Positions 1 through 64,000 of a stretch of 64,000 nucleotides of DNA are shown one piece after another. The position numbers and the translations under genes are program-made. The stretch lies in contig JASLOA010000009.1 of NCBI GenBank assembly GCA_030745755.1, forward strand, positions 1 to 64,000. Direction: 5' to 3'. The first letter of the stretch is position 1. Every line of letters starts with the position of its first letter. The DNA comes from Kiritimatiellia bacterium (GTDB lineage: Bacteria; Verrucomicrobiota; Kiritimatiellia; UBA8416; JABMPJ01). The notes below the pieces were generated by a model. That model had not been told where the DNA came from. It did no database searches and was given only the letters and a program-made list of their open reading frames with translations.

Positions 1-422
1 ACATGGACAAGGTTATCAATAACGCCGTCTTCGAGGCCGAAGTCAACAACATGATTATCGCGCGCGACATCGAGATCTACAGCCTCTGCGAACACCACAT
101 GCTCCCGTTCTTCGGACGCTGCCATATTGGCTACATCGCCGAGGATAAGGTACTGGGCGTCAGTAAGCTGGCACGTATTGCCGATCTCTTTGCACGACGT
201 GTGCAGATCCAGGAACGGTTGACCGGACAGATTGCGCGCGCCATTTCGGATACCGTCGGCGCCGAAGGTGTCGGCGTCGTCATGGAATGCCAACACCTCT
301 GCATGATGATGCGGGGCGTGGGAAAACAGAACTCTGTGATGACCACCTCAACCGTGCTCGGCAGTTTTCATGACGATCCCGCCACCCGGGCGGAGTTTCT
401 GCGGCTGATTGGGAAGCATTGA
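1..422 (+). CDS. folE: GTP cyclohydrolase I (5' truncated by window edge)
   Basis: FolE opens the GTP ring and forms 7,8-dihydroneopterin triphosphate, the first step of folate and pterin synthesis, in the cytoplasm. The visible 139 residues are the catalytic C-terminal part: [12 protein letters not shown] carries zinc ligands Cys29 and His32 and the neighbouring catalytic His31, and [10 protein letters not shown] carries the third zinc ligand, Cys100. Family members are about 190-220 residues, so 50-80 N-terminal residues lie before the window and the Met at base 3 is internal. The C-terminus is complete (TGA at 420-422). No partner gene is visible on this strand. Confidence 0.95.
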
Positions 423-498
423 CCGGAGGCCAGAAGTCGGATACCGGAAGTCGGAGAGACGATATCAGCCTACGACTTCCTCTCGCTACAAACGCTCT

Positions 499-621
499 GT
501 CATTCCGAGCGAAGCCAGGCGACGACCAACGGGAGGACTGCCAGATGCGCAGCATCTGGAGCGAAGCGGCAATCTCAGATCCATGTCCGAGCAGAGATCC
601 CTCGACTTCGCTCGGGATGAC
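499..621. repeat. Palindromic intergenic repeat, GTCATTCCGAG family
   Basis: One arm begins GTCATTCCGAGCGAAG and the other ends CTTCGCTCGGGATGAC, giving a long imperfect inverted repeat between the convergent ends of folE and galU. The family recurs at about 2588, 8481, 36725, 43224, 53907 and 63110. Spurious short frames cross it on both strands. It could act as a bidirectional terminator or be a non-autonomous element. The rest of 423-647 shows nothing else. Confidence 0.75.
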
Positions 622-647
622 ACGGGCCGGTACGTAAATACAGGAAA

Positions 648-1520
648 CTAGACAGACTGCTCGACAGTTTCCTTCAGGTATTCCACCAAATCCTCGCGCA
701 TATCGTCGCGTTGCAGCGCGAACGCTATGTTGGTTTTGATGAAATCAAGCTTGTTGCCGACATCATGGCGTCGACCGTCGAAGCGCAGACCGTAGAAAGC
801 ACGCTCTGCCACCTGTAATCTGAGCGCGTCAGTGAGTTGGATCTCGTCATTCTTGCCGCGCTTGGTATTGGCGATGTGATCGAATATGTCCGGCGTCAGC
901 ACGTACCGGCCTGCTATGGCAAGATTCGAAGGGGCCTCTTCCACGCTGGGTTTCTCGATGAAGTCCTTCACAAGATAGACGCTATCGGTGATGCATTTGC
1001 CATCCATGATGCCGTAACGCGTTACTCTGCTCTTCTCGACCTCCTCCAGGGCTACGACGGACTCCTGGTAGCGGTCGAATACGCTGAGTAGCTGCCGAGT
1101 AACCGGTGACGGCGACTGTACAAGTGTGTCGCCCAACAGAACGGCGAACGGTTCACGACCCACATGGTGCCGCGCGCAGTAGATAGCATCGCCTAACCCG
1201 TTCAGTTCTTTTTGCCAGACAAAATGAACGTCTGCCAGGTTCGAGATATGGAGAATGGTCTCGAGCTCCGCCTGCTTGTTCTTCTCTCGCAGCTCGGACT
1301 CCAATTCGAAGTTGCGATCAAAATGCTCTTCGATGGCGCGCTTGCCTTTCCCTATCACCATCAGGATGTCCGTAATGCCCGATGCCACCGCCTCCTCCAC
1401 CACGTACTGGATCACAGGCGTGTCCACGATCGGAAGCATTTCCTTGGGCTGCGACTTCGACGCGGGCAAAAAACGGGTTCCGAATCCCGCCGCCGGAATA
1501 ACTGCTTTCTTAACCTTCAT
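648..1520 (-). CDS. galU: UTP-glucose-1-phosphate uridylyltransferase
   Basis: GalU makes UDP-glucose from glucose 1-phosphate and UTP for envelope polysaccharides. The 290-residue length is typical. The nucleotide-binding signature AAGFGTRFLPASKSQPKEM spans residues 10-28, and the acidic LLGDT motif follows mid-protein. The ATG at 1520 is preceded by GGGAGGG at a good distance and lies 11 bases inside the end of the upstream kinase gene, so the two are probably translationally coupled. The partner suggests the enzyme might also accept glucuronate 1-phosphate, which is inference; the sequence family itself is that of ordinary GalU. Confidence 0.93.
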   Translation of the reverse strand: MKVKKAVIPAAGFGTRFLPASKSQPKEMLPIVDTPVIQYVVEEAVASGITDILMVIGKGKRAIEEHFDRNFELESELREKNKQAELETILHISNLADVHFVWQKELNGLGDAIYCARHHVGREPFAVLLGDTLVQSPSPVTRQLLSVFDRYQESVVALEEVEKSRVTRYGIMDGKCITDSVYLVKDFIEKPSVEEAPSNLAIAGRYVLTPDIFDHIANTKRGKNDEIQLTDALRLQVAERAFYGLRFDGRRHDVGNKLDFIKTNIAFALQRDDMREDLVEYLKETVEQSV

Positions 1521-2532
1521 CCAACCCTCCCGCTGCCACTGTGATCTCGGGCTTCAACACCTTGATTTTCATCGGCTCAAGCGTTTCACATAGCTTCGTG
1601 TAGATACTCTCATTGTCATAGGTTCCGACAATCGCACCGCCCGAGCCGGTGAACTTTGCGCTTGCCCCGACCGACCGTGCCGCATCGACCATGCGCTGGT
1701 TTCCGTCCGAGATGCGGCACAGCGACGCACGCCGATCATAATTGGCGTTAAGCAGTGGGCCAATCCCTTCACCTTCGCCTGCCAGCAGCATCTCGCGCAC
1801 CTGCCTCGTCAAGTCAGCCCAGAAATCCACGGCACCCACCACATCGGCATCGCCGCGCTTGAACCGCTGTTTCATGTCGTTGTGAAAGATCTCGGACCCT
1901 TCAGAGAGGTCCGCCCGGTAGGCCACATACAGCGGCGGAAGCAGGGACGGATCCAGGGCCTCGTACCGACCGTAGCCCTGGCGTTCCATCAGCTTCTGGT
2001 CGAAGTCCATGTAGACCAGTCCGCGGTAGACCTGCGCCACGCGATCCTGGAGCCCTGCCGAAATACCAAGCTCCTCCGTCTCCACTGACAGGATCAGGTT
2101 GGCTTCGATCGGACGCGGAATGGTCACCCCAAAGAAGGCGCGCAACGCACGCATGCAGGCGCTGATGATGGCGGAAGAACCAGCCAGGCCTACCAAGTGG
2201 GGGATATTCGAATCATACCGAATCGTGAAGTTGCGCACCGGCAACTCGATCCCTGTCTCTCTGCAGTAATCGTAGAAACGCTTGATCGTCGCCTTGAGCA
2301 ACCGTACCCCACCATAGTACCCGAACAAGCCCACATCCTCCGCGAGCTGCTCCATACTTGTAAACACGGAGTGGTCGCGCGTGTTCGGGAGAATCTCGAT
2401 CTCGGGCGACTCGTAGAGCACCACGTCCGCATGGAAGTTGCGAAAGCTGAATGCGATGGTCTTGCCAAAGTACCCGTCCGAAGGGTTGCCCACCAATCCG
2501 CCACGCGGATAAGCTTTTCTGCGAATGATCAT
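1510..2532 (-). CDS. GHMP kinase, glucuronokinase-like
   Basis: This 340-residue protein resembles plant glucuronokinase, a GHMP-family kinase that phosphorylates D-glucuronate at C1. Visible features are an N-terminal GGLVGNPSDGYFGKTI, the ATP-binding glycine/serine loop GLAGSSAI at 115-122, the GISAGLQDRVAQVYRG block from 156, and the C-terminal KFTGSGGAIVG motif. The close resemblance to the plant enzyme is from memory, not an alignment. Its TAA overlaps the galU start by 11 bases, matching a kinase-then-pyrophosphorylase route to a UDP-sugar. The AAGG before the ATG is a weak ribosome site. A heptose or other sugar kinase is the alternative. Confidence 0.75.
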   Translation of the reverse strand: MIIRRKAYPRGGLVGNPSDGYFGKTIAFSFRNFHADVVLYESPEIEILPNTRDHSVFTSMEQLAEDVGLFGYYGGVRLLKATIKRFYDYCRETGIELPVRNFTIRYDSNIPHLVGLAGSSAIISACMRALRAFFGVTIPRPIEANLILSVETEELGISAGLQDRVAQVYRGLVYMDFDQKLMERQGYGRYEALDPSLLPPLYVAYRADLSEGSEIFHNDMKQRFKRGDADVVGAVDFWADLTRQVREMLLAGEGEGIGPLLNANYDRRASLCRISDGNQRMVDAARSVGASAKFTGSGGAIVGTYDNESIYTKLCETLEPMKIKVLKPEITVAAGGLDEG

Positions 2533-2587
2533 TGAACGCTGCCTTTTCTAGTGTCCTGTCTCACAATTGCGTTTCCATAACTCGTGT

Positions 2588-2683
2588 GTCATCCCGAGCG
2601 AAGTCGAGGGATCTCTGCCTCATCATGGGGCTGAGATTTACTTCGGCAAGCTCAGCACAGGCTCTCGCTTCGCTCGGAATGAC
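2588..2683. repeat. Palindromic intergenic repeat, GTCATCCCGAG family
   Basis: Inverted repeat from GTCATCCCGAGCGAAG to CGCTTCGCTCGGAATGAC, with an internal loop containing a further half-copy. It lies between the start of the glucuronokinase-like gene and the end of the SDR gene, so it is downstream of one transcription unit and upstream of the next, both on the minus strand. Confidence 0.75.
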
Positions 2684-2725
2684 AGTGCTCTGCGTATTTT
2701 GAGAGCCCATTTGCGCTATACAACA

Positions 2726-3811
2726 TTAGTTCAACATGACCTGGCCACCCGTCACCGGTACGGCCTGTCCTGTCTCGTATTGCTGTTCATGTAGATAGAA
2801 GATCGCAATCGTCACGTCGCGCGGCGAACAGCCGCGGTGCATCGGCACCTGCGACAGGTAGAACTCCCGCACCTCCTCAACCGTCGTTGCGCCCGGCACC
2901 TTGCCCGCGTTCAGGTACTGTACGAACAGGCCCTTCTCCGGGTCCGACCAGAGCGGGCCTTCAAAGAAATTGCCGGGGCAGACCGAGTTCACCTTGATGT
3001 TGAACGGCACGAGCTCAAGCGCAAAGGACTGCGTCAACCCGATGCCGCCAAACTTGCCGCCGGCATACGCGAAATTACGGCGGCTGCCTTCCAGCCCTGA
3101 CTTCGAGTTCACCTGGACGATGTCCATGAACCAGTCGGCACAAATCCGATTCTGCAACTTCATAACCGGCACCACCGCCTGCGTGCAGAGGAAGTAGCCC
3201 TTGTAGTTGACACTCGTAACAAAATCGAATGCCGCTTCGTCCATCTCGTCAAGGCCGCCGGCCTTGAGCACGCCGGCATTGGCCACGAGCATATCCAGTC
3301 CGCCGAAAGCCGCCACGGCCGCCTCAACGCATGCGTTCAACGAGTCCGGGCTCGTCACGTTGGCCTCGCAGAAAACCGCCGCTTGCTCACCATGTGCCTT
3401 GCACAGCTCGGATGCCACGGCTTCGCCGAGCTCGGCGTTCAGGTCGGCCACCACAATCGAAGCGCCGGCAGCGGCCATCTCTTCTGCAATGCCTTTTCCG
3501 AAGCCCTGGGCACTTCCGGTCACCATTGCGACACAGCCGGCCAGCCGGCCCTCGCGGGCAGGCGTCACCTCGAACAGATCACCCCCCTCGACTCCCACAG
3601 AACGCGGGAGGCAACGGTGTTTACGAATGAAATCTGTTACGGCGGCCGCCACTATGCTTTCGGACCCGTCCTCGCAGCGTATTTCGGCCTCACCGCCTGC
3701 GGCGCAGACCCGCACGTTGGGCGGATTCAATGGCAATCCCAGCGCGGCCAGTTCACGCGCACAGGTCATGCGGATTACGAGTGGTGTTCCCATCTTCCCG
3801 GTAGCTTCCAT
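2726..3811 (-). CDS. SDR oxidoreductase, sorbitol-6-phosphate dehydrogenase-like, with N-terminal extension
   Basis: A 361-residue short-chain dehydrogenase. The Rossmann motif TGSAQGFG is at 98-105, NAG at 178-180, a catalytic serine near 236-238 and the YxxxK pair at Tyr249/Lys253. The first 90 residues precede the usual start of the fold and are of unknown function. It follows the SorE-like gene by three bases, with GGAG in the end of that gene serving as ribosome site. In sorbose catabolism SorE makes glucitol 6-phosphate and an SDR (SorD) oxidises it to fructose 6-phosphate; the pairing suggests that chemistry. Substrate is inferred from the neighbour, not from the sequence. Confidence 0.8.
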   Translation of the reverse strand: MEATGKMGTPLVIRMTCARELAALGLPLNPPNVRVCAAGGEAEIRCEDGSESIVAAAVTDFIRKHRCLPRSVGVEGGDLFEVTPAREGRLAGCVAMVTGSAQGFGKGIAEEMAAAGASIVVADLNAELGEAVASELCKAHGEQAAVFCEANVTSPDSLNACVEAAVAAFGGLDMLVANAGVLKAGGLDEMDEAAFDFVTSVNYKGYFLCTQAVVPVMKLQNRICADWFMDIVQVNSKSGLEGSRRNFAYAGGKFGGIGLTQSFALELVPFNIKVNSVCPGNFFEGPLWSDPEKGLFVQYLNAGKVPGATTVEEVREFYLSQVPMHRGCSPRDVTIAIFYLHEQQYETGQAVPVTGGQVMLN

Positions 3812-3814
3812 TGT

Positions 3815-5107
3815 CTACTCCAGCGCTGATTCAATACTCGGTGCGTTCGCCAGCAGGTAGGCCTCGGCTTCGGCCGACCAAAGGCCATTGTTCCTGGCCA
3901 CAGTCTCCGCCAGTCCGGCGCGGAGCGGACCGTCCTTGCCGCATTCGGCCAAGTCATCGAGTGCCGTGAGCGGCATAGAAATTCCATTGTAGACCAGTTT
4001 TTTGCCACCGGGAATGTCCGGGAGGTTCAACGTGGTCTCTATCACCGCGTCCAAGCCGCCAACGTGCGTGATCATGGTGGAGGGGTTCAGCTTGCCTTCC
4101 GCCATCATCTGGAGCGACTCAATCATATCGTCGGTGTTGCCCCCACTGGTCCCCACCACGTGCGTCGCGGCATAGTGGACATTGTAGAAATTGAACTCGG
4201 CCGCGAAGGCCGGATCGGTCGGCCCGGCAAAGAAATTCAGACAGCCGTCGAAAGCCAGGATCTTGTCGGCTTGCTCGATCACCGGCCGGACCGGAGCATA
4301 AACAAACACATCGTTGAAGCCTTCGTCGTTCGGGGTGAGCGACTTGAGGTAGTCGACGCCCTTACCCTCTTCAGCCGTATTCACGTAGATCAGCTCAAGA
4401 CCGTTAGCCTTGGCCTCCTCAACGGTATAAATGGATGCCGCGCGTTCGAGACGGGCCGTGTCGATGTCGGTCACAACCAGCAACGACGGTTTACGGTCGC
4501 AATGAATGGCGTAGTCGATCGCTCCGAGCCCCATGGGGCCGACACCCGCCAGCAGCGCCATGGCGCCGCCCTCGACGATGCCCATGTCATGCACATAGCT
4601 GCCCGGCGTGGTGTGGTAGTTGGCATGAAAACCACCGACGATGCACGAGACCGGCTCAGCCAGTGAGCCCTGGTAGAACGCCTCGCCGTTGAACGGAAGC
4701 AGGCAGTTGTTGGTCATAACGGCTTCCGGAATGATGATATACTGCGAATCACCACCGATATGCTGGTAGGAATAGCCCGGGGCCGACAGAATGCCCACGG
4801 GACCCTCAGGATCGTTCATAGCCGGCTGAATCGAGAACTTGTCGCCCGCTTGGAACTGATCCGCCCACTTCGCGCCCACCTCGACGATCTCGCCACAGAA
4901 CTCGTGGCCAATGATGACCGGGTTCTGCGCAACATCGTCCGGAACACGCTTGTGCTTAATCCCCTGCTTGGCTGCCTTGTGGGACGACATGCAAATGCTG
5001 TCCGAAACGACTCTTGCGAGGATCTCGCCCTCTTCGGGTGCGGGAAGCTCGAAGGCCTCCAGTCTCAGATCCTTTTCTCCATACATACGAACGGCTAGTG
5101 TCTTCAC
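3815..5107 (-). CDS. Zinc-type dehydrogenase, L-sorbose-1-phosphate reductase (SorE)-like
   Basis: A 430-residue medium-chain dehydrogenase. Zinc-site residues are Cys39 and His68-Glu69 in GHEFCGEIVEVG, and a glycine-rich NAD(P) loop occurs in AGVGPMGLGAIDYA. The large size and the loop between catalytic and nucleotide domains match the SorE-like branch. The start is GTG at 5107, with GGAG six bases before it. It heads a two-gene unit with the SDR downstream. No sugar PTS or transporter is adjacent, so the substrate may reach it by another route or may not be sorbose 1-phosphate at all. Confidence 0.75.
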   Translation of the reverse strand: MKTLAVRMYGEKDLRLEAFELPAPEEGEILARVVSDSICMSSHKAAKQGIKHKRVPDDVAQNPVIIGHEFCGEIVEVGAKWADQFQAGDKFSIQPAMNDPEGPVGILSAPGYSYQHIGGDSQYIIIPEAVMTNNCLLPFNGEAFYQGSLAEPVSCIVGGFHANYHTTPGSYVHDMGIVEGGAMALLAGVGPMGLGAIDYAIHCDRKPSLLVVTDIDTARLERAASIYTVEEAKANGLELIYVNTAEEGKGVDYLKSLTPNDEGFNDVFVYAPVRPVIEQADKILAFDGCLNFFAGPTDPAFAAEFNFYNVHYAATHVVGTSGGNTDDMIESLQMMAEGKLNPSTMITHVGGLDAVIETTLNLPDIPGGKKLVYNGISMPLTALDDLAECGKDGPLRAGLAETVARNNGLWSAEAEAYLLANAPSIESALE

Positions 5108-5255
5108 TACTCACTCCAGTGTTGGCTGCGAAGGGAGCACAATAGCCCCCGAAACGTGTGATATAAGCATAACATCGCCGCATTAGTCACGCCAATTGGC
5201 TTAACGTGCGGCTGTCCGAAAAGGGGTATGAGCTCAGAAAGCACTGTAGACAGAC

Positions 5256-5434
5256 GGTAGGGCGAGCCGTCCCCGGCGAGCCGCGAGCAAGGAATGCACA
5301 TGTCTTGAGCATGAGATGGCGAAAGTCCCAGACATGCTCATTCCATGCGCCTGCCCTTGCGCCCGGCTCGGCGGGACGCCTCGCCCTACCTTACCATCGA
5401 CCAGGATTCGCCTGTGATCAGGTAGGGCGAGCCG
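5256..5434. repeat. Palindromic repeat, GGTAGGGCGAG family
   Basis: The 331-base gap 5108-5438 holds this element. GGTAGGGCGAG at 5256-5266 pairs with CTCGCCCTACC at 5382-5392; inside, GGAATGCACATGTC pairs with GACATGCTCATTCC. A third GGTAGGGCGAGCCG lies at 5421-5434, next to the stop of the lipoprotein gene. A GC-variant of the same arm (GGTAGGGCCCG) occurs at 11395 and about 35670. The remaining 150 bases upstream of the SorE-like gene should contain its promoter, but I see no convincing consensus. Confidence 0.75.
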
Positions 5435-5438
5435 CAAC

Positions 5439-6617
5439 CTACTTGATCAACCTGAACCACGCCAGGGCGGGCTCGATCGCGGCCTCAATGCCGTCTTCAT
5501 GCCCGCGGCCGTTGAGGGTGATCAGTTCCACGTCACGCGCGCCACGCTGCGTGAACGTGTTGAGCGCAGTGACAGCGTTGATATACGGTACGGTCGTGTC
5601 CGCACTGCCATGAAAGAGGCGCAGCGGAGCCCGCGGCGTCCAGTCGAGCAGCGTGTTTTCGGCAATAGCACCCCGTACCTCCGGCTCTTCGCCGCGCAAG
5701 TAACGCCCCACGAAGCCGGAATCAAGCAGGCCACTCACTGTCGGCGCCAGAACTGACCTGATTTCCGAGAAGGAACGCGATCCATCAAAGAGACCGGTCA
5801 CCAGCGAATCATAGGGCGATCGGAAAATCTCGCTGAGCCGCCCCCAGCCGTAGATGCGGTTGTAGGAGCTGACGAAAAGCCCCGCCAGTACCACGTCGTC
5901 ATCGTTCGGATTGGCCAGCATGTTGTCAACGATGCCGATCAGGTCGTAAGCTCCCGACAGCGAGGCCACGGCCGCAAGGCTCAACCCCACACTGGCCCCA
6001 TTTTCAATCGCTCGCTGTGCCGCAAGCGTCACGTATCCGCCCTGCGAATACCCCACCAGGAAGAGCCGGCCATCCAATTCGATACTGCGCTGTTCGCAGA
6101 AGCGTCTCCCCGCGCGAATGGCATCCAACACGGTTCCGGCCGAGGTGGTGGCGTGCAGATAGGGATGCGGGTCTGTTGAGGACCCGTAGCCGATGTAATC
6201 GGGCGAGCAGGCAACATAGCCTTCCGCAGCCATCATCAGAGCATCGGCGCCATACACCAGCGGCGTGGTTGAGGCCACGTTGTTGCGCAGCGTCTGGGTC
6301 CCGTGCTGCGCACAGGCAAACGGGGCTGCCGGGGCACCGATCGGGACGAACACGGCACCGGAGACCTCGACCGTGTCGCCATCAACATCGCGTGTCGTGT
6401 AGATGATCCGGTAGACACCGACGGCATAGTCCAGCTGAAGATCAAGCTCTACGCCGGCAAAGGCAAGAAACCCGGGGATCATCTGCGGGGAGACTTCCCC
6501 CACGTACTCCACGCTGACAAGGGCACCGGAGGCCGGGCTCTCGTCGTCATCGTCGTCACACCCGATCAACGGGAGCAACAGCGCGATACACAGCAATAGG
6601 CGGAACCAACGCGTCAT
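5439..6617 (-). CDS. Lipoprotein alpha/beta hydrolase (secretory-lipase type)
   Basis: A 392-residue serine hydrolase exported as a lipoprotein: a hydrophobic signal ends in LIGC with the lipid-bearing Cys20, followed by five Asp residues. The nucleophile elbow is GYSQGG with Ser191; the acid is Asp340 in HGSADTTVP and the base His373 in GRGHED. The layout matches secreted lipase or prolyl-oligopeptidase-like hydrolases that act on esters or peptides; the substrate is unknown. Its ATG overlaps the TGA of the AsmA-like gene (ATGA), so the two are co-translated. Asp at +2 after the lipobox Cys causes inner-membrane retention in E. coli; whether it does so here is unknown. Confidence 0.85.
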   Translation of the reverse strand: MTRWFRLLLCIALLLPLIGCDDDDDESPASGALVSVEYVGEVSPQMIPGFLAFAGVELDLQLDYAVGVYRIIYTTRDVDGDTVEVSGAVFVPIGAPAAPFACAQHGTQTLRNNVASTTPLVYGADALMMAAEGYVACSPDYIGYGSSTDPHPYLHATTSAGTVLDAIRAGRRFCEQRSIELDGRLFLVGYSQGGYVTLAAQRAIENGASVGLSLAAVASLSGAYDLIGIVDNMLANPNDDDVVLAGLFVSSYNRIYGWGRLSEIFRSPYDSLVTGLFDGSRSFSEIRSVLAPTVSGLLDSGFVGRYLRGEEPEVRGAIAENTLLDWTPRAPLRLFHGSADTTVPYINAVTALNTFTQRGARDVELITLNGRGHEDGIEAAIEPALAWFRLIK

Positions 6618-8158
6618 TCAGCATCCTGTTCGGTTTTAGCAGACTCCACTTCCGGGGCAGGCGCTTCCTCCTGCTCCGCTTCCGGCGTATCCTCTTCTTT
6701 CGGATCGTTTTGCGGTCTGTCTTCCGGCTCAGCTTCCGGCTCAGCTTTCGGCTGGTCTTCGGGTGTGTCTTCCGGCTCAGTCTTTGGCCCCTTGGCGATG
6801 GGATACGGCATGTTGTCTACCACGGCAACCGTGGTCTCCCATGCACTGGCCCAACGTGCCGGGGCATTTGTGCGCCAGGCGTCGGCGCTGGCCCCTCCCA
6901 GGCCTTTGTCCGCGGCTTCTACCACACCACTGACCGCCGTTTCCGCCGTTTCGGTTACCGTCTCGACGGCGTCCTTGACGGAGTCGACGGTGGTGTCTTT
7001 CAGGGCCGCACCTACGGACTTGATATCGCCCGTTGCGGCGCCTTTAACCATCTTGAAGAGACCGCCACCAACATTACCCACGAGCTTTCCGGCACCTTTG
7101 CCCACGGCTCCGACCGATTTCACGGCCGTTCCGGCCACTTCAACGCCAGCCGAACCGACGTTGCCGGCCATGGCGGTGACCTGACCGGCCAGGCGCGCGG
7201 TAAGCAGTTTGCCAAGATCCGCCATGATGTTGTCGAACCCGCCACCGGTCGGCAGCGGCAGGCGCATGCTTTTGTTGACCAGCACCGCCTCAATATCCTG
7301 ACCATCTTGAGCCATTGAGATGTCCGCCTCTACGTCCAGACACCTCCCCCCCAGTACAGCGGCAATGCTCGTGCCGATTCGTGCCGGCAGCACAGGATCA
7401 ATCACATCCAGGTCCAGACCCGCCAGCCGGACGCCCGCATTCACGGCAGGAACATTCGTGCTCAGGACACCGAGACGTGCGATCGCTCCCAGCTGCGCGT
7501 CGGCAGCCTTGCCCTGCGTGATCTTGCTGGTCAGCTTCACGCGACCGGGCAGCACGCGCGCGGGCCTGGCGGATGTATCGAAAAGGATATCCGTGACCGA
7601 CAACACAAGATCGCCTACGCCCACGTCCAAGGGCTCCTTGTCATCGAATGAGGAATCCACGTAGCGCACGTTCAGGTTCTCGATCAGCAGCCTGTCCAGC
7701 GCGATGGCTGGTGGGTCACCGGCCGGTTTCTTCTCTTCCGGCTCGTCTTTCGGTTCGGGCGGAGTCTTGGCCAACTTCTCAACATTCATCACGCCATCCG
7801 CGTTCTTGATGATGTTGGCCGACAGGTCTTTCACCAGCACATCGCTGATCACGATGGGAGGATTCATCAGCGAGCCGATGTCCAGCTTCACGTGAGCATG
7901 CGGCAGCTCCAGCAGGGGTTCGCCTTCAAACCCTTCGGGCTGTCCGACCCGCAGGCCTTCAAGCTCGACATAGCCCCGAAACAGGTTCAGGTCGATATCC
8001 TTGATCGATACCTCGGCATTCACAAAGTCGCCCGCCTTGGCGTTGACCACTTTCACCGCCACGTTCGGTCCAATCGCCAGGATCACAACCAGCAACACCA
8101 CAACCACCAGGACAATGGTTCCCAGCACCTTCCCAATCTTCTTCAGAATCTTCTTCAT
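6614..8158 (-). CDS. AsmA-like envelope protein with acidic C-terminal tail
   Basis: A 514-residue protein with one N-terminal membrane helix (about residues 10-32) and a large periplasmic part. The early block with DIDLNLFRGYVELEGLRVG and the following beta-rich stretch resemble AsmA/DUF748 proteins, which in proteobacteria span toward the outer membrane and influence lipid and LPS transport. Residues 330-400 are Gly/Ala/Val-rich helices. The last 60 residues are Glu, Pro and Asp repeats of low complexity. AGGAAG stands before the ATG. It is the first gene of a two-gene unit with the lipoprotein hydrolase. Confidence 0.65.
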   Translation of the reverse strand: MKKILKKIGKVLGTIVLVVVVLLVVILAIGPNVAVKVVNAKAGDFVNAEVSIKDIDLNLFRGYVELEGLRVGQPEGFEGEPLLELPHAHVKLDIGSLMNPPIVISDVLVKDLSANIIKNADGVMNVEKLAKTPPEPKDEPEEKKPAGDPPAIALDRLLIENLNVRYVDSSFDDKEPLDVGVGDLVLSVTDILFDTSARPARVLPGRVKLTSKITQGKAADAQLGAIARLGVLSTNVPAVNAGVRLAGLDLDVIDPVLPARIGTSIAAVLGGRCLDVEADISMAQDGQDIEAVLVNKSMRLPLPTGGGFDNIMADLGKLLTARLAGQVTAMAGNVGSAGVEVAGTAVKSVGAVGKGAGKLVGNVGGGLFKMVKGAATGDIKSVGAALKDTTVDSVKDAVETVTETAETAVSGVVEAADKGLGGASADAWRTNAPARWASAWETTVAVVDNMPYPIAKGPKTEPEDTPEDQPKAEPEAEPEDRPQNDPKEEDTPEAEQEEAPAPEVESAKTEQDAE

Positions 8159-8201
8159 AACTTCCTCGGCTCACTGTCTGACCTATAGCGCGGTTCGAGT
8201 A

Positions 8202-8399
8202 GAATGGCGCTCAGATAAGGTTCCCAGGGGTTCACCCCTGGCTATGATGTTAGACCCCTTTGGGGTCCTTTCGGAACACCCCAAAGGGGTGTCCCACTTG
8301 TCCTCCGTAGCCCGTAGGGCGAAGGGGGATCATAGCCCAGCGAGAATCGCTGGGACCAAATCGTATGCATCCCAAGCCCATCTTATCTGAGTGCCATTC
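8202..8399. mobile_element. MITE-like element with 18-bp terminal inverted repeats
   Basis: GAATGGCGCTCAGATAAG at 8202-8219 is matched by CTTATCTGAGTGCCATTC at 8382-8399, an 18-bp inverted repeat with one mismatch. Inside are palindromes built on ACCCCTGG and CCCTTTGGGG and a CAGCGAGAATCGCTGG hairpin. No open frame of note is present. Related ends occur at 11359-11490 and about 9739-9756, and related cores at 9298 and 19986. No clear target duplication is visible. It fills half of the 399-base gap 8159-8557; the remaining part carries another repeat arm at 8481. Confidence 0.7.
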
Positions 8400-8480
8400 G
8401 CGACTAGAGTATACGTTTCGCGTAGACAGACCACAAGTACGCCATTGGCATTAGCGGCAATGTCCAGTGTTCTCGATGAT

Positions 8481-8512
8481 CAGGAGATCCCTCGACAAGC
8501 TCGGGATGACAG
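8481..8512. repeat. Single arm of the GTCATCCCGAG repeat family
   Basis: CAGGAGATCCCTCGACAAGC followed by TCGGGATGACAG is one arm of the intergenic repeat seen in paired form elsewhere in the window. Its partner arm is missing here, so this copy is degenerate. It lies just past the end of the small membrane-protein gene. Confidence 0.65.
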
Positions 8513-8557
8513 AACGGCTTGAAGTCGTGCCACAATGAGAATTGCTGTCGCCTCAGA

Positions 8558-9226
8558 TCATCGCTGAATCGCATCCCACACCGGTCTGCCCAGGAACTCC
8601 GAGAGTGTGGCGGCATCCTCGCGGAGCTTGGTCTTGTTGCCGTGGTCGACGACGTTGATGCGGCTGCCATCCTGCAACACAAGATTTAGCTCGTAACTGT
8701 AGTAAGAGCTCTTATCGCTGCGACAGTACTCGGACAATAGCTGCAGGGCGTGGATGGTTTCCAGTTTGGCGAGATGTTTGATCCGGTTGCTGTCGAATAC
8801 CTCGTCGGGCGCTTTCTTCCCCTTCCAGAAGTAGCCCTTCCGGGTATCAAACACGATCGGCGCCGTCCCGAAGTAGAACATGGCGCCACCTGCGGCCGTG
8901 AAGACAACCCCCACCAGAATCGGCACAATTAACGCCGGTCCCCCCGAAGCCACCCCCTTGGAGATCATCGCAATCGTGAAGCCAACCAGAACGCCAATCC
9001 CAACGAGCAGGAAGATCAGGTAGAACACCTTCGCCCCGGCAGCGGCTCGGAATTCCATGCGGTCGACAGCGGCGACCACCAGTTTGTGTGTCCGGAAACT
9101 CGCCCCGCCGCCTTTCGCCGGCTTCCACTCCGTCTGCATGGCAAGCGGATCCCCAATCGTCGCCGGATCAAACCGGTCTTGCCCCCCCGCCATCATCTTC
9201 AACTTCATCGCCAGCTTCTTCAGCAT
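8558..9226 (-). CDS. Membrane protein of unknown function, two helices
   Basis: I do not recognise this 222-residue protein. It has a basic N-terminus, two membrane helices (about 67-87 and 97-118) and a C-terminal cytoplasmic or periplasmic domain with many charged residues. The domain layout, with VFDTRKGYFWKGKK after the second helix and a stretch on an amino-acid chain of DGSRINVVDHGN, resembles bacterial proteins that read like pleckstrin-type membrane-associated domains, but this is only a shape similarity. AGGAG stands before the ATG. It is isolated between repeat-rich gaps. Confidence 0.7.
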   Translation of the reverse strand: MLKKLAMKLKMMAGGQDRFDPATIGDPLAMQTEWKPAKGGGASFRTHKLVVAAVDRMEFRAAAGAKVFYLIFLLVGIGVLVGFTIAMISKGVASGGPALIVPILVGVVFTAAGGAMFYFGTAPIVFDTRKGYFWKGKKAPDEVFDSNRIKHLAKLETIHALQLLSEYCRSDKSSYYSYELNLVLQDGSRINVVDHGNKTKLREDAATLSEFLGRPVWDAIQR

Positions 9227-9258
9227 CTTCTTCTCCTGGTCCGTGTTATCCCGCCACC

Positions 9259-9757
9259 GAACTTAGATAAGAGGTGTTTGGGTCGCTCAAGCCATTCCCG
9301 GCGATTCTCGCCGGGCTATGACGGAGCACCCCGTTGGGGTGCTTCCAGAACAGCCAGGGGTGAAACCCTCGTTGTTCTGCACATCTTCGACGATAACTTC
9401 TGACGTCCGGGCAAGCCGAAGGCTTGCCAGCCATTAGCCGGTGGTTGATCCCGCGAAGCGGGAGATACCACCGGTCACAATCAGGAATGCGAATTGCATC
9501 CCGGAGGGATGCCAGCGGCCCTTCTGGATCTATACCGATGGCGAGCTCCTCAATTCAACGCTGGCATCCCTCCGGGATGCAATTGATTCACCTTACTATA
9601 ACCGGTGGTGTCGCTACGCTCAACCACCGGCTACCTGCTCACAAGCCTCCGGCTTGTCGCGAAAGCAAGCTGCACGGCCCCAAGATGTGTAGAACAACGA
9701 GGGCGAAACCCCTGGAACACGACGTAACCGAAAGAGCCCTTATCCAAGTGACATTCC
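9259..9757. repeat. Composite cluster of palindromic repeats
   Basis: Most of the 600-base gap 9227-9826 is a chain of hairpins. In order: ACTTAGATAAG (a truncated MITE-like end), a CCGGCGATTCTCGCCGG hairpin at about 9298, GCACCCCGTTGGGGTGC, CAAGCCGAAGGCTTG, a CCGGTGGTTGATCCC palindrome, GCATCCCGGAGGGATGC, its inverted copy near 9565, CCGGTGGT and ACCACCGG arms, CAAGCCTCCGGCTTG, and CTTATCCAAGTGACATTC at 9739-9756 as the far end. The end pair is a decayed version of the element at 8202. No gene is present; short frames here are spurious. Confidence 0.7.
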
Positions 9758-9826
9758 ACACTAGCGACCTTCTTGATACACCGAAAGCACAACATTCGAC
9801 AGGAGAAGCTGACCAGCGTGGTCCTG

Positions 9827-11329
9827 TTAGCGTAGCGACTCGCGGTGTTTGGCGGTGTTCAGCTCTGGACCGACCTTGCGGCGTTTGTACGTCACTTTGT
9901 AGGTCACGGTCCACTTGCGACCCGGTTTCATATCGAGGAAGTACTTCACGTGGTTCTGATCGACCTTTTCGATGCGGCTCTCGACTTCATGCAGATCTAC
10001 GTAGGCGCCGGCTTCGTTCGAGTTCCAATCCTTCGGCTTGCCTTCACTGCCCCACAGGATGACGTTGGCGTTGAAACGGCGCTCGATCTCGGCCTCCACG
10101 TCCATCGGCTTGCCCGAGACGATTTCCTCTTCATAGACGAACGTCTCGTCGTAGTCGAGCAGGTCATAGTAGAGCACCCACTCGTCATCCAGGCGGCGTT
10201 TGTACTGGCGCGCAATGACGTTGGAGATGCCCTGGTCCTTGACGCGCCGAATCATCGTGATATCTGTGTCGGCGCCGACGCTGACTTCAACCCGGTCGCC
10301 GATGGGGACGTATTTCGTGCTCGTGCCACCGACATAGGCCAGGTCTCTGTTGGCATACTCGGAGAAGAGCCGCACCATGCCATCCGGCAGCGGTGAGACC
10401 CCCAGGTTCTCCATATCCGGCAAGTCCTGTTCCTTGCCGCGCTTGTCCAACAGCTTCTTGTTCTTGAAACGATAGTACTTGGTAAACCGTTGCCCGCCAT
10501 CGCGGTCGGTGAGCTTATAGATGGCGGTCAGAGGGACATCCGCCACATCCATGGACACCAGCCGTTTGGGTTCCTGGTGTTTAATGTCCTCGCGACCGGC
10601 GATGGTGAAAATAAAGTACTCGGAGAGACCCTGTTTCTTGACCTGCTTCCTCCTATCGTCGAGATCGTCGTCGGCCGCACACTCGAAGAGCGCTGCCCCC
10701 TCATCGGCAACGAGCATATCCATTTCCGCATAGAGGGCTTGCTTCTTGCCCTTTCTGAACTTCTGCAGTATCTCACCAGTGGGCGCGGGACGACGGGCCA
10801 GGTCCGCAATCTTCTCGACCAGGTTGATCGTGCCCACAACCAGTCGCACCTGCGCGTTGTCATACAACTCGCCGGAGTTGTTATAGACCCGCACATAGCC
10901 CGTCAGACCCATCTCTGTCTCGTCGCTGTTGGCCATGCCCACGTAGTCAGCCTTCCAGGTGATGCCGCTGGTGAAATAGCGGATCTCCACGGGAATCTTG
11001 CCGGCCATCCCGCTGCGGATGTTCCACTGCAGGGCATCGTTGCGACCCGACGGGAAGGTGGTATCCAGCAGGTCCACCTGGTCCACGTGGTCGAGAATGC
11101 GGAAATCGATGCTGGTGGGATCGATCAGCGTGTTGGCCCATGAGAACTGGATGCGGTTGATGCCCGGCTTGACGGTCAGCAGGCGGTGTTCGCGCACCAT
11201 GGTGATGTCTTCGGAGTTGTAGATTGTGAGCTGGGTGCCTTCGCGCGTCGGCAGCGTGACCAGGTCAACGCTCGCGAACGCCGCGGTGGCCAGCATCAGA
11301 AGAAGGAGGGGTGTAGAGGCGTATTTCAT
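9827..11329 (-). CDS. Secreted DUF4139-like protein, paralogue 5
   Basis: A 500-residue exported protein of unknown role. The ATG at 11329 is chosen because it begins a clear signal peptide ending AAFAS; a longer frame to 11488 would run through a repeat element. The mature part is beta-rich: the SWANTLIDPTSIDFRI block, GITWKADYVG (the segment typical of DUF4139), a variable linker of about residues 180-230, then PLPDGMVRLFSEY and a C-terminal TVTYKVTYKRRKVGPELN. It is nearly identical in protein, and in long DNA stretches, to the genes at 12826 and 14376. It is last in the five-gene array. Confidence 0.8.
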   Translation of the reverse strand: MKYASTPLLLLMLATAAFASVDLVTLPTREGTQLTIYNSEDITMVREHRLLTVKPGINRIQFSWANTLIDPTSIDFRILDHVDQVDLLDTTFPSGRNDALQWNIRSGMAGKIPVEIRYFTSGITWKADYVGMANSDETEMGLTGYVRVYNNSGELYDNAQVRLVVGTINLVEKIADLARRPAPTGEILQKFRKGKKQALYAEMDMLVADEGAALFECAADDDLDDRRKQVKKQGLSEYFIFTIAGREDIKHQEPKRLVSMDVADVPLTAIYKLTDRDGGQRFTKYYRFKNKKLLDKRGKEQDLPDMENLGVSPLPDGMVRLFSEYANRDLAYVGGTSTKYVPIGDRVEVSVGADTDITMIRRVKDQGISNVIARQYKRRLDDEWVLYYDLLDYDETFVYEEEIVSGKPMDVEAEIERRFNANVILWGSEGKPKDWNSNEAGAYVDLHEVESRIEKVDQNHVKYFLDMKPGRKWTVTYKVTYKRRKVGPELNTAKHRESLR

Positions 11330-11358
11330 GAGGGTCCGGGGGTAAGAGATTTGACGTT

Positions 11359-11490
11359 GAATGGCACTTGGATAGACCTTGTCCGAAGAGGGCTGGTAGG
11401 GCCCGTACTCCGTGCGGGCCCTACCTCCTGTTTCCAGCCCTTTTGCATATGCTGACCCTTTTTCAGAGAAGGTCCAACTAAGTGCCATTC
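11359..11490. mobile_element. MITE-like element inside the DUF4139 array
   Basis: Ends are GAATGGCACTTGGATAGACC at 11359 and its inverted counterpart finishing AAGTGCCATTC at 11490; the 22-base ends differ at three positions. Between them is a perfect hairpin, GGTAGGGCCCG at 11395-11405 with CGGGCCCTACC at 11415-11425. Removing the 132-base element would leave a 40-base gap, close to the 38 and 46 bases between neighbouring array genes, which suggests insertion into an existing operon. No target duplication is obvious. Confidence 0.7.
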
Positions 11491-11501
11491 GGTTTTGGCG
11501 T

Positions 11502-12779
11502 TCAATCCTTGTAAACGATCGGTTCTACGTTATGGCGACGGTGCTTGCGTAGAATCGTCACGAAGAGGTCGTACTTCTTCTTGATTGTCGTCGGGGGCAA
11601 GTCGATCTCGAACTCCACGTTGTTCACATCGATCCGTTTTGCGAGGAACATCTTATCGTGCGGAATAACCTTCTCGGTGACGTCGTTGCGCTCGCCGAGG
11701 ATCTCTTTCATCTCCACGTTCTCGATAATCCATTCGCCATCCACATGCTCCTGGATCGTCAGCGGCACCGGAATGGGCTCACCGTTGGCGGTCTTGAAGT
11801 TCTGGAGCCGATAGCGGAAGCGCGTGCGCTGATGTCTGAAGCGCGGATGCGTAACCGTCCGTTCCCCATTCATCAGAATGCGCGGGCAGGTCAGTTCGTC
11901 GACCACCTTGCGTGGCCCGCCTTTCGGCTGCATCGTGAAGCGCTCGACCTTGACATCCTGGGCCACCCCAACATAGAGGTCCAGCTTGGCGAACAGCGGT
12001 GTATACGCCCCCCAGTCTTCACCCAGAAATGCCTGGCTGCGGACGGAGTCATCGTCGGACTTCGGTTCCTTGATGAACAACCGGACCTTGCCGCGCGGCA
12101 GCGGGAACTCGCCCATGTTGTTCTCCTTGTCGTTCAAGAGCCGGTAATACATGCGCGTCCGCTTCTGGTCGACCGTCGGGTCGAACACAAACCGCTTCTC
12201 AATCGGCACCGCTGTGAACTTCGAGGCCAGCATGCGCTTGCGCTCGCCGTTCTTGAAGTAGCGGACCGTGGTCTTGCCCACACCGGGCTGTACCGTGCAT
12301 TTGCCAAAATCCTCACCGGAGGTGTTCTGGACGGTCATGTAGGTCTGGAGCAACAGTGACTTCTCATCATTCTCCACGATGCCCTGGTAGCTCGCCGAGG
12401 CCGACATGTTCCCGATCAGGTAGGAGATGCGAATGACTGCGGGACCGGCGTTGGCGGCACTCACGGTCCAGTACAGCGCATTCTCATTGTTCGGGTAGTT
12501 GGTGTTGAGGACGTTGACATCACCGTCGGCCTTGATGACGCGGAACACGATGGAATCCTTGTCGATGCCGATATTGGCCCATGAGAAGTCCACCTGGTTG
12601 CGCCCCTGCTGCAGGTTGACGGTTCGTTCCTCCTCAACCAGTGTGAAGCGGCCATTCTTGATGTCGACTCGCACGGTTTCCCGTTCGGGCAGTGTCGTTA
12701 GTTTGATTCTGGCCTGGGCGGGTATGCTCAGCATTCCCACCAGCGCTCCCACCAGCCCTGTTATGACGATCCGTTTCAT
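11502..12779 (-). CDS. Secreted DUF4139-like protein, divergent paralogue 4
   Basis: A 425-residue exported protein with a signal peptide ending AQA at about residue 23. The order of blocks is the same as in its neighbours: a short beta motif RFTLVEEERTV, DFSWANIGIDKDSIVFRV, a SYLIGNMSASASYQG equivalent of the GITWKADY segment, PLPRGKVRLFIKEP, and a closing ILRKHRRHNVEP. It is much less similar than the three close copies and lacks the variable linker. AAGGAG precedes the ATG at a good distance. Function is unknown; co-location suggests it works with the other array members at the cell surface. Confidence 0.8.
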   Translation of the reverse strand: MKRIVITGLVGALVGMLSIPAQARIKLTTLPERETVRVDIKNGRFTLVEEERTVNLQQGRNQVDFSWANIGIDKDSIVFRVIKADGDVNVLNTNYPNNENALYWTVSAANAGPAVIRISYLIGNMSASASYQGIVENDEKSLLLQTYMTVQNTSGEDFGKCTVQPGVGKTTVRYFKNGERKRMLASKFTAVPIEKRFVFDPTVDQKRTRMYYRLLNDKENNMGEFPLPRGKVRLFIKEPKSDDDSVRSQAFLGEDWGAYTPLFAKLDLYVGVAQDVKVERFTMQPKGGPRKVVDELTCPRILMNGERTVTHPRFRHQRTRFRYRLQNFKTANGEPIPVPLTIQEHVDGEWIIENVEMKEILGERNDVTEKVIPHDKMFLAKRIDVNNVEFEIDLPPTTIKKKYDLFVTILRKHRRHNVEPIVYKD

Positions 12780-12825
12780 GATGCTCTCTCCTTGCTGTTT
12801 GTTTGATTCTCCTGCGTGCCGCCGG

Positions 12826-14337
12826 TTAGCGCAGCGGCTCCCGTCGTTTCTCCTGGTTCAGTTCCGGCCCCACGTTACGGTGCTTGTAGGTCACCGTATA
12901 GGTCAGCACCCAACGCTGTCCCGGCCGGGTGTCCAAAAAGTATTTCACATGGTTCTGATCGACCTTCTCGATCCGGCTCTCGATCTCGTGCATATCCACA
13001 TAGGCACCCGCGATATCGGCATCCCAGCCCCTCGGCTTGCCCTCGCTGCCCCACAAGGTCACGTCCTTCGCAAACCGGCGCTCGACCTCCAGTTTCGCGT
13101 CCACCGCCTTGCCGGAAACAATCTCCTCCTCGTACACAAAGGTCTCGTCGTAGTCGATGTGGTCGTAGTACATGACCCAGTGGTCATCGATGCGCCGCTT
13201 ATACTGCCGCGAGACGACATTCTCGATACGCTGATCCTTCAGGCGGCGCATCATCGTGATATCACTGTCGCGCCCGACGTTCACTTCGACGCGATCCCCG
13301 ATCGGCACATACTTGGTGGCCGTTCCGCCGACATAGGCCAGGTCCTGGTTGTCGTACTCGGAGAAGAGCCGCACCATGCCATCCGGCAGCGGCGACTCAC
13401 CCAGGTTTTCCATGGCCGACAGCTTCTTCTCAGCCCCGGCATCGTCGAGGAGCTTCTTGTTCTTGAAGCGGTAGTACTTGGTGAAGAACTGACCACCGTC
13501 CCGGTCCGTCAACTTGTAGATCGGCGCCAGGGGCACATCCGTTATCTTCATCGACACCAGCCGTTTGGGTTCCTTGTTCTTAATGTCCTCGCGGCCTTCA
13601 ATCGTGAAGAGGAAGTACTCGGACAGGCCCTGCTTCCTGACGTCTTTGGCTTTGTCCTGCTTCATGCCGCCGTTTAGCATGCGCGATTCACGTGCCCGGG
13701 AGTAGCTCTCGGCCTTCTCGAGAAATGCCCTCCGCATGGCCGGCTTGGCCGCGGGAGGGGCCGCCGGATAGGGCACCCCGGGCGGGGGGCGACTCGCGAG
13801 GTCGGCGATCTTCTCAACCAGGTTGATATTTCCCACGACCAACCGCACCTCGGCATTGTCGTAGAGCTCCCCGGAATTGTTCAAGACCCGCACATAGCCC
13901 GTCAGCCCCATCTTGTCTTCGCCCTGGTTGGCAATCCCCACATAGTCAGCCTTCCAGGTGATGCCACTCGTAAAATAGCGAATCTCCACAGGAATCTTGC
14001 CGGCCATGCCGCTGCGGATGTTCCACTGCAACGCATCGTTGCGACCCGACGGGAAGGTGGTATCCAGCAGGTCCACCTTGTCCACGTGGTCGAGAATGCG
14101 GAAATCGATGCTGGTGGGATCGATCAGCGTGTTGGCCCAGGAAAACTGGATGCGGTTGATGCCCGGCTTGACTGTCAACAGCCGGTGTTCGCGCACCATC
14201 GTGATGTCTTCGGAGTTGTAGATTGTGAGCTGGGTGCCTTCGCGGCGGGGAAGCGTGACCAGGTCCACGGCCCCGAAAAGACTCATCGTGGAGTTGGCGA
14301 ATAGCAGGACGATTAACGCAATGCTTCGTGCTTTCAT
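12826..14337 (-). CDS. Secreted DUF4139-like protein, paralogue 3
   Basis: A 503-residue exported protein. The ATG at 14337 follows AGGAG by six bases and starts a signal peptide ending FGA; longer frames upstream only read the antiphase end of the previous gene. It shares the SWANTLIDPTSIDFRI, GITWKADYVG, PLPDGMVRLFSEY and VTLWGSEGKP blocks with paralogues 2 and 5. The linker at about 185-240 differs and is Pro/Ala-rich then basic. The gap to paralogue 2 is 38 bases and to paralogue 4 is 46 bases, consistent with one transcript. Function unknown. Confidence 0.8.
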   Translation of the reverse strand: MKARSIALIVLLFANSTMSLFGAVDLVTLPRREGTQLTIYNSEDITMVREHRLLTVKPGINRIQFSWANTLIDPTSIDFRILDHVDKVDLLDTTFPSGRNDALQWNIRSGMAGKIPVEIRYFTSGITWKADYVGIANQGEDKMGLTGYVRVLNNSGELYDNAEVRLVVGNINLVEKIADLASRPPPGVPYPAAPPAAKPAMRRAFLEKAESYSRARESRMLNGGMKQDKAKDVRKQGLSEYFLFTIEGREDIKNKEPKRLVSMKITDVPLAPIYKLTDRDGGQFFTKYYRFKNKKLLDDAGAEKKLSAMENLGESPLPDGMVRLFSEYDNQDLAYVGGTATKYVPIGDRVEVNVGRDSDITMMRRLKDQRIENVVSRQYKRRIDDHWVMYYDHIDYDETFVYEEEIVSGKAVDAKLEVERRFAKDVTLWGSEGKPRGWDADIAGAYVDMHEIESRIEKVDQNHVKYFLDTRPGQRWVLTYTVTYKHRNVGPELNQEKRREPLR

Positions 14338-14375
14338 GGTGCTCCTTCTGCCTCTTGAACGGCAGCGCGGCTCTG

Positions 14376-15872
14376 TCACAGACGCTCTCTTCGCTTCTCC
14401 GGGTTCAGCTCCGGACCGACCTTGCGACGCTTGTACGTCACTTTGTAGGTCACGGTCCACTTGCGGCCCGGCTTCATATCGAGGAAATACTTCACGTGAT
14501 TCTGATCGACCTTCTCAATGCGGCTCTCGACCTCGTGCAGGTCCACGTAGGCGCCTGCCTCGTCCGAGTCCCAATCCTTCGGTTTGCCCTCGCTGCCCCA
14601 CAGGATGACGTTGGCATCGAAGCGGCGTTCGATCTCGGCCTCCACGTCCATCGGCTTGCCCGAGACGATCTCTTCTTCGTAGACAAAGGTCTCGTCGTAG
14701 TCGAGCAGGTCGTAGTACATCACGAACTCATCATTGATGCGCCGCTTGTACTGCCGCGCGATGACATTCGAGATGCCCTGGTCCTTGACGCGCCGAATCA
14801 TCGTGATGTCCGTGTCGGCGCCCACACTGACCTCAACCCGGTCGCCGATGGGCACGTACTTCGTCGTGGTGCCGCCGACATAGGCCAGGTCTTTGTTGGC
14901 GTACTCGGAGAAGAGCCGCACCATGCCATCCGGCAGCGGGGAGAGACCCAGATTCTTCATGTCCGGCAGGTCCTGTTCCTTGCCGCGCCTGTCCAGTAGC
15001 TTCTTGTTCTTGAAGCGGAAGTACTTGGTGAACTGTCTTCCGCCGGTCCGGTCGGAGAGCTTGTAGATCGCCTTGAGCGGAACGCCATCAACGTTCAGAG
15101 CCACCAGGCGTTTGGGCTCCTTGTTCTTGATGTCCTGACGGCCCGCAATCGTGAAGAGGAAGTATTCTGACAACCCCTGCTTCACCACCTTCGGCGGCCG
15201 TTTGGCCGGCGCTGACGTCGCGGGCATTGCCTCACAGCTCAATGCCACGGCCTTACTGAAGTCCCTGCGCATCACCTCGCGCTCCTCTTCAGGGCGATCG
15301 GCATACCCCCTGCCCCCTTTGCCCGGTGCAGGGCGACGGGCCAGGTCCGCGATCTTCTCGACCAGGTTGATCGTGCCCACAACCAGTCGCACCTGCGCGT
15401 TGTCATACAACTCACCAGAGTTGTTATAGACCCGCACATAGCCCGTGAGACCCATCTCGTCTTCGTCGCCATTGGCCATGCCCACGTAGTCGGCCTTCCA
15501 GGTGATGCCGCTGGTGAAATAGCGGATCTCCACGGGGACCTTGCCGCCCATGCGGCTATTGATGTTCCACTGCAACGCATCATTGCGCCCTGACGGGAAC
15601 GTGGTATCCAGAAGATCCACCTTATCCACGTGGTCGAGGATACGGAAATCGATACTGGTGGGATCGATCAGTGTATTGGCCCAGGAGAACTGGATGCGGT
15701 TGATGCCCGGCTTAACCGTCAGCAGGCGATTCTCGCGCACCATGGTGATGTCTTCCGAGTTATAGATCGTGAGCTGGGTGCTCTCACGCGTCGGCAGCGT
15801 GACCAGGTCAACACTCGCGAACGCCGCGGTGGCCAGCATCAGAAGCACAACAATGGGCAAATACCGTCTCAT
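14376..15872 (-). CDS. Secreted DUF4139-like protein, paralogue 2
   Basis: A 498-residue exported protein. The ATG at 15872 follows GGAG and starts the signal MRRYLPIVVLLMLATAAFA. The mature protein is almost the same as paralogue 5 outside the linker at about 180-230, where this copy is Gly/Arg/Glu-rich. The closing segment YKVTYKRRKVGPELNPEKR is shared. Long runs of DNA around 15640-15830 match 11080-11270 with few differences, including third codon positions, which implies recent duplication or gene conversion. Function unknown. Confidence 0.8.
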   Translation of the reverse strand: MRRYLPIVVLLMLATAAFASVDLVTLPTRESTQLTIYNSEDITMVRENRLLTVKPGINRIQFSWANTLIDPTSIDFRILDHVDKVDLLDTTFPSGRNDALQWNINSRMGGKVPVEIRYFTSGITWKADYVGMANGDEDEMGLTGYVRVYNNSGELYDNAQVRLVVGTINLVEKIADLARRPAPGKGGRGYADRPEEEREVMRRDFSKAVALSCEAMPATSAPAKRPPKVVKQGLSEYFLFTIAGRQDIKNKEPKRLVALNVDGVPLKAIYKLSDRTGGRQFTKYFRFKNKKLLDRRGKEQDLPDMKNLGLSPLPDGMVRLFSEYANKDLAYVGGTTTKYVPIGDRVEVSVGADTDITMIRRVKDQGISNVIARQYKRRINDEFVMYYDLLDYDETFVYEEEIVSGKPMDVEAEIERRFDANVILWGSEGKPKDWDSDEAGAYVDLHEVESRIEKVDQNHVKYFLDMKPGRKWTVTYKVTYKRRKVGPELNPEKRRERL

Positions 15873-16076
15873 AGAGCTCTCCTTCATCGTGCCTTCTATA
15901 CATCTTTGCAGCATCCGTGACACCCTTTCTTTTCCAGTCTTCATACACCTGAGACGCTTGTCGGGTAGGGTTTGTTCCAAGAAAAGTGGTCTTTCCGGTT
16001 CTTCCAGGGCGTGCGTATGTAATGGCCTCCTTGGGCTACACCAGCCCCACCGCATGCCCCCTCTTCGGACACGCAC

Positions 16077-17675
16077 CTACCGCGACGGCACATAACGTTC
16101 ATAGCGATAGGTGAGCACTTTGGACTCCCCCGGCTTGAGGGCGATGGTCCACTCGAGCGTCCCGCAGCGTTCCTGCAGCTTGAGACGGGTGGTATCGACG
16201 GACAGGCGTCCCTCGTCGGAGGCCGACAGCGGCTTTCCGGGCGCCGCAGCGGTCACCACCACCGTGGCAGTCCGTTTCTCGAAGTTCTTCACCATCAGCG
16301 TCCCTTCCAGGGTGACGAGATCAAGGTAGTAGTTGTGCGAGGGGGAGTGTGCCTTGAGCTTACGTTCGACCTCTGACTCGGACGTCTCATGCGCCACATT
16401 GATCGCGGTTGTCACCCGCAGTTCGGCCCGTCCGCCCAGGGGAGTATAGTGCAACAGGTCCTCGGTGAGCGGGCGGTCCCCGTCCACGCCGAGGCATGGG
16501 CCCGTGGTCCAAGCGGTGCCGGTGTCGTTGCGCAACACAAGATAATGATCCATACGCTGCGCCGTATTCCATCGGTAGATGTGCGAGAACTTGATGGTCT
16601 TGACGAACAGGGTCACGATCGCCTTCTCGCCCCGACGCACCGTGAGATCTTTCTTGGTAAAGACCGTGTAATCCGTCGCGGCCGGCCCCGTCATTTGCGG
16701 CAGATTCCCCATGGCCCGTCCCAAGTCGCCCGGCCCGCCCCCGATGGCGCGGTCCACCACGCGATCACCCGAAAGAAACTGCGGCGCTCCCGCCAGGTTG
16801 GAGACGACGGCGGCCCGGTTCATGATCTGACTTGTAATCTGGGGCGGGGCCACGGCCGCGCCGATGCTCTTGATCTTCTGTCCCACGGCCACCGGCGCCA
16901 GGTAGTCTGTATGCACAAAATGCGGCACACCGACCACAAAGTTGACGTCGCAGTGGACCAGGTCCTCCGCCTCATTGACCAGGGTTCCGCGCAGCGTCAG
17001 TTCCGCCGTATCCTCATCGATCATCTTCATGGTGTACTCGGGCAGCCAGGTGATCCCTTTCTGTAGATGTGCCATGCCGACGGTTGCCTTGGCGGGCACC
17101 TTCTTGTCATCCGCCGCCACGTGAATCCGAAGGGGCAGTTCCAGGATCTGCAGTTTTGTGATCTCGGCGAGGGGAACGGCGAAGCTGTTGCTCTCGCTCT
17201 CCAGGATGGCGTACTCGGGCCCCACCGACACCAGTGTACCGGCGGCGGTGCGGGTCTGTCCGCCGCGCATGGTGGTGAGTGAGACCTTGATGTGTTGACA
17301 GGCCTCAAGGCGCTCGCGCCGTGTCGCGATATCGTCGGCCGCGTCATGGCCATCGAACTCCACGATTTCGCCCGGGCCGGATCCGACGATGTCGACGAGC
17401 TGTTTGTCGTCGGTGGTATAGACCGCCAATGTGCCGAACGCGGCCGGCGGTGCGTGGGGCGCCACGCACCATCCGTCACGCAGCTCGACCTCATCCTCGC
17501 GAATGAAGAAGCCCAGTCCGTTCTTGAATACGGCCACGGATCTGACCTTGGGATTCCAGAGATGTGGATTGGTCGGGTCCTTCTCTGTGGCCTGCGACCG
17601 GCTCGCCGGCACCAAGGCCAAGGCGACGATGGTGACGACAATACTGACGGCGGTGTTGTATCTGACTGCACGCAT
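16077..17675 (-). CDS. Secreted DUF4139-like protein, paralogue 1 (array head)
   Basis: A 532-residue exported protein. The ATG at 17675 follows GGAGGG by six bases and starts a signal peptide ending SQA. It has an RSVAVFKNGLGFFIRE N-terminal block, a KGITWLPEYTM segment typical of DUF4139, a Gly/Pro-rich low-conservation linker near 280-330, and a C-terminal EWTIALKPGESKVLTYRYE characteristic of the family. It is only distantly related to the other four. The 204 bases after it may hold a second promoter for the rest of the array. Family members in other bacteria are also unassigned. Confidence 0.8.
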   Translation of the reverse strand: MRAVRYNTAVSIVVTIVALALVPASRSQATEKDPTNPHLWNPKVRSVAVFKNGLGFFIREDEVELRDGWCVAPHAPPAAFGTLAVYTTDDKQLVDIVGSGPGEIVEFDGHDAADDIATRRERLEACQHIKVSLTTMRGGQTRTAAGTLVSVGPEYAILESESNSFAVPLAEITKLQILELPLRIHVAADDKKVPAKATVGMAHLQKGITWLPEYTMKMIDEDTAELTLRGTLVNEAEDLVHCDVNFVVGVPHFVHTDYLAPVAVGQKIKSIGAAVAPPQITSQIMNRAAVVSNLAGAPQFLSGDRVVDRAIGGGPGDLGRAMGNLPQMTGPAATDYTVFTKKDLTVRRGEKAIVTLFVKTIKFSHIYRWNTAQRMDHYLVLRNDTGTAWTTGPCLGVDGDRPLTEDLLHYTPLGGRAELRVTTAINVAHETSESEVERKLKAHSPSHNYYLDLVTLEGTLMVKNFEKRTATVVVTAAAPGKPLSASDEGRLSVDTTRLKLQERCGTLEWTIALKPGESKVLTYRYERYVPSR

Positions 17676-17805
17676 GGTGCTCCCTCCTGTTGTGTTGTTG
17701 GGAGCCATCATCGCACACCCGTCGCCACACGTGTGTAACAGCCCTGTAACAAGAGACCCCACCCACGCAGTCCACCTCGAGGGGTCGCGTGGAAGCCTTC
17801 AGCGT

Positions 17806-17841
17806 GGTCCAGATTGCTGGTCCAGATTGCTGTAGATTGCT
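17806..17841. repeat. 13-bp tandem repeat in divergent promoter region
   Basis: GGTCCAGATTGCT occurs twice in direct succession (17806-17818 and 17819-17831), followed by a partial copy GTAGATTGCT (17832-17841). It lies between the DUF4139 array, read leftward, and the antiporter, read rightward, so it may be a multi-site operator for either unit. There is no protein candidate for binding. Confidence 0.6.
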
Positions 17842-17869
17842 CTTGGCCCGCTGGCGCCGCCCCTCTAAA

Positions 17870-19717
17870 ATGCCGACCATTATGGTTACCTTATTTCCAA
17901 TCGCAGCGGCGGCCGTGGTAGATGTGATTCCGATGCAGATAGTGGCGTTCGGGGCGCTGATGCTGGCGGCGCATTTAGGCAGCAAGCTGTTCAACCGCCT
18001 GAGTCTGCCTGAGCCGGCGGGGCAGTTGCTGGGCGGGATGCTGGTGGGGCCGTGGTTCCTGCGTACGGTCGGCATCCTCGACGGTGCCAACTCACTCTAT
18101 AGCGGCGCCATCGGCGGGTTCACGTTCTTCGTCTTTGTCTTCATTGCCGTGGTGGCGTTCAGTATTGGCGAGGAGCTGCACATCGATCGTCTGAAACACG
18201 TGGGCAAGTCGGCACTCGTCATTTCAATTACACAGGCCATTACCACAATGGTGTTGATCACCGGTGGGTTGTTCCTGATCGCGCGGCGGCCGCTTCTCGA
18301 ATCACTGATGATCGGATCCATCGGCATCGCCACCGCACCTGCCATGACCTTTGTGCTGCTCAACAAGCTCAAGATCGAGGGACGCCTCCGCAACATACTC
18401 GGCAGCGTAGAGGTGCTGTGCGATATCATCGGCGTTATCGTCTTCTCGCTGCTCGTACAGATTGCACAGGGCATGTCGGACGGACACGTCTCCCTCGGTC
18501 GCCTGGCCGCACCGCTGCTTCGTGATCTGGGCATGGCCCATCTTGTGGGTGTGGGCGTGTTTGCAGTGCTCTGGGTTCTCGTGCGACGGCGCCAATCCTT
18601 GGTCGAGCATCATACGGACGCCCTGGCGGCACACGACGGACTCCTGACACGCGTATTGGCCGAGCATCCCTCCCCTTCCGCGCAGGTCTTTTCGGTTGTC
18701 GTTGGCGCCGTGTCTATCGGGGTGGGCATCTCCTACTCCCTGCACTACCCGTTTCTTGTGACCGCAACCTTTGCGGGCTTCCTTGTGGCAAACCTCCATT
18801 CCCGCGCCATCTTCGATTCGCTTAAGATCAGCAACATCGCGGCCCTCTTCAACCTGGGATTCTTCGCTATTGTTGGGTCAACGGTACGTTTCGACTCGTT
18901 TGACAGTTCCGTAGGCCTTGCAGTCGCCATCTACATTGCTGCCCGTGCCGTCGGCAAGGTGTCCGGAACCCACCTGGGCTGCCGCATTGTCGGGGAGGAC
19001 CGTAAAATCAGATCCTGTCTGCCCTACCTTGTCTTCCCGCAGGCCGGTGTTGCTGCGGTGGAAGCGGTCTATGCCGGCGCGATCCTGCAGGATCCGGTAA
19101 TCCCTGCCATTCTACTGCCTTCAATCGTCGTCTTCGAGATCGGCGGCACCCTGATGTCCGGCTTCACGCTCGAGAAATGGCGCAGCTGGGTGGCGGGTGA
19201 AGAGGCCGAACTACGGGCCACAACCAGGGAGAGCGAGCGTACGAGCGACCCGTCGCGCAACCTGCTGCTGTCGGGACTGAGGCAGGATCACGTGATTCTC
19301 GAGCTGAAGGCCGACACGAAAAACAGCGTGATCGAAGCCATGGTCGCCCACGCCCATGGCCTGCCGGGCGGCGAGGATATTCACGAGGAAGAGGCGCTCC
19401 AACTGATTGCCGAACGCGAGAAGCTCTTTGCCACCGGCATGGGCCATGGCCTTGCCATTCCGCACTGCCGTCTGCTCGGCGTCGACACGCCCGTTGTGCT
19501 CTGGGCGCGACTGAAAGAAGGCGTGGTATTTGGCGGTGTGGACAACGAACCGTGCCGACTCATCATCATGATCCTCAGCAGCGTGAGCGATCCCGACTCC
19601 CATATGAAGCTTCTCGGTGCCACCGCTCGCATCCTCGGCAAGCAGGAAACGCGTGAGGCGCTGCTTGAAGCAGAAGATGCAGACGCCTTCATCGCGGCCA
19701 TGAACAGCGCGCCGTAG
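17870..19717 (+). CDS. Cation:proton antiporter fused to PTS EIIA-like domain
   Basis: A membrane transporter of the CPA2/Kef-type family (12-13 helices over about residues 15-435) joined to a C-terminal cytoplasmic domain of about 150 residues that looks like a fructose/nitrogen-type PTS EIIA. The EIIA part contains GLAIPHCR, whose His is the usual phosphorylation site. The fusion implies that ion transport, probably Na+ or K+ for H+, responds to the phosphotransfer state of the cell. I chose the ATG at 17870; no good ribosome site is visible and ATG 17882 or 17927 is possible, while the longer frame to 17789 runs through the tandem repeats. Confidence 0.8.
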   Translation: MPTIMVTLFPIAAAAVVDVIPMQIVAFGALMLAAHLGSKLFNRLSLPEPAGQLLGGMLVGPWFLRTVGILDGANSLYSGAIGGFTFFVFVFIAVVAFSIGEELHIDRLKHVGKSALVISITQAITTMVLITGGLFLIARRPLLESLMIGSIGIATAPAMTFVLLNKLKIEGRLRNILGSVEVLCDIIGVIVFSLLVQIAQGMSDGHVSLGRLAAPLLRDLGMAHLVGVGVFAVLWVLVRRRQSLVEHHTDALAAHDGLLTRVLAEHPSPSAQVFSVVVGAVSIGVGISYSLHYPFLVTATFAGFLVANLHSRAIFDSLKISNIAALFNLGFFAIVGSTVRFDSFDSSVGLAVAIYIAARAVGKVSGTHLGCRIVGEDRKIRSCLPYLVFPQAGVAAVEAVYAGAILQDPVIPAILLPSIVVFEIGGTLMSGFTLEKWRSWVAGEEAELRATTRESERTSDPSRNLLLSGLRQDHVILELKADTKNSVIEAMVAHAHGLPGGEDIHEEEALQLIAEREKLFATGMGHGLAIPHCRLLGVDTPVVLWARLKEGVVFGGVDNEPCRLIIMILSSVSDPDSHMKLLGATARILGKQETREALLEAEDADAFIAAMNSAP

Positions 19718-19745
19718 ATTGGGTAGAGAAGCTGCTATTATGCTA

Positions 19746-19985
19746 TCAGCGGTCCCGGATGATCGGATAGGCCGAAGCCTTCTTGCCTGACCCCACGATG
19801 AGGGTAGCCCCCTTGTCATCACGCATAAGGCGCACGCGGCCGCTCTTCATCGACTTGGTGTGCGGGCTTCTGCCCAGCTCGGTGCCGGTTTCGGTATCCC
19901 AGAAAATCAGGTGGTTGCCCGTGATGGCGGCCAGGTAGCGCCAGCTTGCGACAAAGGTGATATCCAGCACGCGCTTGGTGCCCCG
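19746..19985 (-). pseudogene. Remnant of a beta-propeller-like gene cut by a repeat
   Basis: Reading leftward, an open frame of about 75 codons encodes a WD40-like run (NHLIFWDTETGTELGR) and then stops at 19746. Immediately upstream the frame ends at a TGA that belongs to the adjoining repeat element (GGCTATGACGGGGC). The start codon that remains is only GTG with no ribosome site. It therefore looks like the 3' end of a larger gene lost at the repeat junction. A short real gene cannot be excluded. Confidence 0.4.
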
Positions 19986-20053
19986 TCATAGCCCGGCGAG
20001 AATCGCCGGGGACTTAGCGAGCAACCCAAACCGTCCCTGTCTAGACGCCATTC
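19982..20053. repeat. Partial copy of the MITE-like repeat
   Basis: The core TCATAGCCCGGCGAGAATCG followed by CCGGGG matches the hairpin seen at 9298 and 8330, and the far end CTAGACGCCATTC at 20041-20053 resembles the terminal repeat of the intact elements. The left end is missing. It joins the gene remnant on one side and the stop of the ABC exporter on the other. Confidence 0.55.
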
Positions 20054-20057
20054 AACG

Positions 20058-21800
20058 CTACAGGATGTTGCGATTGTACAGGTCGCGGTAGTATCCGCCG
20101 GCCTCCACCAGTTCGGCGTGGGCGCCGTGTTCAACGATGCGGCCGTTGCGCAGCACGTAGGTGTAGTCGGCATTGCGGACGGTCGAGAGACGATGGGCAA
20201 TCACGAGCGTGGAGCGGCCCCGGCAGAGCGTTTCCATCGACTGCTGGATCAATTCTTCCGACTCCGAGTCGAGTGAGGACGTGGCCTCGTCGAAGATCAG
20301 TACCGGCGGATCCTTCAGGAAGAGGCGCGCGATAGAGATGCGCTGCTTCTGGCCTCCGGAGAGCTTGACGCCCCGCTCCCCGACAAGCGTATCGAACCCA
20401 TCGGGCAAACTCCTGATGAAGGTGTAGATATGGGCACTGCGGGCTGCCGCGTGAAGCTCATCTTCCGTAGCGTCGGGTCGTCCGAACATGATGTTTTCGC
20501 GAATCGTGGTATCGAACAGAAAGACGTTCTGCTGAACGATGCCGACATGCCTCCGCAGGTCGCGCACCTGGAGATCCATGATGTTGTGTCCATCGATCTC
20601 GATGGCGCCGCCCTGCGCTTCGTAGAAGCGGGGGATCAAAGCCGCCAAGCTTGACTTCCCCGCTCCGGATTCACCGACCAGGGCTACCGTCTTGCCCGGC
20701 GGGACATGCAACGAGACATCCTGCAACACCCACGTGGGGGAAGCCGGATCGTACTTGAAGGTAACCCCTGTGAATCTGATGTCGCCCTTGACGGTCTCGA
20801 GTTGCCGCGCATCCGGCCGATCGGCGATTTCCGGCTCCTCGTCCATTATTTTCGCGAACCGCTCAAACGCCGTTGCGCCCTGCTGGTACTGTTCCATGAA
20901 CATGGTCAGGCGGCGGATCGGCTGGAACATATAGCGCTGATACATCAGGAAGCCGACCAGGGCCGGCAGCTCGAGGCGGCCCACGTACACCAGCAGCATG
21001 CCGCCGCCAATGATCAGCACGGAGCAGAACTCCAGGAAGAACATCATGCCCGAGTGAAACCCGGCCATGTGATGATACATGTCGCTCTTGGCCGTCAGGA
21101 ACTCGTTGTTGACGTCATCGAACCGGTCGACGGCATAGGTCTCCTTGGCATAGGACTGGACCTCGCGGATTCCCTGGATCGCATTCTCGACATTACTGTT
21201 GATGTCCGCCACGCGGACCCTCACCTCGCGAAAGGTGCGGCGCAGGCGCACACGGAAGACGTTGCCCCAGAGGAGGAGTATCGGCATCGGGACCAGAACG
21301 ATCAGCGCCATCTCCCAGTTGATGATGAACATGAAGACGAAGGAGCCGATGAGGAGGCACCCGGAGATGAAGAGATCCTCGGGACCATGGTGCGCCAGCT
21401 CGCTGATGGTGAAAAGGTCGTTGGAGATCCGGGACATGATGTGCCCGGTCTTGGTATTGTCGAAGTAGCGGAACGAGAGCTTCTGCAGGTGCCGGAAAAG
21501 GTCCGAGCGCATATCCGTCTCAATGCGGGTGCCCAGGATGTGGCCCCACTTCACGTTGATGAACTCCGCCAGCGCCATGAGGAGGATCAGGGCACCGATG
21601 ATCCCGATTGTGGTCCAGATCTCCGCAAGCGTCGCCTGCGCGAGTTGCTCCTTGTTCAACATGCGCACCACGAGATACGGAATCGCAATGATGAACAGCG
21701 CCCGCAGTGCAGCCGTGATCAAGTCCAGCGCGAACAGGGAACGATGCGGACGGTAGTATGCCGCGAAGCGTTTCAGCATGTGCTGGTTGTCTGGGGTCAT
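20058..21800 (-). CDS. ABC exporter, MsbA-like half transporter
   Basis: A fused membrane and ATPase protein of 580 residues that works as a dimer to export lipids or drugs. Six helices lie in residues 15-310. The ATPase follows with Walker A GESGAGKSS near 375, the signature LSGGQKQRISIAR, and Walker B VLIFDEATSSLD, with a switch His in IAHRLSTV. The ATG at 21800 is preferred because GGGAG lies just before it; the frame reaches four codons further. MsbA-type lipid A export is possible, but sequence alone does not fix the substrate. Confidence 0.9.
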   Translation of the reverse strand: MTPDNQHMLKRFAAYYRPHRSLFALDLITAALRALFIIAIPYLVVRMLNKEQLAQATLAEIWTTIGIIGALILLMALAEFINVKWGHILGTRIETDMRSDLFRHLQKLSFRYFDNTKTGHIMSRISNDLFTISELAHHGPEDLFISGCLLIGSFVFMFIINWEMALIVLVPMPILLLWGNVFRVRLRRTFREVRVRVADINSNVENAIQGIREVQSYAKETYAVDRFDDVNNEFLTAKSDMYHHMAGFHSGMMFFLEFCSVLIIGGGMLLVYVGRLELPALVGFLMYQRYMFQPIRRLTMFMEQYQQGATAFERFAKIMDEEPEIADRPDARQLETVKGDIRFTGVTFKYDPASPTWVLQDVSLHVPPGKTVALVGESGAGKSSLAALIPRFYEAQGGAIEIDGHNIMDLQVRDLRRHVGIVQQNVFLFDTTIRENIMFGRPDATEDELHAAARSAHIYTFIRSLPDGFDTLVGERGVKLSGGQKQRISIARLFLKDPPVLIFDEATSSLDSESEELIQQSMETLCRGRSTLVIAHRLSTVRNADYTYVLRNGRIVEHGAHAELVEAGGYYRDLYNRNIL

Positions 21801-21866
21801 GGCCGCTCCCATTCATAAGAACGGCATGAGCCTACGCTGCGAAGATCTGGAGTCAAGCCTCGGGAT

Positions 21867-22538
21867 CTATTCGGCCAGCTCCAAATCGAATACACGCGCC
21901 GCATGCTTGATTATGAGAAGGGCAAGCTGTTCAGGCGTTGCATCCGGGGCGTGCTCATTCAAGCCCGTCACCGAACCCGAGGGCCGCGCTGCTTCGACGA
22001 GTTTGCAGAACAGCTTCTCGTGGTCGACAAAGACGATGCTGCCGTGCTGAAAGACGCCTTTGCGGGTGACCCGCTGCGCGTTGCCGGCCACTTTACGCCC
22101 ATCGATCACGATCTCATTGGCCGCCTGGCCGTGGAAGCAAATGTTCGTACTGGGCATGCGCCATTTCGCGTTCTCGCACTCCTGCGCCTCCACACCCAGC
22201 TCTCGAAATGAGGAGAGGAAGATCTCTTTGAATCGTTCGCGCAGATCAATCGCCCGGTAGTGAGGCGGCAGCCGTGAGGGCCAGAAGAAGGCGTAGGTCA
22301 GATCGTCCTTGTGCAGCACCGCGGCACCACCGGTGAATCGCTTGACCGCCACGGTACCGTGTTCGCGACAGGCCTCAATACTGAGCACATCAATCTGCTG
22401 GGAGCAACCCAGTGAAATGGCTTCCGGCTTCCATGTATAGAGCCGCAGGCACGGCATGAGCGAATCCTGCATGGCTTCGTCACGCGCCATGTTCTCGGTC
22501 GCCGGAGAGTCGGGTGTATAGGTGGCTTCTAAGTGCAT
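21867..22538 (-). CDS. Lipoate-protein ligase A / octanoyltransferase family
   Basis: A 223-residue member of the BPL/LplA/LipB fold, which attaches lipoate or octanoate to lipoyl domains. The characteristic RFTGGAAVLHKDDLTYAF segment matches the RxxGGGAVxHD motif of the family, and KVAGNAQRVTRKG includes the active-site Lys environment. The C-terminal accessory domain of E. coli LplA is absent, as in LipM and small LplA proteins. ATG 22538 follows a GTG directly; ribosome site weak. The gene stands alone, so whether it scavenges lipoate or transfers octanoate is open. Confidence 0.85.
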   Translation of the reverse strand: MHLEATYTPDSPATENMARDEAMQDSLMPCLRLYTWKPEAISLGCSQQIDVLSIEACREHGTVAVKRFTGGAAVLHKDDLTYAFFWPSRLPPHYRAIDLRERFKEIFLSSFRELGVEAQECENAKWRMPSTNICFHGQAANEIVIDGRKVAGNAQRVTRKGVFQHGSIVFVDHEKLFCKLVEAARPSGSVTGLNEHAPDATPEQLALLIIKHAARVFDLELAE

Positions 22539-22585
22539 CACCGATGTATTTTACAGGAGTGCTCGCAAGGACACAATACCGGGTT

Positions 22586-23236
22586 TCAACCTGGCCGCCT
22601 GAGCGTGTGGCCTTTCCACTCGATCGTGCCTTCTGCGCTGAGGCGTGTGATGAGACGCGAGAGGGATTCGGGGGTGGTGCTGATGGCCGCCGCGAGGTCT
22701 TTCTTCGAGATATCCAGCTCGACCTCGGCTGCGGCGCCATAGTGCTCATCGAGAAAGGCGAAGAAGCGGGTCTCGACATCGTGCAGTGTCAGCTCCTGGA
22801 TGCGCCCCGTGAGATAACGCATCTTGGTCATGAGATGCCCGATGAAACCGGCCCGGAAATCGGGATCGCCCAGCAGACGGTGAATCTCCGTGCGCGGCAA
22901 AACGACAAGCCGTGTTCCGGCGATACATTCGGCCGTCACGGGATAGCGATCACTCTCAAACAGGATCACCTCGGCGAATACCCCGTTGGCGCCAATGACC
23001 CTGATCGTCACGTCGCGCCCGTCAGGCGTGGTTCGATAGAGCTGAACCTTGCCTTCCACAACCAGGTACATTGACGAGCCCTGCTGCCCTTCATGAAAGA
23101 TCACTTCACGCCGGGCATGATCTTCAACCCGGGCCACCTGCGACAGGGCACGGTAACCGGCGTCCGGCAATCCCTCAAAGAACTCCGCCCGCCTTAAGAG
23201 CGTCTCAACCTGTAACTGGTGTGCATTCATAGGCAT
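22586..23236 (-). CDS. Crp/Fnr-family regulator lacking Fe-S cysteines
   Basis: A 216-residue regulator with an N-terminal cyclic-nucleotide-binding-like beta barrel and a C-terminal winged helix. The recognition helix TPESLSRLITRL has the E-xx-S-R pattern that in FNR contacts TTGAT half-sites. Only one Cys is present, so there is no FNR-type [4Fe-4S] cluster; this resembles Dnr/HcpR regulators that sense NO, possibly through haem. It is divergent from hcp, with a perfect TTGAT-N4-ATCAA site between. ATG 23236 has AGGA before it; ATG 23230 is an alternative. A longer frame to 23749 overlaps hcp and is rejected. Confidence 0.88.
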   Translation of the reverse strand: MPMNAHQLQVETLLRRAEFFEGLPDAGYRALSQVARVEDHARREVIFHEGQQGSSMYLVVEGKVQLYRTTPDGRDVTIRVIGANGVFAEVILFESDRYPVTAECIAGTRLVVLPRTEIHRLLGDPDFRAGFIGHLMTKMRYLTGRIQELTLHDVETRFFAFLDEHYGAAAEVELDISKKDLAAAISTTPESLSRLITRLSAEGTIEWKGHTLRRPG

Positions 23237-23285
23237 TAGTCCTGAGAAGCCTGACCGCGGTCTATACCCATTTCTTCTCCGTTTC

Positions 23286-23327
23286 TTGATCCATATCAAG
23301 GAACCGAAATTCCATGCGTGTGATGAT
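23286..23327 (+). promoter_or_regulatory. FNR-type binding site and class II promoter for hcp
   Basis: TTGATCCATATCAA at 23286-23299 is a perfect TTGAT-N4-ATCAA palindrome. A TGT-GATGAT extended -10 lies at 23319-23327, so the site is centred near -41.5 of a start at about 23334, the class II FNR spacing. The hcp start at 23372 follows. The divergent regulator begins 50 bases away on the other side and may also be controlled from here. This is prediction from sequence and spacing. Confidence 0.75.
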
Positions 23328-23371
23328 ACGCCCTTCATTGAACGGGAACCAACCCAAATAGGAGAGACCAG

Positions 23372-25021
23372 ATGAGTATGTTTTGCTACCAGTGTGAACA
23401 GACGGCCAAAGGCGAAGGATGCACGAAGTTCGGGGTGTGCGGGAAAGATCCCGACGTAGCCGCACTCCAGGATCTCCTGGTCCACGCGGCAAAGGGCATC
23501 TCGATGTACGCCTACCGCGCCGGTAAGCTCGGGCTTCACGATCGCGACATCGATCTCTTTGTCGTCGAGGCCCTCTTCACCACGGTGACCAACGTGAACT
23601 TCGACGCAGATCGTCTGGAGGCACTCCTGCGTCGCGCCTCTGAACTCAAGGAGCAGGCCCGCGCACTCTACCATTATGCCGCCATCAAGGCCGGCAACAT
23701 CGAAGAGGAGCTGTCCGGTCCCGCCATGTGGCAGCCGGCGTCTGATCACGAGGGCCTACTGACCGAGGGACGCGAGGTCGGTATCCTGGTCCGTCGCGAG
23801 CAGCTGGGCGAGGACATCACGGCGCTGGTCGAACTCCTCACCTACGGACTCAAGGGCACTGCAGCCTATGCGGACCATGCCGCTATCCTCGGCAAGGAAG
23901 ATCGGGGCGTCTACATGTTCTTCCACGAGGCCCTCGACTTCCTGACGAAGGAGAACCTGGGCGTTGAAGACCTACTGGGCATGAACCTGCGCTGTGGTGA
24001 GGTCAACCTGAAGGTCATGGAGCTACTCGACCACGCCAACACGGGCGCCTACGGCCACCCCGAACCCACCGCCGTTCGCGTCGAACCGGTCAAGGGCAAG
24101 GCGATCCTCGTTTCGGGTCACGACCTGAAGGACCTTGCTGAGCTCTTGGAGCAGACCGAGGGCGAAGGAATCAACATCTACACGCACGGCGAGATGCTTC
24201 CCGCCCACGCCTATCCCGAGCTCAAGAAGTACACCCATCTCGCGGGGAACTACGGCGGGGCATGGCAGGACCAGCGGAAAGAATTCGAGGCCTTCCCGGG
24301 CGCGATCCTGATGACGACCAACTGCATCCAGAGTCCACACGACAGCTACAAGGCCCGCATCTTCACGACCGGACTCGTGGCCTGGCCGGGCGTAACCCAC
24401 ATTGAGGGGAACGACTACGCCGCCGTGATTGACGCAGCCCTGGAAGCCGATGGCTTCACGGAAGACGGGTCCGACAAGACCATCACGGTCGGGTTTGCCC
24501 ACAACGCCGTGATGGGCGTGGCCGACACGGTGATCGACGCCGTCAAGGGTGGCGATATTCGCCACTTCTTCCTGATCGGTGGATGCGATGGCGCCAAGAG
24601 CGGACGCAACTACTACACCGAGCTGGCTGAAGCCGTGCCGGAAGATTGCGTCATCCTGACGCTGGCCTGCGGTAAGTTCCGCTTCAACAAGCTCGACTTC
24701 GGTGACATTGGCGGCATCCCGCGCCTGCTGGACTGCGGTCAGTGCAACGACGCCTACTCGGCCATCCAGATCGCGGTTGCCCTGGCCGACGCGTTCGATA
24801 CGGACGTGAACAGCCTGCCGCTCTCGCTGGTGCTCTCCTGGTACGAGCAGAAAGCTGTATGTATTCTGCTTTCGTTGCTCCACCTGGGGATCAAGGACAT
24901 CCGCTTGGGCCCGAGCCTGCCGGCCTTTGTAACACCGGCCGTGCTGCAGGTGCTCGTGGATACGTTCGGCATCAAGCCGATCGGAACGGCTGAGGATGAC
25001 TTGAAAGCCATCCTTGGCTAA
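23372..25021 (+). CDS. hcp: Hybrid cluster protein (hydroxylamine reductase)
   Basis: Hcp, 549 residues, carries a [4Fe-4S] and a hybrid [4Fe-2S-2O] cluster. It was first described as a hydroxylamine reductase and is now regarded mainly as a high-affinity NO reductase. The N-terminal ligands Cys5, Cys8, Cys17 and Cys23 give C-x2-C-x8-C-x5-C, the class I form of strict anaerobes. The middle and C-terminal cysteines (GGCDGAKSGRNYY, LDCGQCND) fit the hybrid-cluster ligands. A GGAG ribosome site precedes the ATG. A ferredoxin gene follows 42 bases later. The FNR-type site upstream suggests induction under anaerobic nitrosative stress. Confidence 0.95.
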   Translation: MSMFCYQCEQTAKGEGCTKFGVCGKDPDVAALQDLLVHAAKGISMYAYRAGKLGLHDRDIDLFVVEALFTTVTNVNFDADRLEALLRRASELKEQARALYHYAAIKAGNIEEELSGPAMWQPASDHEGLLTEGREVGILVRREQLGEDITALVELLTYGLKGTAAYADHAAILGKEDRGVYMFFHEALDFLTKENLGVEDLLGMNLRCGEVNLKVMELLDHANTGAYGHPEPTAVRVEPVKGKAILVSGHDLKDLAELLEQTEGEGINIYTHGEMLPAHAYPELKKYTHLAGNYGGAWQDQRKEFEAFPGAILMTTNCIQSPHDSYKARIFTTGLVAWPGVTHIEGNDYAAVIDAALEADGFTEDGSDKTITVGFAHNAVMGVADTVIDAVKGGDIRHFFLIGGCDGAKSGRNYYTELAEAVPEDCVILTLACGKFRFNKLDFGDIGGIPRLLDCGQCNDAYSAIQIAVALADAFDTDVNSLPLSLVLSWYEQKAVCILLSLLHLGIKDIRLGPSLPAFVTPAVLQVLVDTFGIKPIGTAEDDLKAILG

Positions 25022-25063
25022 AGGAAGATGGAGATTAGGGATAAAGATTAGGGAGACAACACC

Positions 25064-25855
25064 ATGAAACGCAAGATTATCAAGATCGATGAAGATCTCT
25101 GCAACGGCTGTGGTAACTGCATCACGGCCTGCGCCGAAGGCGCCCTGGAACTGGTGGATGGCAAAGCGAAAATCGTGAAAGATCTGTTGTGTGACGGGTT
25201 CGGCGACTGCATGGGCGAATGTCCAACCGGGGCCCTGACGATCGAAGAGCGCGATTGCGCCGCCTTTGACCAGCAGGCCGTGGAAGAGCACCTGCTCGAG
25301 AGCAGCGGCCAGGCCGCCGTGGACCGCATGAAGGCTGCAGCAGAACGCCACGTGCCAAAGCCCGAAACACCCCCACCCCTGCCTCACGGTGGCGGGGGGT
25401 GTCCCGGAACACGCATGCGCATGGCCAAGCCGGAAGCAGCCGTGGAACCGACGACGACAGGTGCGGGAGTGCCCGGCCAGGTCATTAAGTCGGACCTGCA
25501 ACAGTGGCCGGTACAGCTACACCTGGTGTCGCCGGGTGCTCCGTTCTTCATGAACAAGGAGCTGGTCGTGCTCAGCACGTGTGCCCCGATCGCTTCGGCC
25601 GATGCGCATTGGCGCTACATTCGCGGGCGCGGCGTGGTGGTGGCCTGCCCGAAACTGGACCGGACGGAACCGTACGTCGGCAAGCTGGCGGCTATATTGC
25701 AGGATAAGACCATTCCGAAGGTTATCTGTCTTCGGATGGAAGTGCCCTGCTGTGGTGGACTGACTCATATTGTTGAGCAGGCGATTGCTGAAAGCGGACG
25801 CACCGACCTGGTCTTTGAAGAGGTCACCGTTGGTGTGGACGGCACGATTCGTTGA
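25064..25855 (+). CDS. 4Fe-4S ferredoxin partner of Hcp, one cluster-cysteine missing
   Basis: A 263-residue iron-sulfur protein. Residues 13-23 hold a full C-x2-C-x2-C-x3-C site. The second site has Cys43, Cys49 and Cys53, but Phe46 replaces the usual second cysteine, so it probably binds a 3Fe cluster or none. A linker rich in Pro, Gly and His follows. The C-terminal half has Cys residues in LSTCAPIASADAHW, VVACPKLD and MEVPCCGG, as in ferredoxins that accompany hcp in anaerobes and supply it with electrons. GGGAG precedes the ATG; co-transcription with hcp is likely. Confidence 0.88.
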   Translation: MKRKIIKIDEDLCNGCGNCITACAEGALELVDGKAKIVKDLLCDGFGDCMGECPTGALTIEERDCAAFDQQAVEEHLLESSGQAAVDRMKAAAERHVPKPETPPPLPHGGGGCPGTRMRMAKPEAAVEPTTTGAGVPGQVIKSDLQQWPVQLHLVSPGAPFFMNKELVVLSTCAPIASADAHWRYIRGRGVVVACPKLDRTEPYVGKLAAILQDKTIPKVICLRMEVPCCGGLTHIVEQAIAESGRTDLVFEEVTVGVDGTIR

Positions 25856-25904
25856 TCGCGCCATATTTCGCTACCGCACGATTGCCAAGCTTAGAGGTTG
25901 TGTG

Positions 25905-25939
25905 ACAGACTACAGCTAATTGAACTAGCTGGAGTCTGT
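25905..25939 (+). promoter_or_regulatory. Hairpin covering the ribosome site of the next gene
   Basis: ACAGACTACAGCTA (25905-25918) pairs with TAGCTGGAGTCTGT (25926-25939) with one A-G mismatch and a 7-base loop. The 3' arm contains GGAG at 25931-25934, the ribosome site for the ATG at 25943, so a folded transcript would block translation. Either a translational control element or an operator palindrome is possible; there is no U-run for a terminator. Confidence 0.65.
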
Positions 25940-25942
25940 CCC

Positions 25943-27046
25943 ATGATCCATCCCGAGTTTGACCGCCGCCGCTTGCGCGTCCTGCCCCTGTCTGACCGAC
26001 GCAACAAGCTGGAAATCGTGCGTGACCATATTTCCCCCACCGCTGAAGGCGGACCTCTCTCTTCGGAAGCCATCGCAGTTGTGGCCGAGTCGGCCGAGCG
26101 CATTCGAGACGCACGCGAAAATGACAGATCGGTGATCCTGACCTTCGGGGCACACACCATCAAGAATGGGCTGGGGCCGGTACTCATCCATCTCATGGAG
26201 GCCGGATGGGTCACCCACCTGGCGACCAACGGCGCCGGAATCATTCATGACTGGGAATTCGCCTTCCAGGGGCAGACCAGTGAAGATGTGGCCGCCGGCG
26301 TGGAGGCCGGGCAGTTCGGCATCTGGGAAGAAACGGGCCGCACCATCAACCTCGCCCTGCGCGTAGGCGCGTGGGAGAGGCGCGGGTACGGTGAGTCCAT
26401 CGGCGCCCTCATTCAGAATGACGGTCTGACGATTCCGTCTATAGAAGAGCTGTGCAACGCTTCAGCGGCGGTGCTCGATGACCCGGCGCGGGCAGCGGCA
26501 GCGGCGGACCTCTTGGGTGCTGTGCGCGACTTTGATCTCGCGCCGGGCCGCATGGCCGTCCCGCACCCATTCAAGCAATACAGCCCACAAGCGGCGGCAT
26601 TCCAGATGGGAATTCCATTCACCGGCCACCCCATGTTCGGCCATGACATCATCTATAACCACCCCATGAACCATGGCCCCGCCATCGGCCGTACTGCCGA
26701 GCGCGATTACCTCCGTTTCGCCGACTCCGTCACGCGTATTGACGGCGGCGTCTATCTGTCGGTCGGCTCCGCCGTTATGTCACCCATGATATTCGAGAAA
26801 GCCCTATCCATGGCGCAAAACGTTGAGCGACAGTCAGGTGGCCATATCAAGAATCACTTCATCAGCGTGGTGGACCTGGCTGAGACGACCTGGGATTGGG
26901 AGGCCGATGGCGAACCCCCGATGGACAATGCGGCCTATTATCTGCGATACTGCAAGACCTTTAACAGAATGGGAGGCACCATGCGGTATGCCTCCGCGGA
27001 CAATAGGGATTTTCTACTGTCACTTTGTAGAGCCCTGGAAGAGTGA
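25943..27046 (+). CDS. Conserved protein of the deoxyhypusine-synthase-like type
   Basis: A 367-residue cytoplasmic protein. It contains GAHTIKNGLGPVLI, ATNGAGIIHDWEFAFQG, TSEDVAAGVE and, later, GGVYLSVGSAVMSP, which recall a bacterial family often labelled deoxyhypusine synthase-like. The label is from memory and no eIF5A-type substrate is expected in bacteria, so the function is open; a nucleotide- or sugar-binding Rossmann role fits the glycine motifs. The ATG at 25943 follows GGAG inside the hairpin. The next gene starts 11 bases after the TGA, so the two are probably one operon. Confidence 0.7.
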   Translation: MIHPEFDRRRLRVLPLSDRRNKLEIVRDHISPTAEGGPLSSEAIAVVAESAERIRDARENDRSVILTFGAHTIKNGLGPVLIHLMEAGWVTHLATNGAGIIHDWEFAFQGQTSEDVAAGVEAGQFGIWEETGRTINLALRVGAWERRGYGESIGALIQNDGLTIPSIEELCNASAAVLDDPARAAAAADLLGAVRDFDLAPGRMAVPHPFKQYSPQAAAFQMGIPFTGHPMFGHDIIYNHPMNHGPAIGRTAERDYLRFADSVTRIDGGVYLSVGSAVMSPMIFEKALSMAQNVERQSGGHIKNHFISVVDLAETTWDWEADGEPPMDNAAYYLRYCKTFNRMGGTMRYASADNRDFLLSLCRALEE

Positions 27047-27057
27047 GGAGAGAGTCA

Positions 27058-27480
27058 ATGAACGGCAACATGAACAAGATCTACCTGTGTGGCCCCATCA
27101 TGGATGAGCATGAGGGTGCCGCGCGTGAATGGCGTCAACTGGCCCACGAAACACTGGGGCGTCGTTTTCTGATGCTCGACCCGATGCGTCGCAACTTCAA
27201 GGACCGTGAAGTCGATAGTGCCAACGAGATCGTGGAGTTCGACCTACAGGATGTCCGCGACGCCGACATTGTCCTGGTCAACTACAACAAACCGTCGATC
27301 GGAACGGCGATGGAAGTGTTCTATGCCTCGCACGACCTGCAGAAGTTCGTCGTTGGATTCAGTCCTTTCGAGTTCAAGGAGTGCAATCCATGGATGGTGA
27401 AATTCTGCACCAAGATCCTGCCGAGCCTCGAAGAGTCTATGGCCTACATCCTCGAGCATTTCGTCCAGCAGGCGTACTGA
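27058..27480 (+). CDS. Nucleoside 2-deoxyribosyltransferase-like protein
   Basis: A 140-residue protein with the small Rossmann-like fold of this family. Visible signs are the N-terminal YLCGPIMDEHEGAAREWR, the VRDADIVLVNY strand with two acidic residues, and GTAMEV with Glu86, the position of the glycosyl-enzyme nucleophile in deoxyribosyltransferases. It could cleave or swap bases on nucleosides or on a modified nucleotide. A GGAG ribosome site stands before ATG 27058. It follows the deoxyhypusine-synthase-like gene by 11 bases and a terminator-like hairpin begins directly after it. Confidence 0.8.
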   Translation: MNGNMNKIYLCGPIMDEHEGAAREWRQLAHETLGRRFLMLDPMRRNFKDREVDSANEIVEFDLQDVRDADIVLVNYNKPSIGTAMEVFYASHDLQKFVVGFSPFEFKECNPWMVKFCTKILPSLEESMAYILEHFVQQAY

Positions 27481-27580
27481 AGCGGACTACGTCCGCTTCC
27501 AGTGATCAGTAATCAGTGTTCAGTGATCAGCTGCTGGGCCGCGACTAGCCACTGATTACTGAACACTGATTACTGATTAC
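27481..27580. terminator. Terminator-like hairpin and long inverted repeat
   Basis: AGCGGAC-TAC-GTCCGCT at 27481-27497 begins at the base after the stop codon. Then GTGATCAGTAATCAGTGTTC (from 27502) is mirrored by an inverted copy at 27551-27580, an arm of about 28 bases with few mismatches and a 20-base loop. This second element is a different family from the other intergenic repeats. It sits between convergent genes. A bidirectional terminator function is likely but inferred. Confidence 0.65.
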
Positions 27581-27648
27581 TTCCCCGGCATCACCCGTGA
27601 CGTTAAGCGGACGCAGAATCCCGTTGAGAAGAACACGCTCAATGCGGG

Positions 27649-28755
27649 CTAACCATGCACCCGATCCATGTGCTCCATGAGGTCACCGTGATGGTCTTCC
27701 AGGATGGTCAGCACCATGCGCCGGTGGCATGACTTGGCAAACACGATTCCCCCTACCAACAGGTAGAGGTAGTAGGTGAACAGGCGCCATATCAGGACCA
27801 CGATGCCCACCAGGCTCAGCGGAACGAAGTAGCGCAGGACCGCAGTTGTCAGTAGCTCGATTCCGCCACCACCGCCCGGCAGCACAAGGACTAGCGCCAG
27901 CGCGAAGAAGAACCCCTGCAGCAGCAAGAGCGGCACGGGATTGCGGGCGGTATGAAAGGCAAACAGGATCAGGGGGAGGATGCCGTAGCGGCAGACCCAC
28001 TGCGTTCCCGACAGCGCCAGGCTCGCAAGCAATACCCCGGGCCTCGAACGCACCAGGAAATGCGTGCCGGTCCAGGCACGGTGCACGGTCCGCTTCACCA
28101 TGTGCTGCAGGTGGCGCCACCGTGCGGGGAGCCGGAATCGTTTGCTTCCCGGTACTCTTACCACCACACGGTCGATCAGCCGTATGATGGCTGACCAGAA
28201 TCGGATCACGAGCAGAGCCAAGAGAACCATGCTGGCCAGCAGAACCGGTGTACCCGGTCCCAGCTTCAGTCCGCCGCGCGCGATGCCCCACCACGATGGA
28301 TCGCGCACCATGACCACGATGGTGACCGGGGTCAGAAGCAGGAAGAAGATGGTATCAAGCACTGAGTCGGCCGCGAACACGGTCAGGGCCGAGTGCATCG
28401 GCACGCCGGCGCGATGCAGATACCCCATGCGTACAGCCGCGCCGCCGACACCCGCCGGCGAGGCCGAGACACCAAACTCGGAAGCCAGCCCCATGGTCAG
28501 CATATCCCGGTACCGAAAACCGTAACCCATCGAACGGGAGATCAGCCACAGGCGCGTGCCGGCGCACGTCCATGCCACGCAGACCATGACGAACATAATC
28601 GGCAGGCACCACAGAGGAAAGTTACGGAGTTGCGCCAGGGTTCCGCCATCCGAAGTGAACAGCATGATGAATGCTGTGACAACCAGCCCCAGCGCCGTTC
28701 CCTGCACGGCGTATCGCACCAGGTGTCGCACCGAGAAAGGTTGCTTACGGCTCAT
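27649..28755 (-). CDS. Flippase-like integral membrane protein (LPG synthase/AglD type)
   Basis: A 368-residue inner-membrane protein with seven to eight hydrophobic segments and the GLASEFGVSASPAGVGGAAVR and LPGGGGGIELL glycine-rich blocks typical of the UPF0104/lysylphosphatidylglycerol-synthase transmembrane family. Members without the soluble synthase domain are thought to move or hold lipids. It ends the five-gene operon starting at 33909, 18 bases downstream of the DUF4340 gene. No clear ribosome site is visible. The substrate is unknown. Confidence 0.75.
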   Translation of the reverse strand: MSRKQPFSVRHLVRYAVQGTALGLVVTAFIMLFTSDGGTLAQLRNFPLWCLPIMFVMVCVAWTCAGTRLWLISRSMGYGFRYRDMLTMGLASEFGVSASPAGVGGAAVRMGYLHRAGVPMHSALTVFAADSVLDTIFFLLLTPVTIVVMVRDPSWWGIARGGLKLGPGTPVLLASMVLLALLVIRFWSAIIRLIDRVVVRVPGSKRFRLPARWRHLQHMVKRTVHRAWTGTHFLVRSRPGVLLASLALSGTQWVCRYGILPLILFAFHTARNPVPLLLLQGFFFALALVLVLPGGGGGIELLTTAVLRYFVPLSLVGIVVLIWRLFTYYLYLLVGGIVFAKSCHRRMVLTILEDHHGDLMEHMDRVHG

Positions 28756-28773
28756 ACACGACCATTCTGTTTA

Positions 28774-30690
28774 TTACTCCGCGTCGGCTTCTACCGGCTC
28801 GGCGACCAGGTCACGCAACAGGCTGTCCAGCACGGCTTGTCCGAGAACAAACACGATATCGTGCCCCTGGATCATGGCATAGCGACCCGATGGGGGGGCC
28901 GGCGACCCGATCAGAATGGTCTTTTGGATGGCCTCGCCGCCGGTCAGGCCGATCGTGAGCGACGTATCCGTTTCGTCCAATCCATACGGCGCCAGTTCCT
29001 TGGGATGCTGATCCGCCACCCACATGGCCCTCAAGTTGGAGACGCGAAACAGAACATCCGACAGCGCCAGTGCGTCCGGCTCGCCCGGGACGCCCTCCGG
29101 CGTACCCCACGCCCCATCCGTATCCCGCTCCAGGACCTGCTCAAACTCGCCACGATGTACCGCAATGCGCTGCACATGATCGGGCGGAACAGCCAGCACG
29201 CTGCGATCAAAGAAAGCAAAAGGCAGGGCCGTGGCTTCCGGCAGGAACACAAGGGCATCGCGTCGCACATGGAAACGCCCGATCCGGCCCGATACTTCCA
29301 CCAGCATCTGGTCATCCGAGCCGTTATCAACAGCCACCAGTTCACAGCGGTTCGCGTCCCAGCCCTTCTTAATGCCCCCTGCTTCGGCCTCTTCAGCGAC
29401 ACCGGCCAGCTCGGGTGGATAGACCGTATCCAGCGTAATGTGCAGAGCCGCGGCCCCCTGATCCGGTGGCGTATTGGTTGACACCGAATCGCTGAAGGAC
29501 TGAATCCTTGCATGGGTCAGTGCGCGCAGCACGCCAATGACAGTCTCCCGGTCAGCCGGCCACTGGATGGGCTCCAGAATAGACCAGCCACTTTTCGGCG
29601 TGTGTCCAAGCGTCAACTTACGGTCGCCTTGCTGCACGGCCAGGTAGCGGATTCGTCCCGGATCCAGCCGCACGAGATCCCGGCTGCGCAGGTCGTCGAC
29701 CGGCACCTGGCATCTTTCCAGGAGGCTTGTGTCCAGGGTGAAAACCGATCCACTATCCGTAAACATGGCATACACGAAACTGCCTTCGGCCTCCACGGGC
29801 TTGCCCAGGGTCAGCTCGCTCCCCACGTCGTCACCCGTCTGCCATATCCGAAGACGGGCCGGGGCCGTATCGGCCGCCAAGCCATAAGATTCCACCGGCA
29901 CCGCGGGCGCATCGACAATCGGGGCTGCGTCTGCGGCCACCGCGGTGACCCCGACGGGAGGATCCCATACAAACCGCTCAATGCGCGCGGCGAACAGGGC
30001 ATCCAACAGGGCATTGACCGCAACGGTATCCGCAGGTTCGCGCACCGGTTGTTGCACGGTCCATCCCGACGGACCACGCAGAAGCTGCACGAACCCGCCA
30101 TCCGGGCGCTCGATTTCCAGGCGTGTGACCCGCGCCGCCTGACCATGCAGAAGCTCACGATCGCGCATGGCCTCAAGCGACTCGGGCAATGCCTCGCGCA
30201 GTGCGCCTTCTGCCAGCATCACGTCTGCTTGTCCATCGATCCGTACATAGGTTCTCTGTCCCAGGTGTGCGTCATTGCCGACCAACAGGCGGCGCGTGCC
30301 AAGCGGTGTCCGATAGGTCACGGAGGTGCGTGGAATATCGAGGCCGTAGTCACCCAGGCTGAGCGCGCGATGCTGGCGCTGATCGCGTGTAATGGTCTCG
30401 GCACATACCAGCGCTTCGGAAGCGCTCAGAAGCTGCGCGATGCTGGCCTCGTCGGCACGTGCTTCGATCGGCCGCACGATCCACCAGCCGGAACCACGGC
30501 GCTCTACTTCAATCGCTTCATCGTCGTGTTGCACCACCAACGAGTCAACGTGAAGCAGGTCAAGATCCAACACTCGCTCTGCCTGTGCCAGGCGCCTGTC
30601 AGTGGACTGAACATTGCGCTGCATGACCCATAGGGCGGCACCCAGCAGGCAAACGGTCAACAGCAATGCCAGTGTGGTTCTATAGCTCAT
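28774..30690 (-). CDS. DUF4340-like membrane-anchored protein
   Basis: A 638-residue protein with one N-terminal membrane helix (residues 5-22) and a large beta-rich extracytoplasmic region with repeated units of the DUF4340 kind: HVDSLVVQHDDEAIEVERR, LEIERPDGGFVQLLR and RIRYLAVQQGDRKLTLG are similar in layout. ATG 30690 overlaps the TGA of the GldG-like gene (ATGA) with GGAAG ahead of it. DUF4340 proteins regularly stand next to Gld-type ABC genes, so it is likely an accessory of that system. Function unknown. Confidence 0.8.
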   Translation of the reverse strand: MSYRTTLALLLTVCLLGAALWVMQRNVQSTDRRLAQAERVLDLDLLHVDSLVVQHDDEAIEVERRGSGWWIVRPIEARADEASIAQLLSASEALVCAETITRDQRQHRALSLGDYGLDIPRTSVTYRTPLGTRRLLVGNDAHLGQRTYVRIDGQADVMLAEGALREALPESLEAMRDRELLHGQAARVTRLEIERPDGGFVQLLRGPSGWTVQQPVREPADTVAVNALLDALFAARIERFVWDPPVGVTAVAADAAPIVDAPAVPVESYGLAADTAPARLRIWQTGDDVGSELTLGKPVEAEGSFVYAMFTDSGSVFTLDTSLLERCQVPVDDLRSRDLVRLDPGRIRYLAVQQGDRKLTLGHTPKSGWSILEPIQWPADRETVIGVLRALTHARIQSFSDSVSTNTPPDQGAAALHITLDTVYPPELAGVAEEAEAGGIKKGWDANRCELVAVDNGSDDQMLVEVSGRIGRFHVRRDALVFLPEATALPFAFFDRSVLAVPPDHVQRIAVHRGEFEQVLERDTDGAWGTPEGVPGEPDALALSDVLFRVSNLRAMWVADQHPKELAPYGLDETDTSLTIGLTGGEAIQKTILIGSPAPPSGRYAMIQGHDIVFVLGQAVLDSLLRDLVAEPVEADAE

Positions 30691-32186
30691 CGCCGCCGCT
30701 TCCACCAGATGATCCCACCGGTCAGCACGACCACACCGGGCACCGCGAACACGGCAAGCAGGAAGAGCAGCCGCACACGCTTCCGGTCGAGTGAGAGCTC
30801 GACGCGAAACGGATCTCGTGGCGAGATAGCCATCAGCGCCTCACGCTCGAGCAGCCAGCTGATCGCGCTCATAAAGAAGTCGATGTTGCCACCCACGCCG
30901 GTCTTCAGCGACGCATTGGAGACAAAGAAGGAATCGCCCACCACGACGAGGCGGGTGGGCTTGATTTCCATATCGAGTCCGGCCACGTTGCCGCGCTCGG
31001 ATGCCAGCGCCAGCGGTACGGGGCCGCGCCGGTCGGCGGCCGCATCGAAACGGGGCGGTCGTGTCTCCGGATCGGCCTCCGCCCATCCCTTCTCTGTGTT
31101 GCTGGCCAGAACGGTGACGGTCGGTCGGTCCACCTGGTGGCTGCCGCCATTCAGTTCGGCCACCGGCTCCAACATGCGCGGGAGATAGAACATGGTCTGA
31201 ACATTGCGCAGGTTGCGCGTGATGGGGTGTTCGCCGTAATTGGACACCACCAGTTCGCGCCCGGTGAGCGTCATGCCCACCACGACGTCACGGGACAGGC
31301 GTATCCCCCACTTCTCCAGCAGGACATCGAGCCCCGTGTCAACGTAGGGGTCCAGAAGGAACAGGGCACGCCCGTTACGGTTGAGATAATCCTCGATCAG
31401 CTCGACTTCTTCACGCGACAACTGCTTCGAGGGGCCAGCCACAACCAGTACGCCACAGTCGGCGGGTATCCCGCCCGAAGCCGCAGGCATCAGGTTGCGC
31501 ACCTCGATGTTGTCCCGCCGCAGGGTCCGCGCCAACATCGAGTAGCCGGTGGATGGACTGTAGTCCGTGATGTCCCTCTCGCCGTGGCCGCCCAGGAAGT
31601 AGACCACAGGCTTCTCGGGCTGCACCACGGCGTGGATCGCGGAAGCAAACGCTTGCTCGCCATGAAAACTGACCAGCTCCTTGATGATCCGTCCCTCTTC
31701 GACACGCGTCACGTAGGTAACGATGTCATCGACCTCCACGTAACGGCGGCGCCCGTCACAGTCGAAGACCACGACATTGGGATCGTCCACATCGTAGTCC
31801 GAGGCCAGTGCGCGGACCCGGGCCAGGTCGCGGTCCGGATCAACAAACTCCACGCTTAAGTCCAGGGCGGGGTTCTTCGATGCAGTATATTCGAACTCCT
31901 TGAGCAGAGCCTTCACGTCCTCGAAGTGCCTATGCCCCTGCTGGAAGAACACCACGCCCCGAACAGACCCCTCCAGGGACTGAATGAACTGCGTGGATTT
32001 CTCTGAGAGCTTGTAGTAGTTGTCTCGACTGAGGTCCCAACGCACATAATAGCGCAGGGCCATCACATTGATGATTACAACCGCAATGGTGGCCAGCACC
32101 AGCGAAACCAGCACATTGAGCCCGGTGGCCAGGCGGCGGCCGCGATGCTTCCAGATTCTCTGGCGTACTTCCAGTGTGCTCGCCAT
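30687..32186 (-). CDS. GldG-like ABC-associated extracytoplasmic protein
   Basis: A 499-residue protein with helices near residues 20-43 and at the C-terminus (about 472-495) and a large domain between. The N-terminal DNYYKLSEKSTQFIQSL and the VVYFLGGHGERD block are features of GldG and related ABC-2 auxiliary proteins. The ATG at 32186 follows GGAG; a GTG at 32201 inside the previous gene is less likely. The 5-base gap to the permease gene and the overlap with the DUF4340 gene show tight coupling. In Flavobacterium GldG is required for gliding; here the role is probably envelope transport. Confidence 0.82.
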   Translation of the reverse strand: MASTLEVRQRIWKHRGRRLATGLNVLVSLVLATIAVVIINVMALRYYVRWDLSRDNYYKLSEKSTQFIQSLEGSVRGVVFFQQGHRHFEDVKALLKEFEYTASKNPALDLSVEFVDPDRDLARVRALASDYDVDDPNVVVFDCDGRRRYVEVDDIVTYVTRVEEGRIIKELVSFHGEQAFASAIHAVVQPEKPVVYFLGGHGERDITDYSPSTGYSMLARTLRRDNIEVRNLMPAASGGIPADCGVLVVAGPSKQLSREEVELIEDYLNRNGRALFLLDPYVDTGLDVLLEKWGIRLSRDVVVGMTLTGRELVVSNYGEHPITRNLRNVQTMFYLPRMLEPVAELNGGSHQVDRPTVTVLASNTEKGWAEADPETRPPRFDAAADRRGPVPLALASERGNVAGLDMEIKPTRLVVVGDSFFVSNASLKTGVGGNIDFFMSAISWLLEREALMAISPRDPFRVELSLDRKRVRLLFLLAVFAVPGVVVLTGGIIWWKRRR

Positions 32187-32191
32187 AACCG

Positions 32192-32926
32192 CTATCTCCA
32201 CCGCCTTGATTCCAGTACGCGTACCGATGCAAAAAGGAAGAGCACCGTGCCGCTAACATAGAGCACTAACGGACGCGTATCCACCATGCCGCGCGAGAAA
32301 TCCCGAATATGATCCGTAACCGTGATCATCGTCACCTGTACAGCGCCACCAGAAAGCAGAGTGATAATCCAACCGAACAGGAGAACAGTCCAGACCGCAC
32401 AGAAACAGCAGATGGCCGCTATGATCTGGTTGCGCGTCAGGAGCGACACCAGCAGTCCCACGGAAACCAGGAGCGATGACACCAGGATCAGGACAGCCCC
32501 ACCGGTCAGCAGCGCACCTGTATCCAGGTCTGTGAACTGCACCGAGGGACTCACCGCCACCAACAGCGCCAGCGTGATGGCAATAGGGAATGTCACCATG
32601 ATCAGGAACGACAATGCGCCGGCATATTTGCCCAATACGATCTGCGCTTCAGTCACCGGCACCGTCATCAGCGTTTCCAGCGTGCCCGACCGCTTCTCCT
32701 CGGCAAAGAGACGCATGCTGACCACGGTCACGAGTATCGTCAACCAAACGAGAATCGCCTCGAACAACGCCACCGTCAGCGGCTGTTCCAAGACCGGAGT
32801 CTGCGTGACTTCAAGCAGAAAGGTCCCCGACGCAACCGCAAGAAACACCACCATCAGGACATAAGCCACGGGAGACAGGAAACAGGCCGACAACTCTCTG
32901 AACCAAATGGTGAAGAAGTTCTTCAT
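32192..32926 (-). CDS. ABC-2 type permease (GldF/NosY-like)
   Basis: A 244-residue integral membrane protein with six helices and the typical ABC-2 pattern: helix, a cytoplasmic LFAEEKRSGTLETLMTVPV coupling helix near residues 73-92, then four more helices. Its ATG overlaps the TGA of the ATPase gene (ATGA). With the ATPase and the GldG-like protein it forms a transporter of unknown substrate. Confidence 0.88.
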   Translation of the reverse strand: MKNFFTIWFRELSACFLSPVAYVLMVVFLAVASGTFLLEVTQTPVLEQPLTVALFEAILVWLTILVTVVSMRLFAEEKRSGTLETLMTVPVTEAQIVLGKYAGALSFLIMVTFPIAITLALLVAVSPSVQFTDLDTGALLTGGAVLILVSSLLVSVGLLVSLLTRNQIIAAICCFCAVWTVLLFGWIITLLSGGAVQVTMITVTDHIRDFSRGMVDTRPLVLYVSGTVLFLFASVRVLESRRWR

Positions 32927-33909
32927 GCCCGCTTCTCCCCACTGCCAGTGCGTCGCAACAGGCCGTTTTTGCCGTTATCTTCGCTCGTTACCTCGGCAAA
33001 CACATCTTCAAGGTTGCGGCGCTCCTCGTGTAATTCACGCAGGCGCCAGCCGTTGGCGGCTACCACACGGAAAACGTCTTCCGCTATGTCGTGCTCCTTC
33101 TTGCTCTCGCAGTAACACTGCAGCCACTCGCCTTGCGCCTCACAACTCGCGTTGACCACGGCGGGTATCGCCTCCAGCAGGCGCTGCACGTTCTGCGGCG
33201 TGCCTCCCCGAATCTGGGCCAGGACCCGGCGGTTGCCGCGCAGTAGGCCTACCAGCTTGCCGGGCGTGTCGGACGCCACGATCTGGCCTCCATTGATAAT
33301 CAGGACCCGGTTGCACACCATCTCCACCTCGTGCAGGATATGACTGGCCAGCAACACCGTGTGGCGTTCACCCAAACCCCGGATCAGGTTCCGGATCTGG
33401 CGGATCTGGTTGGGATCGAGTCCCACCGTCGGTTCATCAAGAATCAGCAACTCCGGCTCGGCGATAAGACTGTCGGCCAGGCCCACGCGCTGCCGGAAAC
33501 CGCGCGACAGGCTGCCGATGATCTGTCGGTGCACATCCGTCAATCCACACGATTCCAGGACGGATTCCAGGCGCGCGCGCAGGCGTGCGCCGCCTAACCC
33601 CTTGAGCCGACCCCGGAAGCGGAGATACTCCGTGACGCGCATGTCCGTATAGAGCGGGACGTTCTCCGGCAGGTAACCGATCTGACGACGGACATCGAGC
33701 GACTGCTTGAAAACGTCATATCCCGCCACCTCCACATGTCCGCCCGTCGCCGGCAAGTAGCCGGCCAGGATCTGCATCGTGGTGGTCTTGCCCGCACCGT
33801 TGGGTCCCAGGAACCCAACAATCTCGCGCCGCTGCACGTTAAAACTGATATCGTCCACAGCCGTATTGCCGGGATATCGCTTGGTCAAGTTCTGTACATC
33901 AACGATCAT
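32923..33909 (-). CDS. ABC transporter ATPase (GldA/CcmA-like)
   Basis: A 328-residue ATPase with Walker A GPNGAGKTTT near residue 36, the signature LSRGFRQRVGLA, Walker B LLILDEPTVGLDP and a switch His in LASHILHE. The C-terminal 100 residues are the regulatory extension common in drug- or gliding-type ATPases. ATG 33909 is used because the protein begins there in family form; a longer frame to 34029 crosses a hairpin. First gene of the five-gene operon (33909 to 27649). The ribosome site is weak. Confidence 0.9.
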   Translation of the reverse strand: MIVDVQNLTKRYPGNTAVDDISFNVQRREIVGFLGPNGAGKTTTMQILAGYLPATGGHVEVAGYDVFKQSLDVRRQIGYLPENVPLYTDMRVTEYLRFRGRLKGLGGARLRARLESVLESCGLTDVHRQIIGSLSRGFRQRVGLADSLIAEPELLILDEPTVGLDPNQIRQIRNLIRGLGERHTVLLASHILHEVEMVCNRVLIINGGQIVASDTPGKLVGLLRGNRRVLAQIRGGTPQNVQRLLEAIPAVVNASCEAQGEWLQCYCESKKEHDIAEDVFRVVAANGWRLRELHEERRNLEDVFAEVTSEDNGKNGLLRRTGSGEKRA

Positions 33910-33985
33910 GCAGTGCTCTAAGTTGACTCTCTGTCGTGAGGTCGTATTATGCTGATGCGTGCCGCATCCCGTCAAGGGTCGCTTC

Positions 33986-34062
33986 GGCAGGGGGGAAGGC
34001 CGCTTGGCTCGACCGGTTCGGAATACCAAACCGCTAAGGCCTGCGCGACCTTCCCCCCTGCC
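33986..34062. repeat. Inverted repeat between divergent genes
   Basis: GGCAGGGGGGAAGG at 33986-33999 is perfectly inverted at 34049-34062. A weaker inner pair is formed by AATACCAAA (34022) and TTTGGGTATT (34068). It lies between the ABC operon and the DUF2851 gene, both reading outward, in the place of their promoters. It does not match the other repeat families in the window. Confidence 0.6.
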
Positions 34063-34112
34063 TTCGCTTTGGGTATTTTGTTTGTGGTGGATTGTCTGGG
34101 GACCTCAAAGGT

Positions 34113-35603
34113 ATGGCAAAGAACAGGAATATGGATAGCAGGTTTGGAGCTCAGTTTGCGGGAGCGGCACGGTATACGGATATATTGGAGCCGCCGGTGG
34201 CCGGGGTGCGCGAAGCGCCGGATTCGGGGCGGTTCTTTCCTTATAGTGAACGACATCTGCAATGCGCCTGGACCGATGACCGCTATCGTCCTGAAGTTCT
34301 GAAGACCAGCACCGGCGATCAGGCGCTCGTGGTATCGCCCGGACGCTGGAACCTGGAATCCGGGCCGGACTTCCGTGACGCCGTACTCATCCTATCCCCC
34401 GACCAGCGGCGCCTGCAGGGCGATATCGAGGTGCATATTCACCCGCGCAACTGGGACCACCACGGCCACACCGATGATCCGGCCTATCGCAATGTGATCG
34501 CCCATATCACCTGGTTTCCGGGCCGACGTCCGGCGGGGCTCCCCGGCAAGGCAGTCCAGATTGCCCTGCGCGATCCTATCAGTGCCGTGCCCACGTTCAG
34601 CTTCGACAGTCTCGATCTCACCGCCTATCCCTATGCCGTCCCGTCACGTAAGCGACCGCCCTGCGGCAGAGCGCTGGCCGGTTGCGATCCAGAACTATCC
34701 GGGGCCATCCTGGATGCCGCAGGCGAGGAACGCCTGCGCATCAAGGCCGTGCGCATGGGTGAACGTATCCGCCGGGACGGTCCGGAACAGGTGCTCTACG
34801 AGGAGATCATGGCCGCGCTTGGCTATAAACACAATCGAAGCGCTTTCCGTGCACTCGCACGCGCCGTCACGCACGAGGCGCTCACCGAGAGCTGTGCCGG
34901 CAGACCACGCGACGCCTATGCGCTGCTCATGGGGGTGGCCGGACTCCTGCCGTCGGCGCCGCAACCGCAGTGGGATGACGAAGCCGCGCGCTTCGTCCGC
35001 GCGCTGTGGAACCGTTGGTGGCGCATGCAGGACGCCTGGTCCACCCAGATCATGGCGTCACATCAGTGGTCTCTCTCCGGACTGCGCCCCCAGAACCATC
35101 CCGCCCGCCGCCTCGCCGCAGCCGCCGGGATGTTCGCAGGAAAGCGTTCCTTTCATGACGCACTTGTCGCCCTCGACACCACAAAGCCGCAACGATGGTA
35201 TCCCGCGGCAGCCGGACTCATCACCGACACGCCAGCCCCCGCCTTCTGGGACCATCGCCTGAGCTGGGGGCGTCCACCCGTCGATTCCACGATCGCGCTC
35301 ATCGGCGAGAGCCGCCTGAACGCCATGACCATCAACATCCTGGTCCCGTTCCTTGCCGCAACAGGTCATGACATCACCACACTGCTCACCCACCTGCCAC
35401 CCGAATCCAGCAATGCCCTCACCCGCCAGACCGCCCACGCCCTACTCGGCCGCGACCACAACCCGGCCCTTCACCGCACCGGCCTGCGCCGCCAGGGCCT
35501 ACTCCAGGTATTCCACGATTTCTGCATCACCCACGCCGCCGACTGCCAAACCTGCCCTTTTCCGGAGGCGTTGGAGGGGTTTGTGGGGAACAAGAATGCG
35601 TAA
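34113..35603 (+). CDS. DUF2851 family protein
   Basis: A 496-residue protein of unknown role. It shows the DUF2851 signature: HLQCAWTDDRYRP, GRWNLESGPDFRDAVL, GDIEVHIHPRNWDHHGHTDD and a Tyr-rich segment after it, suggesting an enzyme with conserved Asp, Glu and His residues, perhaps nuclease-like. The C-terminus has CQTCPFPEAL, two cysteines as in other members. ATG 34113 has only a distant GGGGA; ATG 34131 and TTG 34092 are alternatives. It is divergent from the ABC operon and convergent with the GT9 gene. Confidence 0.82.
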   Translation: MAKNRNMDSRFGAQFAGAARYTDILEPPVAGVREAPDSGRFFPYSERHLQCAWTDDRYRPEVLKTSTGDQALVVSPGRWNLESGPDFRDAVLILSPDQRRLQGDIEVHIHPRNWDHHGHTDDPAYRNVIAHITWFPGRRPAGLPGKAVQIALRDPISAVPTFSFDSLDLTAYPYAVPSRKRPPCGRALAGCDPELSGAILDAAGEERLRIKAVRMGERIRRDGPEQVLYEEIMAALGYKHNRSAFRALARAVTHEALTESCAGRPRDAYALLMGVAGLLPSAPQPQWDDEAARFVRALWNRWWRMQDAWSTQIMASHQWSLSGLRPQNHPARRLAAAAGMFAGKRSFHDALVALDTTKPQRWYPAAAGLITDTPAPAFWDHRLSWGRPPVDSTIALIGESRLNAMTINILVPFLAATGHDITTLLTHLPPESSNALTRQTAHALLGRDHNPALHRTGLRRQGLLQVFHDFCITHAADCQTCPFPEALEGFVGNKNA

Positions 35604-35611
35604 TGATGTCG

Positions 35612-35694
35612 CGGCCCGCGCTGAGCGCGGGCCCTACCTTGCCCTCGATGGAGATACACATCTGATTGGGTAGGGCCCGCTCTCCGAGCGGGCC
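35612..35694. terminator. Twin GC-rich hairpins between convergent genes
   Basis: GGCCCGCGCTGAGCGCGGGC is a near-perfect hairpin at 35612-35632, and GGCCCGCTC-TCC-GAGCGGGCC follows at 35674-35694. The outer sequences GCGGGCCCTAC and GTAGGGCCCGC are also inverted, so the pair belongs to the GGTAGGGC repeat family. Position between the ends of the DUF2851 and GT9 genes suggests two-way termination; there is no long T-run. Confidence 0.6.
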
Positions 35695-35699
35695 GTCTA

Positions 35700-36695
35700 T
35701 CAGGTGTCCCTGCCCTTCTTCAACATCTCCAGCGCAACCTTCGTCACCTGGTCGGCTGAGATGTCGCTCATGCAGCGGTGGTGGCCGGGGGGGCAATCGC
35801 GCATGAAGCAGGGGCGGCAGTCGAGGGGTCCGGACTGAACGATACGATGGTCAGCGCCGTAGGGCCCGGTGCGCTCAGGGTGGGTGGGGCCAAAAAGCAC
35901 CAGGGAAGGCGTGTCTACGGCAGCAGCCATGTGGACGGGACCCGAATCGTTTGCTATCAGCAGGTCCATCGCGGCCAGGTAGCTTCCCATCTCCACCAAC
36001 GAGGTCTCGCCCGCGAGATTCACCGCGCCGCCTCCCATCATGCGCTCGATATCCGCACAGCGCTCAGCATCCCCCAGACCACCCATCAGGTAGATTGTGG
36101 CCCCGCGCTCCTCATGCAGGTGACGCGCGGCGGCGGCAAAACCTGCCGGCGTCCAGTCTTTGGTGACCCAGCGCGACGACGGAATCACTGCCACATGCGG
36201 GCCATTGCCCTCGATCTCAGCGGGAGGGAAGGTTACGGGAAACTCGGGCGAAATCGGATCCAGCCCCAGAAAACGAACCACGTCGAAGTTCTCCTCTACG
36301 GCATGCCGCTCCTTGTCGCGCTTCCCCGCCACGGCATGATAGAAGAGCCAGGCACATTCCCGCTGGAAGGAAGGGCCGATCCGGCGTCCCGCACGCGCAA
36401 AACGCGTAATGAGCCCGCTCTTCAGCAGGCCCTGCATATCCAACACCATGTCATAGCGCTCTTCGCGCAGTGTTCTGATGAAGGTCAACGGCTTACGTGA
36501 CGGACCCCGACGATCAAACGGGATCACGCGCCGCACATCATCAAAGCACCCCACCAGGTCCACGTATTCACGCTGTGTAACCCAGTCGATCTCCGCCCCG
36601 AGCCCGATCTTCAGGTTATGAACGGCGGGCAGTGCATGAAAAAGGTCGCCCAGCGAACTGAGCTTTACGACCAAAATTCTGGAGTTCTGCTTCAC
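35700..36695 (-). CDS. Glycosyltransferase family 9, heptosyltransferase I-like
   Basis: A 331-residue enzyme with the GT-B fold. VVKLSSLGDLFHALPAV near the N-terminus and ANDSGPVHMAAAVDTPSL are GT9 signatures, and AVIPSSRWVTKDW holds the nucleotide-sugar binding Lys. Such enzymes add L-glycero-D-manno-heptose to the Kdo of lipopolysaccharide in the inner leaflet. C-terminal CRPCFMRDCPPGHHRCM is a cysteine-rich addition common to GT9 proteins. The frame starts with GTG at 36695; the ribosome site is weak. No Kdo or lipid A gene is adjacent. Confidence 0.85.
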   Translation of the reverse strand: MKQNSRILVVKLSSLGDLFHALPAVHNLKIGLGAEIDWVTQREYVDLVGCFDDVRRVIPFDRRGPSRKPLTFIRTLREERYDMVLDMQGLLKSGLITRFARAGRRIGPSFQRECAWLFYHAVAGKRDKERHAVEENFDVVRFLGLDPISPEFPVTFPPAEIEGNGPHVAVIPSSRWVTKDWTPAGFAAAARHLHEERGATIYLMGGLGDAERCADIERMMGGGAVNLAGETSLVEMGSYLAAMDLLIANDSGPVHMAAAVDTPSLVLFGPTHPERTGPYGADHRIVQSGPLDCRPCFMRDCPPGHHRCMSDISADQVTKVALEMLKKGRDT

Positions 36696-36724
36696 AGATA
36701 GGGTTCCAAGGTCCCTGACTCGTT

Positions 36725-36796
36725 GTCATTCCGAGCGAAGCGAGGAATCTCAGCTTCATGTTGAGGCGGAGATCCCTCGACTTCGCTCGGGATGAC
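36725..36796. repeat. Palindromic intergenic repeat, GTCATTCCGAG family
   Basis: GTCATTCCGAGCGAAGCGAG at one end and CTTCGCTCGGGATGAC at the other, with a short loop, between the GT9 gene and the end of uvrC. Same family as at 499. Confidence 0.75.
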
Positions 36797-36853
36797 ACAC
36801 CGGTTATGCGAACGTACTTCACTTGTACCACTAACAGCAGATAATTGCACTGC

Positions 36854-38335
36854 CTATTCAGTCGAACCCGCGGCCTCGCGAAGCGCCGCCTTAATCAGTT
36901 TCGCCGTCTCCAGACCAATACCCGGCACGTCGGCAATCTCCTCTTCCGTCGCTTGCTCGATGCGCCGAAGCGAGCCCAGATGTTTCAACAGCACCTGTTT
37001 GCGCTGCGGGCCAATGCCTGGGATATCATCCAGGATCGACTCACGTATTCGTTTCCGCCGCAAGCGTTGATGATAATCCAGTGCAAACCGATGCGCTTCG
37101 TCGCGCAGCCGCTGCAACACCTGGAGGGCCGGTGAATTGCGCTCCAGTTCCAGTGGCGCTTCAGCGGGATGAACATAGACCAATTCAAAGCGCTTGGCCA
37201 GTCCGGCTGTCGGCACATGAACCAGTCCGAGCTGCGCCAGCTCCGCACGCGCCGCGGCAAGCTGGGTGGGGCCACCATCGACCAGTACCAGGCCGGGCAT
37301 CGGCGACTCACGATCCCGCAGATCCGTATAGCGGCGACGGATCACCTCCGCCATCATGGCCGGATCGTCGCTGCCGGTGACGCTCTTGATGCGAAAGCGG
37401 CGGTACAGGTTCTTGCGCGGCATTCCATCAACGGAGCAGACCATACTGGCCACGGCATAGGTCCCGGATATGTTGGAGATATCGTAGGCTTCGATCACGT
37501 GGGGAAGCGCCGGCAGTTTAAGTAGGCGTTTGAGATCTTTGACGCCCTGCGTGGCGGCCGCTTGACGAATCTCCGGTGTGGACGCGATGCGTGACCGGGA
37601 CCGCACAACCTGGTTGAGCGCATGGAGCGTGTCGCGCAGGGCGGCGGCGCGTTCATAATCCCTCTTCCCGGCCGCATCTTCCATGCTCTCGCGGACGTCC
37701 TGCAGGACTTTCAGTCGCTCACCCCGCAGGAATGCACAGGCCTCGTTGACACGCTCACGGTACTCCTCCTCCGATACCTTTCCGATGCAGGGCGCGGAGC
37801 AGAAACGGACAATGTCGTTGATGCAGTGCTTGTGGGTTTCCTCATCCGGGATACGCGGCCCGCATTTTCGGAGACCGTAATGCTTTTCGATAAAATCAAC
37901 CGTGGCCCGTGCTGCCGCGGATGACGGAAATGGCCCGAAATACTCTGAGCCCTCATCCCGTTCCACGCGGCAGAGCCGCAGACGCGGAAACGGCTGGCCG
38001 AGGTCGGCACGCAGCAACAGAAAGCGCTTATCGTCGCGAAAACTGACGTTGTAGCGCGGACGGTACTCCTTAATGAGCCGGCTCTCCGTGAGCGTAGCCT
38101 CGGCTTCGGTGCGTACCACGACCAGATCGATATCCGCAATGCTCCGCACCAGTCCGCGCAACTTGGGCGAGCCGCGTCGCAGGGAGCTGTCGCGGAAGTA
38201 GGACTGCACGCGTTTGCGTAGCGAGTTGGCCTTGCCCACGTAGATGATACGTCCGCGCTTATCGCGCATCAGGTAGCACCCGGGCTTGTCAGGCAACTCC
38301 TTCAGCTTGGTCCGGACACGTTCGGGTATATTCAT
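36854..38335 (-). CDS. uvrC: UvrC excinuclease subunit, short form
   Basis: UvrC makes both incisions in nucleotide excision repair. This form has 493 residues against about 600 usually. Order: GIY-YIG nuclease (GCYLMRDKRGRIIYVGKA, about 18-95), a Cys-rich patch, the UVR domain for UvrB near 205-240, the RNase H-like nuclease with Asp in EAYDISNISG, Asp in LVDGGPTQL and His in EAHRFALDYH, and C-terminal helix-hairpin-helix repeats. The 100 or so residues usually found between UVR and the nuclease are absent, but all catalytic residues remain. The ATG at 38335 begins MNIPERV; longer frames lack family similarity. Confidence 0.9.
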   Translation of the reverse strand: MNIPERVRTKLKELPDKPGCYLMRDKRGRIIYVGKANSLRKRVQSYFRDSSLRRGSPKLRGLVRSIADIDLVVVRTEAEATLTESRLIKEYRPRYNVSFRDDKRFLLLRADLGQPFPRLRLCRVERDEGSEYFGPFPSSAAARATVDFIEKHYGLRKCGPRIPDEETHKHCINDIVRFCSAPCIGKVSEEEYRERVNEACAFLRGERLKVLQDVRESMEDAAGKRDYERAAALRDTLHALNQVVRSRSRIASTPEIRQAAATQGVKDLKRLLKLPALPHVIEAYDISNISGTYAVASMVCSVDGMPRKNLYRRFRIKSVTGSDDPAMMAEVIRRRYTDLRDRESPMPGLVLVDGGPTQLAAARAELAQLGLVHVPTAGLAKRFELVYVHPAEAPLELERNSPALQVLQRLRDEAHRFALDYHQRLRRKRIRESILDDIPGIGPQRKQVLLKHLGSLRRIEQATEEEIADVPGIGLETAKLIKAALREAAGSTE

Positions 38336-38387
38336 TGACCGCTGGAATCGCCATGAAGAGCTACCTTCATGTCCTTCATGGTGAGTT

Positions 38388-39809
38388 CTATTCAAACCGC
38401 AGTAGCGCGTACCAGGAATAGCGCTGACTCTTGATGCGCAGGAGCACACGGCCACGCTCGGCAGCTTCGGCCAATGCTTCGCTGAACGCCTCGATGGTTG
38501 TGACCGGCTCGCGGTTGACGCTCAGGATCAGATGTCCGGGCTGTATCTCAGCCTGGGCGGCGGCACTGTAGGGCTCCACCTCGGCCACCAGCACACCCTC
38601 GCCCATCTCATGGCCAAAACGCTCGGCCAGCTCCGGCGACAGTTCTCGCACCGCCAGACCGAGTTTTTTGGACACCTCAACTGCCTTCTTCTGAGCCGCT
38701 TCATCGCCCGGAAGCACGCCGATAGTCACTTTCACCATTTTGACCGCGCCGTCACGGAAGATCTTCAGCTTGATCTCCTTGCCGGGTGCAGTCAGAGCCA
38801 CCCGGTTACGAAACGTACGGTTGTCCTCCACATCATTGCCGTCCATCTCGAGAATAATATCCCCGGCTTCCAACCCGGCCTCTTCGGCCGGACTGTCCTC
38901 GACTATCCCCGCCACCAGGACGCCGCCTGCCTCGTCCAGACCAAACGACTCGGCCAGTTCTTGATCCATTTCCTGGCGATTGAGCTGGATACCAAGGAAT
39001 CCGCGCGTCACTTCTCCGCTGGCCACAAGCTGGTCCTTGATCACGATGGCCAGGTCGATCGGAATAGCGAACCCGATGCCCATGTAGCCGCCGCTCTGGC
39101 TGTAGATCGCGGTGTTGATTCCCACGACCTTACCGTCGATGTTGAGGAGCGGGCCCCCGGAGTTGCCCGGGTTGATCGCCGCATCGGTCTGGATGAAGTC
39201 TTCATACTCGGCAATGCCGATGTTGTTGCGTCCGATGGCACTGACCACACCGACGGTCAGGGTTTCGGAGAGCCCGAAGGGGTTGCCCACCGCAATAACC
39301 CACTCTCCCATCTCGAGCGAGGCGGAGTCGCCCGCCTCAAGAATGGGCAGGTCTCCTTCCGCGTCTATCTTGATGACCGCCACCTCGGATTTCGGGTCCG
39401 TTCCAACCCGCTCCGCCTCGAACTCGCGTCCGTCATTGAGTTTCACCGTGATCTTGTCGGCATCTCCCACGACATGGTTGTTCGTCAGGATATAGCCATC
39501 CTTGGTGATGATGAAACCGGAGCCCTGTCCCTGCAAAAGCTGCTGACGCGGCCGGCGAGGTTGGGGAATACCGAAGAATCCAAACGGGTCGTTGTATTGA
39601 AAGCCGGGTTGCTGCGTCTGGACGGTTTTTTCAACCGTAATGAACACCACCGCAGGAACGGCCTTCTTCGCCACACGCGAAAATGCCCGGCTGGTCTGTT
39701 TCAGAACCGCCACCTCGGCATCGCCATCCCCGACCTCTTTCGCACCTGTCGTCGGCAGCATTCCAGCCGCTATAACCCCAATAGCCAGTACACGAAGCAT
39801 CTTCTTCAT
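38388..39809 (-). CDS. Deg/HtrA-family periplasmic serine protease
   Basis: A 473-residue protease and chaperone of the periplasm. A signal peptide (about residues 1-23) is followed by the trypsin-like domain with His in TNNHVVG, Asp in SEVAVIKID and Ser in NPGNSGGPL, then two PDZ domains (about 270-360 and 380-470). DegP/DegQ proteins refold or degrade misfolded envelope proteins. The ATG at 39809 follows AGGA and starts the signal peptide. The uvrC gene lies 52 bases downstream on the same strand. Upstream, divergently, is the phosphotransferase fusion. Confidence 0.92.
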   Translation of the reverse strand: MKKMLRVLAIGVIAAGMLPTTGAKEVGDGDAEVAVLKQTSRAFSRVAKKAVPAVVFITVEKTVQTQQPGFQYNDPFGFFGIPQPRRPRQQLLQGQGSGFIITKDGYILTNNHVVGDADKITVKLNDGREFEAERVGTDPKSEVAVIKIDAEGDLPILEAGDSASLEMGEWVIAVGNPFGLSETLTVGVVSAIGRNNIGIAEYEDFIQTDAAINPGNSGGPLLNIDGKVVGINTAIYSQSGGYMGIGFAIPIDLAIVIKDQLVASGEVTRGFLGIQLNRQEMDQELAESFGLDEAGGVLVAGIVEDSPAEEAGLEAGDIILEMDGNDVEDNRTFRNRVALTAPGKEIKLKIFRDGAVKMVKVTIGVLPGDEAAQKKAVEVSKKLGLAVRELSPELAERFGHEMGEGVLVAEVEPYSAAAQAEIQPGHLILSVNREPVTTIEAFSEALAEAAERGRVLLRIKSQRYSWYALLRFE

Positions 39810-39939
39810 CTCAATTCCTCCACAATCACAGCAACTCGAAGAGGCAAAGATATTGCCAAACCCTGCAGGATTGGACAAGCTCCAGCCTACCCACAAGTGT
39901 CCGCCCAGGCAACGAAGGCGAGAGAGAGGATATGACGCC

Positions 39940-42390
39940 ATGACAGAACAATTCCAAGGCGATAAGAAGAAGGGACAGTCACTGCTGTATGGCGTAGAGA
40001 CCAAGTTCAAGAACTGGCTGCTGCCAATGGTTCCGGAGCGGGTTGAGACCTATCATCTGACACTCACCACTGTTGCGTGGAGTCTACTCTTGATCTTCTT
40101 TGCTTTCCTCGCCAGGACGGATATCCGTTGGCTGTGGGGCGCTTCGTTCATGATCGTTCTGCAGTATGTCACGGACTTGCTCGACGGGGCCATTGGACGC
40201 CAGCGTGATACAGGCCTCATCAAGTGGGGCTATTACATGGATCACCTGCTGGACTACCTCTTTCTCTGTGCCATTCTGATCGGGTACGCGCTGCTGGTTC
40301 AGGATCAGCACAAGTTCATGCTTTTCTTCATCCTGGCGCTATTTGGCGCCTTCATGGTCAATTCCTTTCTCGCGTTCGCGGCCACAAACGAGTTCCAGAT
40401 TTCCTACATGGGAATCGGTCCTACCGAGATACGGCTCGTCTTTATTGCCATCAACACCGTCATCATTCTGCTCCATGGCAATACCCACCTTGAAGCGGCA
40501 CTACCTTACGTGCTCTGGTTCTCTTTGTTCGGTCTGTTTGTCACCGTCTACCGCACCCAGGAACATATCTGGGACCTGGATATGAAGAACAAGTACGGCG
40601 AAGAAGCCATGCTCAAGGCGAGGACGAGGGATCGCTCCGTCTTGGAACAGAAATGGACGCTCTATCTCTCCTGGCGCAAAGTGGTACGCAACCTCGTGCT
40701 GAGCTTCCTGATTGCGTTTGTGGCACTGACGGTCCTCATGATGCGTGTCGCGGCACCTTATCACCGGTTGCTGGCGGGAGCGCTTTATCTCGCGAGCTGG
40801 ATTCCTTTCGTGCGCTCATTCAAAGACCGGCTAGCCCTGCTCCGGCGCCGTGGCCGACAGGTTAAGGGCATCATTCGTCCCCACCTGCCATATGTGTTGG
40901 TTGGACTCGCCCTGATTGTGGCAGCCTACGTGGCTCATGCACTCGCACCCATACACGATTCTCAGTTGATCAGCATGACTGAGAAGGATCTGAAGGACGA
41001 ACTTCAGACCGACCTTCACAACCTGGAGGTCCTGAGCGGAAGCATGGGCTCACTGATCGGGTGGACCCAGTCCGAAGGTCTGCTTTCGCGCCCCGTTAAT
41101 GACCTGTCGGCCGAAGACAAACAGAACGTGAGAGATGCCTGGCTCCAATTCGCAGACCTGTCCCTTGAACTGGACATTCTTAAGAGCAAGTACAAGGGGT
41201 TCTACCAGGTTGATCAACTTTCCCGGCGCACACTTCATGCCGAGGCTTTCTTTGTCCAGTTTGCAGCATTCGTTACACAGTATCGCACTACGCTCAAACT
41301 GGTGAGCGCCGTTGAAGAGAGCGACTTTATGAACACATTGCTGGACGAGCCCCTCTCCGCGCACGGGATTCCTGCCAACAGCTACTCCGCTATCAAGCAG
41401 CGCCTGACCAACCCACAGGTCATGATCCGTCTCAACGCATGGGCCTGCTATTTTCCCCTGATTCGAAAAGATGTTTCACAGCGTCAAGACCTTGTAGATC
41501 GGGTCGCCGGCAGTATCGAAGACATCTACCTGACTATAGGAAAGAAGCCATCCATTCTGGTCAGCAACCCGCGCGACCTCTTTGAGAAACGAGCGTTTGC
41601 CGCATGGTTCCCTTTCCAGCGCGAAATCGCACTGCACATGGGCAGAGTTCGCGTGGAAACGCATAGCTACCGAATCCGGCCCGAGCACATCTCCGAGCTT
41701 CTGCCACCCCTGCAGCCGGGTGACATCATCTTTGAGCGCCGCAACTGGAAGATGTCCAATGCGGGCATTCCCGGTTTCTGGCCACACGTTGCTCTGCATG
41801 TCGGTACTCCTGCCGAGTTTGACGCGTTCTTCACATCACTGCCCATGCTCGACAATCAGTCACCGATGGAGTACATCCGGCAGAACTTCGCCCACGTCCA
41901 CGCCGCTATGTCCACCCAAGATGCCAACGGCTACGAACACGCCATCATCGAGGCCCTGGAGCCCGGCATCATATTCACCTCTCGAGAAGAGAGCCTGCAT
42001 GCCGACTACGTCGGCATCATCAGACCGCGACTCACAAAGGAGCAGATCTTCAAGGCGCTGTTGAATGCCTTTGAGCACCACGGGAAACCGTACGATTTCA
42101 ATTTCGACTTCGCCACCGACACCAAGCTGGTCTGCTCGGAACTGGTCTACAAGGCCTTCGGCGACATGCAAGGGATCACGCTGAAACCGGCCACCCTGAA
42201 CGGGCGCCTCCTGATGAAACCCAACTTTCTGGCCGAGAAGTTCGACCGGGAGTATGGAACCAACCGGCAAGAGTTCGATTTTGTCTGCTTCCTCGACTCC
42301 AGCGAGAAGACCGGCGAGGTCATGTTGCGTGATGCGGCCGCTTTTGCAGAAAGTTGGAAGCGTCCCAAGTGGGACATTCTCATGGACTGA
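39940..42390 (+). CDS. CDP-alcohol phosphotransferase fused to YiiX-like papain-fold hydrolase
   Basis: An 816-residue fusion. Residues 40-230 are a multi-helix CDP-alcohol phosphotransferase domain with its full metal motif: Asp79, Asp82-Gly83, Arg87, Gly97, Asp101 and Asp105. These enzymes swap CMP on a CDP-lipid for another alcohol. Two further membrane segments follow near 245-305, then an unassigned helical region. The last 200 residues match the permuted NlpC/P60 (YiiX-like) fold: LQPGDIIFERR, WPHVALHVG with His616, and LVCSELVYKAF with Cys732. Related folds include lipid acyltransferases and amidases. AGGA stands before ATG 39940. The combined function is unknown. Confidence 0.85.
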   Translation: MTEQFQGDKKKGQSLLYGVETKFKNWLLPMVPERVETYHLTLTTVAWSLLLIFFAFLARTDIRWLWGASFMIVLQYVTDLLDGAIGRQRDTGLIKWGYYMDHLLDYLFLCAILIGYALLVQDQHKFMLFFILALFGAFMVNSFLAFAATNEFQISYMGIGPTEIRLVFIAINTVIILLHGNTHLEAALPYVLWFSLFGLFVTVYRTQEHIWDLDMKNKYGEEAMLKARTRDRSVLEQKWTLYLSWRKVVRNLVLSFLIAFVALTVLMMRVAAPYHRLLAGALYLASWIPFVRSFKDRLALLRRRGRQVKGIIRPHLPYVLVGLALIVAAYVAHALAPIHDSQLISMTEKDLKDELQTDLHNLEVLSGSMGSLIGWTQSEGLLSRPVNDLSAEDKQNVRDAWLQFADLSLELDILKSKYKGFYQVDQLSRRTLHAEAFFVQFAAFVTQYRTTLKLVSAVEESDFMNTLLDEPLSAHGIPANSYSAIKQRLTNPQVMIRLNAWACYFPLIRKDVSQRQDLVDRVAGSIEDIYLTIGKKPSILVSNPRDLFEKRAFAAWFPFQREIALHMGRVRVETHSYRIRPEHISELLPPLQPGDIIFERRNWKMSNAGIPGFWPHVALHVGTPAEFDAFFTSLPMLDNQSPMEYIRQNFAHVHAAMSTQDANGYEHAIIEALEPGIIFTSREESLHADYVGIIRPRLTKEQIFKALLNAFEHHGKPYDFNFDFATDTKLVCSELVYKAFGDMQGITLKPATLNGRLLMKPNFLAEKFDREYGTNRQEFDFVCFLDSSEKTGEVMLRDAAAFAESWKRPKWDILMD

Positions 42391-42420
42391 TAGCCGCGTA
42401 ACCTTCGCGCGGCCCCATCT

Positions 42421-43197
42421 TCAGTACTCAGGAACCGGGCGGTCGATGTGTTTGAGGACGGCCTGGAGGTCGGCCCAGACTTCGTGCTTGGCACCGGGCT
42501 TACGGAGGAGGTAAGAGGGGTGGAAGGTTGGCATCACGTCGATGCCTTCGAAGGTGTGCCAGTTACCACGAACCTTGGTGATTCCGGTTAATCCCAGCAG
42601 CCCCTCGGTCGCGGTGCCGCCGAGACAGACAATAACCTTGGGCTTCAAGAGCGCAATCTGTGCCTTGAGATAAGGGATGCAGGCTTCCATCTCGGCCGGC
42701 TCGGGTTTGCGGTTTTCCGGTGGGCGACATTTGCAGATGTTGGCGATGAAGACCTCTTCGCGCTGGAAGCCCATGGCTTCGATCATCTTGGTCAGGAGTT
42801 TCCCGGCCCGCCCCACGAACGGACGCCCCTGTGCATCCTCATCGGCGCCCGGCGCTTCGCCCACGAACATGATCTCGGGTTGCGAATGACCCTCGCCCGG
42901 GACCGTGTTCGTACGGGTCGCGTGGAGACCGCACTGCGTACAATCGGCTATGCTCGCCGCAACGGCGTCCAGGTCTGTCCATGCTGCTGTTTCCATTGGG
43001 GCGGTCTCCTTGTCTGGCACATCAGAAGCGGGAACCGCTGCCGATGCGGATAGGGGGGGCGGTTGGCCCAGCTCAGCGATCACGGTCAGATCGATCTCCA
43101 CAGAGCTTCTGCCCTCCTCGGTCTCGAAGGCGACGTAGTCTTCGAGATCGGACACGAGCTTGGAAAAAGGATCAGGCGGTGTTGGTACTGGTGTCAT
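42421..43197 (-). CDS. Uracil-DNA glycosylase, family 4 (Fe-S)
   Basis: A 258-residue repair enzyme that removes uracil from DNA. The N-terminal 70 residues are a variable acidic linker. Then come [18 protein letters not shown] with cluster cysteines, [20 protein letters not shown] (the water-activating motif), [12 protein letters not shown] and the closing HPSYLLR motif. Family 4 enzymes have a [4Fe-4S] cluster. ATG 43197 is preferred; a TTG upstream at 43209 is possible. Confidence 0.92.
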
Positions 43198-43223
43198 GTC
43201 AACCGCCAAACGCTATGCACCTT

Positions 43224-43298
43224 GTCATTCCGAGCGGAGTCGAGGAATCTCCGGCGCCGGTATATCGCAGGAGATCCCTCGGCAAGCTCGGGATGACA
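43224..43298. repeat. Palindromic intergenic repeat, GTCATTCCGAG family
   Basis: GTCATTCCGAGCGGAGTCGA and the inverted arm ending GCTCGGGATGAC, separated by about 30 bases. Upstream of the uracil-DNA glycosylase gene and downstream of rluD. Same family as at 499. Confidence 0.75.
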
Positions 43299-43359
43299 GG
43301 ACGGCGCGTCTCTATGACAGGACTGCACGTCTCTATATTTTTCTACGCGGAACATGATA

Positions 43360-44319
43360 CTAGGTCGTCGTCAGGGCGGTCAGCTTCTCAGTCCATTGGG
43401 TCATATCTTCGGGCAGCGGGGCCTCAAAGACAAGGGTTTCGTTGCTCCGCGGATGTTGAATGGTCAACTTGCGGGCATGGAGCAACTGGCGCTCCGGCGT
43501 GCCGAGGTCGGCCAGGGGCTTGTTGCGGCCGTAGAGCGGATCGCCGAGGACGGGGTGCCCGATATGCGACATGTGGACGCGAATCTGGTGAGTGCGTCCG
43601 GTCTCGATTCGCACTGCAACCTGGGCGGCGAGATCGCCGAACCGGTCCACGACCTCGTAGCTCGTGATTGCCTTGCGTCCGCGCGGCGGCTGGGCCGACA
43701 TCTTCTTGCGGTCGTGACGGCTGCGCCCGATCAGTGTTTCGATTCGCCGACGCGCGGGCCTGGGGACCCCACGCACGATCGCCGCATACTCTTTCTCTAC
43801 CGACCCGGTCTTGAACTGGTTGACCAGCGCCTGCACCGCGGCATCGTTCTTGGCCACCACCATGACCCCGCTCGTATCCTTATCGAGCCGGTGTACGATA
43901 CCGGGGCGCAGCTCGCCCCCCACACCGGCAAGGTCCTTGCAATGATGCAGCAACGCATTCACCAGCGTGCCGGTCCAGTTGCCTACGGCCGGATGCACAA
44001 CCAGGCCGGCGGGTTTGTTAACCACAACCAGGTCTCCGTCCTCGTAGAGGATGTCTAGCGGGATATCCTCGGCACACAGCTCCACAGGGTCGGCCGGCGG
44101 ACAGGTGACCGAGACCACAGCCCCGGCACGCGTGGGGGAATGGGGGCGTACGTTGGCACCATCCACGCATACATGGCCCTTCTTGATCAGGCCCTGCAAC
44201 CGCGAGCGGGAGTAGTCGGGTAGCTGGGCATGTAACCACGTATCCAGGCGCTGGCCGGCATCATCGGGTCCGACCGTGAGTTTGCACACCGTGTCCATGG
44301 GCTGATCGCTTGCACTCAT
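43360..44319 (-). CDS. rluD: Ribosomal large-subunit pseudouridine synthase, RluD type
   Basis: A 319-residue enzyme that turns uridines of 23S rRNA to pseudouridine. An S4-like RNA-binding domain spans residues 15-75, then the catalytic domain has HRLDKDTSGVMV with the nucleophile Asp, and GRTHQIRVHM toward the end. RluD homologues act on the helix 69 loop; RluA or RluC specificity cannot be excluded. The start at 44319 overlaps the TGA of lgt (ATGA). This lgt-rluD order occurs in several phyla. Confidence 0.9.
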   Translation of the reverse strand: MSASDQPMDTVCKLTVGPDDAGQRLDTWLHAQLPDYSRSRLQGLIKKGHVCVDGANVRPHSPTRAGAVVSVTCPPADPVELCAEDIPLDILYEDGDLVVVNKPAGLVVHPAVGNWTGTLVNALLHHCKDLAGVGGELRPGIVHRLDKDTSGVMVVAKNDAAVQALVNQFKTGSVEKEYAAIVRGVPRPARRRIETLIGRSRHDRKKMSAQPPRGRKAITSYEVVDRFGDLAAQVAVRIETGRTHQIRVHMSHIGHPVLGDPLYGRNKPLADLGTPERQLLHARKLTIQHPRSNETLVFEAPLPEDMTQWTEKLTALTTT

Positions 44320-45122
44320 GCCGACACCTGCTTCCCGGTATCGCGCTTCCGGAGCAGCCACCAGACACCCCACCCCACAGCGAAGAGTGCGATACTGACC
44401 CACTGTGCAACCGAAAGCCCAACCCAACGCACACGGTGGTCGCCGCGCAAGAACTCAAGCGCGAAGCGGCCAATCGAATAGAACAGCAAATAAGCCACGC
44501 CCACCATCCCGGCACGGTGCTTGGATCGCCACACCAGCAACAGCACGCCGAAGAGGATCAGGTTGAAGGCCGATTCGTAGAGTTGCACCGCGTGTACGGG
44601 AAGGCTCTGCACAGCATCGTGGGCGAGCAGATGGCTCATCTGGTGCTCAACATACACCGAGCTGCCCCTGGGATAATGCACGCCGCAAGCCAATGGGGTT
44701 CCATAGCAGCACCCGTGCATGAAACAGCCAACCCGACCAAATGCATGGGCGAGCGGGAGTGATGTGACCACGAAATCGGCCAGCTCAAGGAAAGGGGTCT
44801 GGATTGATCGCGCGAAGAGAGTGAGCGCCAGCCAGGCGCCAAGGAATCCACCGAAGAAGATCAGTCCGCCTTCATCAACACGCACGATGCGCCATGGGTT
44901 TGCCAGGAAATAGGAGAGGTCGGACAACACATAGGCCACCCGTGCACCCAGGATGCCGGCCAGCATGATCCAGAAAAGCAGGTCGGAACAGAACTTGAAG
45001 TCGCGCCCGATCTTGCGTCCGAGGAACGTCCAGTTGGCCAGGCCCGCCAGAAAGCCGAGCGCCATCATGATCCCGTACCAGTACACGGGGCGCGGTCCAA
45101 TCGAGAAAGCTTCCGACATCAT
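44316..45122 (-). CDS. lgt: Prolipoprotein diacylglyceryl transferase, Cys-variant
   Basis: Lgt moves diacylglycerol from phosphatidylglycerol to the lipobox Cys. The 268-residue protein has seven helices and the signature region reads HAFGRVGCFMHGCCYG. In E. coli the corresponding GRIANFINGE contains Asn and Glu that matter for activity; here both are Cys. The C-terminal FALEFLRGDHR retains the conserved Glu and Arg. This variant occurs in other bacteria and the gene feeds lipoproteins such as the hydrolase at 5439. ATG 45122 has AGGGAC before it; the frame extends ten codons further upstream. Overlaps rluD by four bases. Confidence 0.85.
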   Translation of the reverse strand: MMSEAFSIGPRPVYWYGIMMALGFLAGLANWTFLGRKIGRDFKFCSDLLFWIMLAGILGARVAYVLSDLSYFLANPWRIVRVDEGGLIFFGGFLGAWLALTLFARSIQTPFLELADFVVTSLPLAHAFGRVGCFMHGCCYGTPLACGVHYPRGSSVYVEHQMSHLLAHDAVQSLPVHAVQLYESAFNLILFGVLLLVWRSKHRAGMVGVAYLLFYSIGRFALEFLRGDHRVRWVGLSVAQWVSIALFAVGWGVWWLLRKRDTGKQVSA

Positions 45123-45314
45123 GAGAAAGGTCCCTGGCCCGCCCTGCCACACAGAAACGCATGGACATCAACATCTGTCTGTGGCTATCCTGAACTTAAC
45201 TGTCCATTTGACGAGAGAAATAGAACCTACCGCGCGAGTGAGGCCTTGGCAACCCTTTCCGAGATGAGCCGTCAACTGCTTCGCCGCAGGTTGGTCTGTT
45301 GATGAACCCATACC

Positions 45315-47900
45315 ATGACTGACGAGAACGACAACGCCCTGCCCGAAGAAGACGGTGCCGTCAACATTGTGACCGATCCGGTCGCGTCGATGGCATGCGA
45401 AAAGTGTGACGCACAGATCGATGTTTCTGAGTTGGAGGCATTTACCGGTGTGGAATGCCCCCAGTGCGGGCACCAGGCCCAGGTTCCGGCCCGACTCGGA
45501 CAGTTTCGACTGCTGCGTCTACTCGGAATGGGTGGAATGGGTGGCGTCTACCAGGCCCACGATGAAACACTGGGGCGTTTCGTTGCTATCAAAGTCATGC
45601 TCAAGTCTTTGGGTGACGACGAGTCATTCGTTGAAACGTTCAAGCGCGAAGCCCAGGCTGTAGCCAAGCTCAACCATCCGAACATTGCGCAGATCTACTC
45701 ATTCGGGCAGGAGAAGGGCCAGCCCTACATCGTCATGGAGCTGATCAAGGGACGGCACCTCGACACCATGATTGAGGATGAGGACTCGCTGAGCGAAGCG
45801 CTGGTTCTGCGGGTTGCCATGGAAGTTGCGAGCGGACTCTCCGCAGCCGACGATATCGGCCTTATCCATGGCGATATCAAGCCCGAGAACATCCTGCTCA
45901 ACGAGAAAGGCCACAGCAAACTGGTGGACTTTGGGCTGGCCAGCTTCGTGGACCAACAGGCCCAGGAGGGAGTCTGGGGAACGCCCTATTACATTGCCCC
46001 GGAGAAAGTCCGGCGTCACCGGACCGACGCGCGGTCCGACATTTACAGTCTCGGGGCCACCATGTTCCACGCCCTGACAGGGCATCCCCCTTTCCAGGGC
46101 GACACACCCGTCGCGGTCGTTAAGGCGCGTTTGAATGAGCCGGCTCCCTTGGTCAGCTCGCAGCGCGATGGTGTTGATCCTGACGTTGAGCGCATTGTCG
46201 CCCGCATGTTGGAGGTCGAGCCCGGTCGGCGCTATCCAACCTATAAATCCCTGATTAGTGATCTGAAGAAGACGCTTGATAAGCTTGGACCTGATGCCGC
46301 ACTGGGCCAGGCGGTTCGCTCCAGAAAAATCGTGATCAAGAAGAGGGGGGCGCAGACGCGCGTCAGTAAACCCACGTCCGGCAAGATCGTGGTTTCGCGC
46401 GGTACGGGCCGCATATCGTCCAGCACATCTGTTCCTTCGGCTCAGCCGGCCCCTGGAGCAGAGACTGAAAGTGAGAAGCCCAAGAAGAAGCGCAGCAAGG
46501 CTCCACTGGTCTTCCTTATCCTGCTCCTGTTCTTCGCTCTCATCGGCGGCGGTATATTCTGGGGCCTGCAGGAGGTGAAGCAGCGCGCCCAACAGGCCCT
46601 GGTCGCCGTGCAGCAGGCTGCCCTCTGCGAAAAAGGGGCAGAAGCCATGGCCTCGCTCACCGAAATTGAGACGGCTGCCATGGCCTTTTATAGCACCGCC
46701 GCTGCCGACGTGCTCGCGGTTGAAGCTGTCCCGCTCACGGCACCCCAGCCCCCCCCCGAGCCGGAACCGGACCCCGAGCCTGCCGTGGCCGACACCAACG
46801 AAGTCGCGGTTGCCGAAGCCACAAATGAAACCGCCGAAGCGGCGGCACCGGAGCCCGAGCCCGAGCCGGAAGCAGAACCGGAAGAGGAAGCCACCGCAGA
46901 ACCGGAGCCCAAGGTGGAACCAGGAGCTGAGCCCGGGGCCGAAACGGAAATCGAAGCCCCGCCGGCAGACGAGAGTCTTGTCGTGACCATTGGTCGGCGA
47001 GCGGTGGAGGCCTGCGAGACGATCATGGGTGCGCGGGCCGAGGCCGGCCGCCTGGTGGCCAAGGCAGAATCGCTCAACGAATCGTTGCAGGAGAGCCAGG
47101 ACCTTGTTGCGGCAACCGCACTGCTGGCGGAGATTGAAGAGCTGCAGGCTCCACTGCCACGCCTGGTTGCCGGCGCTCGCAAGGCCTTGGCGAAAGCAGA
47201 AGAGGCCGCACAGAAAACGGCCGAGCTGCGGGAGCGGGAAGCGGACAAGCGGGAGAAGGAGCGTCAAGCCGCCGCTGAGGCGGCCCGGAAAGAGGCGGAA
47301 CGAAAAGCGGCGGAACGGGCAGCGGCAGCGGCGCAGGCCAAGATCGATGCTGAACTGGATCGGGCCAGGATGGACGAAGCCGCCATCGGCGAGCATCTCT
47401 CCTCATACCGCTACAAGGATGCGGTGCGGAAACTCAAACTCTCGGTCAGAAACTACCGTACCGAGGAGGGCAAAGCGGCCATCGCCACTGTCATTGAGCG
47501 CTATGAAATGCTGGAAAGCATGAAGCAGTACTTCATTGCGCGCCTGGCAGAGGCGCCGTTGCGCTGGGGCTACGTGGAGGGTCCGAGCCGCGTGGATGTT
47601 TTGACCGCCAACCGCGTGGGGATAAGGATCAAGGCCGGTCTCGTACCATGGCGCGATGTATCGCCGAAACAGATGGCCGAATTTATCAAGCACTACGTCA
47701 CGCAGGACGCGCTTTCAAGAGGCGTGAAGCTGCGCCAGCTGGCCGATCACAATGTCAGCGCAGCCATCTTCTGCTCTCTCAATGGCTGGCACGATGCGGC
47801 CAAGCGTTATGGCGATGCCGCCATCACCCTGCTCTCTACGATGCAGGATGAGGTGGAGCGCCTCGTGCCACCACCGCCGCCCCCGGATGAGGAAGAATAG
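45315..47900 (+). CDS. Zn-ribbon serine/threonine kinase with extracytoplasmic acidic domain
   Basis: An 861-residue PknB-like kinase. A zinc ribbon is formed by Cys28, Cys31, Cys48 and Cys51. The kinase has a glycine loop GMGGMGGVY (71-79), Lys93, HGDIKPEN with catalytic Asp187, and DFG at 205-207; the HRD motif is HGD, without its Arg, suggesting no activation-loop phosphorylation switch. A membrane helix lies at 397-418. The outer part is a Pro/Glu/Ala-rich spacer (490-560), a coiled coil of Glu/Ala/Arg (600-710), and a small C-terminal domain ending in a Pro/Glu tail. Substrates unknown. Ribosome site weak. Confidence 0.88.
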   Translation: MTDENDNALPEEDGAVNIVTDPVASMACEKCDAQIDVSELEAFTGVECPQCGHQAQVPARLGQFRLLRLLGMGGMGGVYQAHDETLGRFVAIKVMLKSLGDDESFVETFKREAQAVAKLNHPNIAQIYSFGQEKGQPYIVMELIKGRHLDTMIEDEDSLSEALVLRVAMEVASGLSAADDIGLIHGDIKPENILLNEKGHSKLVDFGLASFVDQQAQEGVWGTPYYIAPEKVRRHRTDARSDIYSLGATMFHALTGHPPFQGDTPVAVVKARLNEPAPLVSSQRDGVDPDVERIVARMLEVEPGRRYPTYKSLISDLKKTLDKLGPDAALGQAVRSRKIVIKKRGAQTRVSKPTSGKIVVSRGTGRISSSTSVPSAQPAPGAETESEKPKKKRSKAPLVFLILLLFFALIGGGIFWGLQEVKQRAQQALVAVQQAALCEKGAEAMASLTEIETAAMAFYSTAAADVLAVEAVPLTAPQPPPEPEPDPEPAVADTNEVAVAEATNETAEAAAPEPEPEPEAEPEEEATAEPEPKVEPGAEPGAETEIEAPPADESLVVTIGRRAVEACETIMGARAEAGRLVAKAESLNESLQESQDLVAATALLAEIEELQAPLPRLVAGARKALAKAEEAAQKTAELREREADKREKERQAAAEAARKEAERKAAERAAAAAQAKIDAELDRARMDEAAIGEHLSSYRYKDAVRKLKLSVRNYRTEEGKAAIATVIERYEMLESMKQYFIARLAEAPLRWGYVEGPSRVDVLTANRVGIRIKAGLVPWRDVSPKQMAEFIKHYVTQDALSRGVKLRQLADHNVSAAIFCSLNGWHDAAKRYGDAAITLLSTMQDEVERLVPPPPPPDEEE

Positions 47901-47975
47901 CGGGTCCCACATCACGCCCTGCCGATCCTTTTCCTTCGTGAGCTTTGTCCTTCGCGTGGCTAAGATGGTGGCCGG

Positions 47976-49610
47976 ATGAGTTCAGATACCCGATACAGGC
48001 TTGCGGCCCCTCTGCTGTTGGCACTGGTGGCGTTGCTGGCGTATGCCAACAGCTTCCACGTGCCCTTCATGTTTGATGACCTGACGGCACTGGTGCGCAA
48101 TCCGAGCATTCGCACTGTTCTGCCTCTGGGGTTCTGGCCGCGCTGGCTGGTCTCGCTATCCTTCAAGCTGAACTACGCCGTACATGGGTACAACGTGGTG
48201 GGGTATCATGCGGTCAACCTGGTCTTCCACATTGCGACGGGGCTGCTTCTCTACGGGATCGTCCGTCGCACACTCGCAGGTCCACGGCTCAGGGTGATGT
48301 GGAACACCATCGCTTCGCCGCTCGCATTGACGGTGGCCGCATGTTGGCTGGTGCATCCCCTGCAGACCGAAAGTGTGACGTACGTCTGTCAGCGCTACGA
48401 GTCGATGATGGGGATGTGCATGTTGGCCACGCTCTACGCGTTCATCCGGTCGGTTGATGCCCCTTCCCGCATGGCCCGCCGTCTGTGGACTGATCTCGCC
48501 ATTGTCGTCTGCGCACTGGGCATGGGCACCAAGGAGGTCATCGTGGTCACGCCGCTGATCGTCTGGCTTTACGACGTGTGTTTCGTGGGTCGGTCCTGGA
48601 TGGCGCCCTGGCGCGAGCGCCGCTACACCCATACCGGACTCCTGTTGACCCTGGGCATTCTGGTCATGTTGGAACTGCGCCAGGTGGGCGGGGCCATCAA
48701 TGGAGAAGCCGCGCTGACCGGTAGCGCCACGCCGTGGCTGTACCTGGCCACGCAGACGGAAGTTATTCTGCATTACCTGCGTTTGAGCGTCTTGCCGCGT
48801 GGGCTCTGTCTCGACTATACGTGGCCGGTCGTGGCGGGCTGGGGTGAGGTATGGCCGGCAGCCATGGCGGTAACGGCACTGGGGCTGATCAGCGCCTGGG
48901 GGATGTTGCGACGACACATGCTCGGCTATGTCGGCGCAGTGTTTTTTCTGGTTCTGGCACCCACGTCGAGTGTGTTGCCGGTGCCGGATGCCGCGTTCGA
49001 GCACCGTATGTACATTCCGCTGGCATGTGTCATCACGGTGGGTGTGTTGGCGGGCTACCGCCTGCTGGCCGGACGGTTGCGCCCCATGCTCCTGAGCGCC
49101 ATCGCCGTGGCGGTGGTCGTGACGCTGGCCGGACTGAGCCTGGCGCGCAATCATGACTATCGGAGCGAGCTGGCGATGTGGCATGACGTGGCTTCGAAAC
49201 GACCCGGCAATCTGCGCGCCCGAAACGACCTGGCCATCGCGCTGGCGGAAAGAGGAGCGATCGATGAGGCCGCCCGTGAGTTTGAGGGTGTGCTGGCGCA
49301 GATACCTGCCGAGCTTCAGGCGCAGTTTGCCCGTGGCGATGTACAGGCGGGACGCTTTGCCACGATGTCGCTGCGCTATCATTACTTCCGCGCCCACGCC
49401 AACTATGGCCGCCTCCTGGCCCGGACACCCGATACGCTCGACGACGCTATTCGCCACTATGTGCTGGCGCTGCGCGTCTCGCCGCGACATCCGGTTGTCG
49501 AAGGCTACCTGCGCGCCGCACTGCGCGACAGTGGCATTGAGCAGGCGCAGATTGAGGCGGAAATGATGCGACATATTCTGGAGCGGCAAGCGGGGGGATC
49601 GCAAAGATAA
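47976..49610 (+). CDS. TMTC-like membrane protein with TPR C-terminus
   Basis: A 544-residue protein with about ten helices and a C-terminal TPR-like region. The first loop has FMFDDLTALVRNPSIR, the paired acidic site of GT-C mannosyltransferase-like proteins, and VHPLQTESVTYVCQR is the typical TMTC block. RARNDLAIALAERGAIDEAA begins the TPR part. Eukaryotic TMTC proteins add O-mannose; bacterial members are of unknown donor and acceptor. Located just after the kinase gene. A copy of the kinase 3' end begins 12 bases after its stop. Confidence 0.78.
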   Translation: MSSDTRYRLAAPLLLALVALLAYANSFHVPFMFDDLTALVRNPSIRTVLPLGFWPRWLVSLSFKLNYAVHGYNVVGYHAVNLVFHIATGLLLYGIVRRTLAGPRLRVMWNTIASPLALTVAACWLVHPLQTESVTYVCQRYESMMGMCMLATLYAFIRSVDAPSRMARRLWTDLAIVVCALGMGTKEVIVVTPLIVWLYDVCFVGRSWMAPWRERRYTHTGLLLTLGILVMLELRQVGGAINGEAALTGSATPWLYLATQTEVILHYLRLSVLPRGLCLDYTWPVVAGWGEVWPAAMAVTALGLISAWGMLRRHMLGYVGAVFFLVLAPTSSVLPVPDAAFEHRMYIPLACVITVGVLAGYRLLAGRLRPMLLSAIAVAVVVTLAGLSLARNHDYRSELAMWHDVASKRPGNLRARNDLAIALAERGAIDEAAREFEGVLAQIPAELQAQFARGDVQAGRFATMSLRYHYFRAHANYGRLLARTPDTLDDAIRHYVLALRVSPRHPVVEGYLRAALRDSGIEQAQIEAEMMRHILERQAGGSQR

Positions 49611-49622
49611 TCGGCACCCGCA

Positions 49623-49688
49623 CTGCTCTCTACGATGCAGGATGAGGTGGAGCGCCTCGTGCCGCCACCGCCCGAAGACGAGGAATAA
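49623..49688 (+). pseudogene. Duplicated 3' end of the kinase gene
   Basis: Bases 49623-49663 are identical to 47829-47869 (41 bases), and the following reading to the TAA at 49686-49688 encodes the same kind of tail (LSTMQDEVERLVPPPPEDEE against LSTMQDEVERLV and a Pro/Glu tail in the kinase). No start or upstream kinase sequence is present. It is a leftover of a second kinase copy or of a recombination event that brought in the TMTC-like gene. It is also read on the other strand as the end of the flippase. Confidence 0.75.
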
Positions 49689-51114
49689 CGGCCGGCGCAG
49701 CCAGCAGCAGGTAGACCAGGAGTGCCCCCGCAGCCAACGCGGCTTGCCGTGATAGCACCGTTTCCACCGGCCCGGCATGTCGCGCCGGTGCCAACAGAAC
49801 GATGCCGCAGGCCGATAGATAGGCCAGACGTCCCGCCGATAGCCTGAACGAGGGCATTTTCACCTTCAGCAGCACACATGCCGCTACGCACGTTGCCGCA
49901 TGCGCAAAGAAAACGCCCGCGGCGGCGCCGCGCAGCCCGAGCCGCGGAATCAGGACGATGCCGAGTAGAATGTTCAAGAGCGGACCGAAAAGCATGATGA
50001 GAGACGTGATATGGTTCTTGCCGCGCGCATTCCAGGCAGAGAAGAAGTAGAACGCTATTATGTAGAAGATAACCCCCGCGCAGAGGAACGGCAGCAGGAC
50101 GCCAGCTTCTACAAACTGAGCCGAGAACAACAGCACGATAAGCAGGTTGCCAAAAGGTACCGTGGCCAGCAGCGCACACCACAGCAGCGCCACCATGGCA
50201 ATCAGAAACGTCGCACAGAGCTCAGCGACCACCGGTTCGGCGTCATCCTTCTCCCATATAGCAGCCAACACAGGCGTACCAACCGTAGGGACGATCACAA
50301 GCAGGGAATAAAGGATCTGCACGATGGGAACCGCCACCTGGTATGTCGCGACAGCTGCCGCACCCAGCAACACAGTTGCAACCAACTGGTCGACATAGAG
50401 CACGCTCTGCGCCGAGATGTAGAACACGGCCAACCAGATGCCCCTGACGAGGTACTTCCCTACTCCGTGCAAGGAACAGTAGCGTATACTCACCTCCACC
50501 TTTCCGCATCCAATGATATAGCTCATGGCCACTACACAGGAGATGGCGCTGCCTAGAATGAAGAGAAGCGGCGGAATATGGATCAACGAGTCCAGCCGCA
50601 TCGCAGCCAGGAGAATCAGACTGAACTTCAACAGCACCACACCGTAGCCGACGGCAAACGCCTTGAACGAGCAAAGCACGGCAAACAGGTGTCCCTCAAG
50701 GCAGAACAGCGGAAAGAAGAACGCCATCAGCCGAATGGCGCTGACGGCCCCCTCGTGCTGGAAGCGGATCGCCAACCAGGGAGCCAACAGCCACACGACG
50801 GCCGTTCCCACCATTCCGGACAGCACCTTGTATAATGATGTCGCAAAAAAGATATGGCTGGCGCCCTCGCGATCACCACTGTCGTCATGCTTCGCGATGG
50901 CAATGGTCGAGTAGTTCATGCCACCCAGATCGACCACGATGGCCGTGATGAAGAAGAGCGTATAGGTGCTGTAGAACCAACCGTAATCGGCCTGCGCCAG
51001 CGTCAGAGCCCAATGACGGCGCAGGAAGAAGCTGACGATCCCCATCCCCACCGTGCCGATAAGGCCGGCCACCGTGCCGCGCGCCAGGTGTCTGTGGTGT
51101 CGTGTCGTCTGCAT
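49630..51114 (-). CDS. Wzx-like polysaccharide flippase with overprinted C-terminus
   Basis: A 494-residue membrane protein with 12-14 helices, of the MOP superfamily that moves lipid-linked sugars across the membrane. The first residues are basic, then helix 1 at about 15-33. The ATG overlaps the TGA of the methyltransferase gene by one base (TGATG). The last 17 residues, PRLRAVAARGAPPHPAS, are encoded by the opposite strand of the duplicated kinase tail, so the native end of the gene was probably replaced. The three-gene unit with glycosyltransferase and methyltransferase looks like part of a surface polysaccharide set. Confidence 0.85.
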   Translation of the reverse strand: MQTTRHHRHLARGTVAGLIGTVGMGIVSFFLRRHWALTLAQADYGWFYSTYTLFFITAIVVDLGGMNYSTIAIAKHDDSGDREGASHIFFATSLYKVLSGMVGTAVVWLLAPWLAIRFQHEGAVSAIRLMAFFFPLFCLEGHLFAVLCSFKAFAVGYGVVLLKFSLILLAAMRLDSLIHIPPLLFILGSAISCVVAMSYIIGCGKVEVSIRYCSLHGVGKYLVRGIWLAVFYISAQSVLYVDQLVATVLLGAAAVATYQVAVPIVQILYSLLVIVPTVGTPVLAAIWEKDDAEPVVAELCATFLIAMVALLWCALLATVPFGNLLIVLLFSAQFVEAGVLLPFLCAGVIFYIIAFYFFSAWNARGKNHITSLIMLFGPLLNILLGIVLIPRLGLRGAAAGVFFAHAATCVAACVLLKVKMPSFRLSAGRLAYLSACGIVLLAPARHAGPVETVLSRQAALAAGALLVYLLLAAPAVIPRLRAVAARGAPPHPAS

Positions 51115-51977
51115 CAGGCCCCGGTAACCAACGTCTTGTCGATACTGCTGCGCGAACAGTCACACAGCCCGATGACACGCGCAAAGGAGAAGAACAGGCC
51201 ACTGAGCAGGAAGAGACAACCCCTCCGCAAGCTCCCTATCGGTGTGCAGGAAGCCGGCCGCAGGAGGTGAAATCCGAACGGCAGGAACGTCGCCCGCAGT
51301 CCGCACCGTTCGGCGAGTTTCCGGACCCCTTTGCGGGAGAACAACGTGATATGTTGCCCGCCGGATAGTTCCAGATAGTACCAGTTCTCATCATGGCGGG
51401 ACCCATCATAGAGCGTGGTCCGTAACAGTACCATGCCCTCGGCCACCAGCGCAGACACCATGCTCTGCAAAACCGCGTGGGGGTCAGCCAGGTGCTCGAA
51501 CACCTCGATAGCCGTGATCATGCTGGCCTGTCCGGCCTCTTCCCTGTCCATGGACTCAAGCCGCCAGTTCCGGGCAACGGCCATAGAGGCATGCTTATCA
51601 ACGCCCCACGCATCGAATCCCTGGTCGCGCAGAAGGCGGACGAGCAGCCCGTTGCCTGCCCCGAAATCCAGCACACGGCCACCTTTGGGCGCGAGACCCA
51701 CACAGCGCATGGCACGGATAAAGAGACTGCAGATGATACTGCGTTGGGCGGCGCCGGTGTCCGGATCAACCCGCTCCGAGGCATACGCGTCCGCCAGCCA
51801 GTCGACCTCCGGTACAATGAGTGAGCCACACTCCGCACACTCACAGTAGTCCGCGTTGTGTTGTCCGAGCACGACATGGGAAAACTTGCCCTGGAGAGTG
51901 CCCGTGCCACAGACCGGGCACTGTGTGGCTTTGCGATCGGTCGAGCTGTGCGTTTCGATGGTGCCCATATCGCTCAT
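51114..51977 (-). CDS. Class I SAM methyltransferase with Zn-finger N-terminus
   Basis: A 287-residue enzyme. An N-terminal CPVCGTG with a later CECAECG makes a small zinc-binding module. The SAM site is VLDFGAGNGLLVRLL near residue 100. The EVFEHLADP block is typical for Methyltransferase-23 proteins that modify sugars in polysaccharide clusters. ATG 51977 overlaps the TGA of the glycosyltransferase by one base. It ends by overlapping the flippase start by one base. Confidence 0.85.
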   Translation of the reverse strand: MSDMGTIETHSSTDRKATQCPVCGTGTLQGKFSHVVLGQHNADYCECAECGSLIVPEVDWLADAYASERVDPDTGAAQRSIICSLFIRAMRCVGLAPKGGRVLDFGAGNGLLVRLLRDQGFDAWGVDKHASMAVARNWRLESMDREEAGQASMITAIEVFEHLADPHAVLQSMVSALVAEGMVLLRTTLYDGSRHDENWYYLELSGGQHITLFSRKGVRKLAERCGLRATFLPFGFHLLRPASCTPIGSLRRGCLFLLSGLFFSFARVIGLCDCSRSSIDKTLVTGA

Positions 51978-53068
51978 CACCTTACTGCCTCTGCCATAAC
52001 TTGCAGAGTCTTTTCCGCACACCGCGCCCAGCTTATGGGCGGCTTCGACAGGACGGTAGGCTCCAGGTTCTCCATGACCGGCAACAGCGCGTTTGCATCT
52101 CCAAAATCCAGGCGATTCTCCTCCGGAACACCCAGTTCCTCGAAAACCGGCAGGTCTGAGCAGAAGATGGGCTTTCCATAGCGAACGGCCTCGAGTACCG
52201 GCATGCCGAATCCCTCGAACTCGGAGGGAAAGAGGATGGCGTCTGCATGGCTGTAGAGCGAGACCACCTGTTCATACGGCACAAAGCCCACGTGTATCAC
52301 GTCCTCAGCCAGGCCGAGTTCGCTGACCTGTTTCTGGAGATTCTTCCACAGCGGCGTCTGCATTCCTGAGAAGACCAGCTTCGGAGCTGTCCCCTGGTTC
52401 TTCAGCCTGGCGAAACAGCGCAGCAGATCGGCATGTCCCTTATGCGGGAACGTGGCGGCCGGATAGTAGAAGTAGGGCGCCTTGACGACGCGTTCCGGTG
52501 CAGCCCCCGCGACAGGCGCGGTATCGAACCCCATGTGTATGACGGTGACCTTCTTCTCATCGATGCCACACAGTTTGACCAGGTCCTGCTTCGTGGCGTG
52601 CGAAATCGCAATGATCCTGCGGCTCTTATCGAGGCTGGGCGGGTAAATGGCGCGACGAAAATGGGTGTCGAACAGACCGTAGTGCTCGGGCCGATGGAGA
52701 TGCTGCACATCCACCACCGTCAGCACCGAAGGTGTCTCGATGCCGATCGGAAAAATGGACTGCTGGGGAAACAGAATGGCGTCATACCCGGCCGCATCAA
52801 CCTGGCGCGCCACCTGCTTTGCCTTCAACGGTGTGAACGCTTCGATGCAGCGCCAGCCTACCAGGCCTTTACCGGAAAGCGACACCACCTGGCAGCGCGC
52901 ACGATCGGGTAGGCACGTAGCGACGTCCTTGCCGGCGATGAAATGGACCTCATGTTCCTGGTCCGGTGCGGCAAACGCATCGATGAGCTTGCGGATGTAC
53001 GTTTCTATGCCACCCACGTGCCCGGGCCGATAGTTCAGGAGCGAAACAGCGAGTCTCATGCGATCCAT
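51977..53068 (-). CDS. Glycosyltransferase family 4 (GT-B)
   Basis: A 363-residue glycosyltransferase. GGIETYIRKLIDA at the N-terminus binds the acceptor side; FYYPAATFPHKGHADLL and LFPSEFEGFGMPVLEAV with an EX7E-like pair are the donor-site marks of GT4. It is the first gene of the GT4-methyltransferase-flippase unit. AGGG precedes the ATG by seven bases. It would add a sugar to a lipid-linked intermediate; which sugar is unknown. Confidence 0.9.
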   Translation of the reverse strand: MDRMRLAVSLLNYRPGHVGGIETYIRKLIDAFAAPDQEHEVHFIAGKDVATCLPDRARCQVVSLSGKGLVGWRCIEAFTPLKAKQVARQVDAAGYDAILFPQQSIFPIGIETPSVLTVVDVQHLHRPEHYGLFDTHFRRAIYPPSLDKSRRIIAISHATKQDLVKLCGIDEKKVTVIHMGFDTAPVAGAAPERVVKAPYFYYPAATFPHKGHADLLRCFARLKNQGTAPKLVFSGMQTPLWKNLQKQVSELGLAEDVIHVGFVPYEQVVSLYSHADAILFPSEFEGFGMPVLEAVRYGKPIFCSDLPVFEELGVPEENRLDFGDANALLPVMENLEPTVLSKPPISWARCAEKTLQVMAEAVR

Positions 53069-53120
53069 CCACGGACCCTACCTTGTGGGCCACCCTATGT
53101 AAATCGAAAGCACGCCGCTG

Positions 53121-53804
53121 CTAAGACGTCAAGTAGACCAGCAGGTCGTGCATCAGCTCATTGACTGTCTCGTACGTTTCAGGAGGAACGGCAAGGATCT
53201 CCTCTTGCGTCTGAATGTGCGCACCTGGCACAAGCTCATCGCGGCAATGGGTGGCCAACGCGGCGGCTGACTCCGGCGTGGTTTCGAGGTGGAATTGCAG
53301 TCCGATCACCGACCTACCCACCTGGAACGCCTGGTTTTTGCACGCCACACTTTCTGCCAGCCGGACGGCGCCCTCCGGGAGGTCAAACGTTTCGCCATGC
53401 CAGTGGAAGACCTTGATCGAGTATGGGAAACGGAAAGCGGCATCGTCGACAGCAGCGCCCCGGACCGGGAACCACCCGATCTCTTTTTCCCGGTTCGGAA
53501 CCACCCGCGCTCCCAGCACATCCACGATAAGCTGCGCACCCAGACAGACACCCAAGACCGGTGTCCCGGTGTCAATGAGACGCCGGACGAATGCCTTCTC
53601 CTCGACCAGCCAGGGAAACGCGGCCTCGTCATGGACGCTCATGGGCCCGCCCATGATCACGAGAAGGTCCACAGCACCCGGCGACGGGAGGGCCTCGCCC
53701 GCAAACAGGCGCGTACAACTCACCTCGAATCCGGCCGCCGTCAGCCAGGCCTCGATACACCCCAATCCTTCAAACGCCACATGCTGCAGATAGTGTGCCC
53801 GCAT
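53121..53804 (-). CDS. Class I glutamine amidotransferase-like protein
   Basis: A 227-residue protein with the GATase-1 triad: Cys in LGVCLGAQL, His in GLQFHLETTPE and Glu in the same block. Small stand-alone proteins of this type (GuaA-like, YfeJ family) hydrolyse glutamine or gamma-glutamyl compounds. The nucleophile elbow and the WHGETFDLPEGA block are intact. A ribosome site GGAGG stands about ten bases before the ATG. It lies upstream of the polysaccharide unit on the same strand, 52 bases from it, and may be unrelated. Confidence 0.88.
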   Translation of the reverse strand: MRAHYLQHVAFEGLGCIEAWLTAAGFEVSCTRLFAGEALPSPGAVDLLVIMGGPMSVHDEAAFPWLVEEKAFVRRLIDTGTPVLGVCLGAQLIVDVLGARVVPNREKEIGWFPVRGAAVDDAAFRFPYSIKVFHWHGETFDLPEGAVRLAESVACKNQAFQVGRSVIGLQFHLETTPESAAALATHCRDELVPGAHIQTQEEILAVPPETYETVNELMHDLLVYLTS

Positions 53805-53906
53805 ATACTCTCATCCTCCCTATCCAGCTCTGCATCAAGAATTCAACATAGCATTGCCACTGTCAACCATCACATGACTTGGACAGTTTTCAGCCGTTCG
53901 CCGTAT

Positions 53907-53983
53907 CAGGAGATCCCTCGGCAAGCTCGGGATGACAGTTCCTTAGCGTTTTCTGTCATGCCGAGCGAAGTCGAGGCATCTCC
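53907..53983. repeat. Palindromic repeat, arms in reversed order
   Basis: CAGGAGATCCCTCGGCAAGC ending in GGGATGAC, then GTCATGCCGAGCGAAG ending in GGCATCTCC. The two arms stand in the opposite order to the copies at 499 and 43224. It takes up part of the 383-base gap 53805-54187. Nothing else in the first part of the gap is recognised; a toxin-gene remnant is proposed at its end. Confidence 0.7.
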
Positions 53984-54106
53984 GCCTTCAACTTGGCTCG
54001 TTGGCTATTCCAGATCCGAAAGAAAGATAGGCCTTTGTTTTCAGTGGTCTCCAGAGTGTGGGCCTAGAAAAGTGGGGATACTCCTGTCACATAACCGCAG
54101 TCGCTT

Positions 54107-54187
54107 GAGGAATATCTGACGCCGGAGGGAAAGAACCCATTCCAGAAGTGGCTGGCGTTGTGGCGGCAAGCCCGGTGGGCTTCCCTA
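54107..54187 (+). pseudogene. Possible remnant of a HigB/RelE-type toxin gene
   Basis: In this frame the bases read EEYLTPEGKNPFQKWLALW, which resembles the N-terminus of HigB/Gp49-type toxins (IEYLTEDGRSPFREWL from memory). No start codon lies in frame and the similarity fades after about 25 residues, where the frame runs into the end of the AraC gene. The similarity is short and unverified, so it may be chance. Confidence 0.25.
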
Positions 54188-55075
54188 CTACGGATCCGCT
54201 ATTTCGGTACGGCTGTGCCGGCGGGCAAAGGCGCCGGGCGGGGTGCCAATGACGGCACGAAAGACGCGCATGAAGTAAAAGGGGTCCTCGTAGCCGACAG
54301 TAGCGGCAACCTGCTTGATCGGCACGCCCTCGCGTAGCAAGCGTTGCGCTTCGGCCATCCTGAGATCGCGAATATACTCGACCGGTGAGCGGCCGGTATA
54401 GGCGCGGAACCGGCGCCGGAAGTGCGTAGCGCTCAGGCCGACCTCACGGGCCAGCCCGGGGATGGGCAGGTCTTGGTTGAATTGCTCGTGGATGAGCGTC
54501 AGCGCCTCCTCCATGTGCGGCTGCCCGGCACTCTCGCCCGTGAGGTGCTGCTGCGTATCATGCAGCGCGGTGACCATCTGCAGGACGAGCGCCTTTCGAC
54601 GCAGGGCCGCGGCGGGATCCCCACGCTCCATGATTGGCCGAAGCTGGTTGTACGTGCGGGAGATGGCAAGTCCCGTGTCACGGAACACGGGAACCGATCT
54701 CGCGAGATACCCGAGTTCATGAAGCCGCGCCGCTTCAGGGCCATTCCACGTGATCCAGCGCGTTGTCCACGATCCATGCGGATAGTAGGCGCACGGATCG
54801 TCGGGGAACTGAACCATGCAGTCTCCTGCCTCGACCTTATGCGCTCCATATCGCTCCGATACGTAAACCCCGTGTCCGTTCAGAATAATAATGTGACCCT
54901 GCTGTCCCAAGATCCGTAAACGGTCCAACGGCCCGGTCGATACGCCCTCCCCGATACGGTCGACCCAGAGTTCCAAAGTACGCTCGGCCGCTGAGGGAAC
55001 CCGAAACTTCTCCTCGCGATATACGGCGAGCTTCCTGGTGGGCGATTTGTCCATATCAAGGGTTGTTTCGTCCAT
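54188..55075 (-). CDS. AraC-family transcriptional regulator
   Basis: A 295-residue regulator. Residues 30-170 are an AraC-type sensing barrel, and the last 100 residues contain two helix-turn-helix motifs: LPIPGLAREVGLSATHFRRR and the signature VAATVGYEDPFYFMRVFRA. Such regulators bind sugars and activate catabolic genes. It is divergent from the Gfo/Idh gene and the uronate-type genes that follow it, so it probably controls them. The gap of 110 bases between the two ATGs should hold the operator. No ribosome site is clear. Confidence 0.92.
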   Translation of the reverse strand: MDETTLDMDKSPTRKLAVYREEKFRVPSAAERTLELWVDRIGEGVSTGPLDRLRILGQQGHIIILNGHGVYVSERYGAHKVEAGDCMVQFPDDPCAYYPHGSWTTRWITWNGPEAARLHELGYLARSVPVFRDTGLAISRTYNQLRPIMERGDPAAALRRKALVLQMVTALHDTQQHLTGESAGQPHMEEALTLIHEQFNQDLPIPGLAREVGLSATHFRRRFRAYTGRSPVEYIRDLRMAEAQRLLREGVPIKQVAATVGYEDPFYFMRVFRAVIGTPPGAFARRHSRTEIADP

Positions 55076-55185
55076 TGAGGGCGGGATGAGAAAGCTGCAT
55101 TATGTTGTCTATTAGCACCTGTTGTCATGAGTCTGGCACTCCACCGGAGCGGTTGTAAAGTACATTACATGAGAGGCGGGGAAGG

Positions 55186-56565
55186 TTGGCGCTGAAGAAA
55201 CGATATGCCATTGTCGGCCTGGGCGGGCGGCACGAAATGTTCCGCACGGCGATTCTGAAGGAGTTTGCCGCAACATCAGAGCTTGTGGCGCTCTGCGATG
55301 CGAACGCAACGCGTGTCGCGCTCTCACAGGCCCGCGCGAAAGAGGAGGGCGGCTGTGACGTCCGCGGTTACGTGTCCGGGCAGTTCGAAGAGATGATCGC
55401 GAGCTGCAAGCCGGACACGGTGATTGTGACCACGCGCGACCGTGAGCATGACGACTACATCTGTCGCGCGATGGAGTTGGGCTGCGACGTCATCACCGAG
55501 AAACCGATGACGATCGACGCGGACCGCTGCAACCGGATCCTCGACACGCAGAAGCAGACCGGCCGACGCGTGACGGTCACGTTCAACTACCGCTATGCCC
55601 CGCCACGGACACAGGTGAAAGAACTGCTCATGAGCGGCGCGATCGGGAACGTGCTCTCCGTGGAGTTCGAATGGCTGCTCAATGTCAGCCACGGGGCCGA
55701 CTACTTTCGTCGCTGGCACCGGAGGAAGGAGAACTCGGGCGGACTTATGGTTCACAAGGCTACGCACCATTTCGACCTGGTCAACTGGTGGCTGTCGACC
55801 GTGCCGCAGGATATCTATGCGATGGGACACCGCCGTTTCTACACGCCGGAGACGGGGGACCGCTACGGGTTGAAGAACCGCACGGAACGGTGTCACACCT
55901 GTCCGGAGGCATCGCATTGCCGCTTTGCGCTGAAACTGGCGGACAACGAGAACCAGAAGGCGCTCTACCTGGATGCCGAGCACGAGGACGGGTATTTCCG
56001 TGACCGCTGTGTCTTCAGTCCGGAGATGGACATCGAGGACAACATGAACGTGATCGTGAACTACCGCAGTGGCGCGAAGTTGAGCTACTCGCTCAATGCG
56101 TTTCTACCGTGGGAGGGATACATGGTGCGTTTCAACGGAACGCGCGGCCGGTTGGAACACAAGTGCGAGGAGAGCGTCTACACGAACGCAGACGGATCGG
56201 TTCCGGGAGCCCTCAACAAAGAAGGCACCTGGATCCGGGTCTACCCGCACTGGCAGCCGGCCTACGAGGTCGATGTCTGGGAAGCCGAAGGGGGACACGG
56301 CGGCGCGGACCCGCAGATGCTCAAGTACATCTTCGATCCGGAGGGCCAACCGGAAGACAAGTATCTCCGTGCTGCGGACCAGCGCTCCGGCGCGTGGTCG
56401 ATCCTGACCGGGATCGCGGCGAATATCTCGATGGGTGAAAGACGTGTTGTCGCGGTTGACGAACTGGTTCCCGGGCTTGAATTGCCGGACTACCCGGCCA
56501 TGCCGGCAGGGAACGAGCCGCTGGAGATGCCGCAGGACCGCGGCGCGACGGGCAAACAGGGGTAG
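55186..56565 (+). CDS. Gfo/Idh/MocA-family oxidoreductase
   Basis: A 459-residue NAD(P)-dependent sugar oxidoreductase. The N-terminal VGLGGRHEMF is the nucleotide-binding loop and TEKPMTIDADRC carries the catalytic Lys in the EKP motif. A Cys-rich RCHTCPEASHCRF around residue 240 could bind a metal. The start is TTG at 55186, with GAGG ten bases before it; the nearer ATG is out of frame. It heads the operon under the AraC regulator. Substrates of this family are sugars, inositols and uronate derivatives. Confidence 0.88.
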   Translation: MALKKRYAIVGLGGRHEMFRTAILKEFAATSELVALCDANATRVALSQARAKEEGGCDVRGYVSGQFEEMIASCKPDTVIVTTRDREHDDYICRAMELGCDVITEKPMTIDADRCNRILDTQKQTGRRVTVTFNYRYAPPRTQVKELLMSGAIGNVLSVEFEWLLNVSHGADYFRRWHRRKENSGGLMVHKATHHFDLVNWWLSTVPQDIYAMGHRRFYTPETGDRYGLKNRTERCHTCPEASHCRFALKLADNENQKALYLDAEHEDGYFRDRCVFSPEMDIEDNMNVIVNYRSGAKLSYSLNAFLPWEGYMVRFNGTRGRLEHKCEESVYTNADGSVPGALNKEGTWIRVYPHWQPAYEVDVWEAEGGHGGADPQMLKYIFDPEGQPEDKYLRAADQRSGAWSILTGIAANISMGERRVVAVDELVPGLELPDYPAMPAGNEPLEMPQDRGATGKQG

Positions 56566-56572
56566 AATTACA

Positions 56573-57703
56573 ATGAATGCACGAGAGCGTTTTCTTGCCG
56601 CCACGCTGTTTGGCAGCCCTGACCGGGTTCCGCTGGATCCGGGGTGCGGGCGTGAGTCCACGCGGGCGCGGTGGCATAGCGAGGGACTGCCGGAGGATGT
56701 CGGGGACTACAACCGCTACGCCTACGAGCTGGCAGGGGGCGCGCTGCCGCCACCCGAATCCGGGCCCGGTTTTGCCATCAGCGAACGCATGATCCCCACC
56801 TTCGAGGAGAAGGTGATCGAGGAAAAGAGCGACAGTCGTATTGTACAGGATTGGAAGGGCAACGTCTGCGAGATCGGCAAGCAATACACGGTGGAGTACT
56901 TACGCAATGCCATGGATTTCGTAACGCGTCGCTGGATCAAGTGTCCCGTAGAAAACGACAAGGACTGGCAGGATATGAAACGGCGCTATGATCCGGATGC
57001 GCCGGAGCGCCTGCCACCGGACGCAGACGAATTGAAAGTCAGGCTGCCGGATCGGGAGTATCCCATCACGTTTCACTTCTCGGGTCCATTCTGGCAACTG
57101 CGCGAATGGCTGGGGTTCGAGGAGCTCTGCATGGCGTTCTACGACAAGCCACAGCTCGTGCAGGATATGCTGGATTTCTGGTGCGACTACGTGCTGCGGT
57201 TAATGCGCCGTGGTTTCGAATACGTGGTGCCGGACTGTGTGCACCTGTCCGAAGACATGGCATACAAGAAGTTCTCGATGATCTCGCCGGAAATGACGCG
57301 CAGGTACCTGCTGCCCGTGTGGCGCAAGTGGGGTGAGGCAATCCGGGGAGCCGGCGTTCCGGTTTACGCGATCGACAGCGATGGATTCATCGGTGAGTTA
57401 ATCCCTATCTGGATGGAAGCGGGAGTCAACGCCTGCGATCCGATCGAAGTGGCTGCTGGAAACGACATCGTGCAGATGCGGCGCGAGTTCGGTCGCGACA
57501 TGGCGTTCCGGGGTGGCGTGGACAAGCGCGCCATGGCTAAGGGCGGCGCGGTCATTGAGAGCGAGCTGGCCCGGCTCGCACCGGTGGTCGCGGATGGGGG
57601 CTTCATTCCCTCGTGCGATCACGGCGTGCCGGCGGACGTTTCCTGGCCTGACTACTGTCACTACGTGGCGCTCCTGGCGAGGATGACGGGGTGGTTGGAC
57701 TAG
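56573..57703 (+). CDS. Uroporphyrinogen decarboxylase-like (MtaA-type) protein
   Basis: A 376-residue protein of the URO-D/methyltransferase fold. It starts MNARERFLAATLFGSPDRVP, a common opening for this group. Members include haem-pathway HemE, methyl transferases such as MtaA and many uncharacterised proteins of PVC and Firmicute bacteria. The core HemE residues are not obvious, and the sugar-gene surroundings argue against haem synthesis; its role here is unknown. The gap to the Gfo/Idh stop is seven bases, so they are co-transcribed. The SD is weak and overlaps the preceding stop. Confidence 0.82.
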   Translation: MNARERFLAATLFGSPDRVPLDPGCGRESTRARWHSEGLPEDVGDYNRYAYELAGGALPPPESGPGFAISERMIPTFEEKVIEEKSDSRIVQDWKGNVCEIGKQYTVEYLRNAMDFVTRRWIKCPVENDKDWQDMKRRYDPDAPERLPPDADELKVRLPDREYPITFHFSGPFWQLREWLGFEELCMAFYDKPQLVQDMLDFWCDYVLRLMRRGFEYVVPDCVHLSEDMAYKKFSMISPEMTRRYLLPVWRKWGEAIRGAGVPVYAIDSDGFIGELIPIWMEAGVNACDPIEVAAGNDIVQMRREFGRDMAFRGGVDKRAMAKGGAVIESELARLAPVVADGGFIPSCDHGVPADVSWPDYCHYVALLARMTGWLD

Positions 57704-57754
57704 ATCAGGTTGTTGCAGTGTGATGAGAGCGGTTGATTCGAAGGAGACGATAGT

Positions 57755-58088
57755 ATGAGTGCGAGAAACGTACAGGGCCCGAAGGTGGTGTTGATTGGGG
57801 CGGGGAGCCTGTTCTTTGGACGGCAGGCGATCTGGGAGACGGGCGATCGCTACGAACGTCACGCCCCGTCCGGTGGGGGACGCACCGGTGGGACTGCGCG
57901 GGCTCTGACAGCAGGTGCTGGATTCGCACGAGTTGAGTGCGCGTGCGGCGGTTGAATGCGACCGCGAACTGCTCTATCGTGCCTTCGTGTGCGATCCGCT
58001 GGTGTCGAGTCTTACGGATAGCCGGACGATGATCGATGAGCTGTTGGAAAGGGAAGCCTCCGTACTTCCGGAAGCGTGGGGAAAATGA
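57755..58088 (+). pseudogene. Decayed GH4 glycosidase gene
   Basis: The first 30 codons (from ATG 57755, with GGAG before it) read GPKVVLIGAGSLFFGRQAIW, the NAD-binding start of family GH4. About 300 codons are missing. A second stretch in another frame reads VGDAPVGLRGL, then TGA at 57906, then QQVLDSHELSARAAVECDRE and a GH4-like end with DPLVSSL, up to TGA 58086-58088. So a large deletion, a frameshift and an in-frame stop have destroyed the gene. GH4 includes alpha-galacturonidases and alpha-glucuronidases, in line with the uronate epimerase next to it. Confidence 0.82.
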
Positions 58089-59335
58089 TGATCAGTATAC
58101 CGAAATACACGATGGGAGTAGGGGACCGGTTTGGGAGACAGGGCGAAGCTCAACTCAGCGCCATGATCGCGGCTCGCAAGGACGGCATTGAGGTCTGCCC
58201 GGTGTGGAACAAATCGTTTCGTGAACATGCGATCATCCATACCGAGCCACCCAGTGTGCGTGCGGAAGCGGTGGCCGCGGTGGCCGCACTGGGGTGGGAC
58301 GCGCCGTACTTCGTCGACGCGGACCACATCAATCTCAACACCGTGGACGGATTCATCGCCTCAAGCGACTTCTTCACGTTAGACGTAGCCGACGCGATCG
58401 GTACATCGGCTGATAGCGGCGACGTCGATGCATTCCTGGCGCGACACCGTGAGCTCTGCGCGCCCGTGGCGATTGAGGGCATCGGTGCTCCCGTGACGCT
58501 GTCCGAGGAACGTGCACGCGCGATAGCGGAGAAGTACCTTTTCGCCGTGCAGGAGGCGGGTCGGATTCATCAGCGCGTCGTGGATGCAAGGGGCGCAGGC
58601 ACCTTTGTCACCGAAGTGTCCATGGATGAAACGCCGGAACCGCAGACCCCTGACGAGCTGTTGGTCATTCTGGCGGCCATCGCCGACGAGGGCATACCGG
58701 CCCAGACCATTGCCCCGCGCTTCTCGGGTCGTTTCAACAAGGGCGTTGATTACGTCGGTGAGGTGCCCGCGTTTGAGCGGGAGTTCAGAGCGGACCTGGC
58801 GGTCGTGGCGCATGCCGTCAAGGCGTACGGGTTGCCGCAAACGCTGAAGCTGAGCGTTCATTCGGGTAGCGACAAGTTCTCGATCTACCCCTGTATTGCG
58901 CGCGCGATCCAGGCTGCGGGCACCGGGCTCCACCTCAAGACGGCCGGTACCACGTGGTTGGAGGAGTTGATCGGCCTGGCTGAAGCCGGTGGGGAAGGGC
59001 TGGCGATAGCCAGGGAGACCTACCGATCGGCGCTGGGGCGTTTCGATGAGCTCTGCACACCTTATGCCGACGTCATCGATATCGATCCCGCAAAGCTGCC
59101 CGAGCCGGATGCCGTCGACGCGTGGGATGGACCGCGATTCGCCGAGGCGATGCGGCATGACCCGTCATGCCCGCACTACAACCCTGACCTTAGACAGCTG
59201 CTTCACGTCGGCTACAAAGTGGCCGCCGAAATGGGGTCGCGCTACTTGGACGCCCTTGAGGTCCATCGTGAAGAGGTAGCTCACCACGTTCGGGAAAACC
59301 TGCTGGAGCGCCACATCAGGGCGGTGTTTCCGTAA
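58085..59335 (+). CDS. uxaE: UxaE-like D-tagaturonate epimerase
   Basis: A 416-residue protein matching UxaE of Thermotoga in its motifs: GVGDRFGRQGEAQL, FVDADHINLNTVD, VSMDETPEPQTPDE, GVDYVGEVPAFERE, SVHSGSDKFSIYP, HLKTAGTTWLEEL and RQLLHVGYKV. UxaE converts D-tagaturonate and D-fructuronate in the galacturonate pathway, replacing two-step routes. The comparison is from memory of the family. The ATG at 58085 overlaps the stop of the GH4 remnant (ATGA); GTG 58076 and ATG 58088 are alternatives. A strong two-way terminator follows. Confidence 0.8.
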   Translation: MMISIPKYTMGVGDRFGRQGEAQLSAMIAARKDGIEVCPVWNKSFREHAIIHTEPPSVRAEAVAAVAALGWDAPYFVDADHINLNTVDGFIASSDFFTLDVADAIGTSADSGDVDAFLARHRELCAPVAIEGIGAPVTLSEERARAIAEKYLFAVQEAGRIHQRVVDARGAGTFVTEVSMDETPEPQTPDELLVILAAIADEGIPAQTIAPRFSGRFNKGVDYVGEVPAFEREFRADLAVVAHAVKAYGLPQTLKLSVHSGSDKFSIYPCIARAIQAAGTGLHLKTAGTTWLEELIGLAEAGGEGLAIARETYRSALGRFDELCTPYADVIDIDPAKLPEPDAVDAWDGPRFAEAMRHDPSCPHYNPDLRQLLHVGYKVAAEMGSRYLDALEVHREEVAHHVRENLLERHIRAVFP

Positions 59336-59377
59336 CACCTTCCAGGTGAGAAAGCACAAACGCGACGATCAAGAAGA

Positions 59378-59407
59378 AGGGCTCGCCACAGAAGTGCGGC
59401 GAGCCCT
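59378..59407. terminator. Bidirectional intrinsic terminator
   Basis: AGGGCTCGCC at 59378-59387 pairs perfectly with GGCGAGCCCT at 59398-59407 across a 10-base loop. On the plus strand TTTCTGATTCGTTTTC follows; on the minus strand the hairpin is followed by CTTCTTCTTG. It separates the convergent uxaE-like and ppdK genes and should stop both. Confidence 0.85.
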
Positions 59408-59430
59408 TTCTGATTCGTTTTCTTGTCCGT

Positions 59431-62226
59431 CTACTTCGCCAGGACCGCGTGCGCCGCGGCGAGACGGGCAATCGGCACGCGGTAGGGACTGCACGAGACG
59501 TACTTGAGCCCTACCTTGTGACAGAAAGCTACCGACTTCGGCTCCCCACCGTGCTCACCACAGATACCGAGCTTGATACCGCGACGTCCCTGCTTGCCGA
59601 GTTTGACGGCGGTCTCAACCAGCCGGCCAATGCCCTTCTGATCAAGGACCTGGAACGGATCGTAGTCGTATACGCCCTTCTCAACGTACTCGCCCAGGAA
59701 CTTGCCGGCGTCGTCACGTGAGAACCCGCACCCCATCTGGGTCAGGTCGTTCGTACCAAAGGAGAAGAACTCGGCTTCCTTGGCAATCTCATCCGCCGTC
59801 ATGGCGGCGCGCGGGACCTCAATCATTGTGCCGATCATGACCTTGAACTTCTTGTTCTTGGCCTTCTGCACTTCTTTGATCACCCGCTTGATGATGGCTT
59901 TCTGGTGGGCCAGCTCCTTCACGTTGCCGACGAGCGGCACCATGATCTCAGGCTGTGAGCCCTCAACCTTGCAGGCGGCTTCGACGATGGCACGGGCCTG
60001 CATTTCGGTCACTTCCGGATAGGTCATGCCGAGGCGGCAGCCGCGGTGACCCAGCATGGGATTGAACTCGTGAAGCGAATTGACGATCTTCTTGATCTCG
60101 CTGACCTTGACGCCCATCGTTTCCGCCATCTCCTTCTGTCCAGCCGCGTCGTGCGGCAGGAACTCGTGTAGGGGCGGATCCAGCAGGCGGACGGTGCAGG
60201 GGCGCCCTGCCAGCGCTTTGAAGATTCCCACAAAGTCTTTGCGCTGCAGCGGGAGCAGCTCCCTCAGCGCCTGGCGATACTGTTTTACGGCAGCCAGGTC
60301 CTCTTCATTCTTCTTACAGGCCTTCTGCAGGGCCGCGAGTTCTTCGATCTCGTACTGGGCTTTGAGCCGCTTCACGGTCTCGGCCACGAGGATCAGGCGG
60401 CGGAAGCTGACAATGCGGTCGCCTTCGAAGAACATGTGCTCTGTGCGGCAGAGCCCGATGCCCTCGGCGCCGAACTTCACGGCCACAGCGGTGTCATGCG
60501 GCGTGTCGGCGTTGGTGCGGACCTTCAATTTGCGATACTTGTCCGCCAGGGCCATGATCTCACCAAACGGTCCGGTCAACTTCGGATCCACCGTGTCCAC
60601 CTGACCCAGGTATACGGCACCGGTCGACCCGTTCAGGGAGATCCAATCGCCTTCTTTGACGGTCTTGCCGCCAACCTTGAAGTTGCCCTTCTTGTAATCC
60701 ATCGTAATGTCGCCGGCGCCAGCCACACAGCAGGTACCCATGCCGCGCGCCACTACGGCGGCGTGCGAGGTCATGCCACCACGCGCCGTGAGGATGCCCT
60801 TGGCCACAGCCATGCCGCCAATGTCTTCGGGACTGGTCTCTGTGCGACACAAGATCACCGTGCGGCCCATCTCGGCCCACAGCTCAGCCTGCTCGGCGCT
60901 GAAGACGACCTGGCCTGTTGCCGCGCCCGGAGAGGCCGGCAAACCAACAGTCAGCTTCTTGGCCTTATTCTCGGAGGCCTCGATAAATACCGGGTGCAGA
61001 AGCTGGTCGAGCGACTGTGGATCGACACGCAGCACGGCTTCCTTTTCCGTGATGAGCTTCTCTTTGACCATGTCGCTGGCAATTTTCACGGCCGCCTGCG
61101 TGGTACGCTTGCCGTTGCGCGTCTGCAGCATATAGAGCGTGCCGTCCTCGATCGTAAATTCGATATCCTGCATGTCGCGGTAGTGCTTCTCGAGCCTGAT
61201 GCGGATGGCATCAAGCTGCTTGAAGAGCTTTGGCATCGTTTCCTGCAGCGACGGGAACTTCTTCTTGCGGTCGGCTTCGGCGACGCCCTGCGACTTGGCC
61301 CATTCGCGGGATCCCTTGAGGGTGATCTCCTGCGGTGTGCGAATACCGGCGACCACATCCTCGCCCTGCGCATTGATGAGGTACTCACCGTAGAAATACT
61401 CGTTCGCGCCGGTCGACGGATCGCGCGTGAAGGCCACGCCCGTGGCCGAGTTGGTGCCGGAGTTACCGAAAACCATCGACTGCACGTTCACAGCCGTGCC
61501 CAGCAGGCCGCGGATATCGTTGAGCTGGCGATACTTGATGGCGCGCGGATTGTTCCAGGAACTGAAGACGGCGTCGACGCCCGCATAGAGCTGTTCCATC
61601 GGATCTTCCGGGAAGTCCTTGCCCGTATCGCGCTTAACCACCTTCTTGTAACGCTCAATCACGTCCTTGAGGTCATCCACGGTCAGGTCGGTGTCGAGCT
61701 TGACCTTCTTGGCTTTCTTGACCGCATCCAATTCATGCTCGAAATCGTGGTGCGGGACTCCCATGGCCACGTCGCCAAACATCTGGATGAAGCGGCGGTA
61801 GGAATCCATCACAAAGCGCTCGTTGCCGGTCAATTCGACCATGGCCTGCACCGTCTCGGCGTTCAAACCGAGATTCAGCACCGTGTCCATCATGCCGGGC
61901 ATCGACACAGCCGCGCCGGAACGAATCGAGAGCAGAAGAGGGTTGGGCCCACGGCCAAATGTCTTGCCGGTGGCTTTCTCGAGCCTTTCCAGGGCGCCAT
62001 CCACCTGGGGTGCCACGGCGGCGAACAGCTTCTTCTTACCCATCTTGTAATACTGATCGCAGGCTTCGGTGGTCAGCGTGAAGCCCGGGGGCACCGGAAG
62101 GCCCAATGTGGCCATCTCAGCCAGGTTGGCGCCCTTGCCGCCCAGCAGCTCCTTCATCGACGTCTTACCTTCGGACGATCCGCCTCCAAACGAATAGACG
62201 TACTTGGTTGCCTTGGATTTGGCCAT
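59431..62226 (-). CDS. ppdK: Pyruvate, phosphate dikinase
   Basis: PpdK interconverts pyruvate, ATP and phosphate with PEP, AMP and diphosphate. All parts of the 931-residue protein are present: the ATP-grasp domain beginning GGKGANLAEMATLGLPVPPG, the swivelling phospho-His domain with GGMTSHAAVVARGMG, and the TIM-barrel PEP/pyruvate domain with FGTNDLTQM and GICGEHGGEP. In anaerobes it often works in the glycolytic direction or in gluconeogenesis. AAGGAG stands before the ATG. A long open frame on the opposite strand is a composition shadow. Confidence 0.97.
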   Translation of the reverse strand: MAKSKATKYVYSFGGGSSEGKTSMKELLGGKGANLAEMATLGLPVPPGFTLTTEACDQYYKMGKKKLFAAVAPQVDGALERLEKATGKTFGRGPNPLLLSIRSGAAVSMPGMMDTVLNLGLNAETVQAMVELTGNERFVMDSYRRFIQMFGDVAMGVPHHDFEHELDAVKKAKKVKLDTDLTVDDLKDVIERYKKVVKRDTGKDFPEDPMEQLYAGVDAVFSSWNNPRAIKYRQLNDIRGLLGTAVNVQSMVFGNSGTNSATGVAFTRDPSTGANEYFYGEYLINAQGEDVVAGIRTPQEITLKGSREWAKSQGVAEADRKKKFPSLQETMPKLFKQLDAIRIRLEKHYRDMQDIEFTIEDGTLYMLQTRNGKRTTQAAVKIASDMVKEKLITEKEAVLRVDPQSLDQLLHPVFIEASENKAKKLTVGLPASPGAATGQVVFSAEQAELWAEMGRTVILCRTETSPEDIGGMAVAKGILTARGGMTSHAAVVARGMGTCCVAGAGDITMDYKKGNFKVGGKTVKEGDWISLNGSTGAVYLGQVDTVDPKLTGPFGEIMALADKYRKLKVRTNADTPHDTAVAVKFGAEGIGLCRTEHMFFEGDRIVSFRRLILVAETVKRLKAQYEIEELAALQKACKKNEEDLAAVKQYRQALRELLPLQRKDFVGIFKALAGRPCTVRLLDPPLHEFLPHDAAGQKEMAETMGVKVSEIKKIVNSLHEFNPMLGHRGCRLGMTYPEVTEMQARAIVEAACKVEGSQPEIMVPLVGNVKELAHQKAIIKRVIKEVQKAKNKKFKVMIGTMIEVPRAAMTADEIAKEAEFFSFGTNDLTQMGCGFSRDDAGKFLGEYVEKGVYDYDPFQVLDQKGIGRLVETAVKLGKQGRRGIKLGICGEHGGEPKSVAFCHKVGLKYVSCSPYRVPIARLAAAHAVLAK

Positions 62227-62272
62227 CTTTCTCTCCTTAATATATATACATGATCACTGCAAAAGGAACGGG

Positions 62273-62300
62273 ACTGTAACAGACGGGCACAGCCTGTCAA
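62273..62300 (-). promoter_or_regulatory. Sigma-70-type promoter of ppdK
   Basis: On the minus strand a perfect TTGACA (62295-62300) stands 16 bases before TACAGT (62273-62278), a fair -10 box. The predicted leader is about 40 bases, and the -35 box lies over the end of the DedA-type gene. The ppdK ATG is at 62226. Confidence 0.55.
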
Positions 62301-62953
62301 TCCGTTTCAGACGCCCCGGGAGCGATCCGCCCAGGGCGGCCCAGACACATAAACAGGCCGGACAGCAGCATGGCCAGCAGGAATGCCCAGACGAAACCTG
62401 AAGCCGTTGAGGCCCTCGCCCCAATGCCTGCGTAAATAGCCGAAATGCCGAGGTTCGCCACGGCCGTCAGCCCGACAAACTCACGCAGCGGCAACCGGCC
62501 CAGACCGGCGAACAGCACGGCGGCTTCCGCCAGCACAGGCACCGGGCGAGTCAACACCAGGAACCAGGGACCGCGGTGCAGGCTGAGCCTCTCAAGGGCC
62601 GCCATGGAGGGCTCGCCCATCATGCGGCGAATGCGTGAGGCCGCCGCGAACCGCCCCAGGAGATAGCCGCACAGGCAGGCCACGTTCATCCCCATCCAGG
62701 ACGCTAACAGCCCGGACCAGAACCCGCAGATGGACCCGCAGGCGGTACTGATCAGGCTGGAGGGGGTGGGCAGCAGAATATCGCCCGCCAGCAGCCCACC
62801 AAGAACGAGGGCGGCCTGCAACGGATCATCGCGCGAGGCGTCAATATACTCCGCAACCCAACGCTCGATCCCCTGGCCCCAAATGCCAAATGGCACGAGG
62901 ATAGCCAAAGCGACCAGCACCCCCAGAATCGTCCACTTTGGTCCGCTACGCAT
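62297..62953 (-). CDS. DedA/VTT-domain membrane protein
   Basis: A 218-residue integral membrane protein with five to six hydrophobic segments. The VTT-like core includes GDILLPTPSSLISTACGSIC and, after a loop, GYLLGR, then FLVLTRPVPVLAEAAVLFAG, as in the SNARE-associated (DedA/TVP38) family that scrambles or transports lipids such as undecaprenyl phosphate. ATG 62953 is chosen; a TTG at 62974 is possible. The ribosome site is weak. The end overlaps the predicted ppdK promoter. Confidence 0.78.
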   Translation of the reverse strand: MRSGPKWTILGVLVALAILVPFGIWGQGIERWVAEYIDASRDDPLQAALVLGGLLAGDILLPTPSSLISTACGSICGFWSGLLASWMGMNVACLCGYLLGRFAAASRIRRMMGEPSMAALERLSLHRGPWFLVLTRPVPVLAEAAVLFAGLGRLPLREFVGLTAVANLGISAIYAGIGARASTASGFVWAFLLAMLLSGLFMCLGRPGRIAPGASETD

Positions 62954-63109
62954 GGCCGATACACTAACCACCAAGTGATGTCAGCGCCAGCTCCTATCCT
63001 GCCTTAGACGCGGGCATCGCAGAATGCTCGGGCTAAAGTGTGGTTATGTCCACCTGCATCAGCTTCTGTCTTGCCGGGATGTTGCCCAAACCGAAAAGAC
63101 GCCTGCGGC

Positions 63110-63197
63110 GAGATGTCTCGGCAAGCTCGACATGACAATTTCTTGGAAGACTCAACTGTTTCCAGACGGTCATCCCGAGCGAAGTCGAGGGATCTCC
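63110..63197. repeat. Palindromic intergenic repeat, reversed-arm copy
   Basis: GAGATGTCTCGGCAAGCTCG then ACATGACA, and after a spacer GTCATCCCGAGCGAAGTCGA followed by GGGATCTCC. It is the same family and arm order as the copy at 53907. It occupies part of the 371-base gap 62954-63324; nothing else in the gap is recognised apart from the short leader of the next gene. Confidence 0.7.
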
Positions 63198-63324
63198 TTC
63201 CCGTCTTTTTAGGCAACACGCCGTTGGTGGTTGTCCCGCGAGGGCAGGCCCGCTATAGTCAAACAGCCCTTTTTTTCAAAGAAATCCATGGCGGCTGACG
63301 TCCAGAAGATACGGGGACAGACAT

Positions 63325-64000
63325 ATGACGGGGTCACGAGCAAACAGTGTTGCCGACAATCAAGGACCGGGACGCCTGATGGCGCTCTCGAGTGCCTTCT
63401 ATGGTTCATCCATCCTGTTTGCAGCCTCGGATGCGGGGATCTTCGAGGCCATCGACCGTGCGGGCGAGCTGGAATGTGCCGACATATGTGAAGCCTGCGG
63501 GCTCGACCAACGCGGTGGACGCCTGCTTCTGGACGCCGCGGTAGCCGTCGACTTGCTGGTCAAGCAGGGCGACCTGTATAGCAATGCACCCGATGTGACA
63601 GCCCACCTGATCCCGGGGAAGACGGGCGACATGAGTGTCGCCATTCGTTACAACCGCGACGTCTACGCGGCGTGGGGCAACCTGCCACGTTTCGCAGCAA
63701 GCGGGACGCCGGTGGAGCGTCCGGAGCTGCACCTGGGTGAAGACGACGCCCGGACACGTGCCTTCGTCCTTTCCATGCATGCCCGGGCATTGGCCATCGG
63801 TCAGGCCGTGATTCCACAACTCGATCTCACCGGATGCAAACGCTTGCTCGACGTAGGCGGTGGCCCGGGAACCTACGCCGTTCTGGCGGCCCGTCATCAC
63901 CCACAGTTGGACCGTTGCACCGTTCTGGATCTACCTGGCATCATTCGCGTGGCGACCGAGCTGATCTCAGAAGCCGGTATGACTGACCGCGTAGGCACGC
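63325..64000 (+). CDS. SAM-dependent O-methyltransferase (3' truncated by window edge)
   Basis: The 225 visible residues show a plant-type or HIOMT-like O-methyltransferase: an N-terminal helical dimerisation and substrate domain (SSILFAASDAGIFEAIDRAG, about residues 28-47, and a winged-helix part to 95) and the SAM domain with LLDVGGGPGTYAVLAA near 178. In bacteria such enzymes methylate hydroxyl groups of secondary metabolites, or arsenic or quinone-like compounds. The frame is open to the window end. ATG 63325 follows GGGGA. Confidence 0.82.
   Translation, partial: MTGSRANSVADNQGPGRLMALSSAFYGSSILFAASDAGIFEAIDRAGELECADICEACGLDQRGGRLLLDAAVAVDLLVKQGDLYSNAPDVTAHLIPGKTGDMSVAIRYNRDVYAAWGNLPRFAASGTPVERPELHLGEDDARTRAFVLSMHARALAIGQAVIPQLDLTGCKRLLDVGGGPGTYAVLAARHHPQLDRCTVLDLPGIIRVATELISEAGMTDRVGT

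Follow-up and report, generated by a model that had tools for sequence, protein, structure and literature searches.

A predicted HcpR-type regulator, operator and hcp gene in a Kiritimatiellia bacterium

Introduction

In the genome of a Kiritimatiellia bacterium, a palindrome of FNR type separates the gene of a Crp/Fnr regulator with a single cysteine from hcp, the gene of a hybrid cluster protein. Which protein would act at this site, in response to what signal, and is the arrangement a new one? We addressed these questions by analyzing a contig stretch of 64 kb that holds the locus (hereafter, the window), the host assembly (3.07 Mb in 63 contigs, 92% complete), genomes of the same order, and relatives of the regulator in other named genomes. 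HcpR, a member of the Crp/Fnr family, regulates hcp and frdX (PMC1274295, PMC545781), and we consider it very probable from the comparisons below that the regulator, box and hcp form a nitrosative-stress switch of the HcpR(1) type.

The hcp locus and its promoter

The features of the locus are as follows.

22586–23230, minus strand: predicted HcpR(1)-type Crp/Fnr regulator, 214 aa, recognition helix TPESLSR, one cysteine (open reading frame, Pfam, alignments)
23251–23264, no strand assigned: second, imperfect palindrome CTGACCGCGGTCTA (the congener locus L041 has TTAACCGCGGTTAA at the same offset)
23286–23299, no strand assigned: operator TTGAT-CCAT-ATCAA, predicted binding site of the regulator (pattern scans, conservation in homologues and in the congener)
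23319–23327, plus strand: putative extended −10 element TGT-GATGAT of the hcp promoter (four of six consensus bases; spacing kept over 35 sites)
23372–25021, plus strand: hcp, hybrid cluster protein/hydroxylamine reductase family, 549 aa (Prismane, hydroxylamine reductase equivalog)
25064–25855, plus strand: frdX-like ferredoxin-domain protein, 263 aa (domain content, position)

The hcp product matches the Prismane profile (E 2.4e-171) and, with 831 bits where the cut-off is 367, the hydroxylamine reductase equivalog. After a gap of 42 bp it is followed by a gene that we call frdX-like from its domain content and position and that is probably co-transcribed with hcp. Beyond this pair, positions 25952–27480 encode a GSU2086-family protein, weakly deoxyhypusine-synthase-like, and then a nucleoside 2-deoxyribosyltransferase-like protein; on the other side, the regulator gene is followed immediately, on its own strand, by a lipoate-protein-ligase-like gene (21867–22541). 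An Rfam search of the window gave no matches.

The box between the regulator and hcp, TTGATCCATATCAA at 23286–23299, has no mismatches, as a preliminary description of this DNA had stated, and is the sole perfect match within the window, where up to one mismatch yields three matches against 1.14 expected from shuffling. No complete sigma-70 promoter was found in 23200–23400. The box centre (23292.5) lies 41.5 bp upstream of the inferred transcription start near 23334. When 35 sites were aligned, a set that includes near-duplicates such as the window and L041 or L087 and L088, the match to TATAAT peaked 29 bp from the centre of the box in the direction of hcp/frdX (z 4.5), with a mean of 3.37 of 6 bases against an average of 1.63 over offsets; the regulator side had no comparable isolated −10 peak (largest z 2.8, at offset 15). 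This peak corresponds to a box position of −41.5, as is typical of class II activation by CRP or FNR, and the class II distance from an extended −10 element that had been claimed for this locus thus recurs as a spacing common to the 35 sites.

The box in the host genome

Perfect TTGAT-N4-ATCAA occurs at two places in the assembly, the second lying within tsaD. The relaxed form TTGAY-N4-RTCAA occurs at four, the two extra ones within a GH31 gene and within a 457-aa open reading frame without a Pfam hit, so that of the four only the hcp promoter box lies between genes. The tsaD site is probably a chance match, which lends some weight to reading the box before hcp in the same way, but for the latter we regard chance as a negligible explanation: a 25-base core, GTTTCTTGATCCATATCAAGGAACC, is identical in the congener though the surrounding 142-bp stretch is 73% identical (104/142), and the finding of a perfect site in 28 of 30 homologous regions, described below, contradicts it.

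Scans of the assembly for both box forms gave no further intergenic site, and the retrieved nrfA locus has no match better than 8/10, which was taken as background. The preliminary description had made further sites beside nitrosative-stress genes a test of its reading. The host has none, but homologous genomes repeat the arrangement, which argues for a one-target regulon rather than a false site, and one target is what the host regulon looks like from these scans. The second palindrome, 35 bp from the box centre to centre and just before the regulator start, has flanks that have diverged in the congener; it may serve as a second, weak operator through which the regulator controls its own gene.

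Recurrence of the arrangement in several phyla

Relatives of the regulator were collected from named genomes by a scan whose seeds were protein patterns, including one from the recognition helix, and which made no use of the DNA site. The best 80 of 129 relatives came from Kiritimatiellota, Spirochaetes, KSB1, Acidobacteria, Fibrobacteres, Krumholzibacteria, Deltaproteobacteria and others. Thirty of these 80 (hereafter, linked loci) have a divergent hcp or frdX-like gene whose start is no more than 400 bp from the regulator; L041, L056 and L063 among them are the loci that appear in the order search below as L010, L012 and L013. The closest regulator outside the host genome, 89% identical, is that of L010 (genome G008, same genus); L041 is a contig of a Kiritimatiellia MAG.

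A perfect TTGAY-N4-RTCAA site is present in 28 of the 30 linked loci, against a chance rate of 0.0028 per region (15,000 Markov shuffles), and the other two carry near matches (L085, 9/10; L097, 8/10). The 28 sites comprise 13 TTGAC/GTCAA, nine TTGAT/ATCAA and six mixed palindromes. Among the other 50 relatives, four are cut upstream by a contig end and 46 have no divergent hcp/frdX-like neighbour by our criterion, and a perfect site occurs in eight of those 46. The claim that a cluster-free regulator has hcp as its target through an FNR-like box is borne out to the extent that regulator, box and hcp recur together in homologues of several phyla.

Within the order, a regulator search of 31 genomes gave close orthologues outside the genus that were 40–48% identical, and 17 regulator loci were examined for the box. 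In ten of the 17, namely L009 (the window), L010, L012, L013, L015, L016, L017, L018, L021 and L025, a perfect TTGAY-N4-RTCAA site lies close to where the regulator gene begins, and seven have none (L011, L014, L019, L020, L022, L023 and L024), L020, L022 and L023 offering fewer than 210 upstream bases to the scan. The hcp search, in 30 order genomes, gave 22 matches, 19 of them with upstream sequence, and a perfect site precedes nine of the 19. In G009, G010, G025 and G029 the box stands before hcp and no regulator lies in the fetched locus, the regulator of G025 being a distant homologue. The ten hcp upstream regions that lack the box include those of G021 and G022, where the box precedes an frdX-like gene that itself stands before hcp; those of five genomes without a real regulator orthologue (G001, G003, G004, G011 and G030); two that belong to distant second paralogues (G010 and G024); and that of G026, whose genome has a distant regulator homologue only. 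Among the order genomes, hcp is present in all ten with a close regulator orthologue (E 7.2e-43 or better) and in nine of the remaining 20 (Fisher p 0.004).

These distributions bear on the possibility that a different Crp/Fnr protein, for example an oxygen-sensing FNR, binds the box and that the regulator next to it has another target. In favour of this, the box is identical to the classical FNR consensus quoted in PMC1274295, and the host genome holds four weaker HTH_Crp_2 matches; all four, however, fall below the family cut-off, which only the adjacent regulator passes. The box lies between this regulator family and hcp/frdX in 28 of 30 loci from many phyla, and in order genomes without the regulator hcp is found without the box. 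We therefore consider binding by another protein very improbable and retain the adjacent regulator as the predicted ligand of the box.

A second, more distant Crp/Fnr clade (L021, L025 and L106–L108) also has upstream TTGAY-N4-RTCAA sites, and frdX-like or hcp genes adjoin the regulator in L021, L025 and L107, so that at least two regulator clades share box and target.

The regulator protein

The regulator reads from an ATG at 23228–23230 to a stop at 22586 and contains cNMP_binding and HTH_Crp_2 domains above the Pfam cut-offs; an NCBIfam search gave no family above its cut-off. Its predicted structure has the CRP/FNR fold, and a structure search yielded only this general fold. A plasmid search returned no HcpR reference and no match that reached 60% identity.

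Alignment to E. coli FNR (18% identity) upheld what had been said of the protein, namely an E-xx-S-R motif, one cysteine and no FNR cluster. The predicted contacts of the recognition helix, P187-E188-x-x-S191-R192, include E188, S191 and R192 aligned with E209, S212 and R213 of FNR, which shares the box, and a threonine precedes the contact pair in both proteins; P187, E188, S191 and R192 are each present in 30 of 30 linked homologues. The FNR cluster ligands C20, C23, C29 and C122, in contrast, align with Q, T, E and V, and membership in FNR was rejected on these four [4Fe-4S] cysteines. The one cysteine of the regulator, C102, is not conserved, which counts against an iron-sulfur cluster. 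In CRP, an Arg-Ser pair serves as cAMP ligand. Tyr-Pro occupies those positions here, as in nearly all linked homologues, and both CRP membership and cAMP as effector were rejected.

Relation to known HcpR and DNR systems

Published features of HcpR1, on which the assignment rests, the tree being built without authentic HcpR1 sequences, are matched closely. The protein has the Crp/Fnr domain architecture and lacks the FNR-type cysteine cluster, and its gene is co-localised with hcp and an frdX-like gene. Ser or Pro at position 180 with Glu at 181, a pair tied to an FNR-like HcpR box (PMC1274295, PMC545781), corresponds to P187 and E188, which all 30 linked homologues have. The operator before hcp/frdX is of the form TTGAY-N4-RTCAA, with T/A at the inner positions in the window, so that the box reads TTGAT rather than the TTGAC of the HcpR1 consensus, given for delta-proteobacteria other than Desulfovibrio and for cyanobacteria as wyTTGACnnnnGTCAArw / TTGACnnnnGTCAA (PMC1274295). 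The Desulfuromonas hcp3 site, tcTTGAtCTgGaTCAAAT or TTGAT-CTGG-ATCAA (PMC545781, Table 10), is the same palindrome with a different spacer. In Anabaena the regulator gene is divergent from hcp (PMC1274295, PMC545781), and divergent hcpR–hcp pairs and the missing FNR cysteine motif were published already in 2005 (PMC1274295). In our tree, the clade of the window regulator includes homologues from delta-proteobacterial MAGs that have the same box.

Other assignments fit less well. DNR of Pseudomonas shares the P-E-x-x-S-R helix and has the box TTGATnnnnATCAA (PMC1274295), and DNR 3dkw is, after one multi-domain chain, the best full-length solved structure by profile (E 1.8e-40); but it is 24% identical to the regulator, its known targets are denitrification genes, and DNR, represented by one sequence (3dkw residues 13–221), lies outside the window clade on a branch with support 0.999. 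HcpR2 of Porphyromonas, Clostridium and Thermotoga also controls hcp and has the same fold (9day, Foldseek rank 46), and most members have Pro at 181 and the box GTAACnnnnGTTAC (PMC1274295); Glu188 and the TTGAT box exclude the regulator from that group.

The proposal that HcpR of other lineages uses a different box holds for Desulfovibrio (CRP-like) and for HcpR2 (GTAAC-N4-GTTAC), and not for the delta-proteobacterial and cyanobacterial branch. The suggestion that the wiring is a distinct solution finds no support, since the published delta-proteobacterial HcpR sites have the same form and the Desulfuromonas hcp3 site matches. What differs from HcpR1 is the host group, here Kiritimatiellia and several other phyla: the kind of switch is known and the host group is new. 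In the literature searched, no paper names HcpR together with Kiritimatiellia or Verrucomicrobia, and an HcpR switch may be unreported in this phylum.

Sensing and proposed mechanism

Dnr and other HcpR proteins provide analogies that make sensing of NO through haem plausible. Haem is bound by D. desulfuricans HcpR1 (PMC5701242) and by P. gingivalis HcpR, which senses NO through it and has Met68 as the ligand (PMC12750200). Among the 30 linked sequences there is no invariant His, Cys or Met; Tyr96 is found in all 30 and Met134 in 22.

The host genome has no match to ferrochelatase. A HemC match in a 788-aa open frame has two AhbD-like radical SAM matches within ~5 kb (L143, L146 and L147; G000:C17:61161-66279), one of them scoring 444 bits, below the model cut-off of 500, and haem synthesis in the host is probably siroheme-dependent. 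With an AhbD-like match near HemC, the absence of haem cannot be argued from the missing ferrochelatase. An NrfA-type cytochrome c552 nitrite reductase (L144; G000:C18:15725-16975; 404 bits) is a possible internal source of NO. These matches make both a haem supply and NO from nitrite reduction plausible.

Instead of activating hcp in response to NO, the regulator might repress it, or might govern it as a sensor of redox state or of something else. The lack of an invariant His or Cys would suit such a role, and for HcpR2 of D. desulfuricans a repressor model has been put forward in which NO damages a cluster (PMC5701242). We judge it unlikely here: a box at −41.5 without a complete sigma-70 promoter fits activation, and the single non-conserved cysteine argues against an iron-sulfur cluster.

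In the activator model that we favour, the regulator would be a Crp/Fnr dimer without an iron-sulfur cluster that senses NO or a related signal and then binds TTGAT-CCAT-ATCAA through E188, S191 and R192. From −41.5 it would recruit RNA polymerase to an extended −10 promoter that has no good −35 element, switching on hcp and, as a predicted operon, the frdX-like ferredoxin gene. Hcp would remove NO, perhaps with electrons from the frdX-like ferredoxin.

Residue 186 and the fifth base of the half-site

The residue before P187, T186, is at the position of CRP Ser179 (mature numbering) and is usually Thr or Ile among the homologues; FNR has Thr and DNR has Gln there. We compared it with the box in 46 distinct regulator–site pairs with a perfect site, two of which (Asn or Ser) were excluded from the test. 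Of the 18 Ile pairs, 16 have TTGAC/GTCAA and two have mixed sites, whereas the 26 Thr pairs comprise 14 with TTGAT/ATCAA, seven mixed and five with TTGAC/GTCAA; by half-site, TTGAC accounts for 34 of 36 with Ile and TTGAT for 35 of 52 with Thr. For symmetric sites the association has a Fisher p of 9.7e-6 on raw counts that ignore kinship. On the tree there are only five independent Thr/Ile contrasts: four in agreement, one tied and none in opposition (sign test p 0.06). The same result came from a tree for which the recognition region had been left out. The covariation, strong in raw counts and weak after kinship, is a lead that may be new, and we suggest only tentatively that specificity in HcpR-like regulators has a third determinant in residue 186, with Thr admitting TTGAT and Ile demanding TTGAC.

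Implications

These findings extend the published prediction of an HcpR–hcp/frdX regulon to Kiritimatiellia and to MAGs of Acidobacteria, Fibrobacteres, KSB1, Krumholzibacteria and Spirochaetes. The fixed class II spacing would make nitrosative-stress control readable from sequence in little-studied anaerobes, and a perfect FNR box implies neither an FNR protein nor control by oxygen. If the Thr/Ile lead is true, it would sharpen the prediction of boxes for Crp/Fnr regulators.

Follow-up and report, generated by a model that had tools for sequence, protein, structure and literature searches.

CDP-alcohol phosphotransferases (CDP-APs) have active sites that face the cytosol (PMC6506517, PMC10182977), and those using lipid acceptors carry 3-4 extra transmembrane (TM) helices at the C-terminus (PMC4634129). 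In CHPT1, D3 is followed by His and G2 by Glu, and a strand at the N-terminus pairs with the TM4-5 loop, features that set this enzyme apart (PMC10182977). YiiX and other permuted NlpC/P60 enzymes act on acyl lipids by binding or cleaving them (PMC3142127; PMC12994826; PMC7387801). The YiiX-type site is defined by a His before the Cys, together with a polar third residue and a Tyr, and the YiiX pocket held a bound fatty acid (PMC3142127); the permuted relative Tox-Act1 is a periplasmic phospholipase (PMC12994826), and LnsA is required for lipoprotein N-acylation (PMC7387801), with Lnb, a DUF4105 protein, belonging to the same superfamily as LnsA (PMC12994826). Here, we describe a gene that joins a CDP-AP to a YiiX-like (C92) domain, found in a stretch of 64,000 nucleotides from a Kiritimatiellia bacterium (hereafter, the window). 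In the open-access literature, no paper was found that contains both CDP-alcohol phosphatidyltransferase and YiiX, or that links both Pfam names, and the domain architecture is, to our knowledge of that literature, new. As for its function, which we infer, our preferred reading, held tentatively and at slightly less than even chances, is a two-faced inner-membrane enzyme, in which a cytosolic phospholipid builder would carry a periplasmic acyl-thioester enzyme.

The gene is a single uninterrupted frame of 816 codons, running on the + strand from an ATG at 39940 to a stop codon ending at 42390 with zero internal stops (Table 1). Despite an alternative in-frame ATG upstream at 39640, which would give a protein of 916 aa, we take 39940 as the correct start because all homologues begin at the F-x-GDKK signature adjoining it. 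Pfam places CDP-OH_P_transf (PF01066) at residues 42-187 (36.4 bits against a cut-off of 22, E 8.7e-9) and Peptidase_C92 (PF05708) at residues 591-779 (65.9 bits against a cut-off of 27, E 6.1e-18), with no match between them, and the AF2 model of the full fusion has a mean pLDDT of 88.4 and a pTM of 0.69, at which the positions of the domains relative to one another are tentative. The original prediction, a continuous 816-residue frame joining a CDP-AP to a YiiX-like domain, is thus borne out by the frame, Pfam and the homologues, and the residues it had named (Asp79, Asp82, Arg87, Asp101, Asp105, His616 and Cys732) all lie at those positions. It had also raised the concern that the join might be an assembly artefact. 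Every fused copy does come from a metagenome-assembled genome (MAG), but five such copies, in separate MAGs of different studies, align end to end and no internal stop interrupts the frame, and an artefact or a misread frame is hardly conceivable. Upstream, a gene on the opposite strand (38388-40010, -), judged by eye from its translation to encode a divergent HtrA/DegP-like protease, has its start region facing the fusion gene, and 2 kb downstream lies an lgt-like gene (44316-45152, -; prolipoprotein diacylglyceryl transferase), likewise assigned by eye and from the translation only.

Table 1. Regions of the fusion gene, with their positions in the window and the evidence for each.
Feature	Position	Strand	Evidence
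Whole fusion gene, 816 aa	39940..42390	+	Pfam matches; five full-length fused copies
Residues 1-222: CHPT/CEPT-like CDP-AP with six TM helices	39940..40605	+	Pfam, alignment of 41 relatives, hhalign, Foldseek
Residues 1-222, signatures: N-terminal F-x-GDKK-x-G strand; D79-x2-D82-G-x2-G-R87...G97-x3-D101-H102-x2-D105; GPTExR	39940..40605	+	
Residues 223-247: variable linker, the gene split point in relatives	40606..40680	+	Low pLDDT, split genes
Residues 248-339: three additional TM helices, Lys/Arg-rich loop preceding the last	40681..40956	+	Model; loop charge
Residues 340-585: conserved domain, all-helical and predicted to be periplasmic	40957..41694	+	29 homologues; isolated model
Residues 586-816: permuted NlpC/P60 (C92, YiiX-like) domain; His616, Glu671, Tyr718, Cys732; helical insertion 624-657	41695..42390	+	Pfam, conservation, Foldseek to 2if6

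The CDP-AP half carries the class I signature of its family (DxxDGxxAR...GxxxDxxxD) apart from Gly86, which stands in for Ala, is invariant throughout the subfamily and turns the motif into DxxDGxxGR. Asp79, Asp82, Asp101 and Asp105 are identical in 57/57 aligned relatives, Gly83 and Gly97 are also invariant, and position 87 is occupied by Arg (52 of the 57) or Lys (5). Both the profile score and the six-TM fold place this half in the family, and its AF2 model matches CDP-AP structures with a Foldseek probability of 1.00, including CEPT1 (8gyw), CHPT1 (8ero/9uet), PgsA1 and AF2299. The subfamily to which it belongs comprises ~220 residues, occurs in many phyla (220 confirmed stretches), is recognised by F-x-GDKK, D101-H102 and GPTExR, and is given a name by no NCBIfam model. 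Most of its members stand alone, and these (L046-L125) share ~50-60% identity across Patescibacteria, Woesearchaeota, Acidobacteria, Desulfobacterota and others, a conservation unusually high for hosts so distant.

The comparison with CHPT1 and CEPT1 (9uet, 8ero, 8gyw) is suggestive of a resemblance. Profile alignment with hhalign to their PDB sequences spans 176 columns (residues 10-191; probability 93.3, E 2.8e-7), the human CHPT1 query being identical to PDB 9uet_A end to end with zero differences. The match to AF2299 and DIPPS is shorter, at 114 columns, with a close score (92.9, E 3.7e-7), and the two reference groups align to each other at 66.6 over 65 columns; because the reference profiles hold only four (CHPT1/CEPT1) and two (AF2299/DIPPS) sequences, the difference is suggestive only. 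Besides the CDP-AP core, the full-length profile match and matches at G-x-SLL and TEI, the half shares with CHPT1/CEPT1 the invariant D-H, His102 being identical in 41/41 relatives. Its AF2 model shows strands near the N-terminus (residues 10-11) and within the TM4-5 loop (residues 152-159), which may or may not pair as in CHPT1. In contrast, the catalytic Glu after G2 is absent and replaced by Tyr98 here and by Phe in relatives, and the core family spans only ~220 aa. The fusion also has three extra TM helices beyond the six-TM core, as CHPT1/CEPT1 have additional helices, although equivalence to CHPT1 TM7-10 is not implied, whereas most members of the subfamily have none. The widespread, unnamed subfamily of the CDP-AP half, present in Patescibacteria, Woesearchaeota, Acidobacteria, Desulfobacterota and Kiritimatiellota, resembles eukaryotic CHPT1/CEPT1 and looks like a prokaryotic counterpart of these Kennedy-pathway enzymes.

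Phosphatidylinositol-phosphate (PIP) synthase and PgsA1 (6h5a, 5d92), as well as AF2299 and DIPPS (4o6m, 4mnd), share the six-TM fold and the Asp residues that bind metal, and reach similar Foldseek and profile scores. The best NCBIfam matches are in fact to archaetidylinositol phosphate synthase (41/41 members, best E 6e-12) and PIP synthase, which would make the CDP-AP half an enzyme of that kind. However, these family scores are very low, falling far from the equivalog cut-offs (40.6 against 180 bits and 29.4 against 170 bits), and the second inositol-phosphate arginine described for such enzymes (PMC4634129) was not identified in this half. An inositol lipid is moreover unlikely because inositol-3-phosphate synthase (PF07994) was found in 0/18 genomes carrying either half, although inositol phosphate might be taken up instead, and we consider a PIP synthase-like activity improbable. 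Two further identities were rejected. In the other four fusion genomes (G014, G010, G021 and G025), separate CDP-AP genes adjoin Psd, which argues against PssA, and the window's genome has a separate PgsA-like gene, which argues against PgsA. Most relatives have the Psd-PssA pair; in the window's genome, neither Psd (PF02666) nor a CDP-AP gene beside Psd was found, which could be due to incompleteness of the MAG (92%).

The C92 half has the order of the YiiX-type site, with His616 identical in 28/28 C92 relatives, Cys732 in 27/28, and Glu671 and Tyr718, assigned from order and conservation, completing it. The YiiX-like fold originally proposed for this part stands, as the model matches YiiX (2if6) with a Foldseek probability of 1.00 and a TMt of 0.54. 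With YiiX/YaeF (C92; 2if6, 3kw0), it has in common the fold, the His-Glu-Tyr-Cys order and a predicted exported location; unlike them, it shares its chain with a CDP-AP, three TM helices and a helical domain of 250 residues, and its His strand is followed by a 34-residue helical insertion. A permuted NlpC/P60 site is also found in LnsA, Lnb (DUF4105) and Tox-Act1, where it lies at the membrane's outer face and acts on acyl lipids or lipoproteins, a location and substrates that are predictions for the present protein; they differ in family and architecture, and here Lnt is present, while neither a secretion system nor an immunity gene was seen. Going by family membership, the chemistry with the most support for the C92 half would be hydrolysis or transfer of acyl groups in the periplasmic leaflet. 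The link to LnsA (PMC7387801) and Lnb (PMC12994826), of the same superfamily, the predicted periplasmic site and an lgt-like gene 2 kb away could also point to a lipoprotein N-acyltransferase of the LnsA/Lnb kind, for which the CDP-AP would make the acyl donor lipid. Against this stand matches to Lnt in the window's genome and the other fusion genomes, and in 330/346 genomes of the class (308 above the curated cut-off). Replacement of Lnt by the C92 half was rejected, being unlikely because Lnt is present in the fusion genomes, and the N-acyltransferase role as a whole appears distinctly unlikely.

The class-wide survey covered 346 Kiritimatiellia genomes, including that of the window (G000). 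Whole-genome searches found the complete fusion in five genomes, all Kiritimatiellia: that of the window, G014 (68% identity to the window's protein over the full length), G010 (50%), and G021 and G025 (46-47%). All belong to the order of the window's genome, and the source records are Kiritimatiellota/Lentisphaerota MAGs. Both halves occur as separate genes, identified by their coordinates, in 20 further genomes of the class, in 19 of which they lie on one contig and the same strand: 15 pairs are at most 250 bp apart (G022, G032, G115, G116, G118, G123, G127, G137, G142, G143, G144, G150, G151, G208, G336), several of these overlapping by 14 bp, and four are separated by ~2.5 kb (G117, G134, G135, G136), while in G140 the halves are on two contigs. 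Adjacency like that of the split pairs also occurs outside the class, in KSB1 (L066) and 'Pacebacteria' (L089) MAGs. In the tree of the CDP-AP half, in which bootstrap support is not fully settled, the fusions form two separate groups within one clade that also holds split pairs and C92-less forms, from which it follows that the fused state changed more than once. The fusion in five genomes and the same-strand synteny in 19 more lend weight to the lipid theme and functional pairing that had been proposed from the window's gene.

The split pairs also show where the middle of the protein, ~300 residues left unassigned in the original prediction, belongs. Separate C92-half proteins start at a position equivalent to ~residue 245-247 of the fusion, and model confidence dips at this site (pLDDT <50 at residues 230-243); as the split always falls near residue 245, the middle is part of the C92 half and consists of a three-TM anchor and a conserved helical domain. 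The AF2 helices following the six of the CDP-AP span residues 245-268, 275-303 and 305-335, of which the first and last alone are picked out by a hydropathy scan of the fusion, the middle one resting on the model and homologues. Modelled alone, residues 340-587 form a confident helical bundle (pLDDT 87, pTM 0.83) with no match in Pfam, PDB sequences or PDB folds. In the fusion as in split homologues, the loop that precedes the last TM helix is rich in Lys and Arg, and by the positive-inside rule the rest of the chain would lie in the periplasm. Among 13 paralogous proteins consisting of middle and C92 domains, nine contain a lipobox and a tenth begins with a sequence like a signal peptide, with L098 likewise; the window's genome itself encodes a second middle+C92 protein (G000:C34; L044:10787-12670, -), a predicted lipoprotein of ~628 aa. 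From the charge bias and the lipoprotein relatives, the C92 active site is probably periplasmic and that of the CDP-AP cytosolic, that is, on opposite faces of the membrane and not on the same side, an arrangement that had been put forward for structural checking, and any lipid common to both sites must then first cross the membrane. This bears on the two-step lipid modification suggested originally, in which a lipid that had received its head group would then undergo acyl or amide chemistry, the two steps being directly coupled. Its domains, catalytic residues, lipid theme and functional link hold, both domains being of lipid-active families and joined by fusion; the simple succession of two steps at one place is not supported, given the predicted opposite faces, the lipid flip that would be needed and the existence of C92-less variants, and we regard direct coupling as quite unlikely.

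In the two-faced enzyme that we favour, a nine-TM inner-membrane protein would hold two lipid-type active sites at opposite faces. At the cytosolic face, the CDP-AP domain would use Mg2+ and a CDP-linked donor to produce a phospholipid, a CDP-alcohol and a diacylglycerol-like acceptor being our first guess for its substrates. The three extra TM helices would lead the chain across the membrane to the periplasmic helical domain and the C92 thiol enzyme, which would form an acyl-thioester on Cys732, followed by acyl hydrolysis or by transfer from or to a lipid of the periplasmic leaflet. The fusion would hold maker and modifier together, and the flipping of the lipid between them is a step that the model leaves unexplained. 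Alternatively, the halves may act on different molecules, the CDP-AP making a phospholipid and the C92 half being a periplasmic envelope amidase or peptidase, acting on peptidoglycan or protein, that has no more than a membrane anchor or an expression unit in common with the CDP-AP. C92 ranks among the cysteine peptidase/amidase families, and the C92 half is found where this CDP-AP is absent (G033 and G056) as well as in the form of free lipoproteins, yet the recurrent fusion and tight synteny, and the fact that the characterised permuted NlpC/P60 enzymes considered here have acyl lipids or acylated proteins as substrates (PMC3142127, PMC12994826, PMC7387801), speak against it and leave this reading possible but rather unlikely. 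A more elaborate form of the two-faced enzyme, which we consider unlikely, is a trans-membrane lipid assembly line, in which a Kennedy-type phosphotransferase at the inner leaflet is followed by the three-TM and helical module, which would hand the lipid to a periplasmic remodeller of acyl chains working through an acyl-thioester; if true, it would imply a class of lipids so far undescribed in Kiritimatiellota and related bacteria. The open-access literature yielded no paper on the phospholipid lipidomes of Kiritimatiellota.

Variants of the pair show that the C92 chemistry can in some cases be dispensed with. In L061 (Phycisphaerae) and L085 (labelled Akkermansia), the fusion joins the CDP-AP to the TM and middle regions with no C92 match, and the neighbour of the CDP-AP likewise lacks C92 in L063, L064 and L072. 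In the KSB1 locus (L066:8978-10621), the C92 match is kept, with Ser in place of the catalytic Cys and the Tyr missing, and this partner protein is possibly a pseudo-enzyme. In two related loci of Patescibacteria, C92 is encoded by a small gene of its own on the upstream side, with a 4-bp overlap in L079 and at a distance of ~1.1 kb in L092. The link between the CDP-AP and the TM and middle regions is at least as conserved as C92 activity. Fusion and synteny together tie the poorly understood YiiX/C92 family to phospholipid synthesis, which makes the C92 substrate testable, and they establish a conserved link between two orphan families, whose chemistry we propose by analogy. Records of Pontiella sulfatireligans F21 and of Pontiellaceae B12219/B12227/B1224, which have no MAG label, carry both genes, and the question may therefore be open to experiment.

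When the gene neighbourhoods of the CDP-AP were clustered, no further recurrent partner with an apparent functional link emerged, save a short-chain dehydrogenase in some Magasanikbacteria/Parcubacteria, where the CDP-AP lies near this gene and an HtpX-like gene (L079:8451-11430, L073, L074, L077, L083). The pair in the 'Pacebacteria' MAG (L089) and the CDP-AP+middle fusion in the 'Akkermansia muciniphila' MAG (L085) may be binning errors or transfers. In some Pontiellaceae (L057, L058, L069), the ~2.5 kb intergenic stretch holds a conserved gene of ~452 aa on the opposite strand and one of ~333 aa on the same strand.
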